This document shows, one piece after another, positions 1 to 51,140 of a DNA stretch of 51,140 nucleotides. The stretch is from assembly GCA_002067745.1 (NCBI GenBank), contig MVRU01000011.1:1-51140 (forward strand). The letters run 5' to 3'. The stretch comes from Syntrophus sp. PtaU1.Bin005. Lineage in GTDB: Bacteria; Desulfobacterota; Syntrophia; Syntrophales; Syntrophaceae. The first letter of the stretch is position 1; the number at the start of each line of letters is the position of its first letter. The notes beneath the pieces are model-generated. The model was not told where the DNA came from, made no database searches, and saw nothing but the letters and a program-made list of their open reading frames with translations. A program made the position numbers and the translations under genes.

Positions 1-76
1 TGGAGCCCACGACCAGGATTGAACTGGTGACCTCATCCTTACCAAGGATGTGCTCTACCGACTGAGCTACGTGGGC
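1..76 (-). tRNA. tRNA-Thr (anticodon GGT)
   Basis: A complete cloverleaf can be read on the minus strand. The 7-bp acceptor stem starts GCCCACG, the D arm has AGCTCAGTCGGTAGAGC, the anticodon loop TTGGTAA gives GGT, and the T arm contains GTTCAATCC. The CCA end is encoded at 3..1. It is the promoter-distal member of a four-tRNA cluster. In many proteobacteria the gene after this tRNA is tuf, which would lie beyond the left edge. Confidence 0.97.
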
Positions 77-220
77 GTTTATGATTTTATCTGCGTTACT
101 TCCTGACTTTTCGCGGTTCGTTCCTGCCTCTCCAGGATGCAACATGCTGCGCAATCGATTTCTTCTGCCATTACGCCGGAAGACGTTATCAACCCCGCAC
201 ATTCCTGAAATGGAACTAAA

Positions 221-296
221 TGGAGCGGGAAACGGGATTCGAACCCGCGACCCTCAGCTTGGAAGGCTGACGCTCTAGCCCCTGAGCTACTCCCGC
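221..296 (-). tRNA. tRNA-Gly (anticodon TCC)
   Basis: Minus-strand cloverleaf with acceptor stem GCGGGAG, anticodon loop CTTCCAA (TCC, reads GGA/GGG), T loop TTCGAAT and an encoded CCA end. It is the third gene of the tRNA cluster. The 144 bases between it and the next tRNA (77-220) show no further gene. Confidence 0.97.
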
Positions 297-373
297 TTAC
301 CGATGGAATTCGATGGATAAAACCCGGAAAGTTCCTGTACCAAACCTTCATCCTCCGTAAGGGAGGCAGTAAA

Positions 374-458
374 TGGTGGAGGGGGGAGGGTTCGAACCTC
401 CGTAGGCTGAGCCGACAGATTTACAGTCTGCTCCCTTTGACCGCTCGGGAACCCCTCC
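374..458 (-). tRNA. tRNA-Tyr (anticodon GTA)
   Basis: An 85-nt class II tRNA on the minus strand. The acceptor stem is GGAGGGG, the anticodon loop ACTGTAAAT gives GTA, a long variable arm lies between the anticodon and T arms, the T loop is TTCGAAC, and CCA is encoded. The long variable arm together with GTA identifies bacterial tRNA-Tyr. It is the second gene of the cluster. Confidence 0.97.
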
Positions 459-478
459 AATTTTAAAAATACTCAATC

Positions 479-554
479 TGGAGCTGGCGATGGGACTCGA
501 ACCCGCAACCTGCTGATTACAAATCAGCTGCTCTACCGATTGAGCTACGCCAGC
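479..554 (-). tRNA. tRNA-Thr (anticodon TGT)
   Basis: Minus-strand cloverleaf with acceptor stem GCTGGCG, anticodon loop TTTGTAA (TGT, reads ACA/ACG), T loop TTCGAGT and an encoded CCA end. It is the promoter-proximal tRNA; the 5' leader back to the predicted start site is about 65 nt. Confidence 0.97.
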
Positions 555-625
555 ACAAACTCATTCACAAGTTGCCTCAAGAGTCCGATTCTCGGAAACA
601 ATGCGAGAAAAACCCTGAAGCGGTG

Positions 626-654
626 AACTTAATTGGATTGCCTACGTTTGTCAA
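626..654 (-). promoter_or_regulatory. Sigma70-type promoter of the tRNA cluster
   Basis: On the minus strand a perfect -35 TTGACA (654-649) is followed by a 17-bp spacer and TAAGTT (631-626) as -10. The bases after the -10 are CACCGC, a G+C-rich discriminator of the kind found at stringently controlled stable-RNA promoters. Position and strand fit transcription of all four tRNAs. The boxes are read directly from the sequence; the stringent response link is inference. Confidence 0.75.
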
Positions 655-721
655 GTAAATTTTAAACAATCTTTTTCCCGGTTTTCTCTGCCTTTGTGGA
701 ACAATCCAACTATTTTTTCCA

Positions 722-1300
722 TCAGTCCGGCCCTGCCACCCCCCCAGGTTCTTCAATGATTTCAGCGGAAAAGGCGTAGATAGCCGCACGTTCATCCTGC
801 CAGGCGTCGTTGGGCAACCCGGCCTTATAGCAGGTCTCCTCGAGAAAAGTCAAGGCATCCCAGCCATATTCCGTCGCTACCTGAGGCAACAGCAAGCCCG
901 AACGATTTCCCAGCACGATGTACAGTCCATGTTTTCCGACTTCGATTTCTTCCGGGCGCTCTATTCTTTTCAAGGGTGACAGCACGGATATCTCTACGGA
1001 GATTTCCCCCAGTTCATCACGGCTCAAGGGGGAAAATCTCGGGTCTTGAAAGGCGGCGGCCAGGGCCATTTCTCTCACGGCCTGTTCAAGAGGCCTGAAG
1101 GGCTGTATATACCCGATGCAACCCCGCAATTGTCCCCGCTTCTTAAGGGTGACAAACACGCCCCTTTTCTCCTGAAGTACCGAGGGAATTCGGCTGTCCC
1201 CCGGCGTCTCGCACAATTCTCCACCAGCCTGGAGCTTCCCTTCGATCGTTGAACGGACGATCTCCAGCAGGGCCTTTCTTTCTCCTTCCGACAGGTTCAT
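722..1300 (-). CDS. AMMECR1-domain protein (AmmeMemoRadiSam system protein A)
   Basis: A 192-aa protein covering the whole AMMECR1 domain, including the family hallmark LRGCIG at residues 58-63 and a conserved stretch of the form REMALAAAFQDPRFSPL. The biochemical function of AMMECR1 proteins is not settled. The gene starts 2 bp after the stop of the Memo gene and uses a G-rich ribosome site inside that gene's end, so the two are probably translated together. The third usual partner, a radical SAM protein, is not in the window. The domain assignment is secure; the pathway is unknown. Confidence 0.9.
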   Translation of the reverse strand: MNLSEGERKALLEIVRSTIEGKLQAGGELCETPGDSRIPSVLQEKRGVFVTLKKRGQLRGCIGYIQPFRPLEQAVREMALAAAFQDPRFSPLSRDELGEISVEISVLSPLKRIERPEEIEVGKHGLYIVLGNRSGLLLPQVATEYGWDALTFLEETCYKAGLPNDAWQDERAAIYAFSAEIIEEPGGVAGPD

Positions 1301-1302
1301 CC

Positions 1303-2130
1303 CTATTCCCCCCTGTAGAAAACGGAGGCGGCATATCCGACGACACCGCTTCGATCCCCGGTCACATCCCCGGAATTCGCGTACGTTAAAACTGCCGCCT
1401 TGTCCGCACCCAATCCTTTAGCCACCATCACCGTCACAGCCGCCGGCCCGCCACCGCAGGCCTCACCGACTCCCCTCTGCAGATCCCTCAATAAGCCCTT
1501 CTCGTCCATTCTGCCGAGATGATCGAGAATGCGCCTGTCCATTTTAATCGCTTCCTCGTAGTTGTGATAGTGGGACAGATCCGAGCTGCCGACAACCAGA
1601 ATGTTCTGATTCCCGGCGCTGGAAATGATGGCATCGGCCAGCATTCTGCAGGTCTCTTCATCCTGATCGCCCATGATCAAAGGAACAAAGAGGAATGCTC
1701 CGAGTGCAACCTGCAGAAAGGGCAGCTGAATTTCCACGGAATGCTCCTGCAGATGTACATCCGGCAGAAAGGAAATTCGAGGGCTCCCTTCGAGAAGCCC
1801 GGCGGCGACGGACTCATGGACATTGACGATGCCCAGAGGCGTTTCATACCCTCCCTGGTTGAAAAGGGAGACACCCCGGAAGTAGGATCGGTGACTCGGA
1901 CCGATCACGAAGACGACATCGTAAGCCTTCCCCGTGATCTGCTTATAGGCGTGTGCCGCAACCTGTCCGGAATACATGTATCCCGCATGGGGTGCGACGA
2001 GACCGAGAATCTCCCCCCCAATCGGGTCATCCGGCACTTTCTTGAAATAATCAAGGATATCCCGTTCGAGAATTCGAGGATTTCCCGGGTACCATGAACC
2101 TGCAATCAGGGATTTTTTAATATAGTCCAT
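1303..2130 (-). CDS. Memo-family protein (AmmeMemoRadiSam system protein B)
   Basis: A 275-aa protein of the MEMO1 family, a fold related to non-heme iron dioxygenases. The residues that bind metal in characterised Memo are all visible: His48 in APHAGY, His80 in GPSHRS, Asp184 and His187 in SSDLSHYH, and Cys225 in GEACGGGP. The frame could be opened further upstream, but ATG 2130 has GGAGGAG at good distance and begins with the family start MDYIKKSLIAGSWYPG. It is followed at 2 bp by AMMECR1, the usual pairing in bacteria and archaea. The substrate is unknown. Confidence 0.92.
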   Translation of the reverse strand: MDYIKKSLIAGSWYPGNPRILERDILDYFKKVPDDPIGGEILGLVAPHAGYMYSGQVAAHAYKQITGKAYDVVFVIGPSHRSYFRGVSLFNQGGYETPLGIVNVHESVAAGLLEGSPRISFLPDVHLQEHSVEIQLPFLQVALGAFLFVPLIMGDQDEETCRMLADAIISSAGNQNILVVGSSDLSHYHNYEEAIKMDRRILDHLGRMDEKGLLRDLQRGVGEACGGGPAAVTVMVAKGLGADKAAVLTYANSGDVTGDRSGVVGYAASVFYRGE

Positions 2131-2267
2131 AGCGAACTCCTCCGTTCCATGGCAGCTTTCAGGCTGGAACGGTTTCTTCCAGCCGCCGCGCTGCATCTGT
2201 TGTGGCTGGTTCCTGATTCAAAGGGACGTTCCGGATCACCCCTTGGCCAGTCCCCTGCAGGCTTCCG

Positions 2268-4577
2268 TTATTTCAGACGCCAGACCATGCCTTCCGGCGT
2301 ATCGGCCACCACAACCCCCATCTCGAGCAGCTTCTGACGGATCTCATCCGCCTGCGCCCACCGCCCCGCAGCACGCAGGGCCTCTCTCTCCTTCATCAAG
2401 CGCCTGGCCTCCCCGCTGATCTGCTCCTCTTCAAACTTCATCACTCCGAAAACGGAATCGACCTTCTTCATGGCCTCCAGGACCGAATCGCGCTGCTCAA
2501 GGGTCAAGAGGCCCCCGGCAAGGGGGACACTGACTTTCTTGACGAAGGCGAAGAGGGCGGCCAGCGCCCCGGATATGTTCAGATCATCATCCATGGCGCC
2601 GATAAATCCCTGCCGGAGATCGTACATCGACTGCTCCAGTTCGGGATAGCCGCTGCCGGCCTTGAAGCGGATCAGACGCTGGATGAAGCCATTGAGTTTG
2701 AGGACCGTATATTTTGCCGTATCCAGGGCTCCAAACGAAAAGTTAAGCGGTTTCCGATAATGTGAGCTGAACAGGAAAAACCGGACCTCCCTGCCGGAAT
2801 AGCCTTTCTTCTCCAGGTCCTCAAGGGTCAGGGCATTGTTGAGCGACCGGGACATCTTTTTTCCGCCGACCATGACCAGGTCCGTATTGATCCAGTAATT
2901 CGCGATCTTCCTGCCCGTGGCGGCCTTGCCGATGGCCATGACATTCTCGCAGTGGGGGAAGATGATATCGGAACCGCTCGCATGGATGTCGAAAGTCTCC
3001 GCCAGGTAATGCCGGGCAATGGCGGCGCATTCGAGGTGCCAGCTCGGCCGGACGTTACCCCAGCGGGTTTTGAAGAACACGCCCCGCTTCAGCTCACTGA
3101 GCGTGGATCGCTTCAAGAGGGTAAAATCAACGGGGCTGTCCTTTTCATAGTAATCCAGATCAATCGTCCGTCCGTGTTGAACCCGGGTGAGGTCGACATT
3201 GGAGAGACATCCGTAATCTCTTAATTTCGAGATGTCGAAATAAACAGACCGCAGTTTTTCATAGGCAAATCCCCTCTCGACCAGTTCATCCACCAGCTCC
3301 AGCATGCAGTCAAAATTCTCGCTGGCCCGGGGATAATTCTCATCCTTTTTGATGCCGAGCTTTTCGATGTCACGGAGAAAGGCATCGGCGCAGCGGGCCG
3401 TATAGACGGCCAGATCCGTATTTTCCCGCTCGGCGCCCCGGATGGAGCGGTCCGCAAGGTCGATAATGTTCAGGACATGCTTAACCGGATAGCCTCGAAA
3501 TTCGAGATAGCGGCGGATCAGGTCGGAGACCACGAACCGGCGATAGCTGCCGATGTGCGGGACTTCATGGATCGTGGGGCCGCAGGAATGCATCAGGACC
3601 ATCTCCGGATTGATGGGCCGGAAGAAGGTTTTGCTCCGTGACAGGACATTGTAAAACCGGATGGTCGATTCTTCCTTGTCCATGAACAGCTCGGTGCTCA
3701 GGTACCGCTCACCGCTGTCGGGAAAGATCACAACGATGAAGCCTTCGTCCATCTCTCGAGCCTTCTGCATCGCCACGTACATGGCCGCCCCGGAACTCAT
3801 CCCCGCCAGAATGCCCTCCTCCCGGGCCAACCTTCTGGCCGTCTCATAGGCATCCTCATCCTGGATATGGACTTTTTCATCAAGCCTCTGCTTATCAAAA
3901 ATCCCGGGCACGTAGGATTCCTTTAAATTTTTCAGGCCCTGAATGCGGTGCTGAAGATAGGGCTCCACTCCCACCACCCGGACCTCCGGATTGTGCTCCT
4001 TCAGCCTTCGAGACAGCCCCATCGCCGTCCCTGTCGTTCCCATGGTGGCGATGACCGTGGTGACCTTCCCATCGGTCTGTTGCCAGATCTCCTCTGCCGT
4101 TCCGTAATAGTGAGCCAGGATGTTATCGGGATTGTTAAACTGGTCCGGGACGAAATAGCGGTCCGGATTTTCCCGCATCATGCTGTAGACCTCTTCAATG
4201 GCACCGTCCGTCCCCATGCCGGCCGGGGTAAAATACAGTTCGGCCCCCAGGGCCTTGAGAATTTTCTTCCTTTCCTCACTGGCCGATTCCGCCATGGCCA
4301 GGCACAACCGGTAGCCTTTGGCCGCCGCAATGAGGGCGAGCCCTATGCCCGTGTTGCCGCTGGTCGCCTCCAGTATGATTTTATCCGGGGTCAGTTCCCC
4401 CCGCTTTTCAGCTTCGCTGATCATGTACAGGGCCGTCCGGTCCTTGATGGATCCACCCGGGTTGAAACTTTCCAGCTTGGCATAGATCTTTACCTTCGGA
4501 TTCGGATTCAACCTGCGAATCTCAACAAGTGGCGTATTGCCTATCGACTCAATAATATTGCTGTAGAGTTTCTTCAT
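2268..4577 (-). CDS. Cysteine synthase-cysteinyl-tRNA synthetase fusion
   Basis: A 769-aa two-domain protein. Residues 1-305 are a PLP-dependent O-acetylserine sulfhydrylase (CysK/CysM type): SIGNTPL at 11-17, PLP lysine K45 in GGSIKDR, phosphate loop TSGNTG at 72-77, and a C-terminal DSGERYLST. Residues 306-769 resemble a full-length cysteinyl-tRNA synthetase: CGPT at 332-335, HIGS at 341-344 where HIGH is usual, WHLEC at 513-517, DIHASGSD near 530, PHCENV at 541-546, KMSRS at 574-578, and the usual C-terminal tail. Zinc ligands C332, C517 and H542 are present, but the fourth (Glu in HHENE) is Val546. Start ATG 4577 was chosen because the CysK family start follows directly; an upstream extension to 4676 has no homology. 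It could channel newly made cysteine to tRNA or to another acceptor. Aminoacylation by this divergent domain is not proven. Confidence 0.88.
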   Translation of the reverse strand: MKKLYSNIIESIGNTPLVEIRRLNPNPKVKIYAKLESFNPGGSIKDRTALYMISEAEKRGELTPDKIILEATSGNTGIGLALIAAAKGYRLCLAMAESASEERKKILKALGAELYFTPAGMGTDGAIEEVYSMMRENPDRYFVPDQFNNPDNILAHYYGTAEEIWQQTDGKVTTVIATMGTTGTAMGLSRRLKEHNPEVRVVGVEPYLQHRIQGLKNLKESYVPGIFDKQRLDEKVHIQDEDAYETARRLAREEGILAGMSSGAAMYVAMQKAREMDEGFIVVIFPDSGERYLSTELFMDKEESTIRFYNVLSRSKTFFRPINPEMVLMHSCGPTIHEVPHIGSYRRFVVSDLIRRYLEFRGYPVKHVLNIIDLADRSIRGAERENTDLAVYTARCADAFLRDIEKLGIKKDENYPRASENFDCMLELVDELVERGFAYEKLRSVYFDISKLRDYGCLSNVDLTRVQHGRTIDLDYYEKDSPVDFTLLKRSTLSELKRGVFFKTRWGNVRPSWHLECAAIARHYLAETFDIHASGSDIIFPHCENVMAIGKAATGRKIANYWINTDLVMVGGKKMSRSLNNALTLEDLEKKGYSGREVRFFLFSSHYRKPLNFSFGALDTAKYTVLKLNGFIQRLIRFKAGSGYPELEQSMYDLRQGFIGAMDDDLNISGALAALFAFVKKVSVPLAGGLLTLEQRDSVLEAMKKVDSVFGVMKFEEEQISGEARRLMKEREALRAAGRWAQADEIRQKLLEMGVVVADTPEGMVWRLK

Positions 4578-4765
4578 CTTTCTCTTTTCAGTCCAACACC
4601 GCCTTTTGATCACGGCTGTGCCGCTTGTCTGCAACACTGTTCCTACCACCGGAAAGGGACGATCCGTGGGTGTCATCTGTCAGGACGCGGGGGTGAAAAT
4701 ATTAATGATGGCTCTGGACTTTGCCTTTGTGAAAGTTCTGTTCGGGTGTGATCTTCATTTAATGA

Positions 4766-4783
4766 AATAACGGCGGCCCGCCG
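4766..4783 (-). terminator. Weak intrinsic terminator after the DUF1178 gene
   Basis: On the minus strand the hairpin CGGCG-GGC-CGCCG (4783-4771) is followed by TTATTTC. It has a short G+C-rich stem and a broken T tract, so termination would be weak. It lies just downstream of the DUF1178 gene and upstream of the cysteine synthase fusion. Confidence 0.35.
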
Positions 4784-4846
4784 GCTTCCGGGTGTCGACC
4801 CCGGCGCATTGTTCGCTGTGATCTTCTCTCCGACGGGGACCTGGAA

Positions 4847-5263
4847 TCAGCTGTCCAGCTTGGGAAGGGGAACCTTAATAAATTTCACGCCTTCGTCCTT
4901 CAACGCATCCTCTTCCCGCTTCGTCGTAGTCCCCTTGATGTTTCTCGGATCCTCCTTGCCGTGAAAGATGTTCAAGGCCACTTCCGCAAAACGCTCGCCG
5001 ACATCCTCGAAGTGTTTATTGATGTATTCGTGAAATTTCTGCAGCACGCTTGGCCGATGGGCCTTGGGGGAGTTCTTTTCGGAATCCCTTCCTGAGTGTC
5101 GCGTCACGATCTTCGGCGAAGAAGGGAGTTCCCGGGCTTCAAAGCTTCCACAAACCGGACAGGCAATCATCTTCTGCTCCTTCTGTTTCTCGAAGGCCTT
5201 CCGGTCCTTGAACCACCCCTCGAATGTGTGTCCTTTTTCACATTTCAGATCATAAATAATCAA
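4847..5263 (-). CDS. DUF1178 family protein
   Basis: A 138-aa cytosolic protein of the DUF1178 family. It starts MIIYDLKCEKGHTFEGWF and carries two cysteine pairs, CEKGH near residue 8 and CPVCG near residue 36, that look like a zinc ribbon. The C-terminal half is charged and includes the HGKEDPRNIKG stretch typical of the family. No function is established. It is the gene upstream of the cysteine synthase fusion on the same strand, but a gap of about 270 bp and a weak terminator separate them, so co-transcription is doubtful. Confidence 0.85.
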   Translation of the reverse strand: MIIYDLKCEKGHTFEGWFKDRKAFEKQKEQKMIACPVCGSFEARELPSSPKIVTRHSGRDSEKNSPKAHRPSVLQKFHEYINKHFEDVGERFAEVALNIFHGKEDPRNIKGTTTKREEDALKDEGVKFIKVPLPKLDS

Positions 5264-5459
5264 GAATACTACCTCTTTAATTATCTTTCCTCTTCAATAC
5301 CATGTTAACAGTCAAAAAACAATAGAGCAGCAGCACGACGGGTCGGACAACAGGTATCTTCCAGCAGGATCTGGTGAAAAAGTCTTCAATTTACGCCATT
5401 CGACAGCGGTTTTTCAAAGGTGCAGGGAAATATTTTATTTTGGATCATGCAAATAAAGA

Positions 5460-5488
5460 TGGACATTTCCGGATAAATTTTATATGAA
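5460..5488 (+). promoter_or_regulatory. Predicted promoter of tRNA-Pro
   Basis: TGGACA (5460-5465), a 17-bp spacer and TATGAA (5483-5488) place a start site about 5 nt upstream of the mature tRNA 5' end. The same -10 hexamer with 17-bp spacing occurs at 50752-50780 in front of the OadG-like gene. Confidence 0.5.
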
Positions 5489-5499
5489 CATCCCCCTGT

Positions 5500-5576
5500 C
5501 GGGATGTGGCCCAGCTTGGTAGGGCACTGCGTTCGGGACGCAGGAGTCGCGCGTTCAAATCGCGCCATCCCGACCA
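5500..5576 (+). tRNA. tRNA-Pro (anticodon CGG)
   Basis: A 77-nt cloverleaf on the plus strand. The acceptor stem CGGGATG pairs with CATCCCG, the anticodon loop TTCGGGA gives CGG, the T loop is TTCAAAT, and CCA is encoded. It is a single gene between DUF1178 and pilC. Its 3' end lies 3 bp from the convergent pilC stop. Such 3' ends are common integration sites, but no integrase or duplicated end is nearby. Confidence 0.97.
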
Positions 5577-5579
5577 TTT

Positions 5580-6791
5580 TTATCCGCCCACCACGGAAGC
5601 CATCTGGAAGATCGGCAGATACATGGCGATGATCATTCCGCCGACAACACCCCCCAGAAACACCATCATGAAAGGTTCCAGGAGCGCGGTCATGGCACTT
5701 ACCGCCGCGTCCACTTCATCATCATAAAAATCAGCGATTTTAGCCAGCATGGCATCCAACGCGCCGGTGTGCTCCCCTACCGCGATCATCTGAACAACCA
5801 TGGGAGGAAACAGCCCCGATGCTTCAAGGGGTTCTGCGATCGTTTTCCCTTCACTGATACTGCGCCGCGTGTTCATCAGCGCCTCCTCGACGATCTTGTT
5901 TCCGGACGTTCTGCTCACAATGGCCAGGCCGTCGAGAATGGGAACGCCGCTGCTCATCATTGTGGAAAGGGTCCGGGTGAATTTGGCCACGGCTACCTTT
6001 TTAAGGAGCGGTCCGAAAACGGGCAGCTTCAGAAGCGCCCGGTCCACAAGAACATTCCCCTGTTCGGTTCTGTAAAACTGCTTGAAGGCGAAAATCGCGG
6101 CAATGACCGCCGCAACCATATAAACGAAATAGTGCTGCATGAATTCGCTGCAATTGACCAGGAACTGAGTCGGCGCCGGCAGGGCACCACCCATATCGGC
6201 AAACATTTTCTGGAATACGGGAATCACCTTCAGAAGCAGCAGCGTCACCACGCCGATGGAGATTACCAGGACGCTGATCGGGTACGTCATGGCTCCCTTG
6301 ACCTTGCGTTTGAGTTTCATGGCTTTTTCCATATAGGTGGAAAGTCTTCCCAGGATGACATCCAGAATGCCGCCGCTTTCTCCGGCTGCAATGAGATTGA
6401 CAAAGAGTTCGTCAAAAATCTGAGGGTATTTTTTCAGCGCATCCGTCAAAGAAGCTCCACCTTCAATATCTTCCTTGATGGCCGTGATGACCTTGGCGAA
6501 GGTTTTGTTGGTTTCCTGCTGCCCCAGAAGATCAAGACATTGAATCAGGGGAAGGCCGGAGTCGATCATCGTCGAAAAGATACGGGCAAAAACGACAACC
6601 TGCTTCTCTTTGACTTTCTGTTGAAGAAACGGCAGATATTCAAGAAGGTCCTTGGGCTTTTTCCTGATCGATATCGACCGATATCCCTGCCTCCGTAGCA
6701 GCCTTTTCAACGCCGCTTCATCGGCAATCTTCATTTCACCTTTCTTGACCTCACCTCTGCGGGTGGTTGCTTCCCATACTAACTCCGTCAT
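5580..6791 (-). CDS. pilC: Type IV pilus inner-membrane platform protein PilC (GspF family)
   Basis: A 403-aa polytopic protein with the duplicated T2SS/T4P F domain. Cytosolic helical bundles lie near residues 66-190 and 270-395, each followed by membrane segments, e.g. ISVLVISIGVVTLLLLKVIP in the first half and FMMVFLGGVVGGMIIAMYLP near the C terminus. PilC connects the assembly ATPase to pilus growth in the inner membrane. ATG 6791 has GAAGGAG upstream. No pilB, pilT or pilin gene is adjacent, so the rest of the machine is encoded elsewhere. GspF of type II secretion is the alternative reading; the sequence resembles PilC more. Confidence 0.9.
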   Translation of the reverse strand: MTELVWEATTRRGEVKKGEMKIADEAALKRLLRRQGYRSISIRKKPKDLLEYLPFLQQKVKEKQVVVFARIFSTMIDSGLPLIQCLDLLGQQETNKTFAKVITAIKEDIEGGASLTDALKKYPQIFDELFVNLIAAGESGGILDVILGRLSTYMEKAMKLKRKVKGAMTYPISVLVISIGVVTLLLLKVIPVFQKMFADMGGALPAPTQFLVNCSEFMQHYFVYMVAAVIAAIFAFKQFYRTEQGNVLVDRALLKLPVFGPLLKKVAVAKFTRTLSTMMSSGVPILDGLAIVSRTSGNKIVEEALMNTRRSISEGKTIAEPLEASGLFPPMVVQMIAVGEHTGALDAMLAKIADFYDDEVDAAVSAMTALLEPFMMVFLGGVVGGMIIAMYLPIFQMASVVGG

Positions 6792-7037
6792 GACGACAAC
6801 TCCTTCTTATTCAGGACGCTCCGTGAAAAAAAAAACGTGGCAACTCTTCCAGATAGCAAAAGGCATTGGAAGAAATTTTATTTCAAGAAACGTTCCCTGT
6901 TGTCGTCCCGGCTTGCACCCTGTTCCAACATGAGATCGATTCGGCGGGCGGAGCCGACGCGGTCACAGGCAAAATCGGGTTGGGAAGCCGAGAAAAGGGC
7001 CGATGAAAAGAAGTGGTTTGATCAGGGAAGGGGATTG

Positions 7038-7796
7038 TTACCGCTGTCCTGCAGGATGGCGGGATTGTTTCCGCCGGATTTCATGCAATACAATCCCCGC
7101 TGAGACGGATACATTGAGCGAATCGATTTTCCCAAGCATCGGGATGGAGATGAGGAAATCGCACATCTTCCGGATGAGGGGCCGCATCCCCTTACCTTCA
7201 GCCCCCATGACCAGACCTACGGCCCCCGAATAATCCGGGGCCGATACGGATTGGGAGGCCTGCGCGTCAGCTCCGAAAATCCAGAAGCCCCGCGTTTTGA
7301 GTTCATCAAGGGCACGGGCCACATTGGCGACACGGGCCACCGGGAGATGGCGGACAGCCCCTGCGGAGGTTTTAATAACGGTGGCTGTCACGGAAGCCGC
7401 ACGATGCTCGGGAAGGATGACCCCGTTGGCGCCGAAACAGTGCGCCGTTCGGATAAGGGCACCCAGATTGTGGGGATCTGTGATCCCGTCCAGAATGAGC
7501 ACCAGATCGTACAGGCAGGACGGATGCCGATTGGCGATCACCGCATCCAGGTCCTGGTAGTGATAAGCCCTGCATATGCCGAGTACGCCCTGGTGAGAAG
7601 CCTTCCCGGTCAGTTCATCCAGGTGCGACCGCTCCCGGACCTCAACAGGTACACCCTGTTGAGCGGCCAGGATTCGAATCTCGCGGATCGCCGCTTCGGT
7701 CCGACCCCGGGCCAAAACGATTTTCTCCACGCCCCCGCGGCCGCTGATCAGCGCCTCCTTCAAAGGATTGACGCCATAAATGACTTCCATGGACAT
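7038..7796 (-). CDS. rlmB: 23S rRNA (guanosine-2'-O-)-methyltransferase RlmB (TrmH/SpoU family)
   Basis: A 252-aa SpoU-family methyltransferase. The N-terminal substrate-binding domain (EVIYGVNPLKEAL) is followed by the knotted SAM domain with motif 1 DGITDPHNLGALIRTA, motif 2 LVMGAEGKGM and motif 3 IPMLGKIDSLNVSVSAGI. RlmB methylates G2251 of 23S rRNA in E. coli. A second ATG at 7790 has better spacing to the AGGG upstream and may be the true start. It is the last gene of the rfaE1-pyrF run, after a 153-bp gap. A second SpoU protein is encoded at 40551-41336. Confidence 0.9.
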   Translation of the reverse strand: MSMEVIYGVNPLKEALISGRGGVEKIVLARGRTEAAIREIRILAAQQGVPVEVRERSHLDELTGKASHQGVLGICRAYHYQDLDAVIANRHPSCLYDLVLILDGITDPHNLGALIRTAHCFGANGVILPEHRAASVTATVIKTSAGAVRHLPVARVANVARALDELKTRGFWIFGADAQASQSVSAPDYSGAVGLVMGAEGKGMRPLIRKMCDFLISIPMLGKIDSLNVSVSAGIVLHEIRRKQSRHPAGQR

Positions 7797-7949
7797 CCCT
7801 GCCGATCCGGTACGTACGTGAGGCCCATCTCGAACAAGACCCCGAATAATCCCGCCAGGGCGATAGAGAACCGCCGGCGGACATCAAGCCTGATGCGGGG
7901 CGGCCGTGGAGATCCGCCACCGGGAAAACCCCTCCAATCTGAGGGGAAC

Positions 7950-8693
7950 TTATCCCGCCGTCAGCCCCCGGGCGATCTCTCTGCAGAGTTCATCCGCAGC
8001 AGCCACGGGGTCTTCCGCCGTCTGAATCGGCCGACCGACGACCAGGTAATCCGAGCCCCGCCGGATGGCCTCTTCAGCGGTGAGGACGCGCTTCTGATCA
8101 TCTCCGGCCACCCTGGCCGATCCGCGAATCCCCGGCGTTACGATGGCAAAGCCCTCGCCGCATGCCTTCCGGATCGCCTCGACGTCCTGCGCCGATGCAA
8201 CGACCCCGGAAAGACCGGCGTCCCGGGCCATGCGCGCCAGCCTCAGAACCAGCTCCGCCGTTGAGCAGGAGAAGCCCAGGGCCCTGAGATCGTCGTCGTT
8301 CAGGCTGGTCAGGACCGTCACCCCGAGAACGACCGGCTCGGGAAGCTCCCGCTTCCGCGCCGTCTCCCGCACGGCCTTCGCGGTCTCTGCCATCATGCTC
8401 ATCCCGCCCAGCGCATGGACATTGAACATGGCCACCCCCATCTCCACGGCGCCTTCAGCGGCTCTGGCAACCGTATTGGGGATGTCATGGAACTTGAGAT
8501 CCAGAAAAACCCGTGACCCCGCCTTCTGGATCTCCTCGACGAGCCTGGGGCCGAAACGGGTGAAGGCCTCCTTGCCGACCTTGAACAGCCCGACATGCCC
8601 CGTGAGAAGCCGGACCCAGGACATGGCCTCGTCGAATCCCCTTCCCATGTCCAAGGCAAAGATGAGCTTTTCCCGCGCCGCCTCATTCGACAT
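7950..8693 (-). CDS. pyrF: Orotidine 5'-phosphate decarboxylase
   Basis: A 247-aa TIM-barrel enzyme for the last step of UMP synthesis. The catalytic signature FLDLKFHDIPNTV (Asp-x-Lys-x-x-Asp) is clear, and the phosphate-binding end is DYLVVGRPI. The open frame runs upstream to 8822, but MSNEAAREKLIFALD starting at 8693 fits the family. This start lies inside the end of rpoZ (11-bp overlap), so translation is probably coupled. Confidence 0.93.
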   Translation of the reverse strand: MSNEAAREKLIFALDMGRGFDEAMSWVRLLTGHVGLFKVGKEAFTRFGPRLVEEIQKAGSRVFLDLKFHDIPNTVARAAEGAVEMGVAMFNVHALGGMSMMAETAKAVRETARKRELPEPVVLGVTVLTSLNDDDLRALGFSCSTAELVLRLARMARDAGLSGVVASAQDVEAIRKACGEGFAIVTPGIRGSARVAGDDQKRVLTAEEAIRRGSDYLVVGRPIQTAEDPVAAADELCREIARGLTAG

Positions 8694-8958
8694 AGTCTTC
8701 GTCACCGATAAATTCTGTCGTATCATCAACGATGAGCTTAAAATCTTCCTTGGCCCCCATGAGATATTCCGGGTGGGAAAAATAAACCTTGTTATCGGCA
8801 ATTTCCCGGAGCGCAGCGACAATCTCCCGGTTGTTGCGGGTATTGGTTAATGGTTGCGAACCTTTCAAAAGCTGCTTGGATCGTTTCACCGCCAGCAGAA
8901 CCAGGGCGAAGCGGTTCCCGGTAACTTGCAGAGCGTCTTCAACAGTTATTCTTGCCAT
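8683..8958 (-). CDS. rpoZ: RNA polymerase omega subunit
   Basis: A 91-aa protein with the omega signature: MARITVEDALQV, then NRFALVLLAVKRSKQL, then NREIVAALREIA. Omega helps assemble beta' and, in proteobacteria, forms part of a ppGpp site. It follows gmk after 36 bp, the common gmk-rpoZ order. The C-terminal tail is acidic (DDTTEFIGDEDYVE). Confidence 0.95.
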   Translation of the reverse strand: MARITVEDALQVTGNRFALVLLAVKRSKQLLKGSQPLTNTRNNREIVAALREIADNKVYFSHPEYLMGAKEDFKLIVDDTTEFIGDEDYVE

Positions 8959-8994
8959 GCTGAACAGGCCTCCCTGAAAAATATATTCCCTGTG

Positions 8995-9627
8995 TTAATC
9001 CTCTTTTTCCTCATCGAGGATGTCCTGAATCTGTTTTATTCTTCTTTCCGTCCGGCTTTTTTCAGCCAGATAAATCGCCTGAAGAGAGTCGACCGCCCGA
9101 TCCAGTGAATCATTAAAGATGACATAATCATACCCGAGCGCCTCTTCTATTTCCTGAAGGACCTGGCCCAGGCGTTTCTTTATTTCGGCGTCCGATTCTC
9201 CCCTGTTTTGCAGCCTCGACTTCAACTCAGCCAAAGAGGGAGGCAAAACGAAGACATAGATACCACCGGCGTAATTCTTTTTCAATGTCTTTGCCCCCCT
9301 CATTTCGATATCCAGGAGCATATCCCGACCCTGATCCAAAAAGCGGTCCATCATTTTCCCGGATGTCCCGTAACAGTGACCGTAATTCTCCTCCCATTCG
9401 GCAAATTCACCCTGCTCGATCCGTTCCCGGAATTCCGCCTCGGAAATGTAGAAGTAGTCCTTTCCGTCAACTTCTCCCGGTCTGGGTTTCCTGGTGGTAT
9501 AGGAAACGGAAAATTGAACCTCGGGATGCCGTTCGAAAAATTTTCGGCGGATAGACGTCTTGCCCGCACCGGAGGGAGCGGACAGGACGAGAAAGAGCCC
9601 CCTGGGTCTCCCATCGGACTTATTCAA
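8995..9627 (-). CDS. gmk: Guanylate kinase
   Basis: A 210-aa P-loop kinase (GMP + ATP to GDP + ADP). The Walker A is SAPSGAGKTS, and the GMP-binding region has SVSYTTRKPRPGEVDGKDY. The start is TTG at 9627, 8 bp inside the end of yicC; no ATG lies between it and the conserved P-loop. The TTG start and the overlap suggest coupling to yicC translation. The length is normal for the family. Confidence 0.95.
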   Translation of the reverse strand: MNKSDGRPRGLFLVLSAPSGAGKTSIRRKFFERHPEVQFSVSYTTRKPRPGEVDGKDYFYISEAEFRERIEQGEFAEWEENYGHCYGTSGKMMDRFLDQGRDMLLDIEMRGAKTLKKNYAGGIYVFVLPPSLAELKSRLQNRGESDAEIKKRLGQVLQEIEEALGYDYVIFNDSLDRAVDSLQAIYLAEKSRTERRIKQIQDILDEEKED

Positions 9628-10504
9628 TATTCTGCACCTGCTCTCTCAATTTCGCCAGTTCACTCTTGATCTCGATCACCCGCCGGGAAATTTGGGCGTC
9701 GCTGCTCTTGGAACCGATTGTATTGATCTCCCTGCCCATTTCCTGGATGAGAAAGTCAATTTTCCTTCCCACGGCCTCCGCGCTGTTCATCATGGCCTCA
9801 AATTGTTCGAGATGGCTGCGGAAACGGACGGTTTCTTCCGTAATATCGCTCCGCTCCGCCATGACGGCCACTTCCTGGGCCAGGCGCGCCTCATCGACGA
9901 CCAGCCCCTTGGTCAATTCCTGAACGCGGGCTACCAGGCGGGCGTGATATTCCTCGAGGAGCACCGGCGTTCTCTGGACGATCCCGTCGAGAGATGTGCG
10001 GATATAGCCAATCCGGTCCACGAGATCCCGATAGAGGATGTCTCCTTCCGTCTTCCGCATAGCCTTCAGCTCCGCCAGCGCTTCATAAAAGACCGGCTCC
10101 ACCTTTCCCCAGCAGGCCTGCAAATCGGGGATCGCCTCCACGGGGGTCATCACGTCCTTGAAGCGCGACAACAGCTCCAGGGTAATCTCATCCGCAAGAT
10201 TCAATTCATTTTTCATCTCAACCAGCAGAGAAAAATAATTTTTCAACAAGGGCAGGTTGAGGGAATATCGGTTTTCACCCTCCCCTCCATTGTCGGCATC
10301 CATCTTGATGGACACATCAATCCGGCCGCGGGAAAAGTGCTCGCCGACCTTTCTTTTGATCTCCATCTCCATCGGGAGGAAAAGGTTTGGGAGGCGAAGG
10401 GACACCTCCAGGTATCGGTGATTGAGCGACCTCATCTCAACCACGATCTTTCTTGTGTTATCCGTGGATTCCGCCCGTCCATAACCGGTCATACTGCTGA
10501 TCAT
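9620..10504 (-). CDS. yicC: YicC family endoribonuclease
   Basis: A 294-aa protein with the family start SMTGYGRAE, the central EMRSLNHRYLEVSLRLP and the C-terminal GREINTIGSKSSDAQISR. The E. coli homologue has been described as an endoribonuclease involved in small-RNA turnover. The gene overlaps gmk by 8 bp, the usual neighbour. ATG 10504 has GGGGA about 8 nt upstream; the second Met (residue 5) would be a less conserved start. Confidence 0.9.
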   Translation of the reverse strand: MISSMTGYGRAESTDNTRKIVVEMRSLNHRYLEVSLRLPNLFLPMEMEIKRKVGEHFSRGRIDVSIKMDADNGGEGENRYSLNLPLLKNYFSLLVEMKNELNLADEITLELLSRFKDVMTPVEAIPDLQACWGKVEPVFYEALAELKAMRKTEGDILYRDLVDRIGYIRTSLDGIVQRTPVLLEEYHARLVARVQELTKGLVVDEARLAQEVAVMAERSDITEETVRFRSHLEQFEAMMNSAEAVGRKIDFLIQEMGREINTIGSKSSDAQISRRVIEIKSELAKLREQVQNIE

Positions 10505-10559
10505 GTCTTGTTCCCCTATTCCTTAAAATTCCTTCCACGCACGGCAGGCTGCGTCTGTT

Positions 10560-11093
10560 TCAGCCCTTCCGGCTCTTCAACTGCTCGACATACCTGGCGC
10601 GGATCTTGTTGAACATTTCAATCGAGGATTTTTCCGCGTAATCGGGATACGTCCAGGGAAGTGTTGAAAAGGTTTTATGACTGTACATCAGGGTCAAGTC
10701 CGCGTAAATCCCGTCCCGGAGATAGGGCCGATGGGTATACCCCTTGCCCGTGGCCAGAATCAGATGGGCCTTGGCAATGTAGCCGGGATCAATATTGACC
10801 GTCCTCTTTCCGGCCACCGCAAACCGGTCCTCCAGGGAATTGGTCCGGTTCTTGATATCGGGAAGGCTTTCCGGGGGGATGAGGCGCTCGAAGGACACAA
10901 ACCGCCTCAGCAGCGAAGACCCCATCTCCTCGGCATAGTAAGACGTATAGTCGAAGGGAAGCAGGCCGCTGATGAAGTCCGTCTCCCCGTAAGTTTCGAT
11001 CACGCAGGCCAGAATGTCGCGCAGTACGTCCCGATCCACGGCAAACAGACTCATGATCAGCTTGACCGCTTCAGCTTCGCGAGGCCGGCTCAT
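10560..11093 (-). CDS. DUF4416 family protein
   Basis: A 177-aa protein, probably cytosolic, of the DUF4416 family. It has a conserved FDYTSYYAEEMGSSLLRRFVSFE near residues 42-64, NIDPGYIAKAHLILATGK near 100-117, and LPWTYPDYA near the end. The function is not known. The start ATG 11093 overlaps the rfaE1 stop as ATGA, so the pair is translationally coupled. The open frame extends to 11213 but that part is out-of-frame rfaE1. The tight link to a heptose kinase hints at a role in envelope sugar metabolism, which is inference only. Confidence 0.85.
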   Translation of the reverse strand: MSRPREAEAVKLIMSLFAVDRDVLRDILACVIETYGETDFISGLLPFDYTSYYAEEMGSSLLRRFVSFERLIPPESLPDIKNRTNSLEDRFAVAGKRTVNIDPGYIAKAHLILATGKGYTHRPYLRDGIYADLTLMYSHKTFSTLPWTYPDYAEKSSIEMFNKIRARYVEQLKSRKG

Positions 11094-12088
11094 AGGACCT
11101 TTTTCAACTCCTGGCGGGTCACCGTTGCCGTTCCCACCTTGCCGACGACGATGCCCGCGGCGCAGTTGGAGATCGCCGACGCTTCCCGGAAGCTGGCCCC
11201 CGAAGCCATGCACAGGGCGAAGACACCGATCACCGTATCCCCCGCGCCGGTGACGTCAAACACCTCCCGGGCTTCCGTCGGGAAAAGGGTATGCAGAATT
11301 TCCCCCCCTTGCCCGTCTCTTTCAAAAAGGCTCATCCCTTCCTCTCCCCGCGTGATCAGCAGGGACCGGAAATTGTAGCGGGACAGCAGTTCCTTTCCGA
11401 CCCGGACAAGCTCATCCCCTGTCGGCGCATCCACGCCGACGGCCCTGCCCGCTTCATGATGATTGGGGGTTATGATGTCCACCCCCGAATACAGGGACAG
11501 GTCGTTTCTCTTGGGATCGGCGCAGACCACGATATCCGTTCCGGCCACGACCTCAAGAAGGCCCGTCATCAGCTCCCTGGTGACAACCCCTTTGCCGTAA
11601 TCGGAAACCACGATGGCTCCCAGTTCTCCCCGTAGCGTCCGGGCATAGGCAAGCAGTTTTTCAATGCTCTCCGCATCCGCCGTCTGCCGGCTCTCCCGAT
11701 CGAACCGGACCACCTGCTGTCCGTGGGCAATAATCCTTGTCTTCAGGGTCGTCGGGCGCCCCGTTTCGACCACCAGCCCCGCCGGATCAATGTTCCTCCC
11801 GCGGAACTCTTCCCGGATCCGCTCGGCCATGGCATCCTCGCCGACGATCCCGGCGCCGTATACCCTTCCTCCCATGGCATAGATATTATTGATGACATTG
11901 GCGCAACCGCCGAGAAGGAGACGGTCCCCGGAAACATCCACAACGGGAACCGGCGCCTCGGGAGAAATCCGGGCGACCCTCCCCCGGATAAAATGATCCA
12001 CCATGACATCTCCGACAACCAGTACGCTGGCCTCGGAGAAACGTTCAACAATTTCCCGCGCTCTCTTCCTGTCCAGAACTTTTTTCAT
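11090..12088 (-). CDS. rfaE1: D-glycero-beta-D-manno-heptose-7-phosphate kinase
   Basis: A 332-aa PfkB/ribokinase-family kinase for ADP-heptose synthesis, needed for the LPS inner core. It has VVGDVMVDHFIRG near residue 24, GGCANVINNI near 60, the DPKRND region, and the anion-hole/catalytic motif VTGAGDTVIG near 275 with Asp as base. The length is that of the stand-alone kinase, without the nucleotidyltransferase half found in E. coli HldE. It is the first gene of the run behind the promoter at 12146-12174. No clear ribosome site is visible before ATG 12088. Confidence 0.92.
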   Translation of the reverse strand: MKKVLDRKRAREIVERFSEASVLVVGDVMVDHFIRGRVARISPEAPVPVVDVSGDRLLLGGCANVINNIYAMGGRVYGAGIVGEDAMAERIREEFRGRNIDPAGLVVETGRPTTLKTRIIAHGQQVVRFDRESRQTADAESIEKLLAYARTLRGELGAIVVSDYGKGVVTRELMTGLLEVVAGTDIVVCADPKRNDLSLYSGVDIITPNHHEAGRAVGVDAPTGDELVRVGKELLSRYNFRSLLITRGEEGMSLFERDGQGGEILHTLFPTEAREVFDVTGAGDTVIGVFALCMASGASFREASAISNCAAGIVVGKVGTATVTRQELKKVL

Positions 12089-12145
12089 ATCAGATTTATC
12101 AAATATTAGATTTTCAAGCGAATTTTATTCCTTTGAGGGCGACCG

Positions 12146-12174
12146 ATGCTAGTACCATGAGGCATGTTTGTCAA
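12146..12174 (-). promoter_or_regulatory. Predicted promoter of the rfaE1-DUF4416-yicC-gmk-rpoZ-pyrF run
   Basis: On the minus strand TTGACA (12174-12169), a 17-bp spacer and TAGCAT (12151-12146). A start site near 12139 would give a leader of about 50 nt. The -35 is perfect and the -10 matches 4 of 6. Confidence 0.6.
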
Positions 12175-12257
12175 ATCATTTCTTGCCCTGAAATCCCGCT
12201 CCCGGTTTTGCCGGTCTATTCCTGATTGACTTCACATGAATTATCAAGTAGAGGGAA

Positions 12258-13061
12258 ATGCTTAGAATAATAAACAGGTTTACTCTGGGAAACGCGTTCA
12301 TGATCCGGTCGATTCTCCTAATTTTTGTGGGTGTGTCCATTACCGCTTTTTTCTCTTTCTGGGCGGTGGCCTTCTCCCTCCTTGGCGCGGGCGAGAACCG
12401 CATTCACAGACTGGCGCAGCTCTGGGCCAGGATGCTGCTGGCCCTCTCCTCGATACCCGTGGAAATATCCGGCCTGCGCCATGTCCTCCTGGACAGACCC
12501 CAGATCTTTGCCGCCAATCACCAGAGCGACATCGATACCCTGGTGGCCCTGGCCTGCATTCCCGTTCAGTTCCGCTGGATCGCCAAGCAGGAGCTCTTCA
12601 GCATTCCCCTTTTCGGCACCGCCATGCGCAATGCGGGATACATTCCCATTGACCGGAGAAATCATGACAGCGCCCTGAGAAGCCTGGAGAATGCCGCCCA
12701 GATCATTCGAAGGGGCCGGTCCGTCATGACCTTCCCCGAAGGGACGAGAAGCGGCGATGGGACGATCCAGCCTTTCAAACAGGGGGTCTTTCATCTGGCG
12801 ATCTCGGCCGGCGTACCTGTCGTCCCGGTAACGATCATCGGAAGCGGGGCCATCATGCGGAAACGCTCTCTGAAGATCACTCCGGGCGGCGTGAAGCTGA
12901 TTTTTGACAAGCCGATCGACGCAGCGAACTATTCCATTGAAACGCGCCACCAGCTCATCGACGAGGTGCGTAATACCATTGTTGAAAATTACCGGAACGA
13001 TTCATCCCCTCCCAAGCCCGGTTCGGCCGCTCACCACACCGGAATAAAAAAGGGAGTTTGA
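12258..13061 (+). CDS. plsC: 1-acyl-sn-glycerol-3-phosphate acyltransferase (PlsC family)
   Basis: A 267-aa membrane-associated acyltransferase that makes phosphatidic acid. The N-terminal hydrophobic segment is ILLIFVGVSITAFFSFWAVA. The acyltransferase blocks are present: NHQSDID (His-x4-Asp catalytic pair), FGTAMRNAGYIPIDR, FPEGTRS and VPVVPVTI. ATG 12258 follows GAGG at short spacing; the next ATG (12300) has no ribosome site. The stop is 1 bp before the GTG of ftsK, so it shares a transcript with ftsK and rimO. Confidence 0.92.
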   Translation: MLRIINRFTLGNAFMIRSILLIFVGVSITAFFSFWAVAFSLLGAGENRIHRLAQLWARMLLALSSIPVEISGLRHVLLDRPQIFAANHQSDIDTLVALACIPVQFRWIAKQELFSIPLFGTAMRNAGYIPIDRRNHDSALRSLENAAQIIRRGRSVMTFPEGTRSGDGTIQPFKQGVFHLAISAGVPVVPVTIIGSGAIMRKRSLKITPGGVKLIFDKPIDAANYSIETRHQLIDEVRNTIVENYRNDSSPPKPGSAAHHTGIKKGV

Positions 13062-13062
13062 G

Positions 13063-15270
13063 GTGGGAACGAAATCTTCAAGCCATTCGCCTTCCCGTTC
13101 TTCATGGAGGCACGAGATTCCCGGCGTCATCAGCCTGACGGCGGCCCTGTTCCTGCTGCTGTGCCTTTTTTCCTATTCCCCGCAGGACCCATCCATCGGC
13201 CATTACGTCCCGCCGGGGGGACCGGTCCATAACCTCATCGGCCGGTTCGGCGCTCACCTTTCCTATGCCCTTCTGTGGTTCTTCGGGATGAGCATTTTCC
13301 TCCTGCCCGCCGGATTGCTGACCCTCTCCATTCTGTATTTTGTCCGCCCGGATTTCAGGACAGGCAAAAAAATCTTCATTGGATTTTCCGGATTGATGCT
13401 TTCTTCCTCCGGGCTCCTTTCTCTTCTGGCTCCGGCGCTGAGCCTCCACGACGTGCAGGATCAGCCCGGCGGTCTGCTGGGAAAGGCGCTGACAGGACTG
13501 CTTTCTTCCTCCCTTGGCTCCGCCGGCACAGCGCTCCTGCTCCTGTTTGTCCTGACTGTCTCCCTGATGATCCTGTTCCGGTTCTCCCTGCTGTCCCTGG
13601 GAAGCCTCCTGAAGGCGAATCTGGCGGCGGGCGGGCCGGCCCTGATGTCCCTGTTCCGAAGGGGAAGAGCCATCCTCCCGGAAAGGAAGGAAAAGATCCC
13701 CCGCATTCATACCCGGAAGCCGGCGGCCCCGCCGGCCGGGGAAAAGGCCAACCCGCCGGAACCGCCCCCCCTCGTCCCCGTTGTGCGGCGTGGAGGAGGG
13801 TATACGCTGCCGCCCCTTACCCTGCTGGACTACAAGGAGCGCAGGGACGCGAAGGTCAGGAAGGACTCCCTGCTGGCCAACTCCCGCACCGTTGAAAAGA
13901 CCCTGGCCGATTTCGGCGTGGTGGGGAAGGTCGTGGAGGTTCAGCCCGGACCCGTCGTCACCCTCTACGAGCTGGAGCCGGCGCCGGGAGTCAAGATCAA
14001 CCGGATCACCACCCTTTCCGATGACCTCGCCCTGGCCCTGAAAGCGCCCAGCATCCGGATCATGGCCCCGATCCCCGGCAAGGCCGCCGTCGGCATTGAA
14101 ATCCCCAACGGCAACAGGGAAACCGTCTATCTCCGGGAGGTCCTGGACAGCGAGACGTTCCGCGAATCCCGCCTCGTCCTTCCCATCGCCCTGGGCAAGG
14201 ATATCGTCGGCAACCCCATGGTCGCGGACCTGACCCGCATGCCCCATCTCCTCATCGCCGGCACCACCGGATCGGGGAAGAGCGTTTCCCTCAATGCCAT
14301 GATCTGCAGCATCCTGCTCAAAGCCGCACCCGAGGATGTCAAGTTCCTCATGATCGATCCCAAGCGGCTGGAACTCTCTTCCTATGAAGGGATCCCTCAT
14401 CTCCTCCACCCCGTGGTGGTGAACCCCAAGAAGGCCGCCCAGGTCCTCAAGTGGGCCGTGGAGGAGATGGAGCGGCGCTATCAGCTGATCGCCGCGTCGG
14501 GCGTGAAGAACATCGATTCCTACAACAAGGCCCTTGCGACGGCCGCGCCGCAGCAGCCCCTGCCCGGACTGGCGCCCTCCTCCGAAGGAGCGCCGCAGAG
14601 TGCATTGCCTTCCAAACTGCCCTATATCGTCATTATCATCGACGAGCTGGCGGACCTCATGATGGTCGCCCAGAAGAATGTAGAGGACTCCCTGACCCGG
14701 CTGGCCCAGATGGCCCGGGCGGCGGGCATCCACCTCATGCTGGCGACCCAGCGCCCCTCGGTGGATGTCATCACCGGCCTGATCAAGGCCAACTTCCCCA
14801 CGCGCATCTCCTTCCAGGTCTCCTCCAAGGTGGATTCCCGCACCATCCTGGATCAGCAGGGCGCGGAAAGCCTGCTGGGATCCGGCGACATGCTCTTCCT
14901 GCCCCCCGGAACCGCCAAGATCTCGCGGATTCACGGGGCCTTCGTCTCCGACCGGGAGATCGAACGCATCACGGAATACATCAAGACGCAGGCACAGCCC
15001 ACCTACGACGAATCCATTTCCCGCTACGAAGCGGACTCGGATATGCGGGAGGGGGAAAAGGGGAATGAGGACGTTGACGAAAAGTATGACGAGGCCGTGG
15101 AACTGGTGACGGACCTGGGACAGGCCTCCATTTCCCTCGTCCAGCGCTACATGAAGATCGGCTACAACCGGGCCGCCCGCCTCATCGAACGGATGGAGTC
15201 GGAGGGCATCGTCGGGCCTTCCGACGGCGCGAAACCCCGGAAAGTCCTGGTCGGGAAGCTGCCGCGATGA
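13063..15270 (+). CDS. ftsK: DNA translocase FtsK
   Basis: A 735-aa FtsK/SpoIIIE protein with a GTG start and AAGGGAG ribosome site. It has about four N-terminal membrane helices (residues 20-180), a short Pro-rich linker (210-250), then the motor with Walker A GTTGSGKSVSLN near 400 and Walker B IIIDELADLMM near 524. The winged-helix gamma domain ends the protein (LVQRYMKIGYNRAARLIERME). It pumps DNA during chromosome segregation at the septum. Its stop overlaps the rimO start by ATGA. The linker is far shorter than in E. coli FtsK, as in many deltaproteobacteria. Confidence 0.95.
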   Translation: MGTKSSSHSPSRSSWRHEIPGVISLTAALFLLLCLFSYSPQDPSIGHYVPPGGPVHNLIGRFGAHLSYALLWFFGMSIFLLPAGLLTLSILYFVRPDFRTGKKIFIGFSGLMLSSSGLLSLLAPALSLHDVQDQPGGLLGKALTGLLSSSLGSAGTALLLLFVLTVSLMILFRFSLLSLGSLLKANLAAGGPALMSLFRRGRAILPERKEKIPRIHTRKPAAPPAGEKANPPEPPPLVPVVRRGGGYTLPPLTLLDYKERRDAKVRKDSLLANSRTVEKTLADFGVVGKVVEVQPGPVVTLYELEPAPGVKINRITTLSDDLALALKAPSIRIMAPIPGKAAVGIEIPNGNRETVYLREVLDSETFRESRLVLPIALGKDIVGNPMVADLTRMPHLLIAGTTGSGKSVSLNAMICSILLKAAPEDVKFLMIDPKRLELSSYEGIPHLLHPVVVNPKKAAQVLKWAVEEMERRYQLIAASGVKNIDSYNKALATAAPQQPLPGLAPSSEGAPQSALPSKLPYIVIIIDELADLMMVAQKNVEDSLTRLAQMARAAGIHLMLATQRPSVDVITGLIKANFPTRISFQVSSKVDSRTILDQQGAESLLGSGDMLFLPPGTAKISRIHGAFVSDREIERITEYIKTQAQPTYDESISRYEADSDMREGEKGNEDVDEKYDEAVELVTDLGQASISLVQRYMKIGYNRAARLIERMESEGIVGPSDGAKPRKVLVGKLPR

Positions 15271-16631
15271 TAGAAAGCACCGTTCACGTCGTCAACCTCG
15301 GCTGCCCGAAAAATCTCGTGGATTCGGAGGTGATGGCCGCCCTGCTGGCCCAGGCCGGTTGCCGGATCGTCTCCACGCCGGAAGAGGCCGAAATCGTGCT
15401 TCTCAACACCTGCGCCTTCATCCTGCCGGCCCGGGAGGAATCCATCGATGAAATCTTCCGGCTCGCCGAATGGAAAAGGAAGGGGAAATGCAGGCATCTC
15501 ATCGTTACCGGCTGCCTGCCCCAGCGCTACGGCGCGGAGCTGGCGGCGGAGATCCCCGAGGTGGACCTCTTTCTGGGGATATCGGAAGTGCCGAACATCG
15601 CCGATCATCTCCGGAAGTTGCGAGACGGGCAACTCGATGCGCAGGCAAACCGCGCCGTGGTGACCCCGCCCCTCTTCCTCATGAATGCCGGCCATCCCCG
15701 CCTCCTTTCCGCGCCGACCTTCAGCGCCTACCTCAAAATCGCCGAGGGCTGTTCGCATCGCTGCGCCTACTGCGTCATCCCCGAGATCCGGGGAAAGGCC
15801 CGCAGCCGGCCCGTCGATGATCTCCTCGAGGAGGCGCAAGGCCTGGCCGATCGCGGCATCCGGGAACTGATCCTGATCGCCCAGGACACCACCGCCTACG
15901 GCCGCGACCTGCCCGGAAGGCCCACCCTGGCCCTTCTCCTCCGGGAACTGGCCGCCCTGGAGGGCCTGGCCTGGATCCGCCTTCTCTACACCTATCCATC
16001 CGGCCTGGCGGACGAACTCTTCGCGGTCATCGCGGAGCATGACCGGATCTGCCCCTACCTGGATGTCCCGATCCAGCACATCGACGACGCCGTTCTCAAG
16101 GCCATGAAGCGCCAAGGCGACAGCCGCCGGATCCGGAAGAGGCTGAGCCGCGCCCGGGAGGTCATCCCAGGCCTCGCCCTGCGGACCTCACTCATCGTGG
16201 GTTTCCCCGGAGAGACACCGGCTCAATTCAACCGCCTCCTGGCGTTTGTCCAGGAGATCCGCTTTGATCATCTCGGGGTCTTTCCCTATTCCCCGGAAGA
16301 GGGGACGCCTGCGGACAAGCTGCCCCGCCAGGTCTCGGAGCGGACCAAAAAGGCCCGGCGCAATCTGCTCATGGAGGAGCAGGCGGTCATTTCCAACGAG
16401 ATCAATTCGACCCTCGTGGGCTCCCTCCAGGAGGTGCTCATTGAAGGCCCGAGTGGCCATCCCGACTATCCCTTCGTGGGGCGCTGCCGCCGCCAGGCCC
16501 CGGAAATCGACGGGGTGACCTATGTAAAAGGCGGAAACCAGGCCCTTCCGCCCGGCTCCCTCGTCCCCTGCCGGATCGTTGCGGCAGACGACTACGATCT
16601 CTTTGCAGAGCCTGTTGGATCGCCGTATTGA
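15267..16631 (+). CDS. rimO: Ribosomal protein S12 methylthiotransferase RimO
   Basis: A 454-aa radical SAM methylthiotransferase. The UPF0004 domain has its three cluster cysteines C13 (GCPKN), C49 (NTCAF) and C83 (TGCLPQRY). The radical SAM motif C162-x3-C166-x2-C169 is in GCSHRCAYC, and a TRAM domain ends the protein. GCPKNLVDSE separates RimO from MiaB. It modifies an aspartate of S12. ATG 15267 overlaps the ftsK stop by 4 bp. Confidence 0.95.
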   Translation: MIESTVHVVNLGCPKNLVDSEVMAALLAQAGCRIVSTPEEAEIVLLNTCAFILPAREESIDEIFRLAEWKRKGKCRHLIVTGCLPQRYGAELAAEIPEVDLFLGISEVPNIADHLRKLRDGQLDAQANRAVVTPPLFLMNAGHPRLLSAPTFSAYLKIAEGCSHRCAYCVIPEIRGKARSRPVDDLLEEAQGLADRGIRELILIAQDTTAYGRDLPGRPTLALLLRELAALEGLAWIRLLYTYPSGLADELFAVIAEHDRICPYLDVPIQHIDDAVLKAMKRQGDSRRIRKRLSRAREVIPGLALRTSLIVGFPGETPAQFNRLLAFVQEIRFDHLGVFPYSPEEGTPADKLPRQVSERTKKARRNLLMEEQAVISNEINSTLVGSLQEVLIEGPSGHPDYPFVGRCRRQAPEIDGVTYVKGGNQALPPGSLVPCRIVAADDYDLFAEPVGSPY

Positions 16632-16642
16632 AGAGGGCCGAC

Positions 16643-18175
16643 ATGCCTGATAAAAAGCGCATCTTCATCAGTTCTGTCCAGAAGGAGCTCGAACTGGAGC
16701 GGGCCGCCGTCTCAGGCCTCATTGCCACGGACCCCTTTCTGATGCAGCATTGCAGCCCGATCCTATTTGAACGGGAGCCTGCCTCTTCCCGCCCCGCTTC
16801 CATGCCCTATCTCGACAGGCTTCGCGAATGCTCCGTTTACGTGCTCCTCGTCGGAACGGAGTACGGTCGACCGGACGGGGGCCTTTCGGCCACCCACCAC
16901 GAATACCGCCTCGCCCGGGAGCTCAAGCTTCCCTCCCTGATTTTTCTCAAGGGGATGACCGATGAAGGCCGCTTGCCGGAGACGCGGGCCTTCATCGAAG
17001 AGATCAAAAAGGCCGGCCACACCTACAAGAGATTTCATGATCGGGAAGACCTCAAGCCGGAAATGCTCCGGGCGCTCCTGCGCACCCTGGCCGAACAATT
17101 CGGGATTCAGGCCACCAGCGCCGAGCAAAACGAAAGCGAACACCTGATTGAAGCGGCCTCGTCCTTCGAGACAGCCATGCTGAGGGATGTGCCGGTCAGC
17201 GAACTCGATCAGCGGCTGATCGAGGAATTCAAGGGCCGGATTCCCGGCGATAACCACGAAACATGGTCTGCCGCCGAGGTGCTCCATGCCCGGGGTCTCC
17301 TGCTCCGCTGCGATCATCCGGCCGCATTCTGCGCCAGCGCAGCGGCACTCGTTCTTTTCGGCGAACATCCCGCCTTTCGTTTTCCCCAATGCGAAATCCT
17401 CGTCGATGCCTACGACGATACGCGCATCTCGGGCCGACCCAAAGGTCAGCTGAACGTAAACGCCCCGCTTCCCCATGCCCTGGAAGAGATCCTTGCCTTC
17501 ATCGACGCTCACACCTTCCATCCCCGGCGCGTGGTCGGCCTCAACAGCATCCGCCTCAATGAGTATCCACAGGCGGCCATCCGGGAAGCCCTCCTGAACG
17601 CCGTTGCCCACCGCAACTACGAGGACGCTTCGCGCAAAGTCTTCGTCCGCCTCTTCAGCAACCGCATCGAGATCGCCAGCCCCGGCTACCCGCTCAAACC
17701 GATCACCCTGGCCAAATTGCGAAAAGGCAACTACCGCCCCTGTTCGAGGAATCCCCTGATCGCCCAGGGCCTCTGCATCCTGGATAAAATGGAGCAGCGG
17801 GGAACGGGCTTCGCCCGCATGCGCGACGCCATGCTCAACCACGGCCTCGATCCGCCCGTTCTCGATCAGCAGGACGGCTTTTTCGTGGTCACACTGCCCG
17901 GACCGGCCGGCAACTACGACCGCCTGAGGCCGCCTACCGATGCGCCGGGCTTCATTACTCCCGCCATGGAAGCCCGGCTCAATGAGCGACAGCGAAGAAT
18001 TGTGATGCAGATCCAAGAGGGCGGCAGCGTCACCAATAAGTGGATCCGGGACACGTTCAACGTGGTGCGTGATACAGCCTATCGCGATATCCAGTTGCTT
18101 CTTGACCTGCACATCATCGAAAGGAGAGGGCGTGGGCGTTCAATCCGCTATGTTCTTACAGGAGAACGGGCGTAA
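16643..18175 (+). CDS. DUF4062 / GHKL-ATPase / winged-helix protein
   Basis: A 510-aa three-part protein. Residues 1-150 are DUF4062, a TIR-like fold: RIFISSVQKELELER, then YVLLVGTEYG and THHEYRLA. Residues about 300-420 resemble the GHKL ATPase region of RecG-like/AlbA regulators, with N-box AIREALLNAVAHRNY and G-box EQRGTGFARM. A winged helix lies at 445-505. The TTG at 16628 is possible, but ATG 16643 has AAGAGGG in front and starts directly with the domain. It overlaps or abuts rimO yet is unlike a housekeeping gene; what follows is a decayed restriction-modification remnant. DUF4062 proteins are often found in anti-phage loci. A role in defence is inference; transcriptional regulation is the alternative. 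Confidence 0.8.
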   Translation: MPDKKRIFISSVQKELELERAAVSGLIATDPFLMQHCSPILFEREPASSRPASMPYLDRLRECSVYVLLVGTEYGRPDGGLSATHHEYRLARELKLPSLIFLKGMTDEGRLPETRAFIEEIKKAGHTYKRFHDREDLKPEMLRALLRTLAEQFGIQATSAEQNESEHLIEAASSFETAMLRDVPVSELDQRLIEEFKGRIPGDNHETWSAAEVLHARGLLLRCDHPAAFCASAAALVLFGEHPAFRFPQCEILVDAYDDTRISGRPKGQLNVNAPLPHALEEILAFIDAHTFHPRRVVGLNSIRLNEYPQAAIREALLNAVAHRNYEDASRKVFVRLFSNRIEIASPGYPLKPITLAKLRKGNYRPCSRNPLIAQGLCILDKMEQRGTGFARMRDAMLNHGLDPPVLDQQDGFFVVTLPGPAGNYDRLRPPTDAPGFITPAMEARLNERQRRIVMQIQEGGSVTNKWIRDTFNVVRDTAYRDIQLLLDLHIIERRGRGRSIRYVLTGERA

Positions 18176-18216
18176 TCATCCGATAATCGTCCGGTGAAAT
18201 TCCCTAATCATCCGAT
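18173..18216. repeat. 12-bp direct repeat at the end of the DUF4062 gene
   Basis: TAATCATCCGAT occurs at 18173-18184 and again at 18205-18216. A partial copy, TAATCGTCCGG, starts at the last base of the first copy. The first copy contains the TAA stop of the DUF4062 gene. It marks the boundary between intact genes and the decayed patch. Confidence 0.7.
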
Positions 18217-18388
18217 TTCGGAAATTGGGTGAGGTGTAAAACGCTTTACCGCAAATCTTTTGATATAAAAGAGAAGATCTTCCAATAGGATTGGATATCA
18301 TCATGATCGAGGCCATCGGGAAGCAATTTATTCGTTGGGTTGAATTTATCAAATCCCGACACGACAGGATCTTCTGAATCAGGGGAGC

Positions 18389-18413
18389 GGGGTCTTTCAA
18401 CCCCTTTTTCTTT
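18389..18413 (+). terminator. Predicted intrinsic terminator
   Basis: GGGGT (18389-18393), loop CTTTCA, ACCCC (18400-18404), then TTTTTCTTT. It lies downstream of the ftsK-rimO-DUF4062 run and in front of the methyltransferase pseudogene, and could end that transcript. The stem is only 5 bp. Confidence 0.5.
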
Positions 18414-18460
18414 AAATCTGCCCCGTTGGACCAACACCCGAAAACAGGATTTTTGAAAGC

Positions 18461-19101
18461 ATGCCCATACCCACTGAAAACGATAGAGAAACCATCATTC
18501 GACTCCTCCAGTAAGGAAAACCCCTTCCTGAAATCTACAAGTCCCGGCTCTTTCCCTTGGAGGTCAGGGATTATGTGGCGTTGACGAAGATTGATCAGCT
18601 TGTTTACTCAGAGAAAAAACGCGGGAAGACGTCATTGCGGAAACCCTGGCCGGCCCCCTCCAGGAGGTACGCACCTTCAATACGGACAATCCCTTTCCGG
18701 ATGGCTGGCGAAACATGCTCATCTTCGGCGACAACCTCATGGCCCTGAAGATTCTCTATGAAGATCAGCGCGGTCCGAACAAGTGCGGAACAGGGAAAGG
18801 GACAACCTATCGACTTTCCCGTAAGGCAGCCGCCATTCTCAATGAAGGGGTGGCCTATGACATAACGCGAAGATTGGATCTGGAAGCGATCAAGGTCCTC
18901 ATCCGGTCCTTGCTTAAGGATCGTCCTCTCCGCAATTCCGACATCAGGAGCTTCACAGACTTGGGCCGCCAGCAGGTCTATCGGATCATGAAAGAGCTTG
19001 AAGCAGACGGTCTGGTCTATCAAGAGGGGCGCGGCCAAACTGCCCTGTGGCATTTGAAGCAAACATATGCGATTTCATCCAGGATATCAACATCCGCATA
19101 G
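18461..19101 (+). pseudogene. Decayed site-specific DNA-methyltransferase fused to a foreign winged-helix tail
   Basis: From ATG 18461 one frame reads MPIPTENDRETIIRLLQ, then an in-frame TAA (18512-18514), then continues GKPLPEIYKSRLFPLEVRDY and KIDQLVYSE. At the A6 run near 18618 the frame shifts by one base and continues EDVIAETLAGPLQEVRTF and DGWRNMLIFGDNLMALKILY. That is the N terminus of a Mod-type DNA methyltransferase (GDNL motif). At GPNKCGT (about 18786) the methylase stops and the frame runs into GKGTTYRLSRKAAAIL and a winged helix ending in TALWHLK at about 19073. That tail resembles the C terminus of AlbA/GHKL regulators. So there is a nonsense mutation, a frameshift and a deletion junction. 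Only the piece 18715-19101 remains as an open frame (128 aa). Confidence 0.75.
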
Positions 19102-19562
19102 CCAATGGCACCGAAACAATAAAATGAAGAATATTAAGAACTGGCAGTGGCAGGCGTAGCTCTGGAACGGACGACTTCAAAAGACGACAGGCTCTGCGTG
19201 CGGCTGGTCTGTGCAACCCCTCCCTGTCTCCCCTTGTAGTCACTGTGCAACGATTGGTGACGCACCCGCACCTGTTTCGTCTCCCTTTACATACTCCCAT
19301 ACCAACCCTTGAAAGTTCCTTCATGATCTTTGAAATTTCAAGGATGATCCTGCAACCTGAAATGTGAAAGGAACTCACAGAATGACCGGATATTCAAGAT
19401 TACGGTGATTGGATAGCCCCCTCCAATTTCCACCTAATTCTTAGATCAAAATAAGGAATTCCAGGTATTGCCCTCCTCGGGCATTCAGGGCATATTCGGT
19501 TCAAAAGAAACGCCACCATCCTCGTGATGCGAGTTCTGAGGCTAAACAATGAGGAGGCTCCC
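19102..19562. other. Intergenic stretch with no recognisable gene
   Basis: About 460 bp between the pseudogene and the DUF3135 gene. It has no convincing open frame on either strand. An inverted repeat AGTTCCTT...AAGGAACT brackets about 19314-19377, and the palindrome TTGAAATTTCAA lies between its arms. This may be the rest of the decayed accessory patch. Confidence 0.5.
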
Positions 19563-19931
19563 ATGAACCAGCCCCAGTGGGAAGAAGAGAGTGAAAAGCG
19601 AAGAGAGGAATCGGAGAAGCGTCACGCGCGGATGGCCAGGCTTTTTAAAGAAGACCGCCTGGCCTTTGAACGGGAGCGCAAGCGGCTTCTCGATGAGTTT
19701 TTCAGCAGTGTCGAGGATGAAGATCTGCGCCAGCGGCTGCGAGCTCTGCAGGCTTCCTTCGAAACGAAAATGAAGCACGCCGGATCAGCCCACAATCGGT
19801 TCGTGCTGGCCCAGACATTGTTCTGGGACAATTTTCACAACAACTGGGAGCCCGGCATCCTGCAGTTCAATGAATCCCTGAAGAGCCTGGAGAGAAACTA
19901 CAGCGCCTTCGATGATGAGCCGGATTCTTAG
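19563..19931 (+). CDS. DUF3135 family protein
   Basis: A 122-aa, highly charged and mostly helical protein. Residues 10-60 are Glu/Arg/Lys-rich and likely coiled coil. The second half (LRALQASFETKMKHAGSAHNR, then FWDNFHNNW) matches the DUF3135 pattern. ATG 19563 has GAGGAGG upstream; a longer frame from 19524 lacks a ribosome site. The function is unknown. Its 3' end overlaps the convergent outer-membrane gene by 4 bp. Confidence 0.7.
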   Translation: MNQPQWEEESEKRREESEKRHARMARLFKEDRLAFERERKRLLDEFFSSVEDEDLRQRLRALQASFETKMKHAGSAHNRFVLAQTLFWDNFHNNWEPGILQFNESLKSLERNYSAFDDEPDS

Positions 19932-20737
19932 AGCCCGCCGTTCTGGTAGGTGTAGGTTACGGCGACGCCGGCCGAAAACCTCTCCGAATATCGGCCTTCC
20001 GCGTTAAGATGAAACCCCCTGCCCAGGGGCACGGAAATTCCTCCATAACCGCCGATCTCCGTTTTATTCTTCACAGTGGCATCTTCTTCCAGCAACGGGA
20101 TTCCAGAAACCTGGCGGGAGGAGGTCACACGGGCTTCCGAGTAATGGATGAAGGGACCGGCATACAGGATGATCCCGCGGGGGGCGGTGGCTGATACGCT
20201 GATCCCCGACGTGATCTCCCACAGATCCCTGACGTTGAGTTCCGCCTTGTAGGGGGCGCCATTCCAATGCCCCCTGACCTCGTCTCCGAAATCGCCGAAG
20301 AAGAAGGAACCCTGAAGAAAAGCGCCGATGCCGAAAGCCCCTCCCAGGGGAAGGAAGACCTTGGCCCCCAGGGCACCGAAAGGCGTTTCATTTTCCTCAA
20401 AATCATCGGAAGAAGAGGTGGTCGTATTTATCCTGGAACGGAAACCATCTTCGATCTCCAGATCGGCGATCCCGATTCTCCCGTAAACTTCCCAGAGGTG
20501 GCGGGCGCCGCCATAGGCCACCTGCGAATATACCCGGTTCTGCCGGAATACGCAGGTCCCGTTACCCTCGAATTTATCCTCATGATAGTCAAACCCGACG
20601 GTCGTGTTCAATCCGCCTTTCTCCCTTGAAAGCGACTGCGGGGGGCCGAACAGGCCGCCCGCGGCAGCAGTTCCCGGGACAGAAAAAAGGACCAACAGAA
20701 GGGACATCCCTAGAAATTTCATCAGTAGTTTCGCCAT
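19928..20737 (-). CDS. Outer-membrane beta-barrel protein
   Basis: A 269-aa protein with signal peptide (MAKLLMKFLGMSLLLVLF...AAAGG) and alternating hydrophobic/polar strands rich in Gly and Tyr, e.g. RVYSQVAYGGARHLWEVYGR and IILYAGPFIHYSEA. These suggest a barrel of roughly 10-12 strands. ATG 20737 follows GGAGG. It is the last gene of the mla operon, 44 bp after mlaA, so it may work in or monitor outer-membrane lipid balance. No specific porin family is recognised. The C terminus ends VTYTYQNGGL rather than in a terminal Phe. Confidence 0.75.
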   Translation of the reverse strand: MAKLLMKFLGMSLLLVLFSVPGTAAAGGLFGPPQSLSREKGGLNTTVGFDYHEDKFEGNGTCVFRQNRVYSQVAYGGARHLWEVYGRIGIADLEIEDGFRSRINTTTSSSDDFEENETPFGALGAKVFLPLGGAFGIGAFLQGSFFFGDFGDEVRGHWNGAPYKAELNVRDLWEITSGISVSATAPRGIILYAGPFIHYSEARVTSSRQVSGIPLLEEDATVKNKTEIGGYGGISVPLGRGFHLNAEGRYSERFSAGVAVTYTYQNGGL

Positions 20738-20781
20738 TGAGACCTCCGGAACCTCTGCATCATCCCTTGTCAGGGTTGCTC

Positions 20782-21846
20782 TTATTCAATCCCGCTGCCG
20801 ACGCTCACGGGCATTTTTCCCTCTCCGGACGGGAGCTGTTTCGTCAGATGTTTTTTCCGCGCTTCAATTTTCTGCTTCCGGTACTGGGCAAAGGCATCCC
20901 GGATGGAGAGATAGGGGTCGATCGCCGCCCCCTTGAGCGCCTCATAATCACCAATCCTCAAGGAGGTATCGTTGACCGCCTCGTATCCCCTCACCGTCAT
21001 GGGGGCGTACCAGGGATTCAGATAGGAGACGGGGGAAAGGAAATGCCTTCCGGCAATGTCAACCGTATCCCGGAGGCTGGACGGTCCCAGGACCGGCCAG
21101 ACGATGTAGAAGCCGGGCCCCAGGCCGTAAATCCCCAGGGTCTGTCCCAGATCGACATTCTGTTTGGGAAGATCCAGTTCGTTTTTCGATGAGGGATCCA
21201 GAAGTCCACCAACTCCCCACAGGGTGTTCACAACAAAACGTCCCGATTCCTTGACGGCGCCGCTGAAATCGGCCTGAAGCAGGCAGCTGAGAAACCGGAC
21301 TGGAAAGGCGAGATTTGAGAAAAAATTCCGGACGCTGATTCTCGCGGGCTCGGGAACAACCTCGCCATAAGTCTGAGATACAGGCTTGAGCAGCCAGAAG
21401 TAGAGCTTGTCGTTAACATGGTACATGGCCCGGTTGAAAGGCTCCAGAGGGTCATAGAGGGTTACCGGCGCTTCTCCCTCTTCCTCCGGAACATAGTCCG
21501 ACTCCAGATCATCGGTATGCCAATTCCTCTTTTCCTCCTCCGGAAGCTCCGGGGACGTCCCCGGAGCGACGCTTTCCGGCGCACTCCCTGCCGGCACCGC
21601 CCTGCTCTCAGGCTCAGCGGCTGAGGGTTCGGCCATTGCAGGGCTTTCGACGCTTCCCGGATCAGGCTTTGACTCTCTTGCCGGAGGTTCCTGCGAAACC
21701 GGCTCAAGCTGGTTCGAGTTGCCCGCACTCGGGAGAAGAATCGGCGCCGAGGCTGAGGTCGCCACGGCAGACGAGGCGTCGGCACGCGGAGCACCAACGC
21801 CTGCAAGAAGAACGAGAAAAAGAACGGTCAAACAGAAATGTTTCAT
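20782..21846 (-). CDS. mlaA: MlaA-type outer-membrane lipid asymmetry protein
   Basis: A 354-aa MlaA/VacJ protein. The signal peptide ends at about residue 25 (ADASS) and has no lipobox Cys, so unlike E. coli MlaA it is probably not a lipoprotein. Residues 30-125 are a long Pro/Glu/Ser-rich linker. The MlaA core follows from residue 130: YDPLEPFNRAMYHVND, FFSNLAFPVRFLSCLLQ, and GIYGLGPGFYIVWPVLGPSSLRD. It removes phospholipids from the outer leaflet and passes them to MlaC. It is the fifth gene of the operon mlaE-F-D-C-A. Confidence 0.92.
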   Translation of the reverse strand: MKHFCLTVLFLVLLAGVGAPRADASSAVATSASAPILLPSAGNSNQLEPVSQEPPARESKPDPGSVESPAMAEPSAAEPESRAVPAGSAPESVAPGTSPELPEEEKRNWHTDDLESDYVPEEEGEAPVTLYDPLEPFNRAMYHVNDKLYFWLLKPVSQTYGEVVPEPARISVRNFFSNLAFPVRFLSCLLQADFSGAVKESGRFVVNTLWGVGGLLDPSSKNELDLPKQNVDLGQTLGIYGLGPGFYIVWPVLGPSSLRDTVDIAGRHFLSPVSYLNPWYAPMTVRGYEAVNDTSLRIGDYEALKGAAIDPYLSIRDAFAQYRKQKIEARKKHLTKQLPSGEGKMPVSVGSGIE

Positions 21847-21878
21847 GGCCGGGATCCCCTTTTCCTGTGCTCTGGAGA

Positions 21879-22478
21879 CTACGTTTCTTTCACCTTTTTC
21901 CTCAGGGTCTGAAGCATCTGTTCCGGGGTGTTTTTTGCCAGTATTTCATTGAACTGCGTACGGTAATTCTGGATCAGGCTGACGTTTTCCACAACGACGT
22001 CATAGACTTTCCAGGTATTCCCCTTCCGGATCATGCGGTATGTGAAAGGAATCGTCTTTGAGGATGACAGAATTCTCGTTGTCACTTCGGCCTGGTTGTC
22101 CGAAAGCATGGTTTCCCTGTCAAAAATAACATTCTCGTTGGCATAGGCGAGAATCCTGTCCGCGTAGGTTTTTTCAAGCACCTGCCGGAAGAGGTGAACG
22201 AACTCCTCGCGCTGAGCGGCGTTGAGGCTGTTCCAGTTCCTGGCCAGGGCCCGCCTGGACAGCTCCACTTCATCGAACATGAGGACGTAAATAGCTCGGA
22301 GCTTATCCTTTTTGACCTCCTTGGCCGATGCCGGCTTAAGCGCCGGATCCTTTAGAATTTCAAGCACCTTGTTGACATGAATCTTCAGCGTGTCCGTGGC
22401 CGCACCGGCACAGGCCGGCGACGGCAACAGCGAAAGTACAAACCATAAAACGATTGCAATTCCGAGGTGTTTTTTCAT
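21879..22478 (-). CDS. mlaC: Periplasmic phospholipid carrier MlaC
   Basis: A 199-aa protein with signal peptide (cleavage near ACAGAA, residues 22-27) and the Ttg2D/MlaC fold. Typical stretches are FDEVELSRRALARNWNSL, FVHLFRQVLEKTYADRI and WKVYDVVVENVSLIQNYR. MlaC carries single phospholipids between MlaA and the MlaFED complex. It starts 20 bp after mlaD on the same transcript. Confidence 0.92.
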   Translation of the reverse strand: MKKHLGIAIVLWFVLSLLPSPACAGAATDTLKIHVNKVLEILKDPALKPASAKEVKKDKLRAIYVLMFDEVELSRRALARNWNSLNAAQREEFVHLFRQVLEKTYADRILAYANENVIFDRETMLSDNQAEVTTRILSSSKTIPFTYRMIRKGNTWKVYDVVVENVSLIQNYRTQFNEILAKNTPEQMLQTLRKKVKET

Positions 22479-22498
22479 GGCGAATCCTTTTCTGTCTC

Positions 22499-22969
22499 CT
22501 ATTCAGCGCTGTCTGTCTCTTTTTTGATCTCACCGAAGGCATATTTGCCGATGAGGCTTTCGATATCCAATGCCGGATGCGTCTCAATGATCGCCCCACC
22601 CGGGCGCAGGAGTTCGCCCCCTCCTCCCGGATCGATGCTGAGATACTTGTCTCCGATCAATCCCTCCGTCTTAATCGAAGCGATGGCATCGTCATAAATC
22701 TTGATGTCCTTTTTGATCTTCATCTCCACAACCGCTCTCAGGTCCTTCTGGTCTATGAAAAGCCTTTCCACCCTGCCGATTTCGATGCCCATCATATCCA
22801 CGGTGCTGCCGGCCCTCAAACCGGAGACGGAGGTAAAGCGGGCAATAAGCCTATAGGTGTCATCGCCGAACAGGGAGACATGCCCGAGCTTCACGGTCAT
22901 GTAACCGATCAGAATCAATCCGAAAACAATAAAGATACCCACGGTCGTTTCCATGGCATATTTTTTCAT
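22499..22969 (-). CDS. mlaD: MCE-domain protein MlaD
   Basis: A 156-aa protein with one N-terminal membrane anchor (TTVGIFIVFGLILIGYMTV) and a single MCE domain: ARFTSVSGLRAGSTVDMMG, VKIYDDA-like strand region, and TEGLIGDKYLSIDPGGG. In the Mla complex it forms a hexameric ring that touches MlaC. GGAG lies 7 nt before ATG 22969. It directly follows mlaF. Confidence 0.93.
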   Translation of the reverse strand: MKKYAMETTVGIFIVFGLILIGYMTVKLGHVSLFGDDTYRLIARFTSVSGLRAGSTVDMMGIEIGRVERLFIDQKDLRAVVEMKIKKDIKIYDDAIASIKTEGLIGDKYLSIDPGGGGELLRPGGAIIETHPALDIESLIGKYAFGEIKKETDSAE

Positions 22970-22973
22970 GGCT

Positions 22974-24215
22974 TTACTCCTGCGTGTCGCACGTTATGCG
23001 GCCGATTTCTTTCTGCCGGTCTCTTGCGCACTCAATGACAGACTCAATTTTTTCCAGCAGGTTGCCCTGGGCCATTCCGGCAAGAACAACCAGTTCAACA
23101 CACCCATCACCCATTTTGCCGACGGCCTCGCCCTGGATGCCCCGGATCCCTTCTTCCTGGAATTCATTAATAAAATCAACCATGAGGGCATCCGCTTCGG
23201 TCTGATCCGAATAGGGGAGCATGGTCACGAACTGTTGAGCATTGACCCGGGTGGAAAAACCGCCGATGGGACCAAAGTGCTTATCGATGAACAGCCCGGT
23301 GCTGTGGATCGCCTTCTGTGCCGCATCGTGTCCCAGGTTGCTGATGACGGAATCCAGCCCCTCCAGGGTAAAGATGATGATGGTGAAGCTTTCCCCCAGA
23401 GCGCCCCCTTTCATGCTTGCATGATACTGAATCTTGAACTGCCGCTTGGAGCGCAGCCCCGTCAGTTCCTGCTGCAGGCCCTCAAGACTGCGTATGACCT
23501 CATCCTTGAAGGGATGGTCAAAATCCTCCAGCTCCTCAACGGTTCCCTGAAAGACAATGGTCCGGTTGTACAGGGCCAGGATTCGATTGGAGATGAAGTA
23601 GACGTCGGGAATCTCGTGGCTGACCAGGACCGCGGTAAACCCGAATTTTCTCTGATACTGGGCGATCATGCTCAGGATGGCATTTTTCCGCACCGGGTCC
23701 TGTCCGGACGTCGGTTCATCGAAGAGGACGATCTGGGGATCGATGACCAGGGCCCGCGCCAGGGCCGCCCGCTTCTGCATGCCCCCGGAAAGTTCGGAGG
23801 GATATTTGTACATCGCGTCGATCAGCTCCGTCTGCTCGATCCGGGCCCTGACCCTGCGGTCGATTTCCGCTTTTTTGAGCCTCGTCGTTTCCCGAAGGGG
23901 CAGAGCGATATTGTCATAGACGGTCATGGAATCAAAGAGCGCGTTGTCCTGAAACATGTAGCTCATCCGGCCCAGAGCGGCATACCGTTCCTTTTTGCTC
24001 ATCTGGTCCAGGGGCTGCCCCCGGAACAGGATGCTCCCTTCATCCGGTTGAAGCAGACCGATGATATGCTTGAGAAGGACGCTCTTGCCGCCACCGCTCA
24101 AACCGATGATGGTCGTGACCTCCCCCTCATAAATTTTCAGATTGACCTTTTCCAGGACGGTGAGGGATCCGAAACGCTTCGTCACGTCCCGAAATTCGAT
24201 CAGTGGATTATCCAT
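22974..24215 (-). CDS. mlaF: ABC ATPase MlaF with a C-terminal GGDEF-like domain
   Basis: A 413-aa protein where MlaF is usually about 270 aa. The N-terminal 240 residues are a complete ABC ATPase: Walker A GLSGGGKS near 40, Q-loop FQDN, signature LSGGMQKRAALARAL near 144, Walker B IVLFDEPTSGQDP near 164, H-loop VSHE. After a short linker, residues about 270-413 form a second domain. FTIIIFTLEGLDSVISNLGH and the later NAQQFVTMLP align by eye with a diguanylate-cyclase fold whose GGDEF is replaced by NAQQF, so catalysis is unlikely. Two ATGs (24218, 24215) lie side by side after GAGG; 24215 has the better spacing. It powers lipid transport with MlaE and MlaD. Confidence 0.88.
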   Translation of the reverse strand: MDNPLIEFRDVTKRFGSLTVLEKVNLKIYEGEVTTIIGLSGGGKSVLLKHIIGLLQPDEGSILFRGQPLDQMSKKERYAALGRMSYMFQDNALFDSMTVYDNIALPLRETTRLKKAEIDRRVRARIEQTELIDAMYKYPSELSGGMQKRAALARALVIDPQIVLFDEPTSGQDPVRKNAILSMIAQYQRKFGFTAVLVSHEIPDVYFISNRILALYNRTIVFQGTVEELEDFDHPFKDEVIRSLEGLQQELTGLRSKRQFKIQYHASMKGGALGESFTIIIFTLEGLDSVISNLGHDAAQKAIHSTGLFIDKHFGPIGGFSTRVNAQQFVTMLPYSDQTEADALMVDFINEFQEEGIRGIQGEAVGKMGDGCVELVVLAGMAQGNLLEKIESVIECARDRQKEIGRITCDTQE

Positions 24216-24223
24216 CATCAACC

Positions 24224-25072
24224 TCAGAGCAGAAGGGAGGTAACCACATAATCCGATACCAGGATCAGCACACAGGAGAGGACGACGGCCGAGGTCGTTG
24301 CCAGACCGACGGCTTTCGCCCCGCGGCTCTCCGAACGCATATGGGCAAAATAGCCCTGATAGCAGCAGACCGTGGCGACAATGACCGCAAAGACGAACGC
24401 CTTGACGAACCCATCGGTCACATCCTTCATCTCCACACTGGACTGCACGCGATAAAAATAGGTGCCGGCGTTGGCGCCCATGATCCAGACACCGGAAACG
24501 TAACTGCCCAGAATGCCGATCAGGTCAAAAAGGGTGGTCAGAATGGGAAAGCTGATAATGGCCGCTGCAATCCTCGGGCTGACGAGGTATCTCAGCGGAT
24601 CGATGTGCATGGTGTCGAGGGCGTCAATCTGCTCGGAGATTCGCTGGATTCCGATTTCCGCGGTAATGGCGGATCCGGCCCTGGCCGTGATCATGATGGC
24701 GGTCAGGACGGGTCCCAATTCCCGGATCAGCGACAGGGCGACGAGGGTGCCTAGGGCCCCTTCCGCACCGACCTTGACCAGGGCGTGGTAGGATTGAAGG
24801 CCCAGGACCATGCCGGTAAAAAGGCCGACCAGCATGATGATCATCATGGATCTCGCCCCGATGTAATAGACCTGCTGAATCACCTTCTCCAGTTGGCGGG
24901 CACGGGGGATCCTCATGATGGCCAGCAGCAGAAAGATCACGGCAGCGCCTGCATGGTTTACCCAGTTAAGCGCCGTACTGCCCAGCAGCGCAAAGGGCAG
25001 GGTCAGCAGCCTGCCCGGCCGCCGCGGTTCCCCATTCTCAAAAGATTTCTGTATCTTCGCAGACAGCTTCAT
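24224..25072 (-). CDS. mlaE: Mla permease MlaE
   Basis: A 282-aa integral membrane protein of the MlaE/Ttg2B permease family with about five helices. The family signature ELGPVLTAIMITARAGSAITAEIG is present, followed by the long segment ALDTMHIDPLRYLVSPRIAA. It is the first gene of the mla operon; the shared upstream region with msrAB (25073-25445) contains an 18-bp palindrome. It is followed by mlaF after a few bases. Confidence 0.93.
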   Translation of the reverse strand: MKLSAKIQKSFENGEPRRPGRLLTLPFALLGSTALNWVNHAGAAVIFLLLAIMRIPRARQLEKVIQQVYYIGARSMMIIMLVGLFTGMVLGLQSYHALVKVGAEGALGTLVALSLIRELGPVLTAIMITARAGSAITAEIGIQRISEQIDALDTMHIDPLRYLVSPRIAAAIISFPILTTLFDLIGILGSYVSGVWIMGANAGTYFYRVQSSVEMKDVTDGFVKAFVFAVIVATVCCYQGYFAHMRSESRGAKAVGLATTSAVVLSCVLILVSDYVVTSLLL

Positions 25073-25352
25073 ACATCAAGCCTCTATCCGGTTGGACTCT
25101 TTGACGGCTTCCCCTGTCCAACATCCGTTCCATACATCATTAAACCGGATCTTATTATCAGCTCCCGGCGGAACAAGTCAAGCAGAGCTTCCCTGTTTCA
25201 CAAAGGATTCATTAAATTCAACCTATTGGGATGAAGGATCGACCCCTTGGAATGAGACGGCCTGTCCGATGCGGCCCATCTCTCTTCGCTGTGTCACATC
25301 GTCAGGGGGCGCGTTCAATCCGTAAGGAGAGACATCTTCTCCGAGAGCGATG

Positions 25353-25370
25353 TGAAAATTGCAATTTTCA
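25353..25370. promoter_or_regulatory. 18-bp perfect palindrome between mlaE and msrAB
   Basis: TGAAAATTGCAATTTTCA is perfectly self-complementary and stands alone in the 373-bp divergent region, 76 bp before the msrAB start. Perfect A+T-rich dyads of this size are typical dimeric-repressor sites. No regulator gene is adjacent, so the binding protein is unknown. Confidence 0.5.
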
Positions 25371-25445
25371 TGCGCCCTTGATCAACTGGAAATCGTCACT
25401 ACATTATATTCTAAAAGAAAAACAGAACACAACCGGAGGCCGACC

Positions 25446-26540
25446 ATGCGAAAGATATTTTCAGTCATTCTGATTCTGATCCTGACGTTCGGCTGCAACG
25501 GCAATTCCCCTTCCCAGAAAGGAGCAAACACGATGACAGAGCAGAAACGCAGCACCCGGATCGCCACCTTTGCAGGTGGCTGTTTCTGGTGTGTGCAGAG
25601 CGATTTTAAAAAGGTGCCCGGTGTGATCCAGGTTGTCTCAGGATATACCGGAGGGTCAGGAGAAAACCCGACCTACGAAACCTACGGCAGAACGGGCCAT
25701 GTTGAGGCTGTTCAGATCGCCTATGATCCGGAGAAGATCTCCTATGAACAGCTGCTTGATATCTTCTGGCGGCATATCGACCCCACGGATGGAGGAGGAC
25801 AGTTCGTTGACCGCGGCCCCCATTACCGGAGTGTTATTTTCTATCATGACGAGGATCAGAGGAAGGCGGCAGAACGATCAAAACAGGATCTGGATCAGTC
25901 GGTGAAGTTCGCCAGGCCGGTGGCCACAGAGATTCTTCCCGCTACCCGGTTCTACGAAGCGGAGAGCTATCACCAGGACTACGACAGCAAGAACCCGCTG
26001 CACTATCAACTCTACCGTTCCGGATCCGGCCGGGACCGGTTTCGGGAAAAAGTCTGGGGCGGGGAAACCGACACGGTTCCCTCGAACAATGGCCGTGCCT
26101 GTGTCAAGCCCGGCGAGGCGACCCTGAAAAAGATCCTGACGCCCCTGCAGTACCAGGTCACGCAGCAGGAAGCTACGGAACCTCCCTTTCGTAATGAATA
26201 CTGGGATAACAAGAGAGAGGGAATCTATGTGGATGTGGTTTCCGGCGAACCGCTGTTCAGTTCCCGGGACAAGTATGATTCCGGAACGGGGTGGCCAAGC
26301 TTTACCAGACCTCTGGAGCCGGGCAATATCGTGGAGCGGGATGACAACCGCCTCTTTTCCCGGCGCACGGAGGTCCGCAGCCGCCATGGCGATTCCCATC
26401 TGGGTCATGTTTTTCCCGATGGACCCGGGCCGACAGGTTTGCGCTACTGCATGAATTCCGCCGCGCTGCGCTTTATCCCCAGAGAGGATCTGGAGAAGGA
26501 AGGATACGGAAACTATGTCCGGATTTTCAGCGAAGACTAA
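25446..26540 (+). CDS. msrAB: Lipoprotein peptide-methionine sulfoxide reductase MsrA-MsrB fusion
   Basis: A 364-aa protein. The signal [17 protein letters not shown] ends in a lipobox-like LTFGC, so it is probably anchored in the membrane and faces the periplasm. MsrA follows with catalytic GGCFWC and the stretch [10 protein letters not shown]. After a linker comes MsrB with [15 protein letters not shown] and the catalytic [11 protein letters not shown]; the MsrB zinc CxxC pairs are absent. Together they repair both stereoisomers of oxidised methionine. ATG 25446 has GGAGG upstream; the frame runs further but without a ribosome site. It is divergent from the mla operon. Confidence 0.93.
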
Positions 26541-26876
26541 CCTCTGGATAATTTTGAATCCGCAACGGGCTCATTCGTAAGGATTTTAGAAGTAAAAAAT
26601 CAGGATAAGACCGATTGCTGAAAACGGCCGTATCCTGTATCTTTATTACTGAACTTTTATTTTCCCAGTGAAGCTCCAGATCCTAAGAGAGATTGCCGGC
26701 TCTTGTTCTTTTCGTGCATTCATCTGTCACCCTCTGGCAGAACCGGGAAATCGGAAAGGAGGATGTCGAATTCTTCATAGACCAAGCGGCAGGGAAATCG
26801 AAGGGCTTCAAGATGCTGCCGGCAAGGAGACCCATCAGACACCGCCCGGACAGCAATAACTTATCAGGAGGGGAGT
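26541..26876. other. Intergenic stretch upstream of the VPLPA-CTERM gene
   Basis: Some 336 bp. A plus-strand open frame (26693-26971) runs through it into the next gene in another frame, but it has no ribosome site and no recognisable domain. TTGCTG-17 bp-TATCTT near 26616 is a weak promoter candidate. Nothing else was seen. Confidence 0.4.
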
Positions 26877-27674
26877 ATGAGAAAATTCATTGTATTCATT
26901 TTTGCAGCAGCCGTTTTATTGATGTCCGCGCCGAACGGGAATGCGCTGTTAACGGTTCCCTATACTGTTGACGCCAACACCGTCGCCCTTTATCACCTCG
27001 ACTCCGAGACCGGGGGCGTGACTCCCGACAGCGTGGGCAACCATGACGGAGTCCTTTATGGAAACGCACAGATCACCGGTTCCGGAAAATTCGGAAGCGG
27101 TCTCGCACTGGACGGCAACGGAGACTACGTCCGCCTCGGCAATGTGCATCAGAATCCTGTGAAGGACTATACACAGGGAAGCGTCGAGGCATGGGTGAAT
27201 CTGACCGGTTCCCCTTCGTACATGGTGGTGCTGGGCTCCGGCACAGAATATGGGAACAATTGGGACGATGGATGGTTTCTTGGAAGGCATGGGAGTTACT
27301 CGGACAAGCTGGTGTTCATGATCTGGAATGGGGGCTGGAATATCGCCAGCAGTGAGATGACCTTGGAAAGCCTGGTGGGCGGATGGCACCATCTCGCGGG
27401 AACATGGGGATCGAAGGGTATAGAAGTGTGGGTGGACGGTGTTCTTAAAGGGACCAACCCCACTAACGTGGCGCCCAGCAACCCGAATTATACAACGGCC
27501 CTCATCGGGACAGACTCCTGGACATGGGCGACTCCGGGAACGATCGACGAGGTCAGGATCTCCGATATCCAGCGAGACTTCACGGCCACAGCCGTTCCGC
27601 TTCCCGCCAGCCTTCTGTTCCTTGCTCCGGGGCTTGCCGTCATTGCCGGACTCAGGAGAAAACTGAAGGCATAA
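26877..27674 (+). CDS. LamG-domain protein with VPLPA-CTERM sorting signal
   Basis: A 265-aa exported protein. It has a signal peptide (MRKFIVFIFAAAVLLMSAP...NA), then a LamG/concanavalin-type domain over residues 35-230: VALYHLDSETGG, GLALDGNGDYVRLG, SVEAWVNL, WHHLAGTWGSKGIEVWVDG and GTIDEVRIS. The C terminus is VPLPASLLFLAPGLAVIAGL followed by RRK, the tripartite VPLPA-CTERM signal recognised by exosortases. It should be handed to an exosortase and end on the cell surface or in the matrix. RBS is AGGAGGGG. No exosortase gene is in the window. A terminator follows 38 bp later, so it is probably monocistronic. Confidence 0.85.
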   Translation: MRKFIVFIFAAAVLLMSAPNGNALLTVPYTVDANTVALYHLDSETGGVTPDSVGNHDGVLYGNAQITGSGKFGSGLALDGNGDYVRLGNVHQNPVKDYTQGSVEAWVNLTGSPSYMVVLGSGTEYGNNWDDGWFLGRHGSYSDKLVFMIWNGGWNIASSEMTLESLVGGWHHLAGTWGSKGIEVWVDGVLKGTNPTNVAPSNPNYTTALIGTDSWTWATPGTIDEVRISDIQRDFTATAVPLPASLLFLAPGLAVIAGLRRKLKA

Positions 27675-27711
27675 GCAGATACAACCATCGCGTTTACTTC
27701 TAGAAATATCG

Positions 27712-27742
27712 GGCAGGATCCCTTGGCGGTCCTGCCTTTTTT
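27712..27742 (+). terminator. Intrinsic terminator after the VPLPA-CTERM gene
   Basis: GGCAGGA (27712-27718) pairs perfectly with TCCTGCC (27730-27736) over an 11-nt loop and is followed directly by TTTTTT. Confidence 0.85.
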
Positions 27743-27965
27743 ATGCGGCTCTTCCAGCAGGATTGGCCTCTCTTGAGGGATGAAAGAATTGACATTTCCG
27801 GCCGCATCTCCTATAGTTCCGCCGACTCTGCGATTGTCCCCGAAAATGCTTCCATCGCTTCCGGGCATCAGATCGTGGAATAACATCAACAATCCGGCTG
27901 ATTTTTCCGTTTCCGGCAATCCCCTGGAGCGGGTCCGTTCAGCCGGTTACAGGACTGGAGTTATC

Positions 27966-28940
27966 ATGCAGATTCAGGAGGTCTTTTCCCGTTACGCTTC
28001 GGAACTGAAACGCGTCGAAGAGGAAATGGAGGCCCATCTTCGTTCCGAAGTATCCGTCATCCCGGAGATCGTCAACCACCTGCTGGGCAGCGGCGGCAAG
28101 CGCTTCCGACCCCTGCTGGTTCTGGCAACGGCCGACCTCTTCGGCTACCGGGGCACGCGCTGCTACACCCTTTCCGCCGTCATCGAGTTCATCCATACGG
28201 CGAGCCTGTTCCATGACGATGTCATCGACAAGGCGGAGACCCGCCGCGGCAAGGTCTCGGCCAACAATATCTGGGGAAACGCCGCCACGGTCCTGGTGGG
28301 CGATTATCTCTATTCGAAGGCCTACCAGCTCATGGCAAAAGACGGAACCATGGAGATCATTCAGCTCATTTCGAACACCTCCAACGTCATGTCGGAAGGG
28401 GAGGTCTTTCAGCTGATCAAATGCGGCGAAGCGAACCTTTCCGAAGAGGAGTACCGGAAGATCATCGAGAAAAAGACCTCCATTCTCATCTCGGCGGCCT
28501 GCGCCCTGGGCGGCCATCTGGGCGGCGCCGGAACCGAACGGATCGAAGCGCTCAAGCAGTTCGGCCTGCGCCTGGGCTCGGCCTTCCAGATTACGGACGA
28601 CACCCTGGACTATGTCGCCAGCCAGGATGAATTCGGGAAGGAAATCGGCAAGGACCTCGGCGAGGGGAAGATGACCCTCCCCCTGATCTATACCCTGAAG
28701 CGCTGTACGCCGGAAGAGCGGAAATTTATCGAAGAGGCCCTGGCGGAAAGAAAAGCGAAGGAAATACCCGTGGCGGAAATCCTGGCCCTGATTTCACGAT
28801 ACGGCGGCATTGCCGACGCCCTTCGCTCGGCGGAAATCCTCATTGACGAGGGAAGGGCGTTTCTGGACGGGATGCCGGAGGGGCCGGCAAAGGAAGCCCT
28901 GCTGGCCATTTCCGAATACGTCCTGAAACGGAACCTTTAA
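27966..28940 (+). CDS. ispB: Polyprenyl diphosphate synthase (octaprenyl/heptaprenyl type)
   Basis: A 324-aa trans-isoprenyl diphosphate synthase. It has GSGGKRFRPLLVLA, the first Asp-rich motif LFHDDVIDKAETRRG, and the second ITDDTLDY followed by GKDLGEGKMTLPLIYTL. It lengthens isoprenyl chains for the quinone side chain. The residues before the first Asp motif (HTASLFHDD) fit the long-chain enzymes rather than FPP/GGPP synthases, but product length cannot be read with certainty. The frame opens at 27780, but ATG 27966 has GGAG 6 nt upstream and starts at the family border. Confidence 0.9.
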   Translation: MQIQEVFSRYASELKRVEEEMEAHLRSEVSVIPEIVNHLLGSGGKRFRPLLVLATADLFGYRGTRCYTLSAVIEFIHTASLFHDDVIDKAETRRGKVSANNIWGNAATVLVGDYLYSKAYQLMAKDGTMEIIQLISNTSNVMSEGEVFQLIKCGEANLSEEEYRKIIEKKTSILISAACALGGHLGGAGTERIEALKQFGLRLGSAFQITDDTLDYVASQDEFGKEIGKDLGEGKMTLPLIYTLKRCTPEERKFIEEALAERKAKEIPVAEILALISRYGGIADALRSAEILIDEGRAFLDGMPEGPAKEALLAISEYVLKRNL

Positions 28941-28954
28941 GATCCCTTTTATCC

Positions 28955-30529
28955 TTACAGCACCTCAGGACCTGCATAGCGGCGGCGCAGATGCTCCGGC
29001 AATCCCGCCCGGTCCGCCCTTCTCGCCTCGGGCAGAAATTCGAGGATGTCCGAAGCCGTCATTCCATCTTCTCCCCGGCTTTCCGCCGCCAGGTCCCCCG
29101 ACAGTCCGTGAATGAAAACCCCCTTGCAGACGGCCTCATCCAGGGGAAGCCCCTGACCGTACATGGCCGCGATCGTCCCCGTCAGCACATCCCCGGATCC
29201 CGCCGTTGCCATTCCTGCGTTCCCGCTGAGATTCACAGAGACCCGTCCATCGGGCATTCCGATGAGAGAATGGGCCCCCTTGAGAACGATGAGGGCCCGG
29301 AGATCGGCCGCCGTCTCCTGCAGAACGCCAATCCGGTTCCGCCGGATATCGGGAATGCCCTTCCCGGAGATTCTCGCCATTTCCCCCAGGTGGGGGGTGA
29401 GAATCGTCGGCGCCTTCCGTGCCCGGATTTGTTCGAGGCGGGAAGCAATCGCCGTCAGGCCGTCGCCGTCGATGAGCAGGGGGACAGGAATATCCCGGAC
29501 CAGCCTCCCGACAAGGGCCTGGGTTTCCCCTTCAAGAGAAAGGCCGGGACCGAGGACGACCATGTCCATCGTGGAGGAAAGGGCAAGCAGGGCCTCGAAG
29601 TTCTCCTCCGACAGGCTGCCTGCCGCCGTTTCCCTCTGTGGGACGAAAACGATTTCTCCGCCTCGCTGGGCCATGGCGGGAATCATGGATGCCGGTGCCG
29701 CCAAACGGGAATACCCCCCTCCCGCCTTGAGAAAGGACAGGGCGGCAAAGCAGGGCGCCCCGAAATAGTTTGCCGCACCGGCAATAAAAAGGGCCTCCCC
29801 CATGCTCCCCTTGTGCGCGTCGGGATCGCGCGGCGGAACAGGCGGCGGTGTGTTGATCCGGACGCGGATCGACTCTCCCGTCTGCAGATCCGGGGGAAAG
29901 GTGATATGGCAGACATGGAGTTTTCCTCCCCGGGCAAATCCGGGATACAGGAGATTGCCGATTTTCGGAAGCCCGAAGGTTACCGTGTAATCGGCCCGAA
30001 CGGCGACCCCCAGGATCTCACCCGTATCGCCGTTCACGCCGGAAGGGATATCCAGGCTGAGCACTTTTTTGCCGCTGGCATTGATTCGTTCGATCACCTC
30101 TTTAAAGAGCCCCCCGACAGGGCGGTCCAGTCCGGTGCCCAGAATCGCGTCCACAATGCCATGGCAATGGGCGACATCGCCGCGGATCCGCTCCGGGGAA
30201 TCCAGGCGCACCAGTGACAGGGGCAGCCGCTTTATGATTTCCAGATTGGTCCGGGCTGCTCCTTGAAATTTTTCCGGGTCGGAAAGGAGGAAAACCGTGA
30301 CGGATCCCCCGTCGGACAGGATTTTCCTGGCCACGACAAAACCGTCGCCCCCGTTGTTTCCTCCGCCGCAGAAAACCGCAAATCTCCTCCCCGGGATTCC
30401 GATTTCACGATTTAAAACCGCCGCCGACGCCAATCCCGCATTCTCCATCAGAATTTCTTCCGGAATGGCCAGCTTTTCAATGGCATACCGATCCATGGCG
30501 CGCATTTCCCGAACGCTGCATACTCTCAT
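28955..30529 (-). CDS. nnr: Bifunctional NAD(P)H-hydrate epimerase / ADP-dependent dehydratase
   Basis: A 524-aa two-domain repair enzyme. The N-terminal YjeF_N epimerase (residues 1-215) has FCGGGNNGGDGFVVAR and LDIPSGVNGDTG. The C-terminal ribokinase-like dehydratase (230-515) has HKGSMGEALFIAG, GPGLS, and NAGMATAGSGDVLTGTIAAM. Together they epimerise and dehydrate damaged NADHX/NADPHX. It converges with ispB at a 14-bp gap. Confidence 0.93.
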   Translation of the reverse strand: MRVCSVREMRAMDRYAIEKLAIPEEILMENAGLASAAVLNREIGIPGRRFAVFCGGGNNGGDGFVVARKILSDGGSVTVFLLSDPEKFQGAARTNLEIIKRLPLSLVRLDSPERIRGDVAHCHGIVDAILGTGLDRPVGGLFKEVIERINASGKKVLSLDIPSGVNGDTGEILGVAVRADYTVTFGLPKIGNLLYPGFARGGKLHVCHITFPPDLQTGESIRVRINTPPPVPPRDPDAHKGSMGEALFIAGAANYFGAPCFAALSFLKAGGGYSRLAAPASMIPAMAQRGGEIVFVPQRETAAGSLSEENFEALLALSSTMDMVVLGPGLSLEGETQALVGRLVRDIPVPLLIDGDGLTAIASRLEQIRARKAPTILTPHLGEMARISGKGIPDIRRNRIGVLQETAADLRALIVLKGAHSLIGMPDGRVSVNLSGNAGMATAGSGDVLTGTIAAMYGQGLPLDEAVCKGVFIHGLSGDLAAESRGEDGMTASDILEFLPEARRADRAGLPEHLRRRYAGPEVL

Positions 30530-30802
30530 ATCGGACTCCTTGGCTTTTCGTTCCGCAATTTCTCTCTTTCTTTATCCTCAAACCGGTGGAGATGGCAAGA
30601 AGCGATCTTTGAATTTGTATTTTCCGGGAAAGGTGTGCTAGATTCTGCCTCAGGTGTTCAGGCGCAAGGATCATGCGGTGCGGAGCAACCGTCAAGCCAT
30701 CGCCCGTTTCCGGACAAAAACGGCAGCCCGGCGTTACCGGACCCAAAACGGATGGGCACAGCCTCTCCGGCTCTGCCCGCAAGCAGGAGACCATCGTTTT
30801 TG

Positions 30803-31726
30803 ATGCACATCGCTACCTCCCGAGACGAAGCGCTGGGAATGCTCAGTCTTCTGGCCGCCGTCGCTCTTTTCAGCACCGTGGAAATCGCCAGCAAACTCAT
30901 TGGACCGCAGGTGGACCCCCTGATCCTGACGTTTCTGCGCTTCTTCCTCACGGGCGCGGTCCTTCTGGTGTGGTCTTTTCCCGTCCTTCGCCTGAGACTC
31001 GAACCGCTGGCGGCAGGGGATTACGGGATCTTCTGCCTGAACGGCCTGCTGGGAATCTCCCTGGCCATATCGATGTTTCACACCGCGATCCAGACGATGG
31101 ACAAAGCCGCCTCCTGTGCGGTCGTCTTCAGCATAAACCCGGTTTTTGTCATGATCCTCGCGCGTTTTGTCAATGGGGAATCCTGGAATCGGCGCAAATG
31201 GATCGCCGTGGCCACGGGCGCTGCCGGGGTTTGCCTCTTTGCCGGCGAAACGGGGGCTCTTTCGCTCTCCTCCATCGTCGGCATCGGTCAAATGCTCCTG
31301 TCGGCATTCTTTTTTGCCTTGAGCATCTGCATTTCCCGGCGCGTGGTCGGGCGGTACGGGGCGGTTGTGCTGATGGGGTTTTCCGCGCTTTTCGGAAGCC
31401 TGTTTCTTCTGCCCCTGGCCTGGCTGCGCTTTACACCGGACACCCTGACCCGCCTGGGGGATGCCTGGCTGCCCGTGCTTTATCTTGCCCTGCCGGGCAC
31501 CGCCCTGGCCTACGCTCTTTATTACTTCGGGTTTCTCAATATCCCGGCGCAGAAGGGGTCCATGATGTTTTTCATCAAACCGGCACTGGCCTCGGTGCTG
31601 GCCGCCCTGCTGCTCCACGAGGACATCAATGCCTTTATGTTCGCCGGTACGGCCCTGATTCTTTTCGGGCTGGCCTTTTCCCTGGGCGGACCGGAACAGG
31701 GGCCATCAACGCAGAGAGCGCTTTGA
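30803..31726 (+). CDS. EamA/DMT-family transporter
   Basis: A 307-aa membrane protein with two EamA repeats, about ten helices. The first half has AVALFSTVEIASKLIG and FLRFFLTGAVLLVWSF, and the second IGQMLLSAFFFALSICISRR and PALASVLAALLLHEDI. The open frame reaches back to 30635, but the upstream part is not membrane-like. ATG 30803 starts just before the first helix; its ribosome site (AGGAG, 13 nt away) is distant, so the start is uncertain. The substrate is unknown; relatives export amino acids or metabolites. Confidence 0.8.
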   Translation: MHIATSRDEALGMLSLLAAVALFSTVEIASKLIGPQVDPLILTFLRFFLTGAVLLVWSFPVLRLRLEPLAAGDYGIFCLNGLLGISLAISMFHTAIQTMDKAASCAVVFSINPVFVMILARFVNGESWNRRKWIAVATGAAGVCLFAGETGALSLSSIVGIGQMLLSAFFFALSICISRRVVGRYGAVVLMGFSALFGSLFLLPLAWLRFTPDTLTRLGDAWLPVLYLALPGTALAYALYYFGFLNIPAQKGSMMFFIKPALASVLAALLLHEDINAFMFAGTALILFGLAFSLGGPEQGPSTQRAL

Positions 31727-31759
31727 ATATGGAACTGGAACCATCAAGGAGGAAGACCA

Positions 31760-32293
31760 ATGAACAGAGGTAAAAAACTTGGCATCATCGCAGCGGTTGT
31801 CGTCGTCCTGTGTGCCGCCCTTTACCTGGGAGGCATGTGGCATGGGAGAAGCCAGGTGAATGCCCAGAAGGAAAAATGCCTTCAGCAGCTGAAGGAAAGC
31901 GAGGCCAGACGGATTGCTGCGGAAAACAGCACCCACTTACTCAAGGCCCGGACCGCCCTCTTCCAGACGCTCTTCGACCTCGATCAAAGAAACTTCGGCC
32001 TGGCCAACGGCCATCTCCGGGAAGCGGACGCTCCCCTCTCGAAGCTGAACGCCGCAAGCCTGGGGATCGACAAGGCCCATCTGGATGAGTTAAGGCGCGA
32101 AATCGCCGGCACCAATATCCAGGTGGCCATCGATCTGGAAGTCCAGCGGAACCTCATCCTGAATTTTGAAAGACGCCTCGACAACCTGATCCCCAAACCA
32201 GCCGCCCCGTTCGTCATGCCGCCGCCAATGGCCGCACCACCCCCGCCGACGGCCGCACCGCAGGCGACTCCGGCAACTCCGGAATCAAAATAA
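31760..32293 (+). CDS. Membrane-anchored coiled-coil protein of unknown function
   Basis: A 177-aa protein, not recognised. It has an N-terminal membrane anchor (LGIIAAVVVVLCAALYLGGM, residues 7-26), a charged helical middle part with likely coiled coil (residues 35-135), and a Pro/Ala-rich tail from 145 (PPPMAAPPPPTAAP). Orientation would put the helix and tail outside the cytoplasm. RBS is AAGGAGG before ATG 31760. It lies 33 bp after the EamA gene and 11 bp before the CoA-transferase pair, so all four may share a transcript. Confidence 0.7.
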   Translation: MNRGKKLGIIAAVVVVLCAALYLGGMWHGRSQVNAQKEKCLQQLKESEARRIAAENSTHLLKARTALFQTLFDLDQRNFGLANGHLREADAPLSKLNAASLGIDKAHLDELRREIAGTNIQVAIDLEVQRNLILNFERRLDNLIPKPAAPFVMPPPMAAPPPPTAAPQATPATPESK

Positions 32294-32304
32294 AAGGGTA
32301 AGCG

Positions 32305-33300
32305 ATGGAGGATTCCCGCAGCAAGGTCATGGACCTGGATGAGGCCGTCCGGACCTTTGTCCGGGACGGCAGCCACATGTCCATCGGCGGATTTTCCATC
32401 AGCCGCAATCCCATGGCGGCCGTTTACACGATCATCCGCCAGGGAATCAAAAATCTCCACTTCTATGTCCATTCCAACGGGACCGGAATCGATGAACTGA
32501 TCGGCGGGGGCTGCATTTCCCGCCTGGAGATCGCCTATGGCGGCAACGGAAAGGCGGCGACCACCTGCATCCGCTTCCGGAAAGCCGTTCAGGAGGGGGA
32601 AATCCAGGTGGAGGACTACTCCAACTATCAGATGACCCTGCGTTTCGCCGCCGGTGCCATGGGCGTACCCTTCCTTCCCACCCGCTCTTCCCTGGGCACC
32701 GACATCATCAACCGGTGGGGCTTCTCGGAGGAGATGCGGCAGAAGGACCCGAAAATCGCCGGCAAAAAGCTGGTCGTTGTGGACAATCCCTTCGGCTCCT
32801 GGGCCGACGCTCCCAGGGTGGTCCTCGTTCCGGCGATCAACCCCGACGTGACGATTCTGCATGTGCAGAAGGCCGACTACCAGGGAACCTGCCGGATCCT
32901 GGGGCTTACCTATGCGGATATCGAACAGGCGAAGGCCTCGCGACACGTCATCGTGACCTGCGAAGAGCTGGTTGAACCCGGCGAGCTGAGGGAAAATCCA
33001 GGACTGAACCAGATCCCCTTTATTCACGTCAGCGCTGTCTGCCATGTCCCCTACGGCGCCTATCCAACGGCCGTCTATCGCTGCTACGATTATGACCCCG
33101 ACTATCTCATCGCCTACGCCAAGGCGGCCAGGGATGAGCGGCTCTTCCGAACGTACCAGGATCAGTTCATCTACGGCGTGAGCAATCACGGAGAATTCCT
33201 GGAACGGGTCGGCCGGAAAAGGCTGGGGGAAATAAAGGCGGACCCGACTCGGGGCTACGCCACCAACCTGCAGTGGTATGACCGCGGGGAGGCGCCATGA
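32305..33300 (+). CDS. CoA-transferase subunit A (glutaconate CoA-transferase type)
   Basis: A 331-aa family I CoA-transferase alpha subunit. It has DGSHMSIGGFSISRNPMAAV near residues 25-44, SLGTDIINRWGFSEEM, and DAPRVVLVPAINPDVTILHVQKAD. The best-known relatives are GctA of glutaconate-fermenting bacteria. The substrate cannot be set from sequence; glutaconate or another short dicarboxylate or fatty acid is possible. In a benzoate- or crotonate-degrading syntroph it would activate or release an acid as CoA ester. Its stop overlaps the beta-subunit start (ATGA). Confidence 0.85.
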   Translation: MEDSRSKVMDLDEAVRTFVRDGSHMSIGGFSISRNPMAAVYTIIRQGIKNLHFYVHSNGTGIDELIGGGCISRLEIAYGGNGKAATTCIRFRKAVQEGEIQVEDYSNYQMTLRFAAGAMGVPFLPTRSSLGTDIINRWGFSEEMRQKDPKIAGKKLVVVDNPFGSWADAPRVVLVPAINPDVTILHVQKADYQGTCRILGLTYADIEQAKASRHVIVTCEELVEPGELRENPGLNQIPFIHVSAVCHVPYGAYPTAVYRCYDYDPDYLIAYAKAARDERLFRTYQDQFIYGVSNHGEFLERVGRKRLGEIKADPTRGYATNLQWYDRGEAP

Positions 33301-34058
33301 ACGGCACCTCACCGGAAATCATGACGATCATGGCCGCCAGGGAAATCCACAACGGCGACATCGTGTTCTGCGGAACGGGCATCTCCATGCTCGCCGCCAT
33401 GGCGGCAAAGAACATCTCCGCCCCGGACAGCGTGATTTTCTTCGAATCCGGGGCGGTCGACGCCCTTCTGGAAGATCTTCCCTGGGCGGTGTCCGATTCC
33501 CGGGTCATGTGGGGAGCAAACTCCACCGGGGGGCTGATGGACGCCTTTGCCACCATGCAGAACAGGATTACCGGGAACCGCGTCATTGCCATCCTGGGCG
33601 CCGCCCAGATTGACATATACGGCAATCTGAACACCACAGCCATCGGCGACTACTCCAAGCCGAACACCCGCTTTGCAGGAAGCGGGGGCGGCTGCGACGT
33701 GGCCTCCTTCGTTCCCCGCTGCATCGTCTTCATGCACCACGAGAGGCGAAAGTTCGTTCGGAAACTGGACTATCTCACGAGCCCGGGAAATCTGGACGGC
33801 CCCGGAGCCCGCCGGCGGGCGGGCCTGCCGCCGGGCGGCATCACCTGCGTCGTCACCAATATGGCGGTGATGCGGTTCGATGAGGACACGAAGGAAATGT
33901 ATCTGGACCGGTTCTATCCGGGCATCACGCCTCAACAGGTCCTGGAGCACATGGAATTTGCCGTCGATATTTCCCGCGCACGGCCCGCCGATCCTCCGAC
34001 GGAAGAAGAACTGCGGATACTGCGGGGAAAATGCGATCCCCGGCGGATGCAGCTTTAA
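33297..34058 (+). CDS. CoA-transferase subunit B (glutaconate CoA-transferase type)
   Basis: A 253-aa beta subunit. The likely catalytic glutamate is in FFESGAVDALL near residue 49, where family I enzymes form the glutamyl-CoA thioester. GAAQIDIYGNLNTTAIGDY and GSGGGCDVASF follow, as in GctB. It overlaps subunit A by 4 bp and works as a heteromer with it. The gene ends the plus-strand run; the convergent gene ends 52 bp further. Confidence 0.85.
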   Translation: MNGTSPEIMTIMAAREIHNGDIVFCGTGISMLAAMAAKNISAPDSVIFFESGAVDALLEDLPWAVSDSRVMWGANSTGGLMDAFATMQNRITGNRVIAILGAAQIDIYGNLNTTAIGDYSKPNTRFAGSGGGCDVASFVPRCIVFMHHERRKFVRKLDYLTSPGNLDGPGARRRAGLPPGGITCVVTNMAVMRFDEDTKEMYLDRFYPGITPQQVLEHMEFAVDISRARPADPPTEEELRILRGKCDPRRMQL

Positions 34059-34109
34059 AAACCCCGTGGGGCATTCCGTCGGAGGGGCCATACCGGCCGT
34101 GCATGACGG

Positions 34110-35291
34110 TCAGAGCGAGAGATACCCGTCCGGCGCCAGGCTGGTTGCCAGCATGACCATATTGATGTCGTGATGCGCCAGCCATCCGCCGGTATTCCTG
34201 TGTTCGGGCATGAGCCAGTATTCCTCGATCACATCACTCAGCGGGGCATATTTGATCAGGTCTCGGGCCTGAGCATGGAGGGATCGTGTTCTCTCCGAAT
34301 CTTCCGGGGCTTGCTCGAAGAGCTTCAGCAGTTTCCCCATGGCGCGGATCCCGATGGACAGCCCCAGTTCCCGGAAGGCAAGCCGGTATTGGGCGGGAAG
34401 CCGGAAAAAACTCCTCCCCTCGAACGATTCGAGGCTCGACCTCGAGGATTTCAGCAGGACCTCGAGAACGTCTTCATAGGGCAATCCCTCGTGGAGGATC
34501 AATTGAGCCAGCTTGCAGGCAAAGCTCAAGAGCTCGCCGATACCGAGGGGGTCATCGGTGGTCCAGTCCTTTCCACGGCAAAGATGAACCATGTCTTCCA
34601 CTTCCGCGTCAAGGACGGACCCGGCTGCTGGGTTGAAATGCTTCGCCGCCGTTTGCAGCTGGAGGTAGGTGACGAGTCCGTCGAGAGGATCGTGGTGCCC
34701 CATGGACGATACAAGGGGACAGGAAAGGTCTATGCTCATTTTCCAGTACATCCCTTTCCGGTTCCCTGACGGCAGGACATAGACAAACCGGGCATGGACC
34801 GCCTTTGCAAGTTCAATCGCCCAGCGGTTGTAGACGGCCTCCCCGCGGACGCGGCTCACACGATTGAGGGCGTGCATCCACTTCGTCAGATAGTGGTAGT
34901 ATTGTCCATCCCGATCCCATTCCAGCTCTTCGTTATACGGTTCATCGAATCGGCGTTCGTTCATCTCCTTGCCGATTCTCAACCCGCCTGCGGTGGGATG
35001 GATCGCGCCATGCTCGTCATCAAGACCGCTGATCCAGCCGGTTCGCCTGTCATCGCCACGGTGCCGTCCGAGGATGTCATGGACCTGGCCGACCAGTTCC
35101 AATGCAAGCTGTTCAAAGCGCTTCTCCCCCGTCCTCCCGTAAAGCTCCAGAAAATTGCAGACGGCAAAGGCGTCCGTCCACAGATAACGCCGCGGCGCTC
35201 TCCCTGTCGGCTGCAGACCGGTCAGATCGGCGAAATCCAGCATGAGATTCTGAACCATGGACGTTAAGTCCTCCGGTTGCATCGTTTCCAT
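34110..35291 (-). CDS. Conserved hypothetical protein, predicted alpha/alpha-barrel
   Basis: A 393-aa protein without signal peptide or membrane segment. Repeated helical pairs with aromatic and polar residues at their ends (RRYLWTDAFAVCNFLELYGR, WTHALNRV-like WMHALNRVSRV, LVSSMGHHDPLDGLVTYLQL, GWLAHHDINMVML) look like a six-hairpin (alpha/alpha)6 toroid as in glycosidases and epimerases. The acidic stretch EELEWDRDGQYYHYLTKW could line an active site. I do not recognise a named family. ATG 35291 has GAGGAG 6 nt upstream. Confidence 0.7.
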   Translation of the reverse strand: METMQPEDLTSMVQNLMLDFADLTGLQPTGRAPRRYLWTDAFAVCNFLELYGRTGEKRFEQLALELVGQVHDILGRHRGDDRRTGWISGLDDEHGAIHPTAGGLRIGKEMNERRFDEPYNEELEWDRDGQYYHYLTKWMHALNRVSRVRGEAVYNRWAIELAKAVHARFVYVLPSGNRKGMYWKMSIDLSCPLVSSMGHHDPLDGLVTYLQLQTAAKHFNPAAGSVLDAEVEDMVHLCRGKDWTTDDPLGIGELLSFACKLAQLILHEGLPYEDVLEVLLKSSRSSLESFEGRSFFRLPAQYRLAFRELGLSIGIRAMGKLLKLFEQAPEDSERTRSLHAQARDLIKYAPLSDVIEEYWLMPEHRNTGGWLAHHDINMVMLATSLAPDGYLSL

Positions 35292-35531
35292 ATGAACTCC
35301 TCGAAGAGGGGATCCGTTTCCCTTCGCACACAGGAAACGGCCTCTCTTGAGTTACTCTTCCGCATGGTCGGAAGTCCATAAGCAGGGAGACTGGTGAAAA
35401 GCCCCGGAATCGATTTTACAGGTGCCGGAGGCCGTCACGATGAATTTCTGAGCTTGTCCTGGAATGGGCGCGGGAGAACGGCCGCAGAAAGAAGCACCCA
35501 TCGAGACCTGCCGGCTGGACGGGCCGGTCCG

Positions 35532-37607
35532 CTACTCCCGGAGCCAGGCCATCATGTCCGCCGGATCCGTTGTTGGCTGCCGGCAGGAAAAATTCCGGCA
35601 GACATAGGCCGCCGCCCTGCCGTTGACCGGGGTCATGCCCCTGGCAAACTCCGGGATTCCGGAATGCTCCCCCTTTTCTACCCCGCCGGGGGACAGGAGA
35701 ACCACCGTGCGTGGCAGAAAAGCCCGGCGAAGCTCCCGCAGCATCCCGCGAGTATCCTCCCCGTCAGCGTTTCCGGCAATGACGACCTCGGCCGAGGGGC
35801 CGGCCAGGTAATCCAGGGCGACCAGAAACTGGGTGTGGCCCGCGGGCAGAGAGCTGATATGGGCGGCAAAGGCCTTCCCCGTCGCCACGGCCCGCTCCTC
35901 CAGATCCACCCGGCCCGTCAGGCGGGCCAGGCGCAGCAGATTGAGCATGGCCACGGCATTTCCCGAGGGGATGGCGCCGTCGTAGCTCTCCTTCTGGCGG
36001 ATCAGCAGAGGTTCACCGTCTTCGGGCGTAAAATAATATCCGCCGGATTCCCGGTCCCAGAACGAGGCATTTTGCTCTTCCTGCAGGGAAAGGGCAACCT
36101 GGAGAAGCTCTCCGTCAAAGACGGCCTCGTAGGCTTCGATCAGCCCCCAGATCAGAAAGGCATAATCATCGACGCTGGCCGGCATGGCGGCCTCACCGTC
36201 CCGCCAGCGGTGAAGCAGTCGCCCCCGGGCATCCCGGAGGTTCCCGAGAATGAAGGAGACGGCATCCCCGGCCGCCTGCAGGAACAGGGGGTCTTCAAAG
36301 ACGAAAGCCGCCCGGGCCATCGCGGCAATCATCAATCCATTCCAGTCCGTCAGGATCTTGTCGTCCCGAAGGGGGCGAATCCGCTGCAGCCTCCGCCGAT
36401 AAAGCTTTTCCCGCGCGGATTCCATGAGCACCGAAAGGCGCTCCTCCGGGACATTCAACATCTCCGCCAGGCCCTTTCGCGGGTATGGGCAGTGCAGGAC
36501 CTGCGCTCTGCCGCCCGCCTGAAGATCGTAAGCCCGGATCAGGAGGTCCGCTTCCTCCGGCGCCAGGACCTGCCGAAGCTCTTCCACCTTCCAGAGATAA
36601 AAGGCCCCCTCCTCCCCGGCGGTGTCGGCATCCTCCGCCGCATAGAAGCCGCCCCCCGGAGCGGTCATGTCCCTCAGCACGTACGTCAGAATTTCCCGCG
36701 CCGTTCTCTCATAGAACGCCCGGCCCGTGGCCGAAAAGGCCTCGGTATAGGCCAGGGCCATCAGGGCCTGATCGTAGAGCATCTTCTCGAAATGAGGCAT
36801 CCGCCACTGGGCATCGGTGCTGTAGCGGTGGAAGCCGAAACCGACCGAATCGTAGATTCCTCCCTGCCGCATCGCCTCCAGGGTCTTCTCCACCATGGCC
36901 AAGGGCGGGGACTCGCCGGTCCTGTCCGCGTAACGCAGGAGGAAGAAGAGATGCTCCGCCATGGGAAACTTGGGGGCGCTGCCGAATCCGCCGTAACGCT
37001 CATCGAAGCGGCGGCGCAGATCGTCATAAGCATCCCGCAGCACCGCATCGGGAGGAATCTCCCCGCTTCCGCCCGGATCCATCCGCTGCAAAACCCCTTC
37101 AATCTCCTCGACGGAATCAAGGACCTTCTCCCGCTCCCTGCGCCAGACCTCGCCGAGCCCGGGGATCAGCGCAAGCATCCCCGCCATCCCCGGGCGGCCT
37201 TCCCGGGGGATGTAGGTCGCGGCGTAGAAGGGACGGCGATCGGGCGTCAACATGATCGTCAAGGGCCACCCGCCGCCGCCGGTCAACACCTGGCAGACGG
37301 TCATATACAGCTTGTCGATATCGGGACGCTCCTCCCGGTCCACCTTGATGGAGACAAAATTCTCATTGAGCAGCCGGGCGACCTCCTCGTTCTCGAAAGA
37401 CTCATGGGCCATCACGTGGCACCAGTGGCAGGTGGAATAGCCGATGGACAGGAAAACCGGTTTATCCTCCAGCCGGGCTTTTTCAAAGGCCTCCTCGCCC
37501 CAGGGGTACCAGTCTACGGGATTGGCGGCATGCTGCAGCAGGTATGGACTTTTCTCAAATTGCAGGCGGTTTCGGAAGGAACCTTCCCGGGAAGAGTGCT
37601 CCACCAT
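35532..37607 (-). CDS. YyaL-family thioredoxin-fold/DUF255 protein
   Basis: A 691-aa protein. The N-terminal thioredoxin-like domain has [16 protein letters not shown] and the redox-like [15 protein letters not shown] with Cys60 and Cys63. Residues 200-600 form an (alpha/alpha)6 part resembling N-acylglucosamine epimerases. The C terminus has [11 protein letters not shown], the family's second Cys pair. Homologues include B. subtilis YyaL and human SPATA20, without clear function. ATG 37607 has GGAG upstream. It follows transketolase after 41 bp on the same strand and may be co-transcribed. Confidence 0.88.
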
Positions 37608-37648
37608 GGTCTTTCTCCTTTTTCAGGGGCAGGGGGGCCTGCCCCCCG

Positions 37649-39718
37649 TCACGAGGGGACGGCGGCATGCAGGAGTGCTCTGGCCGCCGCCATCACGTTG
37701 TCCACCGTCAGGCCGAACTTCTCAGCAAGGACGTTGGCCGGGGCGCTGGCTCCGAAGCCATCCATTCCGATGACCGTTCCGTCCAGCCCGACATAGCGCT
37801 CCCAGCCCAGCTTGATGCCCGCTTCCACGGCGACCCGCAAACGAAGGGTCGGCGGCAGAACGGCCTCTCGGTAGGCAACCGGTTGGCGGTCAAAAAGTTC
37901 CCAGCTGGGGAGTGAGACCACCCGCACGGCAACGCCGTCGGCTGCCAGCCGCCTGCCGGCCTCCAGGACCAGAGGAACTTCGGATCCCGTTCCGATAAGA
38001 ATGATCTCCGGGGCTCCCTCTCCGGATTCCCAGAGGATATAACCGCCCTTCTGCAATCCCGTTGCAGGGGCCAGGGTTTCCCTGTCCAGGACAGGCAGAT
38101 TCTGCCGTGAAAAGATCAGGGCCGTCGGCCCCTTTGAATTCAGGAGCGCCTCCCGCCAGGCTTCCACGGTTTCGTGGGCATCGGCGGGACGGATGACGGT
38201 GAGGTTGGGAACGGCCCGCAGGTTCATGACCTGCTCGATGGGCTGGTGCGTCGGTCCATCCTCGCCCAGGCCTATGCTGTCGTGAGTAAAGACATAGAGG
38301 ACCCTCAGGCCCATGAGGGCTGAAAGGCGCATGGGCGGCCGCATGTAATCGGCAAAGGTGAGAAAGGTGCCCGTATAGGGAAGGACTCCCCCATGGAGGG
38401 CCATTCCGACGGCGATGGCCCCCATGGCGTGCTCGCGGACTCCGTAATGGACATTGCGGCCTTCATAGCCCCACGATCCGCCGACCCGGCCCTGCAACCC
38501 CGCCGGGGAGAATCCGGGACTCTGGAAATCCCCCATCCCCTTGAGCCAGGTAAAGCAGGACGGATTGAGATCCGCCGATCCGCCCATCAGTTCCGGAACG
38601 CACGGGGCAAGGGCCTGCATCACCGTTTCACCGGCCTTGCGGGTCGCCACATCGGCGGCTCCGCCCTGGTAGACGGGCAGCGCCTTTTCCCAGTCGTCCG
38701 GCAGCCGTCCGTCCATCACCCTCTGCAGCTCCGCCGCGAGCTCCGGATACTCCCGGCCGTAGCGTTCAAACGCCGAAAGCCACTGCTCATCACGAACCTT
38801 GCCACGGTCGGCGGCCTGGCGGTAAAAATCCGAAACGTCTTCAGGCACGAAGAAGGCGGGCTCCAGCGGCCAGCTCAGATTTTTCTTGGCGGCGTCGAGT
38901 TCATCCCGGCCGAGGGGGGAACCGTGTGAATCCGCCGTCCCCTGCTTATGGGGAGCGCCGTACCCGATGGTCGTCTGCACAAACAGGATCGAAGGCCTGG
39001 ACAATTCCGCCCGCGCCTGACGAAGGGCCTCATCGATGGCCGCCGGCCGGTTGCCCTCGGGAACCCTCAGAACCTGCCAGCCGTAAGCTTCATAGCGTTT
39101 ACCCACATCTTCCGTAAAAGCCAGGCCCGTTGAACCGGCAAGAGAGATGCGGTTGTCATCATAGATCACGATGAGTTTTCCCAGCCCCAGGTGCCCCGCC
39201 AGGGAGCTGGCCTCGGCCGTTACCCCCTCCATGAGGTCGCCGTCGCTGGCCATGACATAGGTGAAGTGGTTGATGATCTCGTTGTCGGGGCGGTTGAATC
39301 GGGCGGAAAGATGGGCTTCGGCGATCGCCATGCCCACGGCGTTGCTCAGGCCCTGCCCGAGGGGACCCGTGGTCACCTCGATGCCCGGCGCGCAGTGATA
39401 CTCAGGATGACCCGGTGTTCGGCTTTCCCATTGGCGGAAGGCCTTCAGATCGTCCAGGGAAAGGTCGTATCCCGTCAGATGGAGCATGACGTAAAGAAGC
39501 ATGGAGGCGTGCCCCGCGGAAAGGACAAAGCGGTCCCGATCGATCCACAGCGGATTCGAAGGATTGTGCTTCAGGTGGCAGGCCCACAGCGTATGGGCGG
39601 CGGCGGCGGCTCCCATGGGCATGCCGGGGTGCCCTGATTTCGCCTTTTCCACGGCATCGGCGGCTAAAAAACGAATGGTGTTGATGCATCTTTCTTCCAA
39701 TTCGGCTGGTCCAGACAT
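37649..39718 (-). CDS. tkt: Transketolase
   Basis: A 689-aa thiamine-diphosphate enzyme that moves two-carbon units in the pentose phosphate pathway. Visible are the N-terminal [27 protein letters not shown], the ThDP-binding [19 protein letters not shown] with YDDNRIS, and the pyrimidine-domain [15 protein letters not shown]. Full length and one-piece (not the split archaeal form). The ribosome site AAGGAG is about 12 nt from ATG 39718. Confidence 0.95.
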
Positions 39719-40182
39719 GAGGTTTTCTATCTCCTTAAGACATTCCCAATCGCATCATGGCGATTCCGGATCCGAAGCAGCCCTTTTGCCGGCATCCCTG
39801 TCAGCTCCTCGCGCATGTCGTCAGCATGCCTGCATCGCCTCTGTTCAGCCGCCCGGCGATTCCCCCTGTTCGGTCTGTTCGGAAACCGGAATGACGAATT
39901 TCCTCGATCCTTGAATGTTATTTTCTGCGCTTATACTCCAACCCCGGCTCTTAGACAAGCACATTAGTTCCCGGCCCCTGAAGCGCATTCAAAGATCGGA
40001 AATCATGAAACAAAGAACGGATTTCCAAGAAGCCGTCCCACCGCGGCGGGAAAAATCAGGAGGGGATGGAGGGGGGAGCTGGTTTCGAACCTGACGGCGC
40101 AGTCGAGAAGGGAAAGAAGGCCGAGCGAAGCCCCGGCTCTAAAGGCTGCCGCTCCCGGCGGCCATCCGGAGAAGAGCCCCGT
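39719..40182. other. Intergenic stretch between tkt and cutA
   Basis: About 464 bp without a credible gene. At 40067-40100 there is a short sequence that resembles the 3' end of a tRNA on the minus strand (TTCGAAA loop followed by a run of C and CTCCA), but no matching 5' half or paired acceptor stem was found. No strong promoter was seen for tkt. Confidence 0.5.
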
Positions 40183-40503
40183 TTATTTTCCGGCGAGTTC
40201 CCCGTCCAGCCAGGCCAGGTAGGATTCACTGCCGGCAATAATCGGCGTCACAATCACTTCCGGCACCGAATAGGACGAAAGGGAGGCAATGACCCTGTCG
40301 GCAGCTTCACAGAGATCCTCCCTTGTCTTCGCGCAAAGCCGCCATTCTCTGGCGGTTTCAACGTTTCCCTGCCAGCGGTAGATGCTGGTAATGGGCGAAA
40401 TCTGGACACAGCCCGCCAGCCTCTGTTCTACCAGAACCCTGGCGATTTTCTCCGCATCCTCTTCCCGATCCACCGTGGTCGACACCTGCACATAATTCTC
40501 CAT
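40183..40503 (-). CDS. cutA: CutA1 family protein
   Basis: A 106-aa ferredoxin-like protein of the CutA family, usually a trimer and linked to divalent metal tolerance. It has QVSTTVDREEDAEKIAR, AGCVQISPITSIYRWQG and PEVIVTPIIAGSESYLAWL. The frame stays open far upstream to 41211, but only ATG 40503 gives the normal length, and AGAGG lies 9 nt before it. Confidence 0.9.
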   Translation of the reverse strand: MENYVQVSTTVDREEDAEKIARVLVEQRLAGCVQISPITSIYRWQGNVETAREWRLCAKTREDLCEAADRVIASLSSYSVPEVIVTPIIAGSESYLAWLDGELAGK

Positions 40504-40550
40504 TCTTCTGTTTCCTCTTAACGGTTCTTTTCTCAAGCACACCAAGGTTT

Positions 40551-41336
40551 CTACCCCCGGGGAGAGGCCTCCCGCGCGATCTCGTACATCATGATGGCTG
40601 CGGCCTGGGGAAGGCTGAGCGATTCGCCGGCGCCCTTCCGGGGGATGTGCCACTGTTCGTCGGTCATCCGCAGCAGGGAATCGGGCAGGCCATGGCTCTC
40701 GCTTCCCAGGAGCAGCGCCGCCTTCCCCCCACAGGGATGGGGGAGCCTTCCCGCTCTGACCGAGCTTCCCGCCACCAGGAACTCCTCCTTCAGCATCGCG
40801 ATCACCTCCTGCAGATTGACTCCGTCGACGAAGGGAAGCGAGAAAAGGCTTCCCATGGAGGCCCGGATCGCCTTGGGATTGAAGGGATCCACCGAACCCC
40901 GGCCCAGGATCATGCCCGAAAAACCGAACCAGGAAGCCGAACGCGCAAGCGCTCCCAGGTTCCCGGGATTGCGTATTTCGTGAAGCAGCAGCAACGGCCC
41001 CTCGTCCGCTCCGGCCGCCATGTCCGCGAGCGTCGGCCTGGGGGGGATGCGGCCCACAGCCATGATCCCTTCCGGAGAGACATCCTGGGTCAGACCCGTC
41101 CACTCCCCTGCGGTCAATCCGTAGCACGGCAGAGAAGCCGGCAGCCGATCGAGGAACGCCGCCCGCTTCTCCTTCCCGCCTTCCAGGGTCAGCAAAGCCT
41201 GAACTTCCCAATCGCTTTCAAGAAGGGCTTGAACGACTTTGAGCCCTTCCGCCAGGAAAAGGCCCGCTTCCTCTCGGATTTTCGACCTGCCCAGCCGGTT
41301 CCACAGCCGGAGCTGCGCCTTCGAGGGATACAGCAT
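40551..41336 (-). CDS. TrmH/SpoU-family RNA 2'-O-methyltransferase
   Basis: A 261-aa protein with an N-terminal substrate-binding part (GLFLAEGLKVVQALLES) and a SpoU domain: motif 1 LHEIRNPGNLGALARSA, motif 2 LLLGSESHGLP, motif 3 IPRKGAGESLSLPQAAAIMMYE. It methylates a ribose in rRNA or tRNA; the target cannot be read. Position 2 bp after the kinase/BON gene suggests coupled translation. It is distinct from RlmB at 7038-7796. Confidence 0.87.
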   Translation of the reverse strand: MLYPSKAQLRLWNRLGRSKIREEAGLFLAEGLKVVQALLESDWEVQALLTLEGGKEKRAAFLDRLPASLPCYGLTAGEWTGLTQDVSPEGIMAVGRIPPRPTLADMAAGADEGPLLLLHEIRNPGNLGALARSASWFGFSGMILGRGSVDPFNPKAIRASMGSLFSLPFVDGVNLQEVIAMLKEEFLVAGSSVRAGRLPHPCGGKAALLLGSESHGLPDSLLRMTDEQWHIPRKGAGESLSLPQAAAIMMYEIAREASPRG

Positions 41337-41338
41337 CT

Positions 41339-42163
41339 TCAGATTCCGCGGAAGGGCCAGGAGCCGCGATAGCTGAGGCGGAATTCGACGACGACATCGC
41401 CCGTCATTTTTCTTACCTCCTCTTCAATCCGCTTATGCTGTTCAAGATTGCGCACCACCCCCCGGATCACGAGGAAGTCGTCCTTCACATCGATTTCCAG
41501 GGTGGGTACGACACAGCCGGGCGACGTCATGATTCTGGCCTTGACCCGAGTCGCCAGGGCCCTCATGGAAAGCATCCTCCACGCCTCCTCCTCGAAATCC
41601 CTCTGCTTCTCCAGCAGGCCGTCGCGAAGGCTGCAGGCGATCTCCTCCCAGTCCCGGCTGGTTGTATCGATGACCCGATCATATTCCGTGGGATCCTTCC
41701 AGTTCGCCCCATAAATCTGCTGGATCGTCACCGCCATTTCGCGATCCGCTTTTTTGGCCATCAGGGCGGCAATGTCCTCACCGACCTCTTCCTTTTTCAT
41801 GATCCGCTGCACCCGGGCTTCAAAAGGAGCCGTCATGAAAACCCTCAGGGCATGGGGAATATCCTTCAACAGGATATTGCCGCCCCTCGTCATCACCACG
41901 GTATCGTTGCGAAGGGCGTAATCCAGGACGACTCTCTCGCAGAATGCGGCAAAGACGAGAAAGGACCAGTCAATCTGCTCCCAGAGGCCGGGAACGTGCG
42001 AATCGAATTTCTCGACGAGCCGCTGCATTTCCGTTCCCGCTTTCGCGGCCTCCTCAAAAATCCGGCTCAGGGGGATGTACTCATATCCCAGAAGGTTTGC
42101 AACGGAGCTTCCGATCTCGCCCCCTCCGCTCCCAAACTGTTTGGTAATCGCCAAGATGGCCAT
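41339..42163 (-). CDS. Cytidylate-kinase-like protein with C-terminal BON-like domain
   Basis: A 274-aa protein. Residues 1-195 resemble the cytidylate-kinase-like family (Cytidylate_kin2), with ITKQFGSGGGEIGSSVANLL as modified P-loop, RGGNILLKDIPHALRVFMTAP, and YGANWKDPTEYDRVIDT. Residues 205-270 look like a BON domain: LATRVKARIMTSP, then LEIDVKDDFLVIRGVVRNLE and GDVVVEFRL. BON domains usually bind lipids or sit in envelope proteins, so a cytosolic kinase with BON is odd. RBS AGGAGG precedes ATG 42163. The phosphoacceptor is unknown; it is probably not the essential CMP kinase. Confidence 0.78.
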   Translation of the reverse strand: MAILAITKQFGSGGGEIGSSVANLLGYEYIPLSRIFEEAAKAGTEMQRLVEKFDSHVPGLWEQIDWSFLVFAAFCERVVLDYALRNDTVVMTRGGNILLKDIPHALRVFMTAPFEARVQRIMKKEEVGEDIAALMAKKADREMAVTIQQIYGANWKDPTEYDRVIDTTSRDWEEIACSLRDGLLEKQRDFEEEAWRMLSMRALATRVKARIMTSPGCVVPTLEIDVKDDFLVIRGVVRNLEQHKRIEEEVRKMTGDVVVEFRLSYRGSWPFRGI

Positions 42164-42218
42164 TGCGCCTCCTTATCCTCTCCGATCAATGTCCCGTCCG
42201 GGTGGCCGGGAAAAGATC

Positions 42219-43142
42219 CTACTTCTTTCCGTGCGCCTGCTTTATTTCCTTCACCGACAGAATCATGAAGAAACTCAATATGACGATCGTATTAAGGGGC
42301 GCAAGCCAGAAGGGATGCTCCTGACCAAAACTTTCCAGAATCATCAGGGTGCCGAGCACGCCGATGGAGTACATGGCGCCGTTTTTCAGATAGGCATACT
42401 GGGCGATCACATCAATCCCCTTGATGGTCAGTTCTCGCACCACAAACGCCCCCAGGCCGTTCCCGAGAATGATCAGCGGCACCGACAGCGTAAAGGCGAA
42501 AGCGCCGATGACGCCATCGATTGAAAAGGACGTGTCCAGGACCTCCAGATAGAGGATTTTGCTCCAGGCGCTCAAGTTGCCCGTCAGAAGCTCCCGTTCC
42601 TTTTCTTCGGCGTTCTTTTTGAATCCATCGGTAATAAAAAACGCGGAGACACCGAAGGTTGCAGCCAGCGCCAGGGTGGGATCAATCCGGATCGAGACGA
42701 AGACAAGCACCGTGGTCACCACCGAGACAATGGCATAAAACCAGACGCTCTGGCGCTTCAGGAACCGTTCGACCAGGAAGGCATAGTTCTTTTCCTCGAG
42801 AAACAGCCAGGATAAAGCCACGTAAAGCAGATAGATGCCTCCGCCCAGGAGCAGCAGGGGCTTTGATTTTTCCATCGATCTGGCCGCCTCGCCATTCTCG
42901 GAAAAGCAGGCCGTGAAAACTTCGGGAATCGTCAAGCTGGTGTTTGTCGCCCAGACAATAACAAAGGGGAGAAGTCCCCGCACCACGAAGACGGCGAAGA
43001 GGATACCCCAGAACAGGAATATCTTCCTATACTTGTATGACATGGTCCTCAAGACGGACGCATTGATAATGGCATTGTCCACACTGCAGATGATCTCAAA
43101 AATGCACAAGCCAAAAACAATAATCAACGTCTCGATGATCAT
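42219..43142 (-). CDS. DUF475 / TerC-like integral membrane protein
   Basis: A 307-aa protein with about eight or nine membrane helices. TerC-family metal-site motifs are visible: EIICSVDNAIINA near residue 16 and LEVLDTSFSIDGVIGA in the second half, with acidic residues inside helices. TerC relatives are tied to metal export (manganese) and tellurite resistance. The exact role of DUF475 proteins is unknown. ATG 43142 has GAGGG upstream. Confidence 0.85.
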   Translation of the reverse strand: MIIETLIIVFGLCIFEIICSVDNAIINASVLRTMSYKYRKIFLFWGILFAVFVVRGLLPFVIVWATNTSLTIPEVFTACFSENGEAARSMEKSKPLLLLGGGIYLLYVALSWLFLEEKNYAFLVERFLKRQSVWFYAIVSVVTTVLVFVSIRIDPTLALAATFGVSAFFITDGFKKNAEEKERELLTGNLSAWSKILYLEVLDTSFSIDGVIGAFAFTLSVPLIILGNGLGAFVVRELTIKGIDVIAQYAYLKNGAMYSIGVLGTLMILESFGQEHPFWLAPLNTIVILSFFMILSVKEIKQAHGKK

Positions 43143-43210
43143 GGGATTCCCTCAGTCGGATTTCCGAACCGGTTTCTCAGCGATCCTCCCGCCCCTGGAC
43201 GGGGATTTGG

Positions 43211-44056
43211 TCAAGCACGGCAATGATCGGCCCTACGGAAAAAGTAAATCAGGACGCCGGCAGCCATCATGAGCAGGCACAGCGCCTGCCCCATGGTGAA
43301 GACACCCCCGAAGATCAGTCCCAATTGGACATCCGGTTCACGGAAAAATTCGATAAAGAACCGGACAAAGCCATAGCCGAACAGGTAGGCGGCAAAGAGA
43401 AATCCGTCAAAGGGGCTTCTTCGACGGATGCTCCAGAGAATGGCAAACAGGACCAGACCTTCAAAGAAGGCTTCGTAAAGCTGCGATGGATGGCGAAGCT
43501 GATGCAGGGAATCCAGGGGGAAATACATTCCCCACGGCACGTCCGTCATCCGCCCATAGAGCTCCCCGTTGATAAAGTTGCCGATCCGGCCGAAGGTATA
43601 GCCCAGGGGGACGGCGGGAGAAAAAAGCTCGAGAATATTCCAGAAGGAGATGGCCCGTTTCCGGCAGAAGATCAGCGTCGCCAGAAGAACGCCGATCGCC
43701 CCTCCATGATAGGACATGCCGCTGATTCCCACAAACCGGATCCCGCCGGAGAACTCGAAGGGCAGAAGAATCTCCAGGGGGTGGCTCAGATAATAACTGA
43801 AATTATAGAAGAGGACATAGCCCAGCCGCGCCCCGACGATCAATCCAAGAATGGTCCAGAGCAAAAGGTCCTGAATCGTTTCGCTGGAATAGGAAAACCT
43901 CTCCTTTCGGATCCGGTACATGACCAGGACATAGGTCAAAAAAAAGGCCACCAGGTACATCAGGCTGTAATAGCGAACGGAGAAGGAGCCGATGGAAAAC
44001 AGCTCCGGCCGGAGTTTGGCGGGCAGGTACTGCCAGAAGAGCAGAAAGGAATCCAT
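43211..44056 (-). CDS. lgt: Prolipoprotein diacylglyceryl transferase
   Basis: A 281-aa membrane enzyme with seven helices that attaches diacylglycerol to lipobox cysteines. The Lgt signature GRIGNFINGELYGR spans residues 156-169, and MSYHGGAIG near 114 carries the essential His. The C-terminal GYGFVRFFIEFFREPDVQLG is typical. The gene follows trxB after 3 bp. It is needed to process lipoproteins such as MsrAB at 25446. Confidence 0.95.
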   Translation of the reverse strand: MDSFLLFWQYLPAKLRPELFSIGSFSVRYYSLMYLVAFFLTYVLVMYRIRKERFSYSSETIQDLLLWTILGLIVGARLGYVLFYNFSYYLSHPLEILLPFEFSGGIRFVGISGMSYHGGAIGVLLATLIFCRKRAISFWNILELFSPAVPLGYTFGRIGNFINGELYGRMTDVPWGMYFPLDSLHQLRHPSQLYEAFFEGLVLFAILWSIRRRSPFDGFLFAAYLFGYGFVRFFIEFFREPDVQLGLIFGGVFTMGQALCLLMMAAGVLIYFFRRADHCRA

Positions 44057-44059
44057 GCA

Positions 44060-45046
44060 TCAATCCCTTCTTCCCAGATAGGAATCCCCCTTCAGGTCTT
44101 CCACGTGGAGCTGAGCCGAAAAGGCCGCCGTCGCCGCATCTCCGCAGGCCGTAACGACCTGGCGCAGCAGCTTGGAAATGCAGTCCCCGCAGGCAAAGAT
44201 CCCCTTCGCCGATGTTTTCATTTCGCTGTCTGCAAGGATGTATCCGCTTTCATCGCAATTCACCACATTCCGGACAAATTCCGTATTGGGCGTCAACCCC
44301 ACAAAGACAAAGGCCCCGTCTGCCGGGATCACGCGCGACCGTTCAGGATCCTTGAGATTCCGGATCCGGACGCCCTCCACGAAGGCCCCGCCCTGAATTT
44401 CCTCCACCACGGAATCCCAGGCAAACCCGATCCGATCATGGGCAAGGGCTTTCTGCTGCAGAACAGGGGTCGCCCTCAGGCGGTCCCTGCGATGTACGAT
44501 CGTGACCTTGCGGGCGAATTTCGTCAGGAAGAGAGCCTCCTGGACCGCGGTATCTCCGCCGCCGATGACGACAACCTCCCGGTCCCGGTAAAATGGACCG
44601 TCACAGGTGGCGCAATAGGACACGCCCTTCCCGGCAAAGGCCTCTTCTCCAGGCACTCCAAGGCGGCGCCAGTTGGCTCCCGTAGCCACAATGACGGCCA
44701 ACCCCCGATACGTCCCTTTTCCGTTTACGATCCAGCCGCCTGTCGATTCTGAATCCCCCGGCCCCCTGGAAACGGCCCTGACATCGTCGGCCTGCACCGT
44801 CACCCCGAACTGGCGGGCCTGCGCTTTAAAGCGCTCAACGAGATCGTACCCGTTGACCCCTTCGGGAAATCCCGGATAGTTTTCCACCAGATCGGTCACC
44901 GTGATCTGGCTTACGGAAGACTCCCCCTCCAGCAGCAGGGTCTTCAAACCGCCCCGGGAAGCATATAGCCCCGCCGTCAGCCCTGCCGGTCCCCCGCCGA
45001 CAATCACCACGTCATAACACGATTCCGGCCCTCTGATTTCTTCCAT
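44060..45046 (-). CDS. trxB: Thioredoxin reductase
   Basis: A 328-aa FAD/NAD(P)H enzyme. The FAD fold has VVIVGGGPAGLTAGLYAS, the redox centre is CATC at residues 145-148, VVIGGGDTAVQEALFL starts the NAD(P)H domain, and GIFACGDC lies near the C terminus. It reduces thioredoxin, which in turn serves enzymes such as MsrAB. It is the first gene of the trxB-lgt pair. No thioredoxin gene is adjacent. Confidence 0.93.
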   Translation of the reverse strand: MEEIRGPESCYDVVIVGGGPAGLTAGLYASRGGLKTLLLEGESSVSQITVTDLVENYPGFPEGVNGYDLVERFKAQARQFGVTVQADDVRAVSRGPGDSESTGGWIVNGKGTYRGLAVIVATGANWRRLGVPGEEAFAGKGVSYCATCDGPFYRDREVVVIGGGDTAVQEALFLTKFARKVTIVHRRDRLRATPVLQQKALAHDRIGFAWDSVVEEIQGGAFVEGVRIRNLKDPERSRVIPADGAFVFVGLTPNTEFVRNVVNCDESGYILADSEMKTSAKGIFACGDCISKLLRQVVTACGDAATAAFSAQLHVEDLKGDSYLGRRD

Positions 45047-45367
45047 ATCCCCTGCCCCCTGTCGAATACCACGCCGGCATCAGAAAGTGCCTGTGCGTTC
45101 GGTCCCCTGCATTTAATCGTTATCCCGTAAAATTGTAAAGCACAAATTTGTCGCCCTGATGCCCGCAACGGCTGCAAAACCGACTTCCCCGGCGAATTTT
45201 TTAGCCCGGCATGGATTTCGGAGCGGATCAGGAAAGCCTATAATCATTTCACAGCTATAATAAGGCTTTGAAAATATTCAGAACGGGGTGGTTTTCAGCA
45301 CCGTTCAGACCGCTGCAGCCCAAGCAGGGCCAAGGATTCCGCCCAAAAAAATACTTGGAAATACCCC

Positions 45368-45396
45368 TTGACATTCGTGAAGGTTCATACTAAAAA
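45368..45396 (+). promoter_or_regulatory. Predicted promoter of the cold-shock leader
   Basis: TTGACA (45368-45373), 17-bp spacer, TAAAAA (45391-45396), placing a start near 45403. The cold-shock gene begins 178 nt later, so its mRNA would have a long leader. The bases 45047-45367 before it, up to trxB, show no gene. Confidence 0.65.
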
Positions 45397-45402
45397 TAAT
45401 GG

Positions 45403-45528
45403 AAATTTTAACTGTACGCTCGGGAAGCTGGGAGCTTGTTCCCGTGTATGGTATACAGCAAGTTGGCTTAAGACATTTTGAAGTGCAAAGGTTTACCGCC
45501 ATGCTCTTTTAGGTCTTGGCGGTTTTTT
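45403..45528 (+). ncRNA. Candidate leader RNA or small RNA upstream of the cold-shock gene
   Basis: Between the promoter and the cold-shock gene the transcript would form a hairpin GGGAA...TTCCC (45422-45443), then a small GTAT...ATAC hairpin, then a perfect intrinsic terminator ending at 45528. So about 126 nt are framed by a promoter and a terminator. It can be a stand-alone small RNA or a leader with transcription attenuation. No known RNA family was recognised. A short frame (MVYSKLA) begins at 45448 but has no ribosome site. Confidence 0.5.
45495..45528 (+). terminator. Intrinsic terminator inside the cold-shock leader
   Basis: ACCGCCA (45495-45501) pairs perfectly with TGGCGGT (45517-45523) over a 15-nt loop and runs into TTTTT. 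It lies 52 bp before the cold-shock start codon, with no second promoter visible between. Confidence 0.75.
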
Positions 45529-45580
45529 GTTTCAGAGTGCCGGTCCAACGGAAAAAAATTGAGAAAGGAAGAGAGAAGCG

Positions 45581-45781
45581 ATGCCGGAAGGGAAAGTAAA
45601 ATGGTTCAATGAACAAAAGGGATTCGGCTTCATTGAAAAGGATGAGGGCGGTGACGTATTCGTTCATTACAGCGCCATTCAGAGCAGCGGGTTTAAAACC
45701 CTGTACGAGGGACAGCGCGTCAGTTTCGAGGTACAGACAGGTCAGAAAGGACCGGCGGCGGTTAATGTAAAACCTATATAA
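45581..45781 (+). CDS. Cold-shock domain protein (CspA family)
   Basis: A 66-aa single OB-fold protein that binds single-stranded RNA/DNA. Both RNA-binding motifs are visible: KGFGFIEKD (RNP1-like) and DVFVHYSAI (RNP2). GTVKWFN is present as GKVKWFN. RBS AAGGAAG/AGAGAAG precedes ATG 45581. The 178-nt leader contains an intrinsic terminator. A bidirectional terminator follows the gene, so it is monocistronic. Confidence 0.95.
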
Positions 45782-45813
45782 CAACTTGTTGCCCAACTTG
45801 TGAGAAGGACATG

Positions 45814-45859
45814 AAAAAGCACTCCGGCGCAGGGTCTTCGACCCCGGGAGTGCTTTTTT
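45814..45859. terminator. Bidirectional terminator between the cold-shock gene and uspA
   Basis: GCACTCC (45819-45825) pairs with GGAGTGC (45847-45853), with an inner GGGTC-TTC-GACCC hairpin. A-rich bases on the left and TTTTTT on the right give T tracts in both directions. It serves the plus-strand cold-shock gene and the minus-strand universal stress gene. Confidence 0.9.
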
Positions 45860-45941
45860 GTTTTGCAGAATTGTTGCCCTGTCCTCTCCCGCCCGGAGCT
45901 GCCTCGCAGGGAAGCAGGGAAAAGGGTGGGCTTTTTTGTCT

Positions 45942-46790
45942 TTAATGGAATATAAACAGGGGAATTGAACCGTCCCGAACGACGTTCTTAAGGGAATTTC
46001 CCAGAAAAAAACTGGCGACTTCATTGCTGGCGCTCGTACCGATGACCAGCAGGGTCTTCTTCCCCTCTCCCATCTCCTTGACGGTCCGGTGGATCATCTC
46101 CCTGGGCCTGCCCGCCCGCACCTTCGTTCTGGTTTTCAATCCATGAGCACTCAGATACCGGTCGGCCTTCTCCAGGGTCTTGTCGCCTTCACTGGGGTCA
46201 TCATTGACATTCAATAAGGTCGCCGACGGGGAAAAATGGAACAGATCGTTCATGCCGGCAAAGGCCTTCAGGGCATTGTTGGACTTCAGATTACCGTCGT
46301 AGGCGATCAGGACATCCATCTCCAGGGGAAGCTCCTCGTCCGTGACCGCAAGAAGCGGGCATCTTCCCTGGCTGACCACCTTTTCGAACGTATCCCCTGG
46401 ACCCTCGATCGTTTCGAAATGAAAAAAAGTCCTCACGCCCATAATCAGGAGGTCCGCCAATTCCGATTCACGAACGATCTCCTTGGCCGGGGTTCCGCTC
46501 GTCATGATCTTTTCGTATCGTACGCCGTTGTTTCTGCAGTGCTCTTCGAATTCATCGAGCAGCTTCTCCAGTTTTTCCCGGGACTCGTTAATTTTTTCGT
46601 CGATCAATTTCTGGGCGAAGTAAAACGCTCCGATGTTCGCTCCGGCGGAGTGCCTTTCAATTCCGAAGGTGTCGACAACGCATATCCCCGCAAGCGTGGC
46701 GCCGCTCTTCTTCGCCAGGGCGATCCCGTAAGCAATGGCCCGCTGCGCATAGTTCGAATCGTCAATCCCGACCAAAATCCTCAAGCTCAT
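45942..46790 (-). CDS. Tandem universal stress protein (UspA family)
   Basis: A 282-aa protein with two Usp domains. The first (1-150) starts LRILVGIDDSNYAQRAIAYG and has the nucleotide-site region LLIMGVRTFFHFE. The second (about 155-282) starts DVLIAYDGNLKSNNALKAF and ends LLVIGTSASNEVASFFLGNS. The ATP-binding G-x2-G-x9-G(S/T) pattern is only partly kept. GAGG lies 7 nt before ATG 46790. A weak promoter TTGACC-17 bp-TAAACA lies at 46847-46819 on the minus strand. Confidence 0.88.
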   Translation of the reverse strand: MSLRILVGIDDSNYAQRAIAYGIALAKKSGATLAGICVVDTFGIERHSAGANIGAFYFAQKLIDEKINESREKLEKLLDEFEEHCRNNGVRYEKIMTSGTPAKEIVRESELADLLIMGVRTFFHFETIEGPGDTFEKVVSQGRCPLLAVTDEELPLEMDVLIAYDGNLKSNNALKAFAGMNDLFHFSPSATLLNVNDDPSEGDKTLEKADRYLSAHGLKTRTKVRAGRPREMIHRTVKEMGEGKKTLLVIGTSASNEVASFFLGNSLKNVVRDGSIPLFIFH

Positions 46791-47128
46791 GTGCGCACCT
46801 CAACGTAGTTTTTTTCATTGTTTACATGGAAACAAGCGGGGGGTCAACATCAAGTTCCGCGTCACCGAATTCTCAAGTTTTTTTTTGATGTTCCGGCCTT
46901 TCTCCACAAAAGCGCCCCGATCGGCGTCAAGTGACCTTTTATTATTTACAAACAATAACAAGATATTACATATTCAACAGCCGCATGCACTATAAGGATT
47001 TCATATATAGTAACATTGCAGTCTTTTTATGTTTATTTTTCCTGCCTGTTGTTTGTATACATCCGGAACCTGATCGTCAAGCAACCGAAGTTTTTCTTAG
47101 TAAAAATTAATAGGAAGGAGGAAAAAAA
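46791..47128. other. Divergent A+T-rich region between uspA and the sodium-pump cluster
   Basis: Some 338 bp without a gene. The part 46930-47110 is markedly A+T-rich compared with the surroundings and must hold the promoter for the 39-aa/GcdB genes, but I could not pick a pair of boxes with confidence. Confidence 0.5.
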
Positions 47129-47248
47129 ATGACTGTAGGCGAATCCATTCAATTTGCCGGCCTTGTATACCTGATTTTAATTGCCATCGGATTTGGAACC
47201 GCGGGCCTGATTAAGGCGATGTCGATGTTCTTTGGTAAAGGGAAGTAA
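47129..47248 (+). CDS. 39-aa single-helix membrane protein in the sodium-pump cluster
   Basis: A 39-residue peptide with a strong ribosome site (AAGGAGG, 7 A, ATG). One membrane helix covers residues 9-29 (FAGLVYLILIAIGFGTAGLI), followed by KAMSMFFGKGK as positive C-terminal tail. It lies 79 bp upstream of the decarboxylase beta subunit. Gamma subunits (OadG) of such pumps are also small one-helix proteins, but this one lacks their long charged tail and I cannot assign it to a family. The strong start signal and position make it a real gene. Confidence 0.75.
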   Translation: MTVGESIQFAGLVYLILIAIGFGTAGLIKAMSMFFGKGK

Positions 47249-47327
47249 TGATCTCCATCTTTAAAAAGGTGCACTACAGAAAAAGGCACATAACCGAAAT
47301 GATCATATTTTAAACGGAGAGGATAAC

Positions 47328-48533
47328 ATGTTAGACTTCGAAGTATTACAGTTGTTTCAGGGTATCGCCACCCTGGTCGCCCAGGACCCTATCCATGCGA
47401 TTGCCCGCGTGGTTCTGATGCTGATGGGAATAGCCTTTGTCTATCTTGGCTACAAGGGAATCCTGGAAGCACTCATCATGATCCCCATGGGTCTGGGAAT
47501 GGCGGCGGTCAACGCTTCCGTGTTGTTCCTGGCGCCGGATAAAACAGGAACCATCTTTCTCGATCCCCTGATTACGGACCCCGCAGCCCTGGTCAACATC
47601 ATCCAGGTCAACTGGCTCCAGCCCATTTACACGATGAGCTTCAGCAACGGTTTGATCGCCTGCCTCGTTTTCATCGGCATCGGGGTGCTCTGCGACATCG
47701 GCTACGTTCTGGCGCGCCCTTTCAGCAGCATGTTCATCGCGCTCTGGGGTGAGCTGGGATCCGTTGCCGTCTTCCCCCTGGCCATCGCCTTCGGCATGAC
47801 CCCCCAGGAAGCGGCGGCGACGGCCATCGTCGGCGGCGCCGATGGCCCCATGGTGCTCTTCACCTCCCTCATCCTGTCCCCGCATCTTTTCGTTCCCATC
47901 GGGATCGTGGCCTATCTCTACCTGAGCCTCTGTTACGGATTGTACCCCTACCTCATCAAGGCCATGATTCCGAAAAAAATGGCGGCCCTTCCCATGGACC
48001 TCAGCAAAATGCCCAAAATTACGCCCCTGCAGAAGATCATGTTTGCCGTCATTGCCTGTACGATCCTCTGCCTGCTCTTCCCGGTCGCCGGGCCGCTCTT
48101 CTCATCCTTTTTCGTGGGCATCATCATCCGGGAAGCGGGCGTCAAGCCCTACATCGAACTGCTCGAGTCCACCATTCTTTATTCATCGACCTTCTTCCTG
48201 GGCCTGATCCTCGGCGTCCTCTGCGAAGCCAACACCATTCTCGACCCCAGGGTTCTGAAGATCCTGGTCCTCGGCTCCACCGCCCTTATGGTATCTGGTG
48301 TCGGCGGTCTTATCGGCGGTATTCTCATGTATTACATCAGCGGGAAGAAATACAACCCGGTGGTGGGAATTGCCGGCGTCTCCTGTACACCGACCACGTC
48401 CAAGGTTGCCCAGAAGTACGTCGCCAAGGTTAATCCCCGTGCGATGATCATGCCCTTCGCCCTGGGCTGCAACGTCAGCGGTGTCATCACGACGGCGATC
48501 CTGGCCGGCATCTACTGCGCCCTGCTGAAATAA
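47328..48533 (+). CDS. gcdB: Na+-translocating decarboxylase beta subunit (GcdB/OadB family)
   Basis: A 401-aa membrane protein with about ten or eleven helices. It pumps Na+ during decarboxylation of a biotin-bound carboxyl group. The Na+-site motifs are GGADGPMVLF with Asp172 and GCNVSGVITTA with Asn382 and Ser384 near the C terminus, equivalent to the sites studied in OadB. Whether the substrate is glutaconyl-CoA, methylmalonyl-CoA or oxaloacetate depends on an alpha subunit not in this window; glutaconyl-CoA fits a Syntrophus-like organism. RBS GGAGAGG precedes ATG 47328. The next small gene starts on its stop codon. Confidence 0.9.
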   Translation: MLDFEVLQLFQGIATLVAQDPIHAIARVVLMLMGIAFVYLGYKGILEALIMIPMGLGMAAVNASVLFLAPDKTGTIFLDPLITDPAALVNIIQVNWLQPIYTMSFSNGLIACLVFIGIGVLCDIGYVLARPFSSMFIALWGELGSVAVFPLAIAFGMTPQEAAATAIVGGADGPMVLFTSLILSPHLFVPIGIVAYLYLSLCYGLYPYLIKAMIPKKMAALPMDLSKMPKITPLQKIMFAVIACTILCLLFPVAGPLFSSFFVGIIIREAGVKPYIELLESTILYSSTFFLGLILGVLCEANTILDPRVLKILVLGSTALMVSGVGGLIGGILMYYISGKKYNPVVGIAGVSCTPTTSKVAQKYVAKVNPRAMIMPFALGCNVSGVITTAILAGIYCALLK

Positions 48534-48724
48534 TGTTCAAGCAGAGACGCCAGTGGTGGTGGATTGTTGGAACCTGCATTGCCCTTCTGGGGGTTGCTCT
48601 GGTGCGCCTGCTCGCCCCGGAGTACCCCCCCGGAACCACCCGCATGGTGATCAAGGCCGTTGGCTATTCAGTGGTCATTGTCGGGCTCTTCACGATCCCC
48701 CTGGCCATGCGGGAAGACGAGTAA
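48533..48724 (+). CDS. 63-aa two-helix membrane protein
   Basis: A small protein with two membrane helices: WWWIVGTCIALLGVALVRLL (residues 8-27) and AVGYSVVIVGLFTIPLAM (about 42-59), and basic N terminus. The start ATG shares one base with the GcdB stop codon, so translation is coupled. No family was recognised. Its tight link suggests a structural or assembly role in the sodium pump, which is inference. Confidence 0.75.
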   Translation: MFKQRRQWWWIVGTCIALLGVALVRLLAPEYPPGTTRMVIKAVGYSVVIVGLFTIPLAMREDE

Positions 48725-48770
48725 GACGTTAAAAAGATCCAATTCTCTTGAAAATTTTCAATTCTGCCAG

Positions 48771-48808
48771 TCCTTCCGCTTTTTCCGCTGCAGGAAGGAG
48801 CGGAAGGA
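48771..48808. repeat. 10-bp inverted repeat before the antiporter gene
   Basis: TCCTTCCGCT (48771-48780) pairs perfectly with AGCGGAAGGA (48799-48808) over an 18-nt loop. There is no T tract. It may stabilise or separate the GcdB mRNA from the antiporter mRNA. The gap 48725-48922 has no other visible feature. Confidence 0.6.
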
Positions 48809-48922
48809 AGCACCTCAGTCACAACCGACCTTTGAAAAAAAAGACCATAACGGCTGTGCCCCTGCTGATGCGGGCTTCGGGTTTATCTTAAAACAAACTT
48901 TCCTAAACAATGGAGAATAAAG

Positions 48923-50266
48923 ATGTTTTACGGAACATACGCTAGAATTGTATCCATCGGTCTTTTGCTGCTGCTTCTTCCTTCGCTGGCCATGGCCTCC
49001 GAAGGAAGCCACACGGTGGATTTTCCCCTGTGGAGCGGTGTCTTCTTTGTCGGACTCCTTCTCTGCATTGCCGTCATCCCCCTGATCAACGGGGACTGGT
49101 GGGGCAGGTATTTCGGCTTGGTCTCTCTCGGATTGGCCATCCCGGCGGCTCTCCTCGTCATCTTCACGGAGTGGACCCTGCTGCTGCACGTGCTTCAGGA
49201 ATACATCTCCTTCATTATCCTCCTGGGGTCCCTCTTCATCATCGCCGGCGGGATTGTCATCCGCGTCGGGGCCCAGGGAACGCCGATGCTGAACGCGATC
49301 TTCCTTCTCATCGGGTCCGTCTTCGCAAGCCTTATCGGCACGACGGGCGCCAGCATGGTGCTTCTCCGGCCCCTGATCCGGGCCAACAAATGGCGGAGGT
49401 ACGTGGTCCACATCTACATCTTTTTCATCTTCATCGTTTCCAATATCGGCGGGCTCCTGACGCCCCTGGGCGATCCGCCCCTGTTTCTCGGGTTTCTGCG
49501 GGGCGTACCCTTTTTCTGGACGCTGAGGCTGCTGCCCATCTGGGCCTTGGCCATCGGAATCCTCCTGATTCTCTTCTTTGCAATGGATTCCCACTTTGTG
49601 AAAAAAGAGAGCAAGGAACGGGCCCGAAGGGCGATGGAACGGCTTCCCGAAAAAAAACTGGAGATCAAGGGCAGGATCAATTTTCTCTTTCTCCTTCTCG
49701 TTATCGGCTCTTTCTTCCTTCCCCCCATTCCCTGGCTCCGTGAGGGCGTCATGATCGCGGCCGCCGGCCTGTCCGTGTATTTCACCGAAAAGGACCTGCG
49801 GGAAGAAAATGCCTTCACCTATCACCCCATCAGGGAAGTGGCGATCCTCTTCGCCGGGATCTTTGTCACCATGGTTCCCGTCCTCACCATGCTTCAGGTG
49901 CACGGCAGTCAGCTCGGTGTGATTGCTCCCTGGCAGTTCTTCTGGGTATCCGGATTGCTCTCCAGCTTTCTGGACAACGCCCCCACCTATCTCGTCTTCA
50001 TGAGCACCGCCCAGAGCGTCGCCCACGCCCAGGGGATCCTTTCCGGACTCGTCGTGGGCGTCCCCGAAGCCCTGCTGAAGGCCATTTCAGCCGGATCCGT
50101 TCTGATGGGGGCAAACTCATATATCGGCAACGGTCCGAACTTCATGGTCAAGGCGATCTGCGAGGAGAACAAGGTCAGGATGCCCTCCTTCTTCGGCTAT
50201 ATGGCCTGGTCCACAGGCATCCTGATTCCGCTTTTTCTCTTTGTCACATGGATATTCTTCGGCTAG
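48923..50266 (+). CDS. NhaD-like Na+/H+ antiporter (ion transporter superfamily)
   Basis: A 447-aa membrane protein with about 12 helices. Residues 1-26 are a hydrophobic start ending in AMASEG, possibly a signal sequence as in NhaD proteins. NhaD/ArsB-type half-helix motifs are seen: SLIGTTGASMVLLRPLIRAN, IGGLLTPLGDPPLFLGFLRG, and the second-repeat SSFLDNAPTYLVF and GANSYIGNGPNFMVKAI. GGAG lies 8 nt before ATG. Placed after GcdB it would exchange the Na+ gradient for protons. Citrate or other anion transport is a less likely alternative. Confidence 0.83.
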   Translation: MFYGTYARIVSIGLLLLLLPSLAMASEGSHTVDFPLWSGVFFVGLLLCIAVIPLINGDWWGRYFGLVSLGLAIPAALLVIFTEWTLLLHVLQEYISFIILLGSLFIIAGGIVIRVGAQGTPMLNAIFLLIGSVFASLIGTTGASMVLLRPLIRANKWRRYVVHIYIFFIFIVSNIGGLLTPLGDPPLFLGFLRGVPFFWTLRLLPIWALAIGILLILFFAMDSHFVKKESKERARRAMERLPEKKLEIKGRINFLFLLLVIGSFFLPPIPWLREGVMIAAAGLSVYFTEKDLREENAFTYHPIREVAILFAGIFVTMVPVLTMLQVHGSQLGVIAPWQFFWVSGLLSSFLDNAPTYLVFMSTAQSVAHAQGILSGLVVGVPEALLKAISAGSVLMGANSYIGNGPNFMVKAICEENKVRMPSFFGYMAWSTGILIPLFLFVTWIFFG

Positions 50267-50280
50267 ACAAAAGCTGAAGG

Positions 50281-50302
50281 GCCGGAAGGAATCCCTTCCG
50301 GC
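50281..50302. repeat. Perfect 9-bp hairpin after the antiporter gene
   Basis: GCCGGAAGG and CCTTCCGGC are separated by the tetraloop AATC, 14 bp after the stop codon. G bases follow instead of a T tract, so it is not a classical terminator; it may protect the mRNA 3' end. From here to 50751 nothing else is recognised. Confidence 0.7.
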
Positions 50303-50751
50303 GGGGGGACACGACGGACATCCGGCGGGAATTTCTCACGATTGCCGGAAGATGTCCATTGACGGGATCTTGAGAACCGCCAACGGCATTTCCCCTTCTT
50401 TCAGACAGGACAGGGAGGAGAATCCTGCGGTTTCCTTACCGCATCAAGGGTTCCTTCCTGTCTTTGTCCGAGTTCCCGGACGCAGACGAAAAAAGCCATC
50501 CCTCTAATCCCCACCCCGATTTCCGTTTTAAACAGCTCATAGAACAGGGCCTGCCGTTTCCGTCATCCCAATTCAGGACAGGCCTTTCCCTTCCCGGCTG
50601 CGGGAACGTCGAAGCTCCCGGCGGCTCACCAAAAAGGAGCCCATTCCATCCTGAAAAACCCGGCCATTTTCACCCTATAATAACATTGATATATTTAATC
50701 ATAAAACATGAATTGAATAAGCTACTTACAGAAATACATATTACCGTAAGC

Positions 50752-50780
50752 TTGACAGAGGCGGAAAAGAAACGTATGAA
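50752..50780 (+). promoter_or_regulatory. Predicted promoter of the OadG-like gene
   Basis: TTGACA (50752-50757), a 17-bp spacer and TATGAA (50775-50780). A start near 50787 gives a leader of about 270 nt with an A+T-only island and the hairpin GACCCTT-TGCC-AAGGGTC (50951-50968). Confidence 0.6.
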
Positions 50781-50854
50781 CAGATCGTAAAAGCCGATCC
50801 GCGATGTCAGTCAATGAGCATTTTCAAGGTTTGTTTGTCGTGGTATTCCTGCTC

Positions 50855-50894
50855 TAATTATTTAATTTAATTAAAATTATATAATTAAAATTAT
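50855..50894. repeat. 40-bp A/T-only island with 12-bp direct repeat
   Basis: From 50855 to 50894 only A and T occur. AATTAAAATTAT stands at 50869-50880 and again at 50883-50894. The region is also partly self-complementary. It lies between the predicted promoter and the OadG-like gene, inside the leader. Confidence 0.7.
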
Positions 50895-51056
50895 CAGGAT
50901 GAAAGGAGATGAGCGTATCTGTCATGGCACCATCGCCGGAAGATGTTCATGACCCTTTGCCAAGGGTCGGTATCGGGATCGCAAGGGAAGAAAGAACCCC
51001 TTTGAGATCAATGGTTTATTTTATGATTCCGGTTTTTCCGGACAGAAGGAGCGTCT

Positions 51057-51140
51057 ATGGATACGATTGATTGGACTTTGGCGATAAAAACAGCGGCCGG
51101 CGGATTCGGGCTGGTTTTCGGCATCTTGATGCTGCTGTGG
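51057..51140 (+). CDS. OadG-like decarboxylase gamma subunit, partial (cut by window end)
   Basis: The first 28 residues are visible. MDTIDWTLAIKTAAGG is followed by a membrane helix FGLVFGILMLLW that continues beyond the window. This is the usual beginning of small gamma subunits (OadG/MmdD type) of Na+-pumping decarboxylases. AGAAGGAG lies in front of ATG 51057. Together with gcdB it suggests that further subunits, perhaps the biotin carrier and alpha subunit, follow to the right. Confidence 0.65.
   Translation, partial: MDTIDWTLAIKTAAGGFGLVFGILMLLW

Follow-up and report, generated by a model that had tools for sequence, protein, structure and literature searches.

In the Escherichia coli MlaFEDB system the ATPase MlaF has a C-terminal extension that wraps the neighbouring MlaF and contacts MlaB; deletion of this extension abolishes function, which GCN4 dimerisation restores in part, and in other ABC ATPases folded C-terminal domains self-associate below the ATPases (PMC7367683). 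GGDEF domains offer a second precedent for protein contacts; i.e. some isolated GGDEF domains, degenerate ones included, dimerise or bind each other strongly, although strong homodimerisation was found for only 2 of 7 isolated degenerate E. coli domains (PMC5635695). A profile survey of Mla components in 1,083 genomes assigns MlaABC mostly to Proteobacteria, and the part of its text consulted here makes no mention of an MlaF fusion and does not place GGDEF together with MlaF (PMC10665443). No description of a fusion of MlaF, or of an ABC transporter, to a GGDEF domain was found in the open-licence literature; domain databases may list the architecture.

Such a fusion is encoded in the window analyzed here, a stretch of 51,140 nucleotides from Syntrophus sp. 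PtaU1.Bin005. The gene stands second in a compact operon with the order mlaE, mlaF, mlaD, mlaC, mlaA, the neighbours being assigned by Pfam family (Table 1), and its reading frame is uninterrupted between the ATG at 24215 and the stop codon at 22976-22974. The ATPase motifs are complete: Walker A GLSGGGKS, signature LSGGMQ, Walker B IVLFDEP and an H-loop histidine, H200, with the LSGGM signature being typical of MCE systems. The predicted ATPase structure superimposes on E. coli MlaF (6xbd_I) with Z 30.4 and rmsd 2.2 over 241 residues of 38% identity. Walker A and B, the LSGGM signature and the MlaE and MlaD neighbours mark the protein as MlaF-type. The NCBIfam equivalog model NF008809 is the best match among all models at 199 bits but does not reach its cutoff of 441, and the protein is therefore named from its operon and motifs and not as an NF008809 equivalog. 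Along the linker helix behind the ATPase, hydrophobic residues recur at 4-3-4-3 intervals (240, 244, 247, 251, 254); they are conserved and continue into the LTGL motif, and the stalks through which diguanylate cyclases dimerise show the same periodicity.

Table 1. Features of the mla operon and of the MlaF-GGDEF protein, in window coordinates
Feature	Position	Strand	Basis
mlaF-ggdef gene, 413 aa	22974..24215	-	translation and operon order
mlaE permease, 282 aa, first gene of the operon	24224..25072	-	PF02405, E 2.3e-76
mlaD, short MCE protein, 156 aa	22499..22969	-	PF02470, E 2.2e-20
mlaC periplasmic chaperone, 199 aa	21879..22478	-	PF05494, E 1.5e-45
mlaA lipoprotein, 354 aa	20782..21846	-	PF04333, E 5.3e-65
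MlaF ABC ATPase domain, residues 1-235	23511..24215	-	motifs, profile matches, match to E. coli MlaF fold
Linker/stalk helix, residues 235-252	23460..23513	-	predicted structure, conserved hydrophobic pattern
Degenerate GGDEF domain, residues about 243-413	22977..23489	-	Pfam, PDB profile matches, profile-profile comparison, predicted topology
GGDEF-motif position, residues 325-329, N-A-Q-Q-F	23229..23243	-	alignment to intact cyclases
Arg323 (= PleD Arg366), invariant in 38/38 representatives	23247..23249	-	alignment

Two further genes of the window may be recorded. Directly 3' of mlaA (19928-20737, minus strand) is a 269-aa protein with an apparent signal peptide and an outer-membrane beta-barrel-like sequence that has no Pfam match; a relative lies behind mlaA in 38 of the 56 tail-bearing mla operons whose downstream sequence is long enough, and the protein is possibly an MlaA partner. 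On the plus strand (16628-18175) a 515-aa protein combines DUF4062 with a RecG-C-like HATPase_c_4 domain.

A sequence-only reading of this DNA had noticed about 145 extra residues behind the ATPase; these are present but number about 170 (243-413), and the two segments that it quoted, FTIIIFTLEGLDSVISNLGH (residues 277-296) and NAQQFVTMLP (residues 325-334), lie as it had described. Its proposal that they belong to a GGDEF-family domain whose signature motif is broken is borne out by three comparisons. Pfam GGDEF (PF00990, gathering cutoff 23.8 bits) matches the tail alone (residues 248-413) with 26.0 bits, E 8.6e-6, over residues about 250-346, and scores 23.1 bits, just under the cutoff, in the whole 413-aa protein. 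A profile of 22 tails run against the PDB has GGDEF proteins as its best matches (E 2e-8), and set against five intact diguanylate cyclases from the source genome, profile to profile, it gives 96.8% probability, E 2.3e-10. Of the contrary outcomes named beforehand, a STAS-like or an ACT-like tail, the first did not materialize (hhalign probability 0.2%, no Pfam STAS match), and Pfam gives no ACT, NIL or TOBE family match for the protein.

The full-length AlphaFold model (pLDDT 82.7, pTM 0.64) follows the linker helix with a second helix, 257-269, and then with elements predicted in the order βααββαβαβ that is characteristic of GGDEF: β276-285, α287-294, α296-314, β320-325, β328-334, α338-365, β375-385, α390-399 and β402-407. 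In Foldseek and VIA-align searches with this model ABC ATPases fill the matches listed and no GGDEF chain is among them, the tail not being probed independently of the ATPase; MetN chains align partly into the tail with high rmsd in VIA-align, and the Foldseek MetN alignment spans about 360 columns. Single-sequence structure prediction of the tail alone gives pLDDT 40.5. The profile matches identify the tail as a degenerate GGDEF domain, and the predicted order of elements agrees with a complete one.

The degree of degeneracy is seen when the tail is mapped to PleD numbering by alignment with intact cyclases, in which we take D327 to be a metal ligand, N335 and D344 to be guanine contacts and RxxD to be the I-site. 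In the window protein PleD D327 is replaced by T283, the third position of the motif, also a metal-ligand site, by Q327, N335 by I291 and D344 by Q300, and the I-site RxxD is missing, the sequence there reading PIGGFSTR. Of 38 representatives of less than 60% identity (8 early-branching and 30 later-branching) none has D327, D344 or the second motif Gly. RxxD is retained in 4 of the 38, all of them among the 8 early-branching, and the latter also keep N335 in 4/8 and the first motif Gly in 7/8. With NAQQF in place of GG(D/E)EF and Thr283 in place of the metal-binding Asp the window protein does not have the features of an active diguanylate cyclase; as judged from its residues, catalysis by the tail is excluded because the metal, guanine and most GGDEF positions are lost, and since the I-site is replaced as well, neither GTP turnover nor classical c-di-GMP binding would be expected of the window tail. 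Because the early-branching members retain more of these residues, the simplest reading of the alignment is that the tail descends from a normal GGDEF domain that decayed stepwise. On one contig (L166; G191 contig 15) a pair of MlaF-GGDEF genes is separated by about 4 kb; one has a late and the other an early-branching type of tail, and the two differ in motif decay.

Distribution was surveyed in the source phylum and, within the source order, in 60 genomes. The MlaF-GGDEF fusion occurs in more than 100 loci of public genomes and is thus neither a chance event nor a sequencing artefact. Related loci are mostly labelled Syntrophus, Smithella or Syntrophaceae, the nearest being a Syntrophus MAG at 80% identity; names such as "WOR-3" (L069), "Thermotoga" (L107) and "Desulfovibrio" (L098) in record titles are labels given to MAGs and were not relied on for taxonomy. 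Tail-bearing MlaF is found in mlaEFDC(A) operons of 20-odd family-level groups of the phylum, with a dozen further family codes lying beyond the order, while other families of the phylum have mlaEFDC operons with a tail-less MlaF. Within the order MlaC is present in 31 of the 60 genomes, and the tail in 27 of these 31 (including one contig-edge fragment and one strongly diverged tail) and in none of the 29 MlaC-negative genomes. Three of the four MlaC-positive exceptions were examined (G030 was left out): G014 and G046 have a mlaE-F-D-A-C operon with tail-less MlaF, and G051 (L264, 1783-2655) is a natural truncation in which the GGDEF core is gone, the linker and first helices are kept and the operon is intact. 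The MlaF of a long-MlaD mlaEFD paralogue has no tail, and no tail homologue was found on plasmids. Those weaker matches to the tail profile that were examined in relatives, 313-339 aa in length, proved to be GGDEF proteins of the usual kind, their motifs intact.

A tree built by a quick method from MlaE plus the MlaF ATPase (67 rows) accounts for tail presence with a single change. All 27 tail rows fall, together with one tail-less row (L214), in a clade of SH-aLRT 100, and the branch that splits off L214 has a value of only 55; the distribution fits one acquisition of the tail, which was then retained and now and then lost. Median dN/dS is 0.21 for the tail against 0.07 for the ATPase (87 pairs, maximum 0.39), and the tail is under purifying selection.

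The role favoured here for the tail, by analogy, is that of an assembly or dimerisation domain, or a docking domain, in place of the E. coli MlaF "handshake"; docking had been offered in the sequence-only reading, and is favoured together with dimerisation. The argument for a protein-contact domain draws on the precedent of the E. coli extension, on the self-associating C-terminal domains of other ABC ATPases, on the stalk-like spacing of the linker helix and on the fact that the GGDEF tail starts at the same point of the chain as the E. coli extension. Hung on a helix that exits the ATPase at this point, two GGDEF domains would lie close together in an MlaF dimer, where the pair may self-associate or dock a partner. 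Working through such contacts, the tail would stabilize or tune the MlaF dimer as well as the dimer's grip on MlaE, a job that falls to the MlaF "handshake" and MlaB in E. coli and to other C-terminal domains in MetN or MalK. From these analogies we infer the position of the tail in the complex, its dimerisation and an effect on transport. That the protein is an E. coli-type Mla ATPase with a dead GGDEF tail acting by protein contacts on the MlaF dimer appears somewhat better than an even bet; against it stand G051, which has lost the GGDEF core and yet retains an intact operon, the tail-less operons of other families and the hints of residual ligand binding (both described below), and the strong homodimerisation of only 2 of 7 isolated degenerate GGDEF domains in E. 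coli.

Partner docking could also take a more specific form, in which the tail engages an active diguanylate cyclase, or some other protein of the GGDEF/EAL type, and the GGDEF-GGDEF heterodimer ties the Mla pump to local c-di-GMP signalling. Degenerate E. coli GGDEF domains are known to make strong and specific heteromeric contacts (PMC5635695), and apart from the tail the genome has seven GGDEF matches that exceed the Pfam cutoff; in at least five of these the GG(D/E)EF motif is intact. However, no cyclase gene is linked to the mla operon in the window, the two GGDEF proteins that neighbour mla genes at other loci (L175, L235) are single occurrences and no docking partner is identifiable from sequence; this connection is considered rather unlikely, if the foremost of the alternatives.

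Slightly less probable still is a ligand sensor, the tail altering the ATPase rate upon binding a nucleotide (GTP or ATP; c-di-GMP in relatives). Residual ligand binding is hinted at by the phosphate-contact positions K402 and R406 (PleD K442 and R446), which are kept in the window tail and have equivalents in 16/30 and 19/30 later-branching representatives, and by a Glu equivalent to E371, kept in 20/30 of the latter; the intact RxxD of half of the early-branching tails points the same way. On the other side stand the replacement of metal ligands, guanine contacts and I-site in the window and the loss of D327, D344 and the second Gly throughout the representatives. The suggestion, made from the letters of the DNA, that a nucleotide signal tunes lipid traffic thus fares poorly for the window protein: sensing is disfavoured because the I-site is lost besides the catalytic and guanine residues, and binding of a nucleotide other than GTP or c-di-GMP is possible because K402 and R406 are retained. 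A scheme in which the early-branching RxxD tails are c-di-GMP receptors that switch phospholipid traffic, and in which the window branch converted the receptor to a ligand-independent or otherwise gated clamp, would be a long shot.

A direct replacement of MlaB, with the tail packing on the MlaF helical subdomain in the manner of the STAS protein, is given an equally low chance. As had been observed at the outset, no STAS/MlaB gene is found in the window operon or adjoining it, nor does a STAS gene lie in or near the operons of the tail-bearing genomes tested, and the tail begins where the MlaB-contacting extension of E. coli begins. But tail-less operons among the relatives tested likewise adjoin no STAS gene, so that a neighbouring MlaB is absent from both classes, the two distributions are not complementary and replacement is unproven; the tail and STAS also show no sequence similarity. 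Since many other families have tail-less mlaEFDC operons with no STAS gene beside them, neither MlaB nor a tail is generally needed. The free STAS_2 proteins C30 and C121 were rejected as candidate MlaB: both adjoin HATPase-like genes, one lies also behind a response-regulator protein, and from this context they look like anti-sigma antagonists. The third STAS of the genome is fused to the N-terminus of the MlaE of a second MCE system (C55, 393 aa; L110, L112), the phylum has repeated instances of ORFs of similar size (about 380-430 aa) that match STAS, and C9 is a third MlaE of the genome.

That the tail is a decaying leftover of no important role, as its faster evolution relative to the ATPase and the loss of the core in G051 might suggest, is very improbable given its retention in more than 20 family-level groups, a dN/dS clearly below 1 and the invariant R323.

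The fusion goes back to a single acquisition, as far as the tree and distribution show, and has been retained in many families of one phylum; there the tail probably holds or adjusts the pump and does not make or read a signal. This points to a different solution for MlaF assembly or control in the MlaC/MlaA systems outside Proteobacteria. Regulation of Mla is open even in E. coli, where the role of MlaB is unclear, and the tail-bearing branch, with no neighbouring MlaB, offers a clean probe of the job that the MlaF tail performs; a folded C-terminal domain on the single MlaF chain can be deleted, swapped or grafted. A degenerate GGDEF domain is also an addition to the list of C-terminal domains of ABC ATPases.

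Compared to the GGDEF domains (PF00990) of PleD and WspR, the tail shares the predicted topology, the LTGL start motif, a GH motif, the Arg before the signature motif and a K/R pair near the C-terminus; it differs in its lost metal, guanine and (in the window) I-site residues, in having NAQQF for GGDEF, and in standing C-terminal to an ABC ATPase rather than to a sensor domain. E. coli CdgI and CsrD similarly combine a dead active site with likely protein contacts, but CdgI keeps its I-site and neither protein is fused to a transporter ATPase. The NIL domain of MetN and the TOBE domains of MalK and ModC are likewise folded domains behind an ATPase, whereas by sequence the tail belongs to a different family. 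The Veillonella-type mlaEFD (PMC10665443) is a paralogous MlaB-less system present in the source order (L199-L202), with a long MlaD, a tail-less MlaF and an operon that has neither MlaC nor MlaA. With E. coli MlaFEDB the system described here shares the ATPase fold, the LSGGM signature and the genes mlaE, F, D and C; it differs in having mlaA inside the operon and, in place of an extended tail of ~25 residues and the STAS protein MlaB, a GGDEF domain of ~170 residues and no MlaB.
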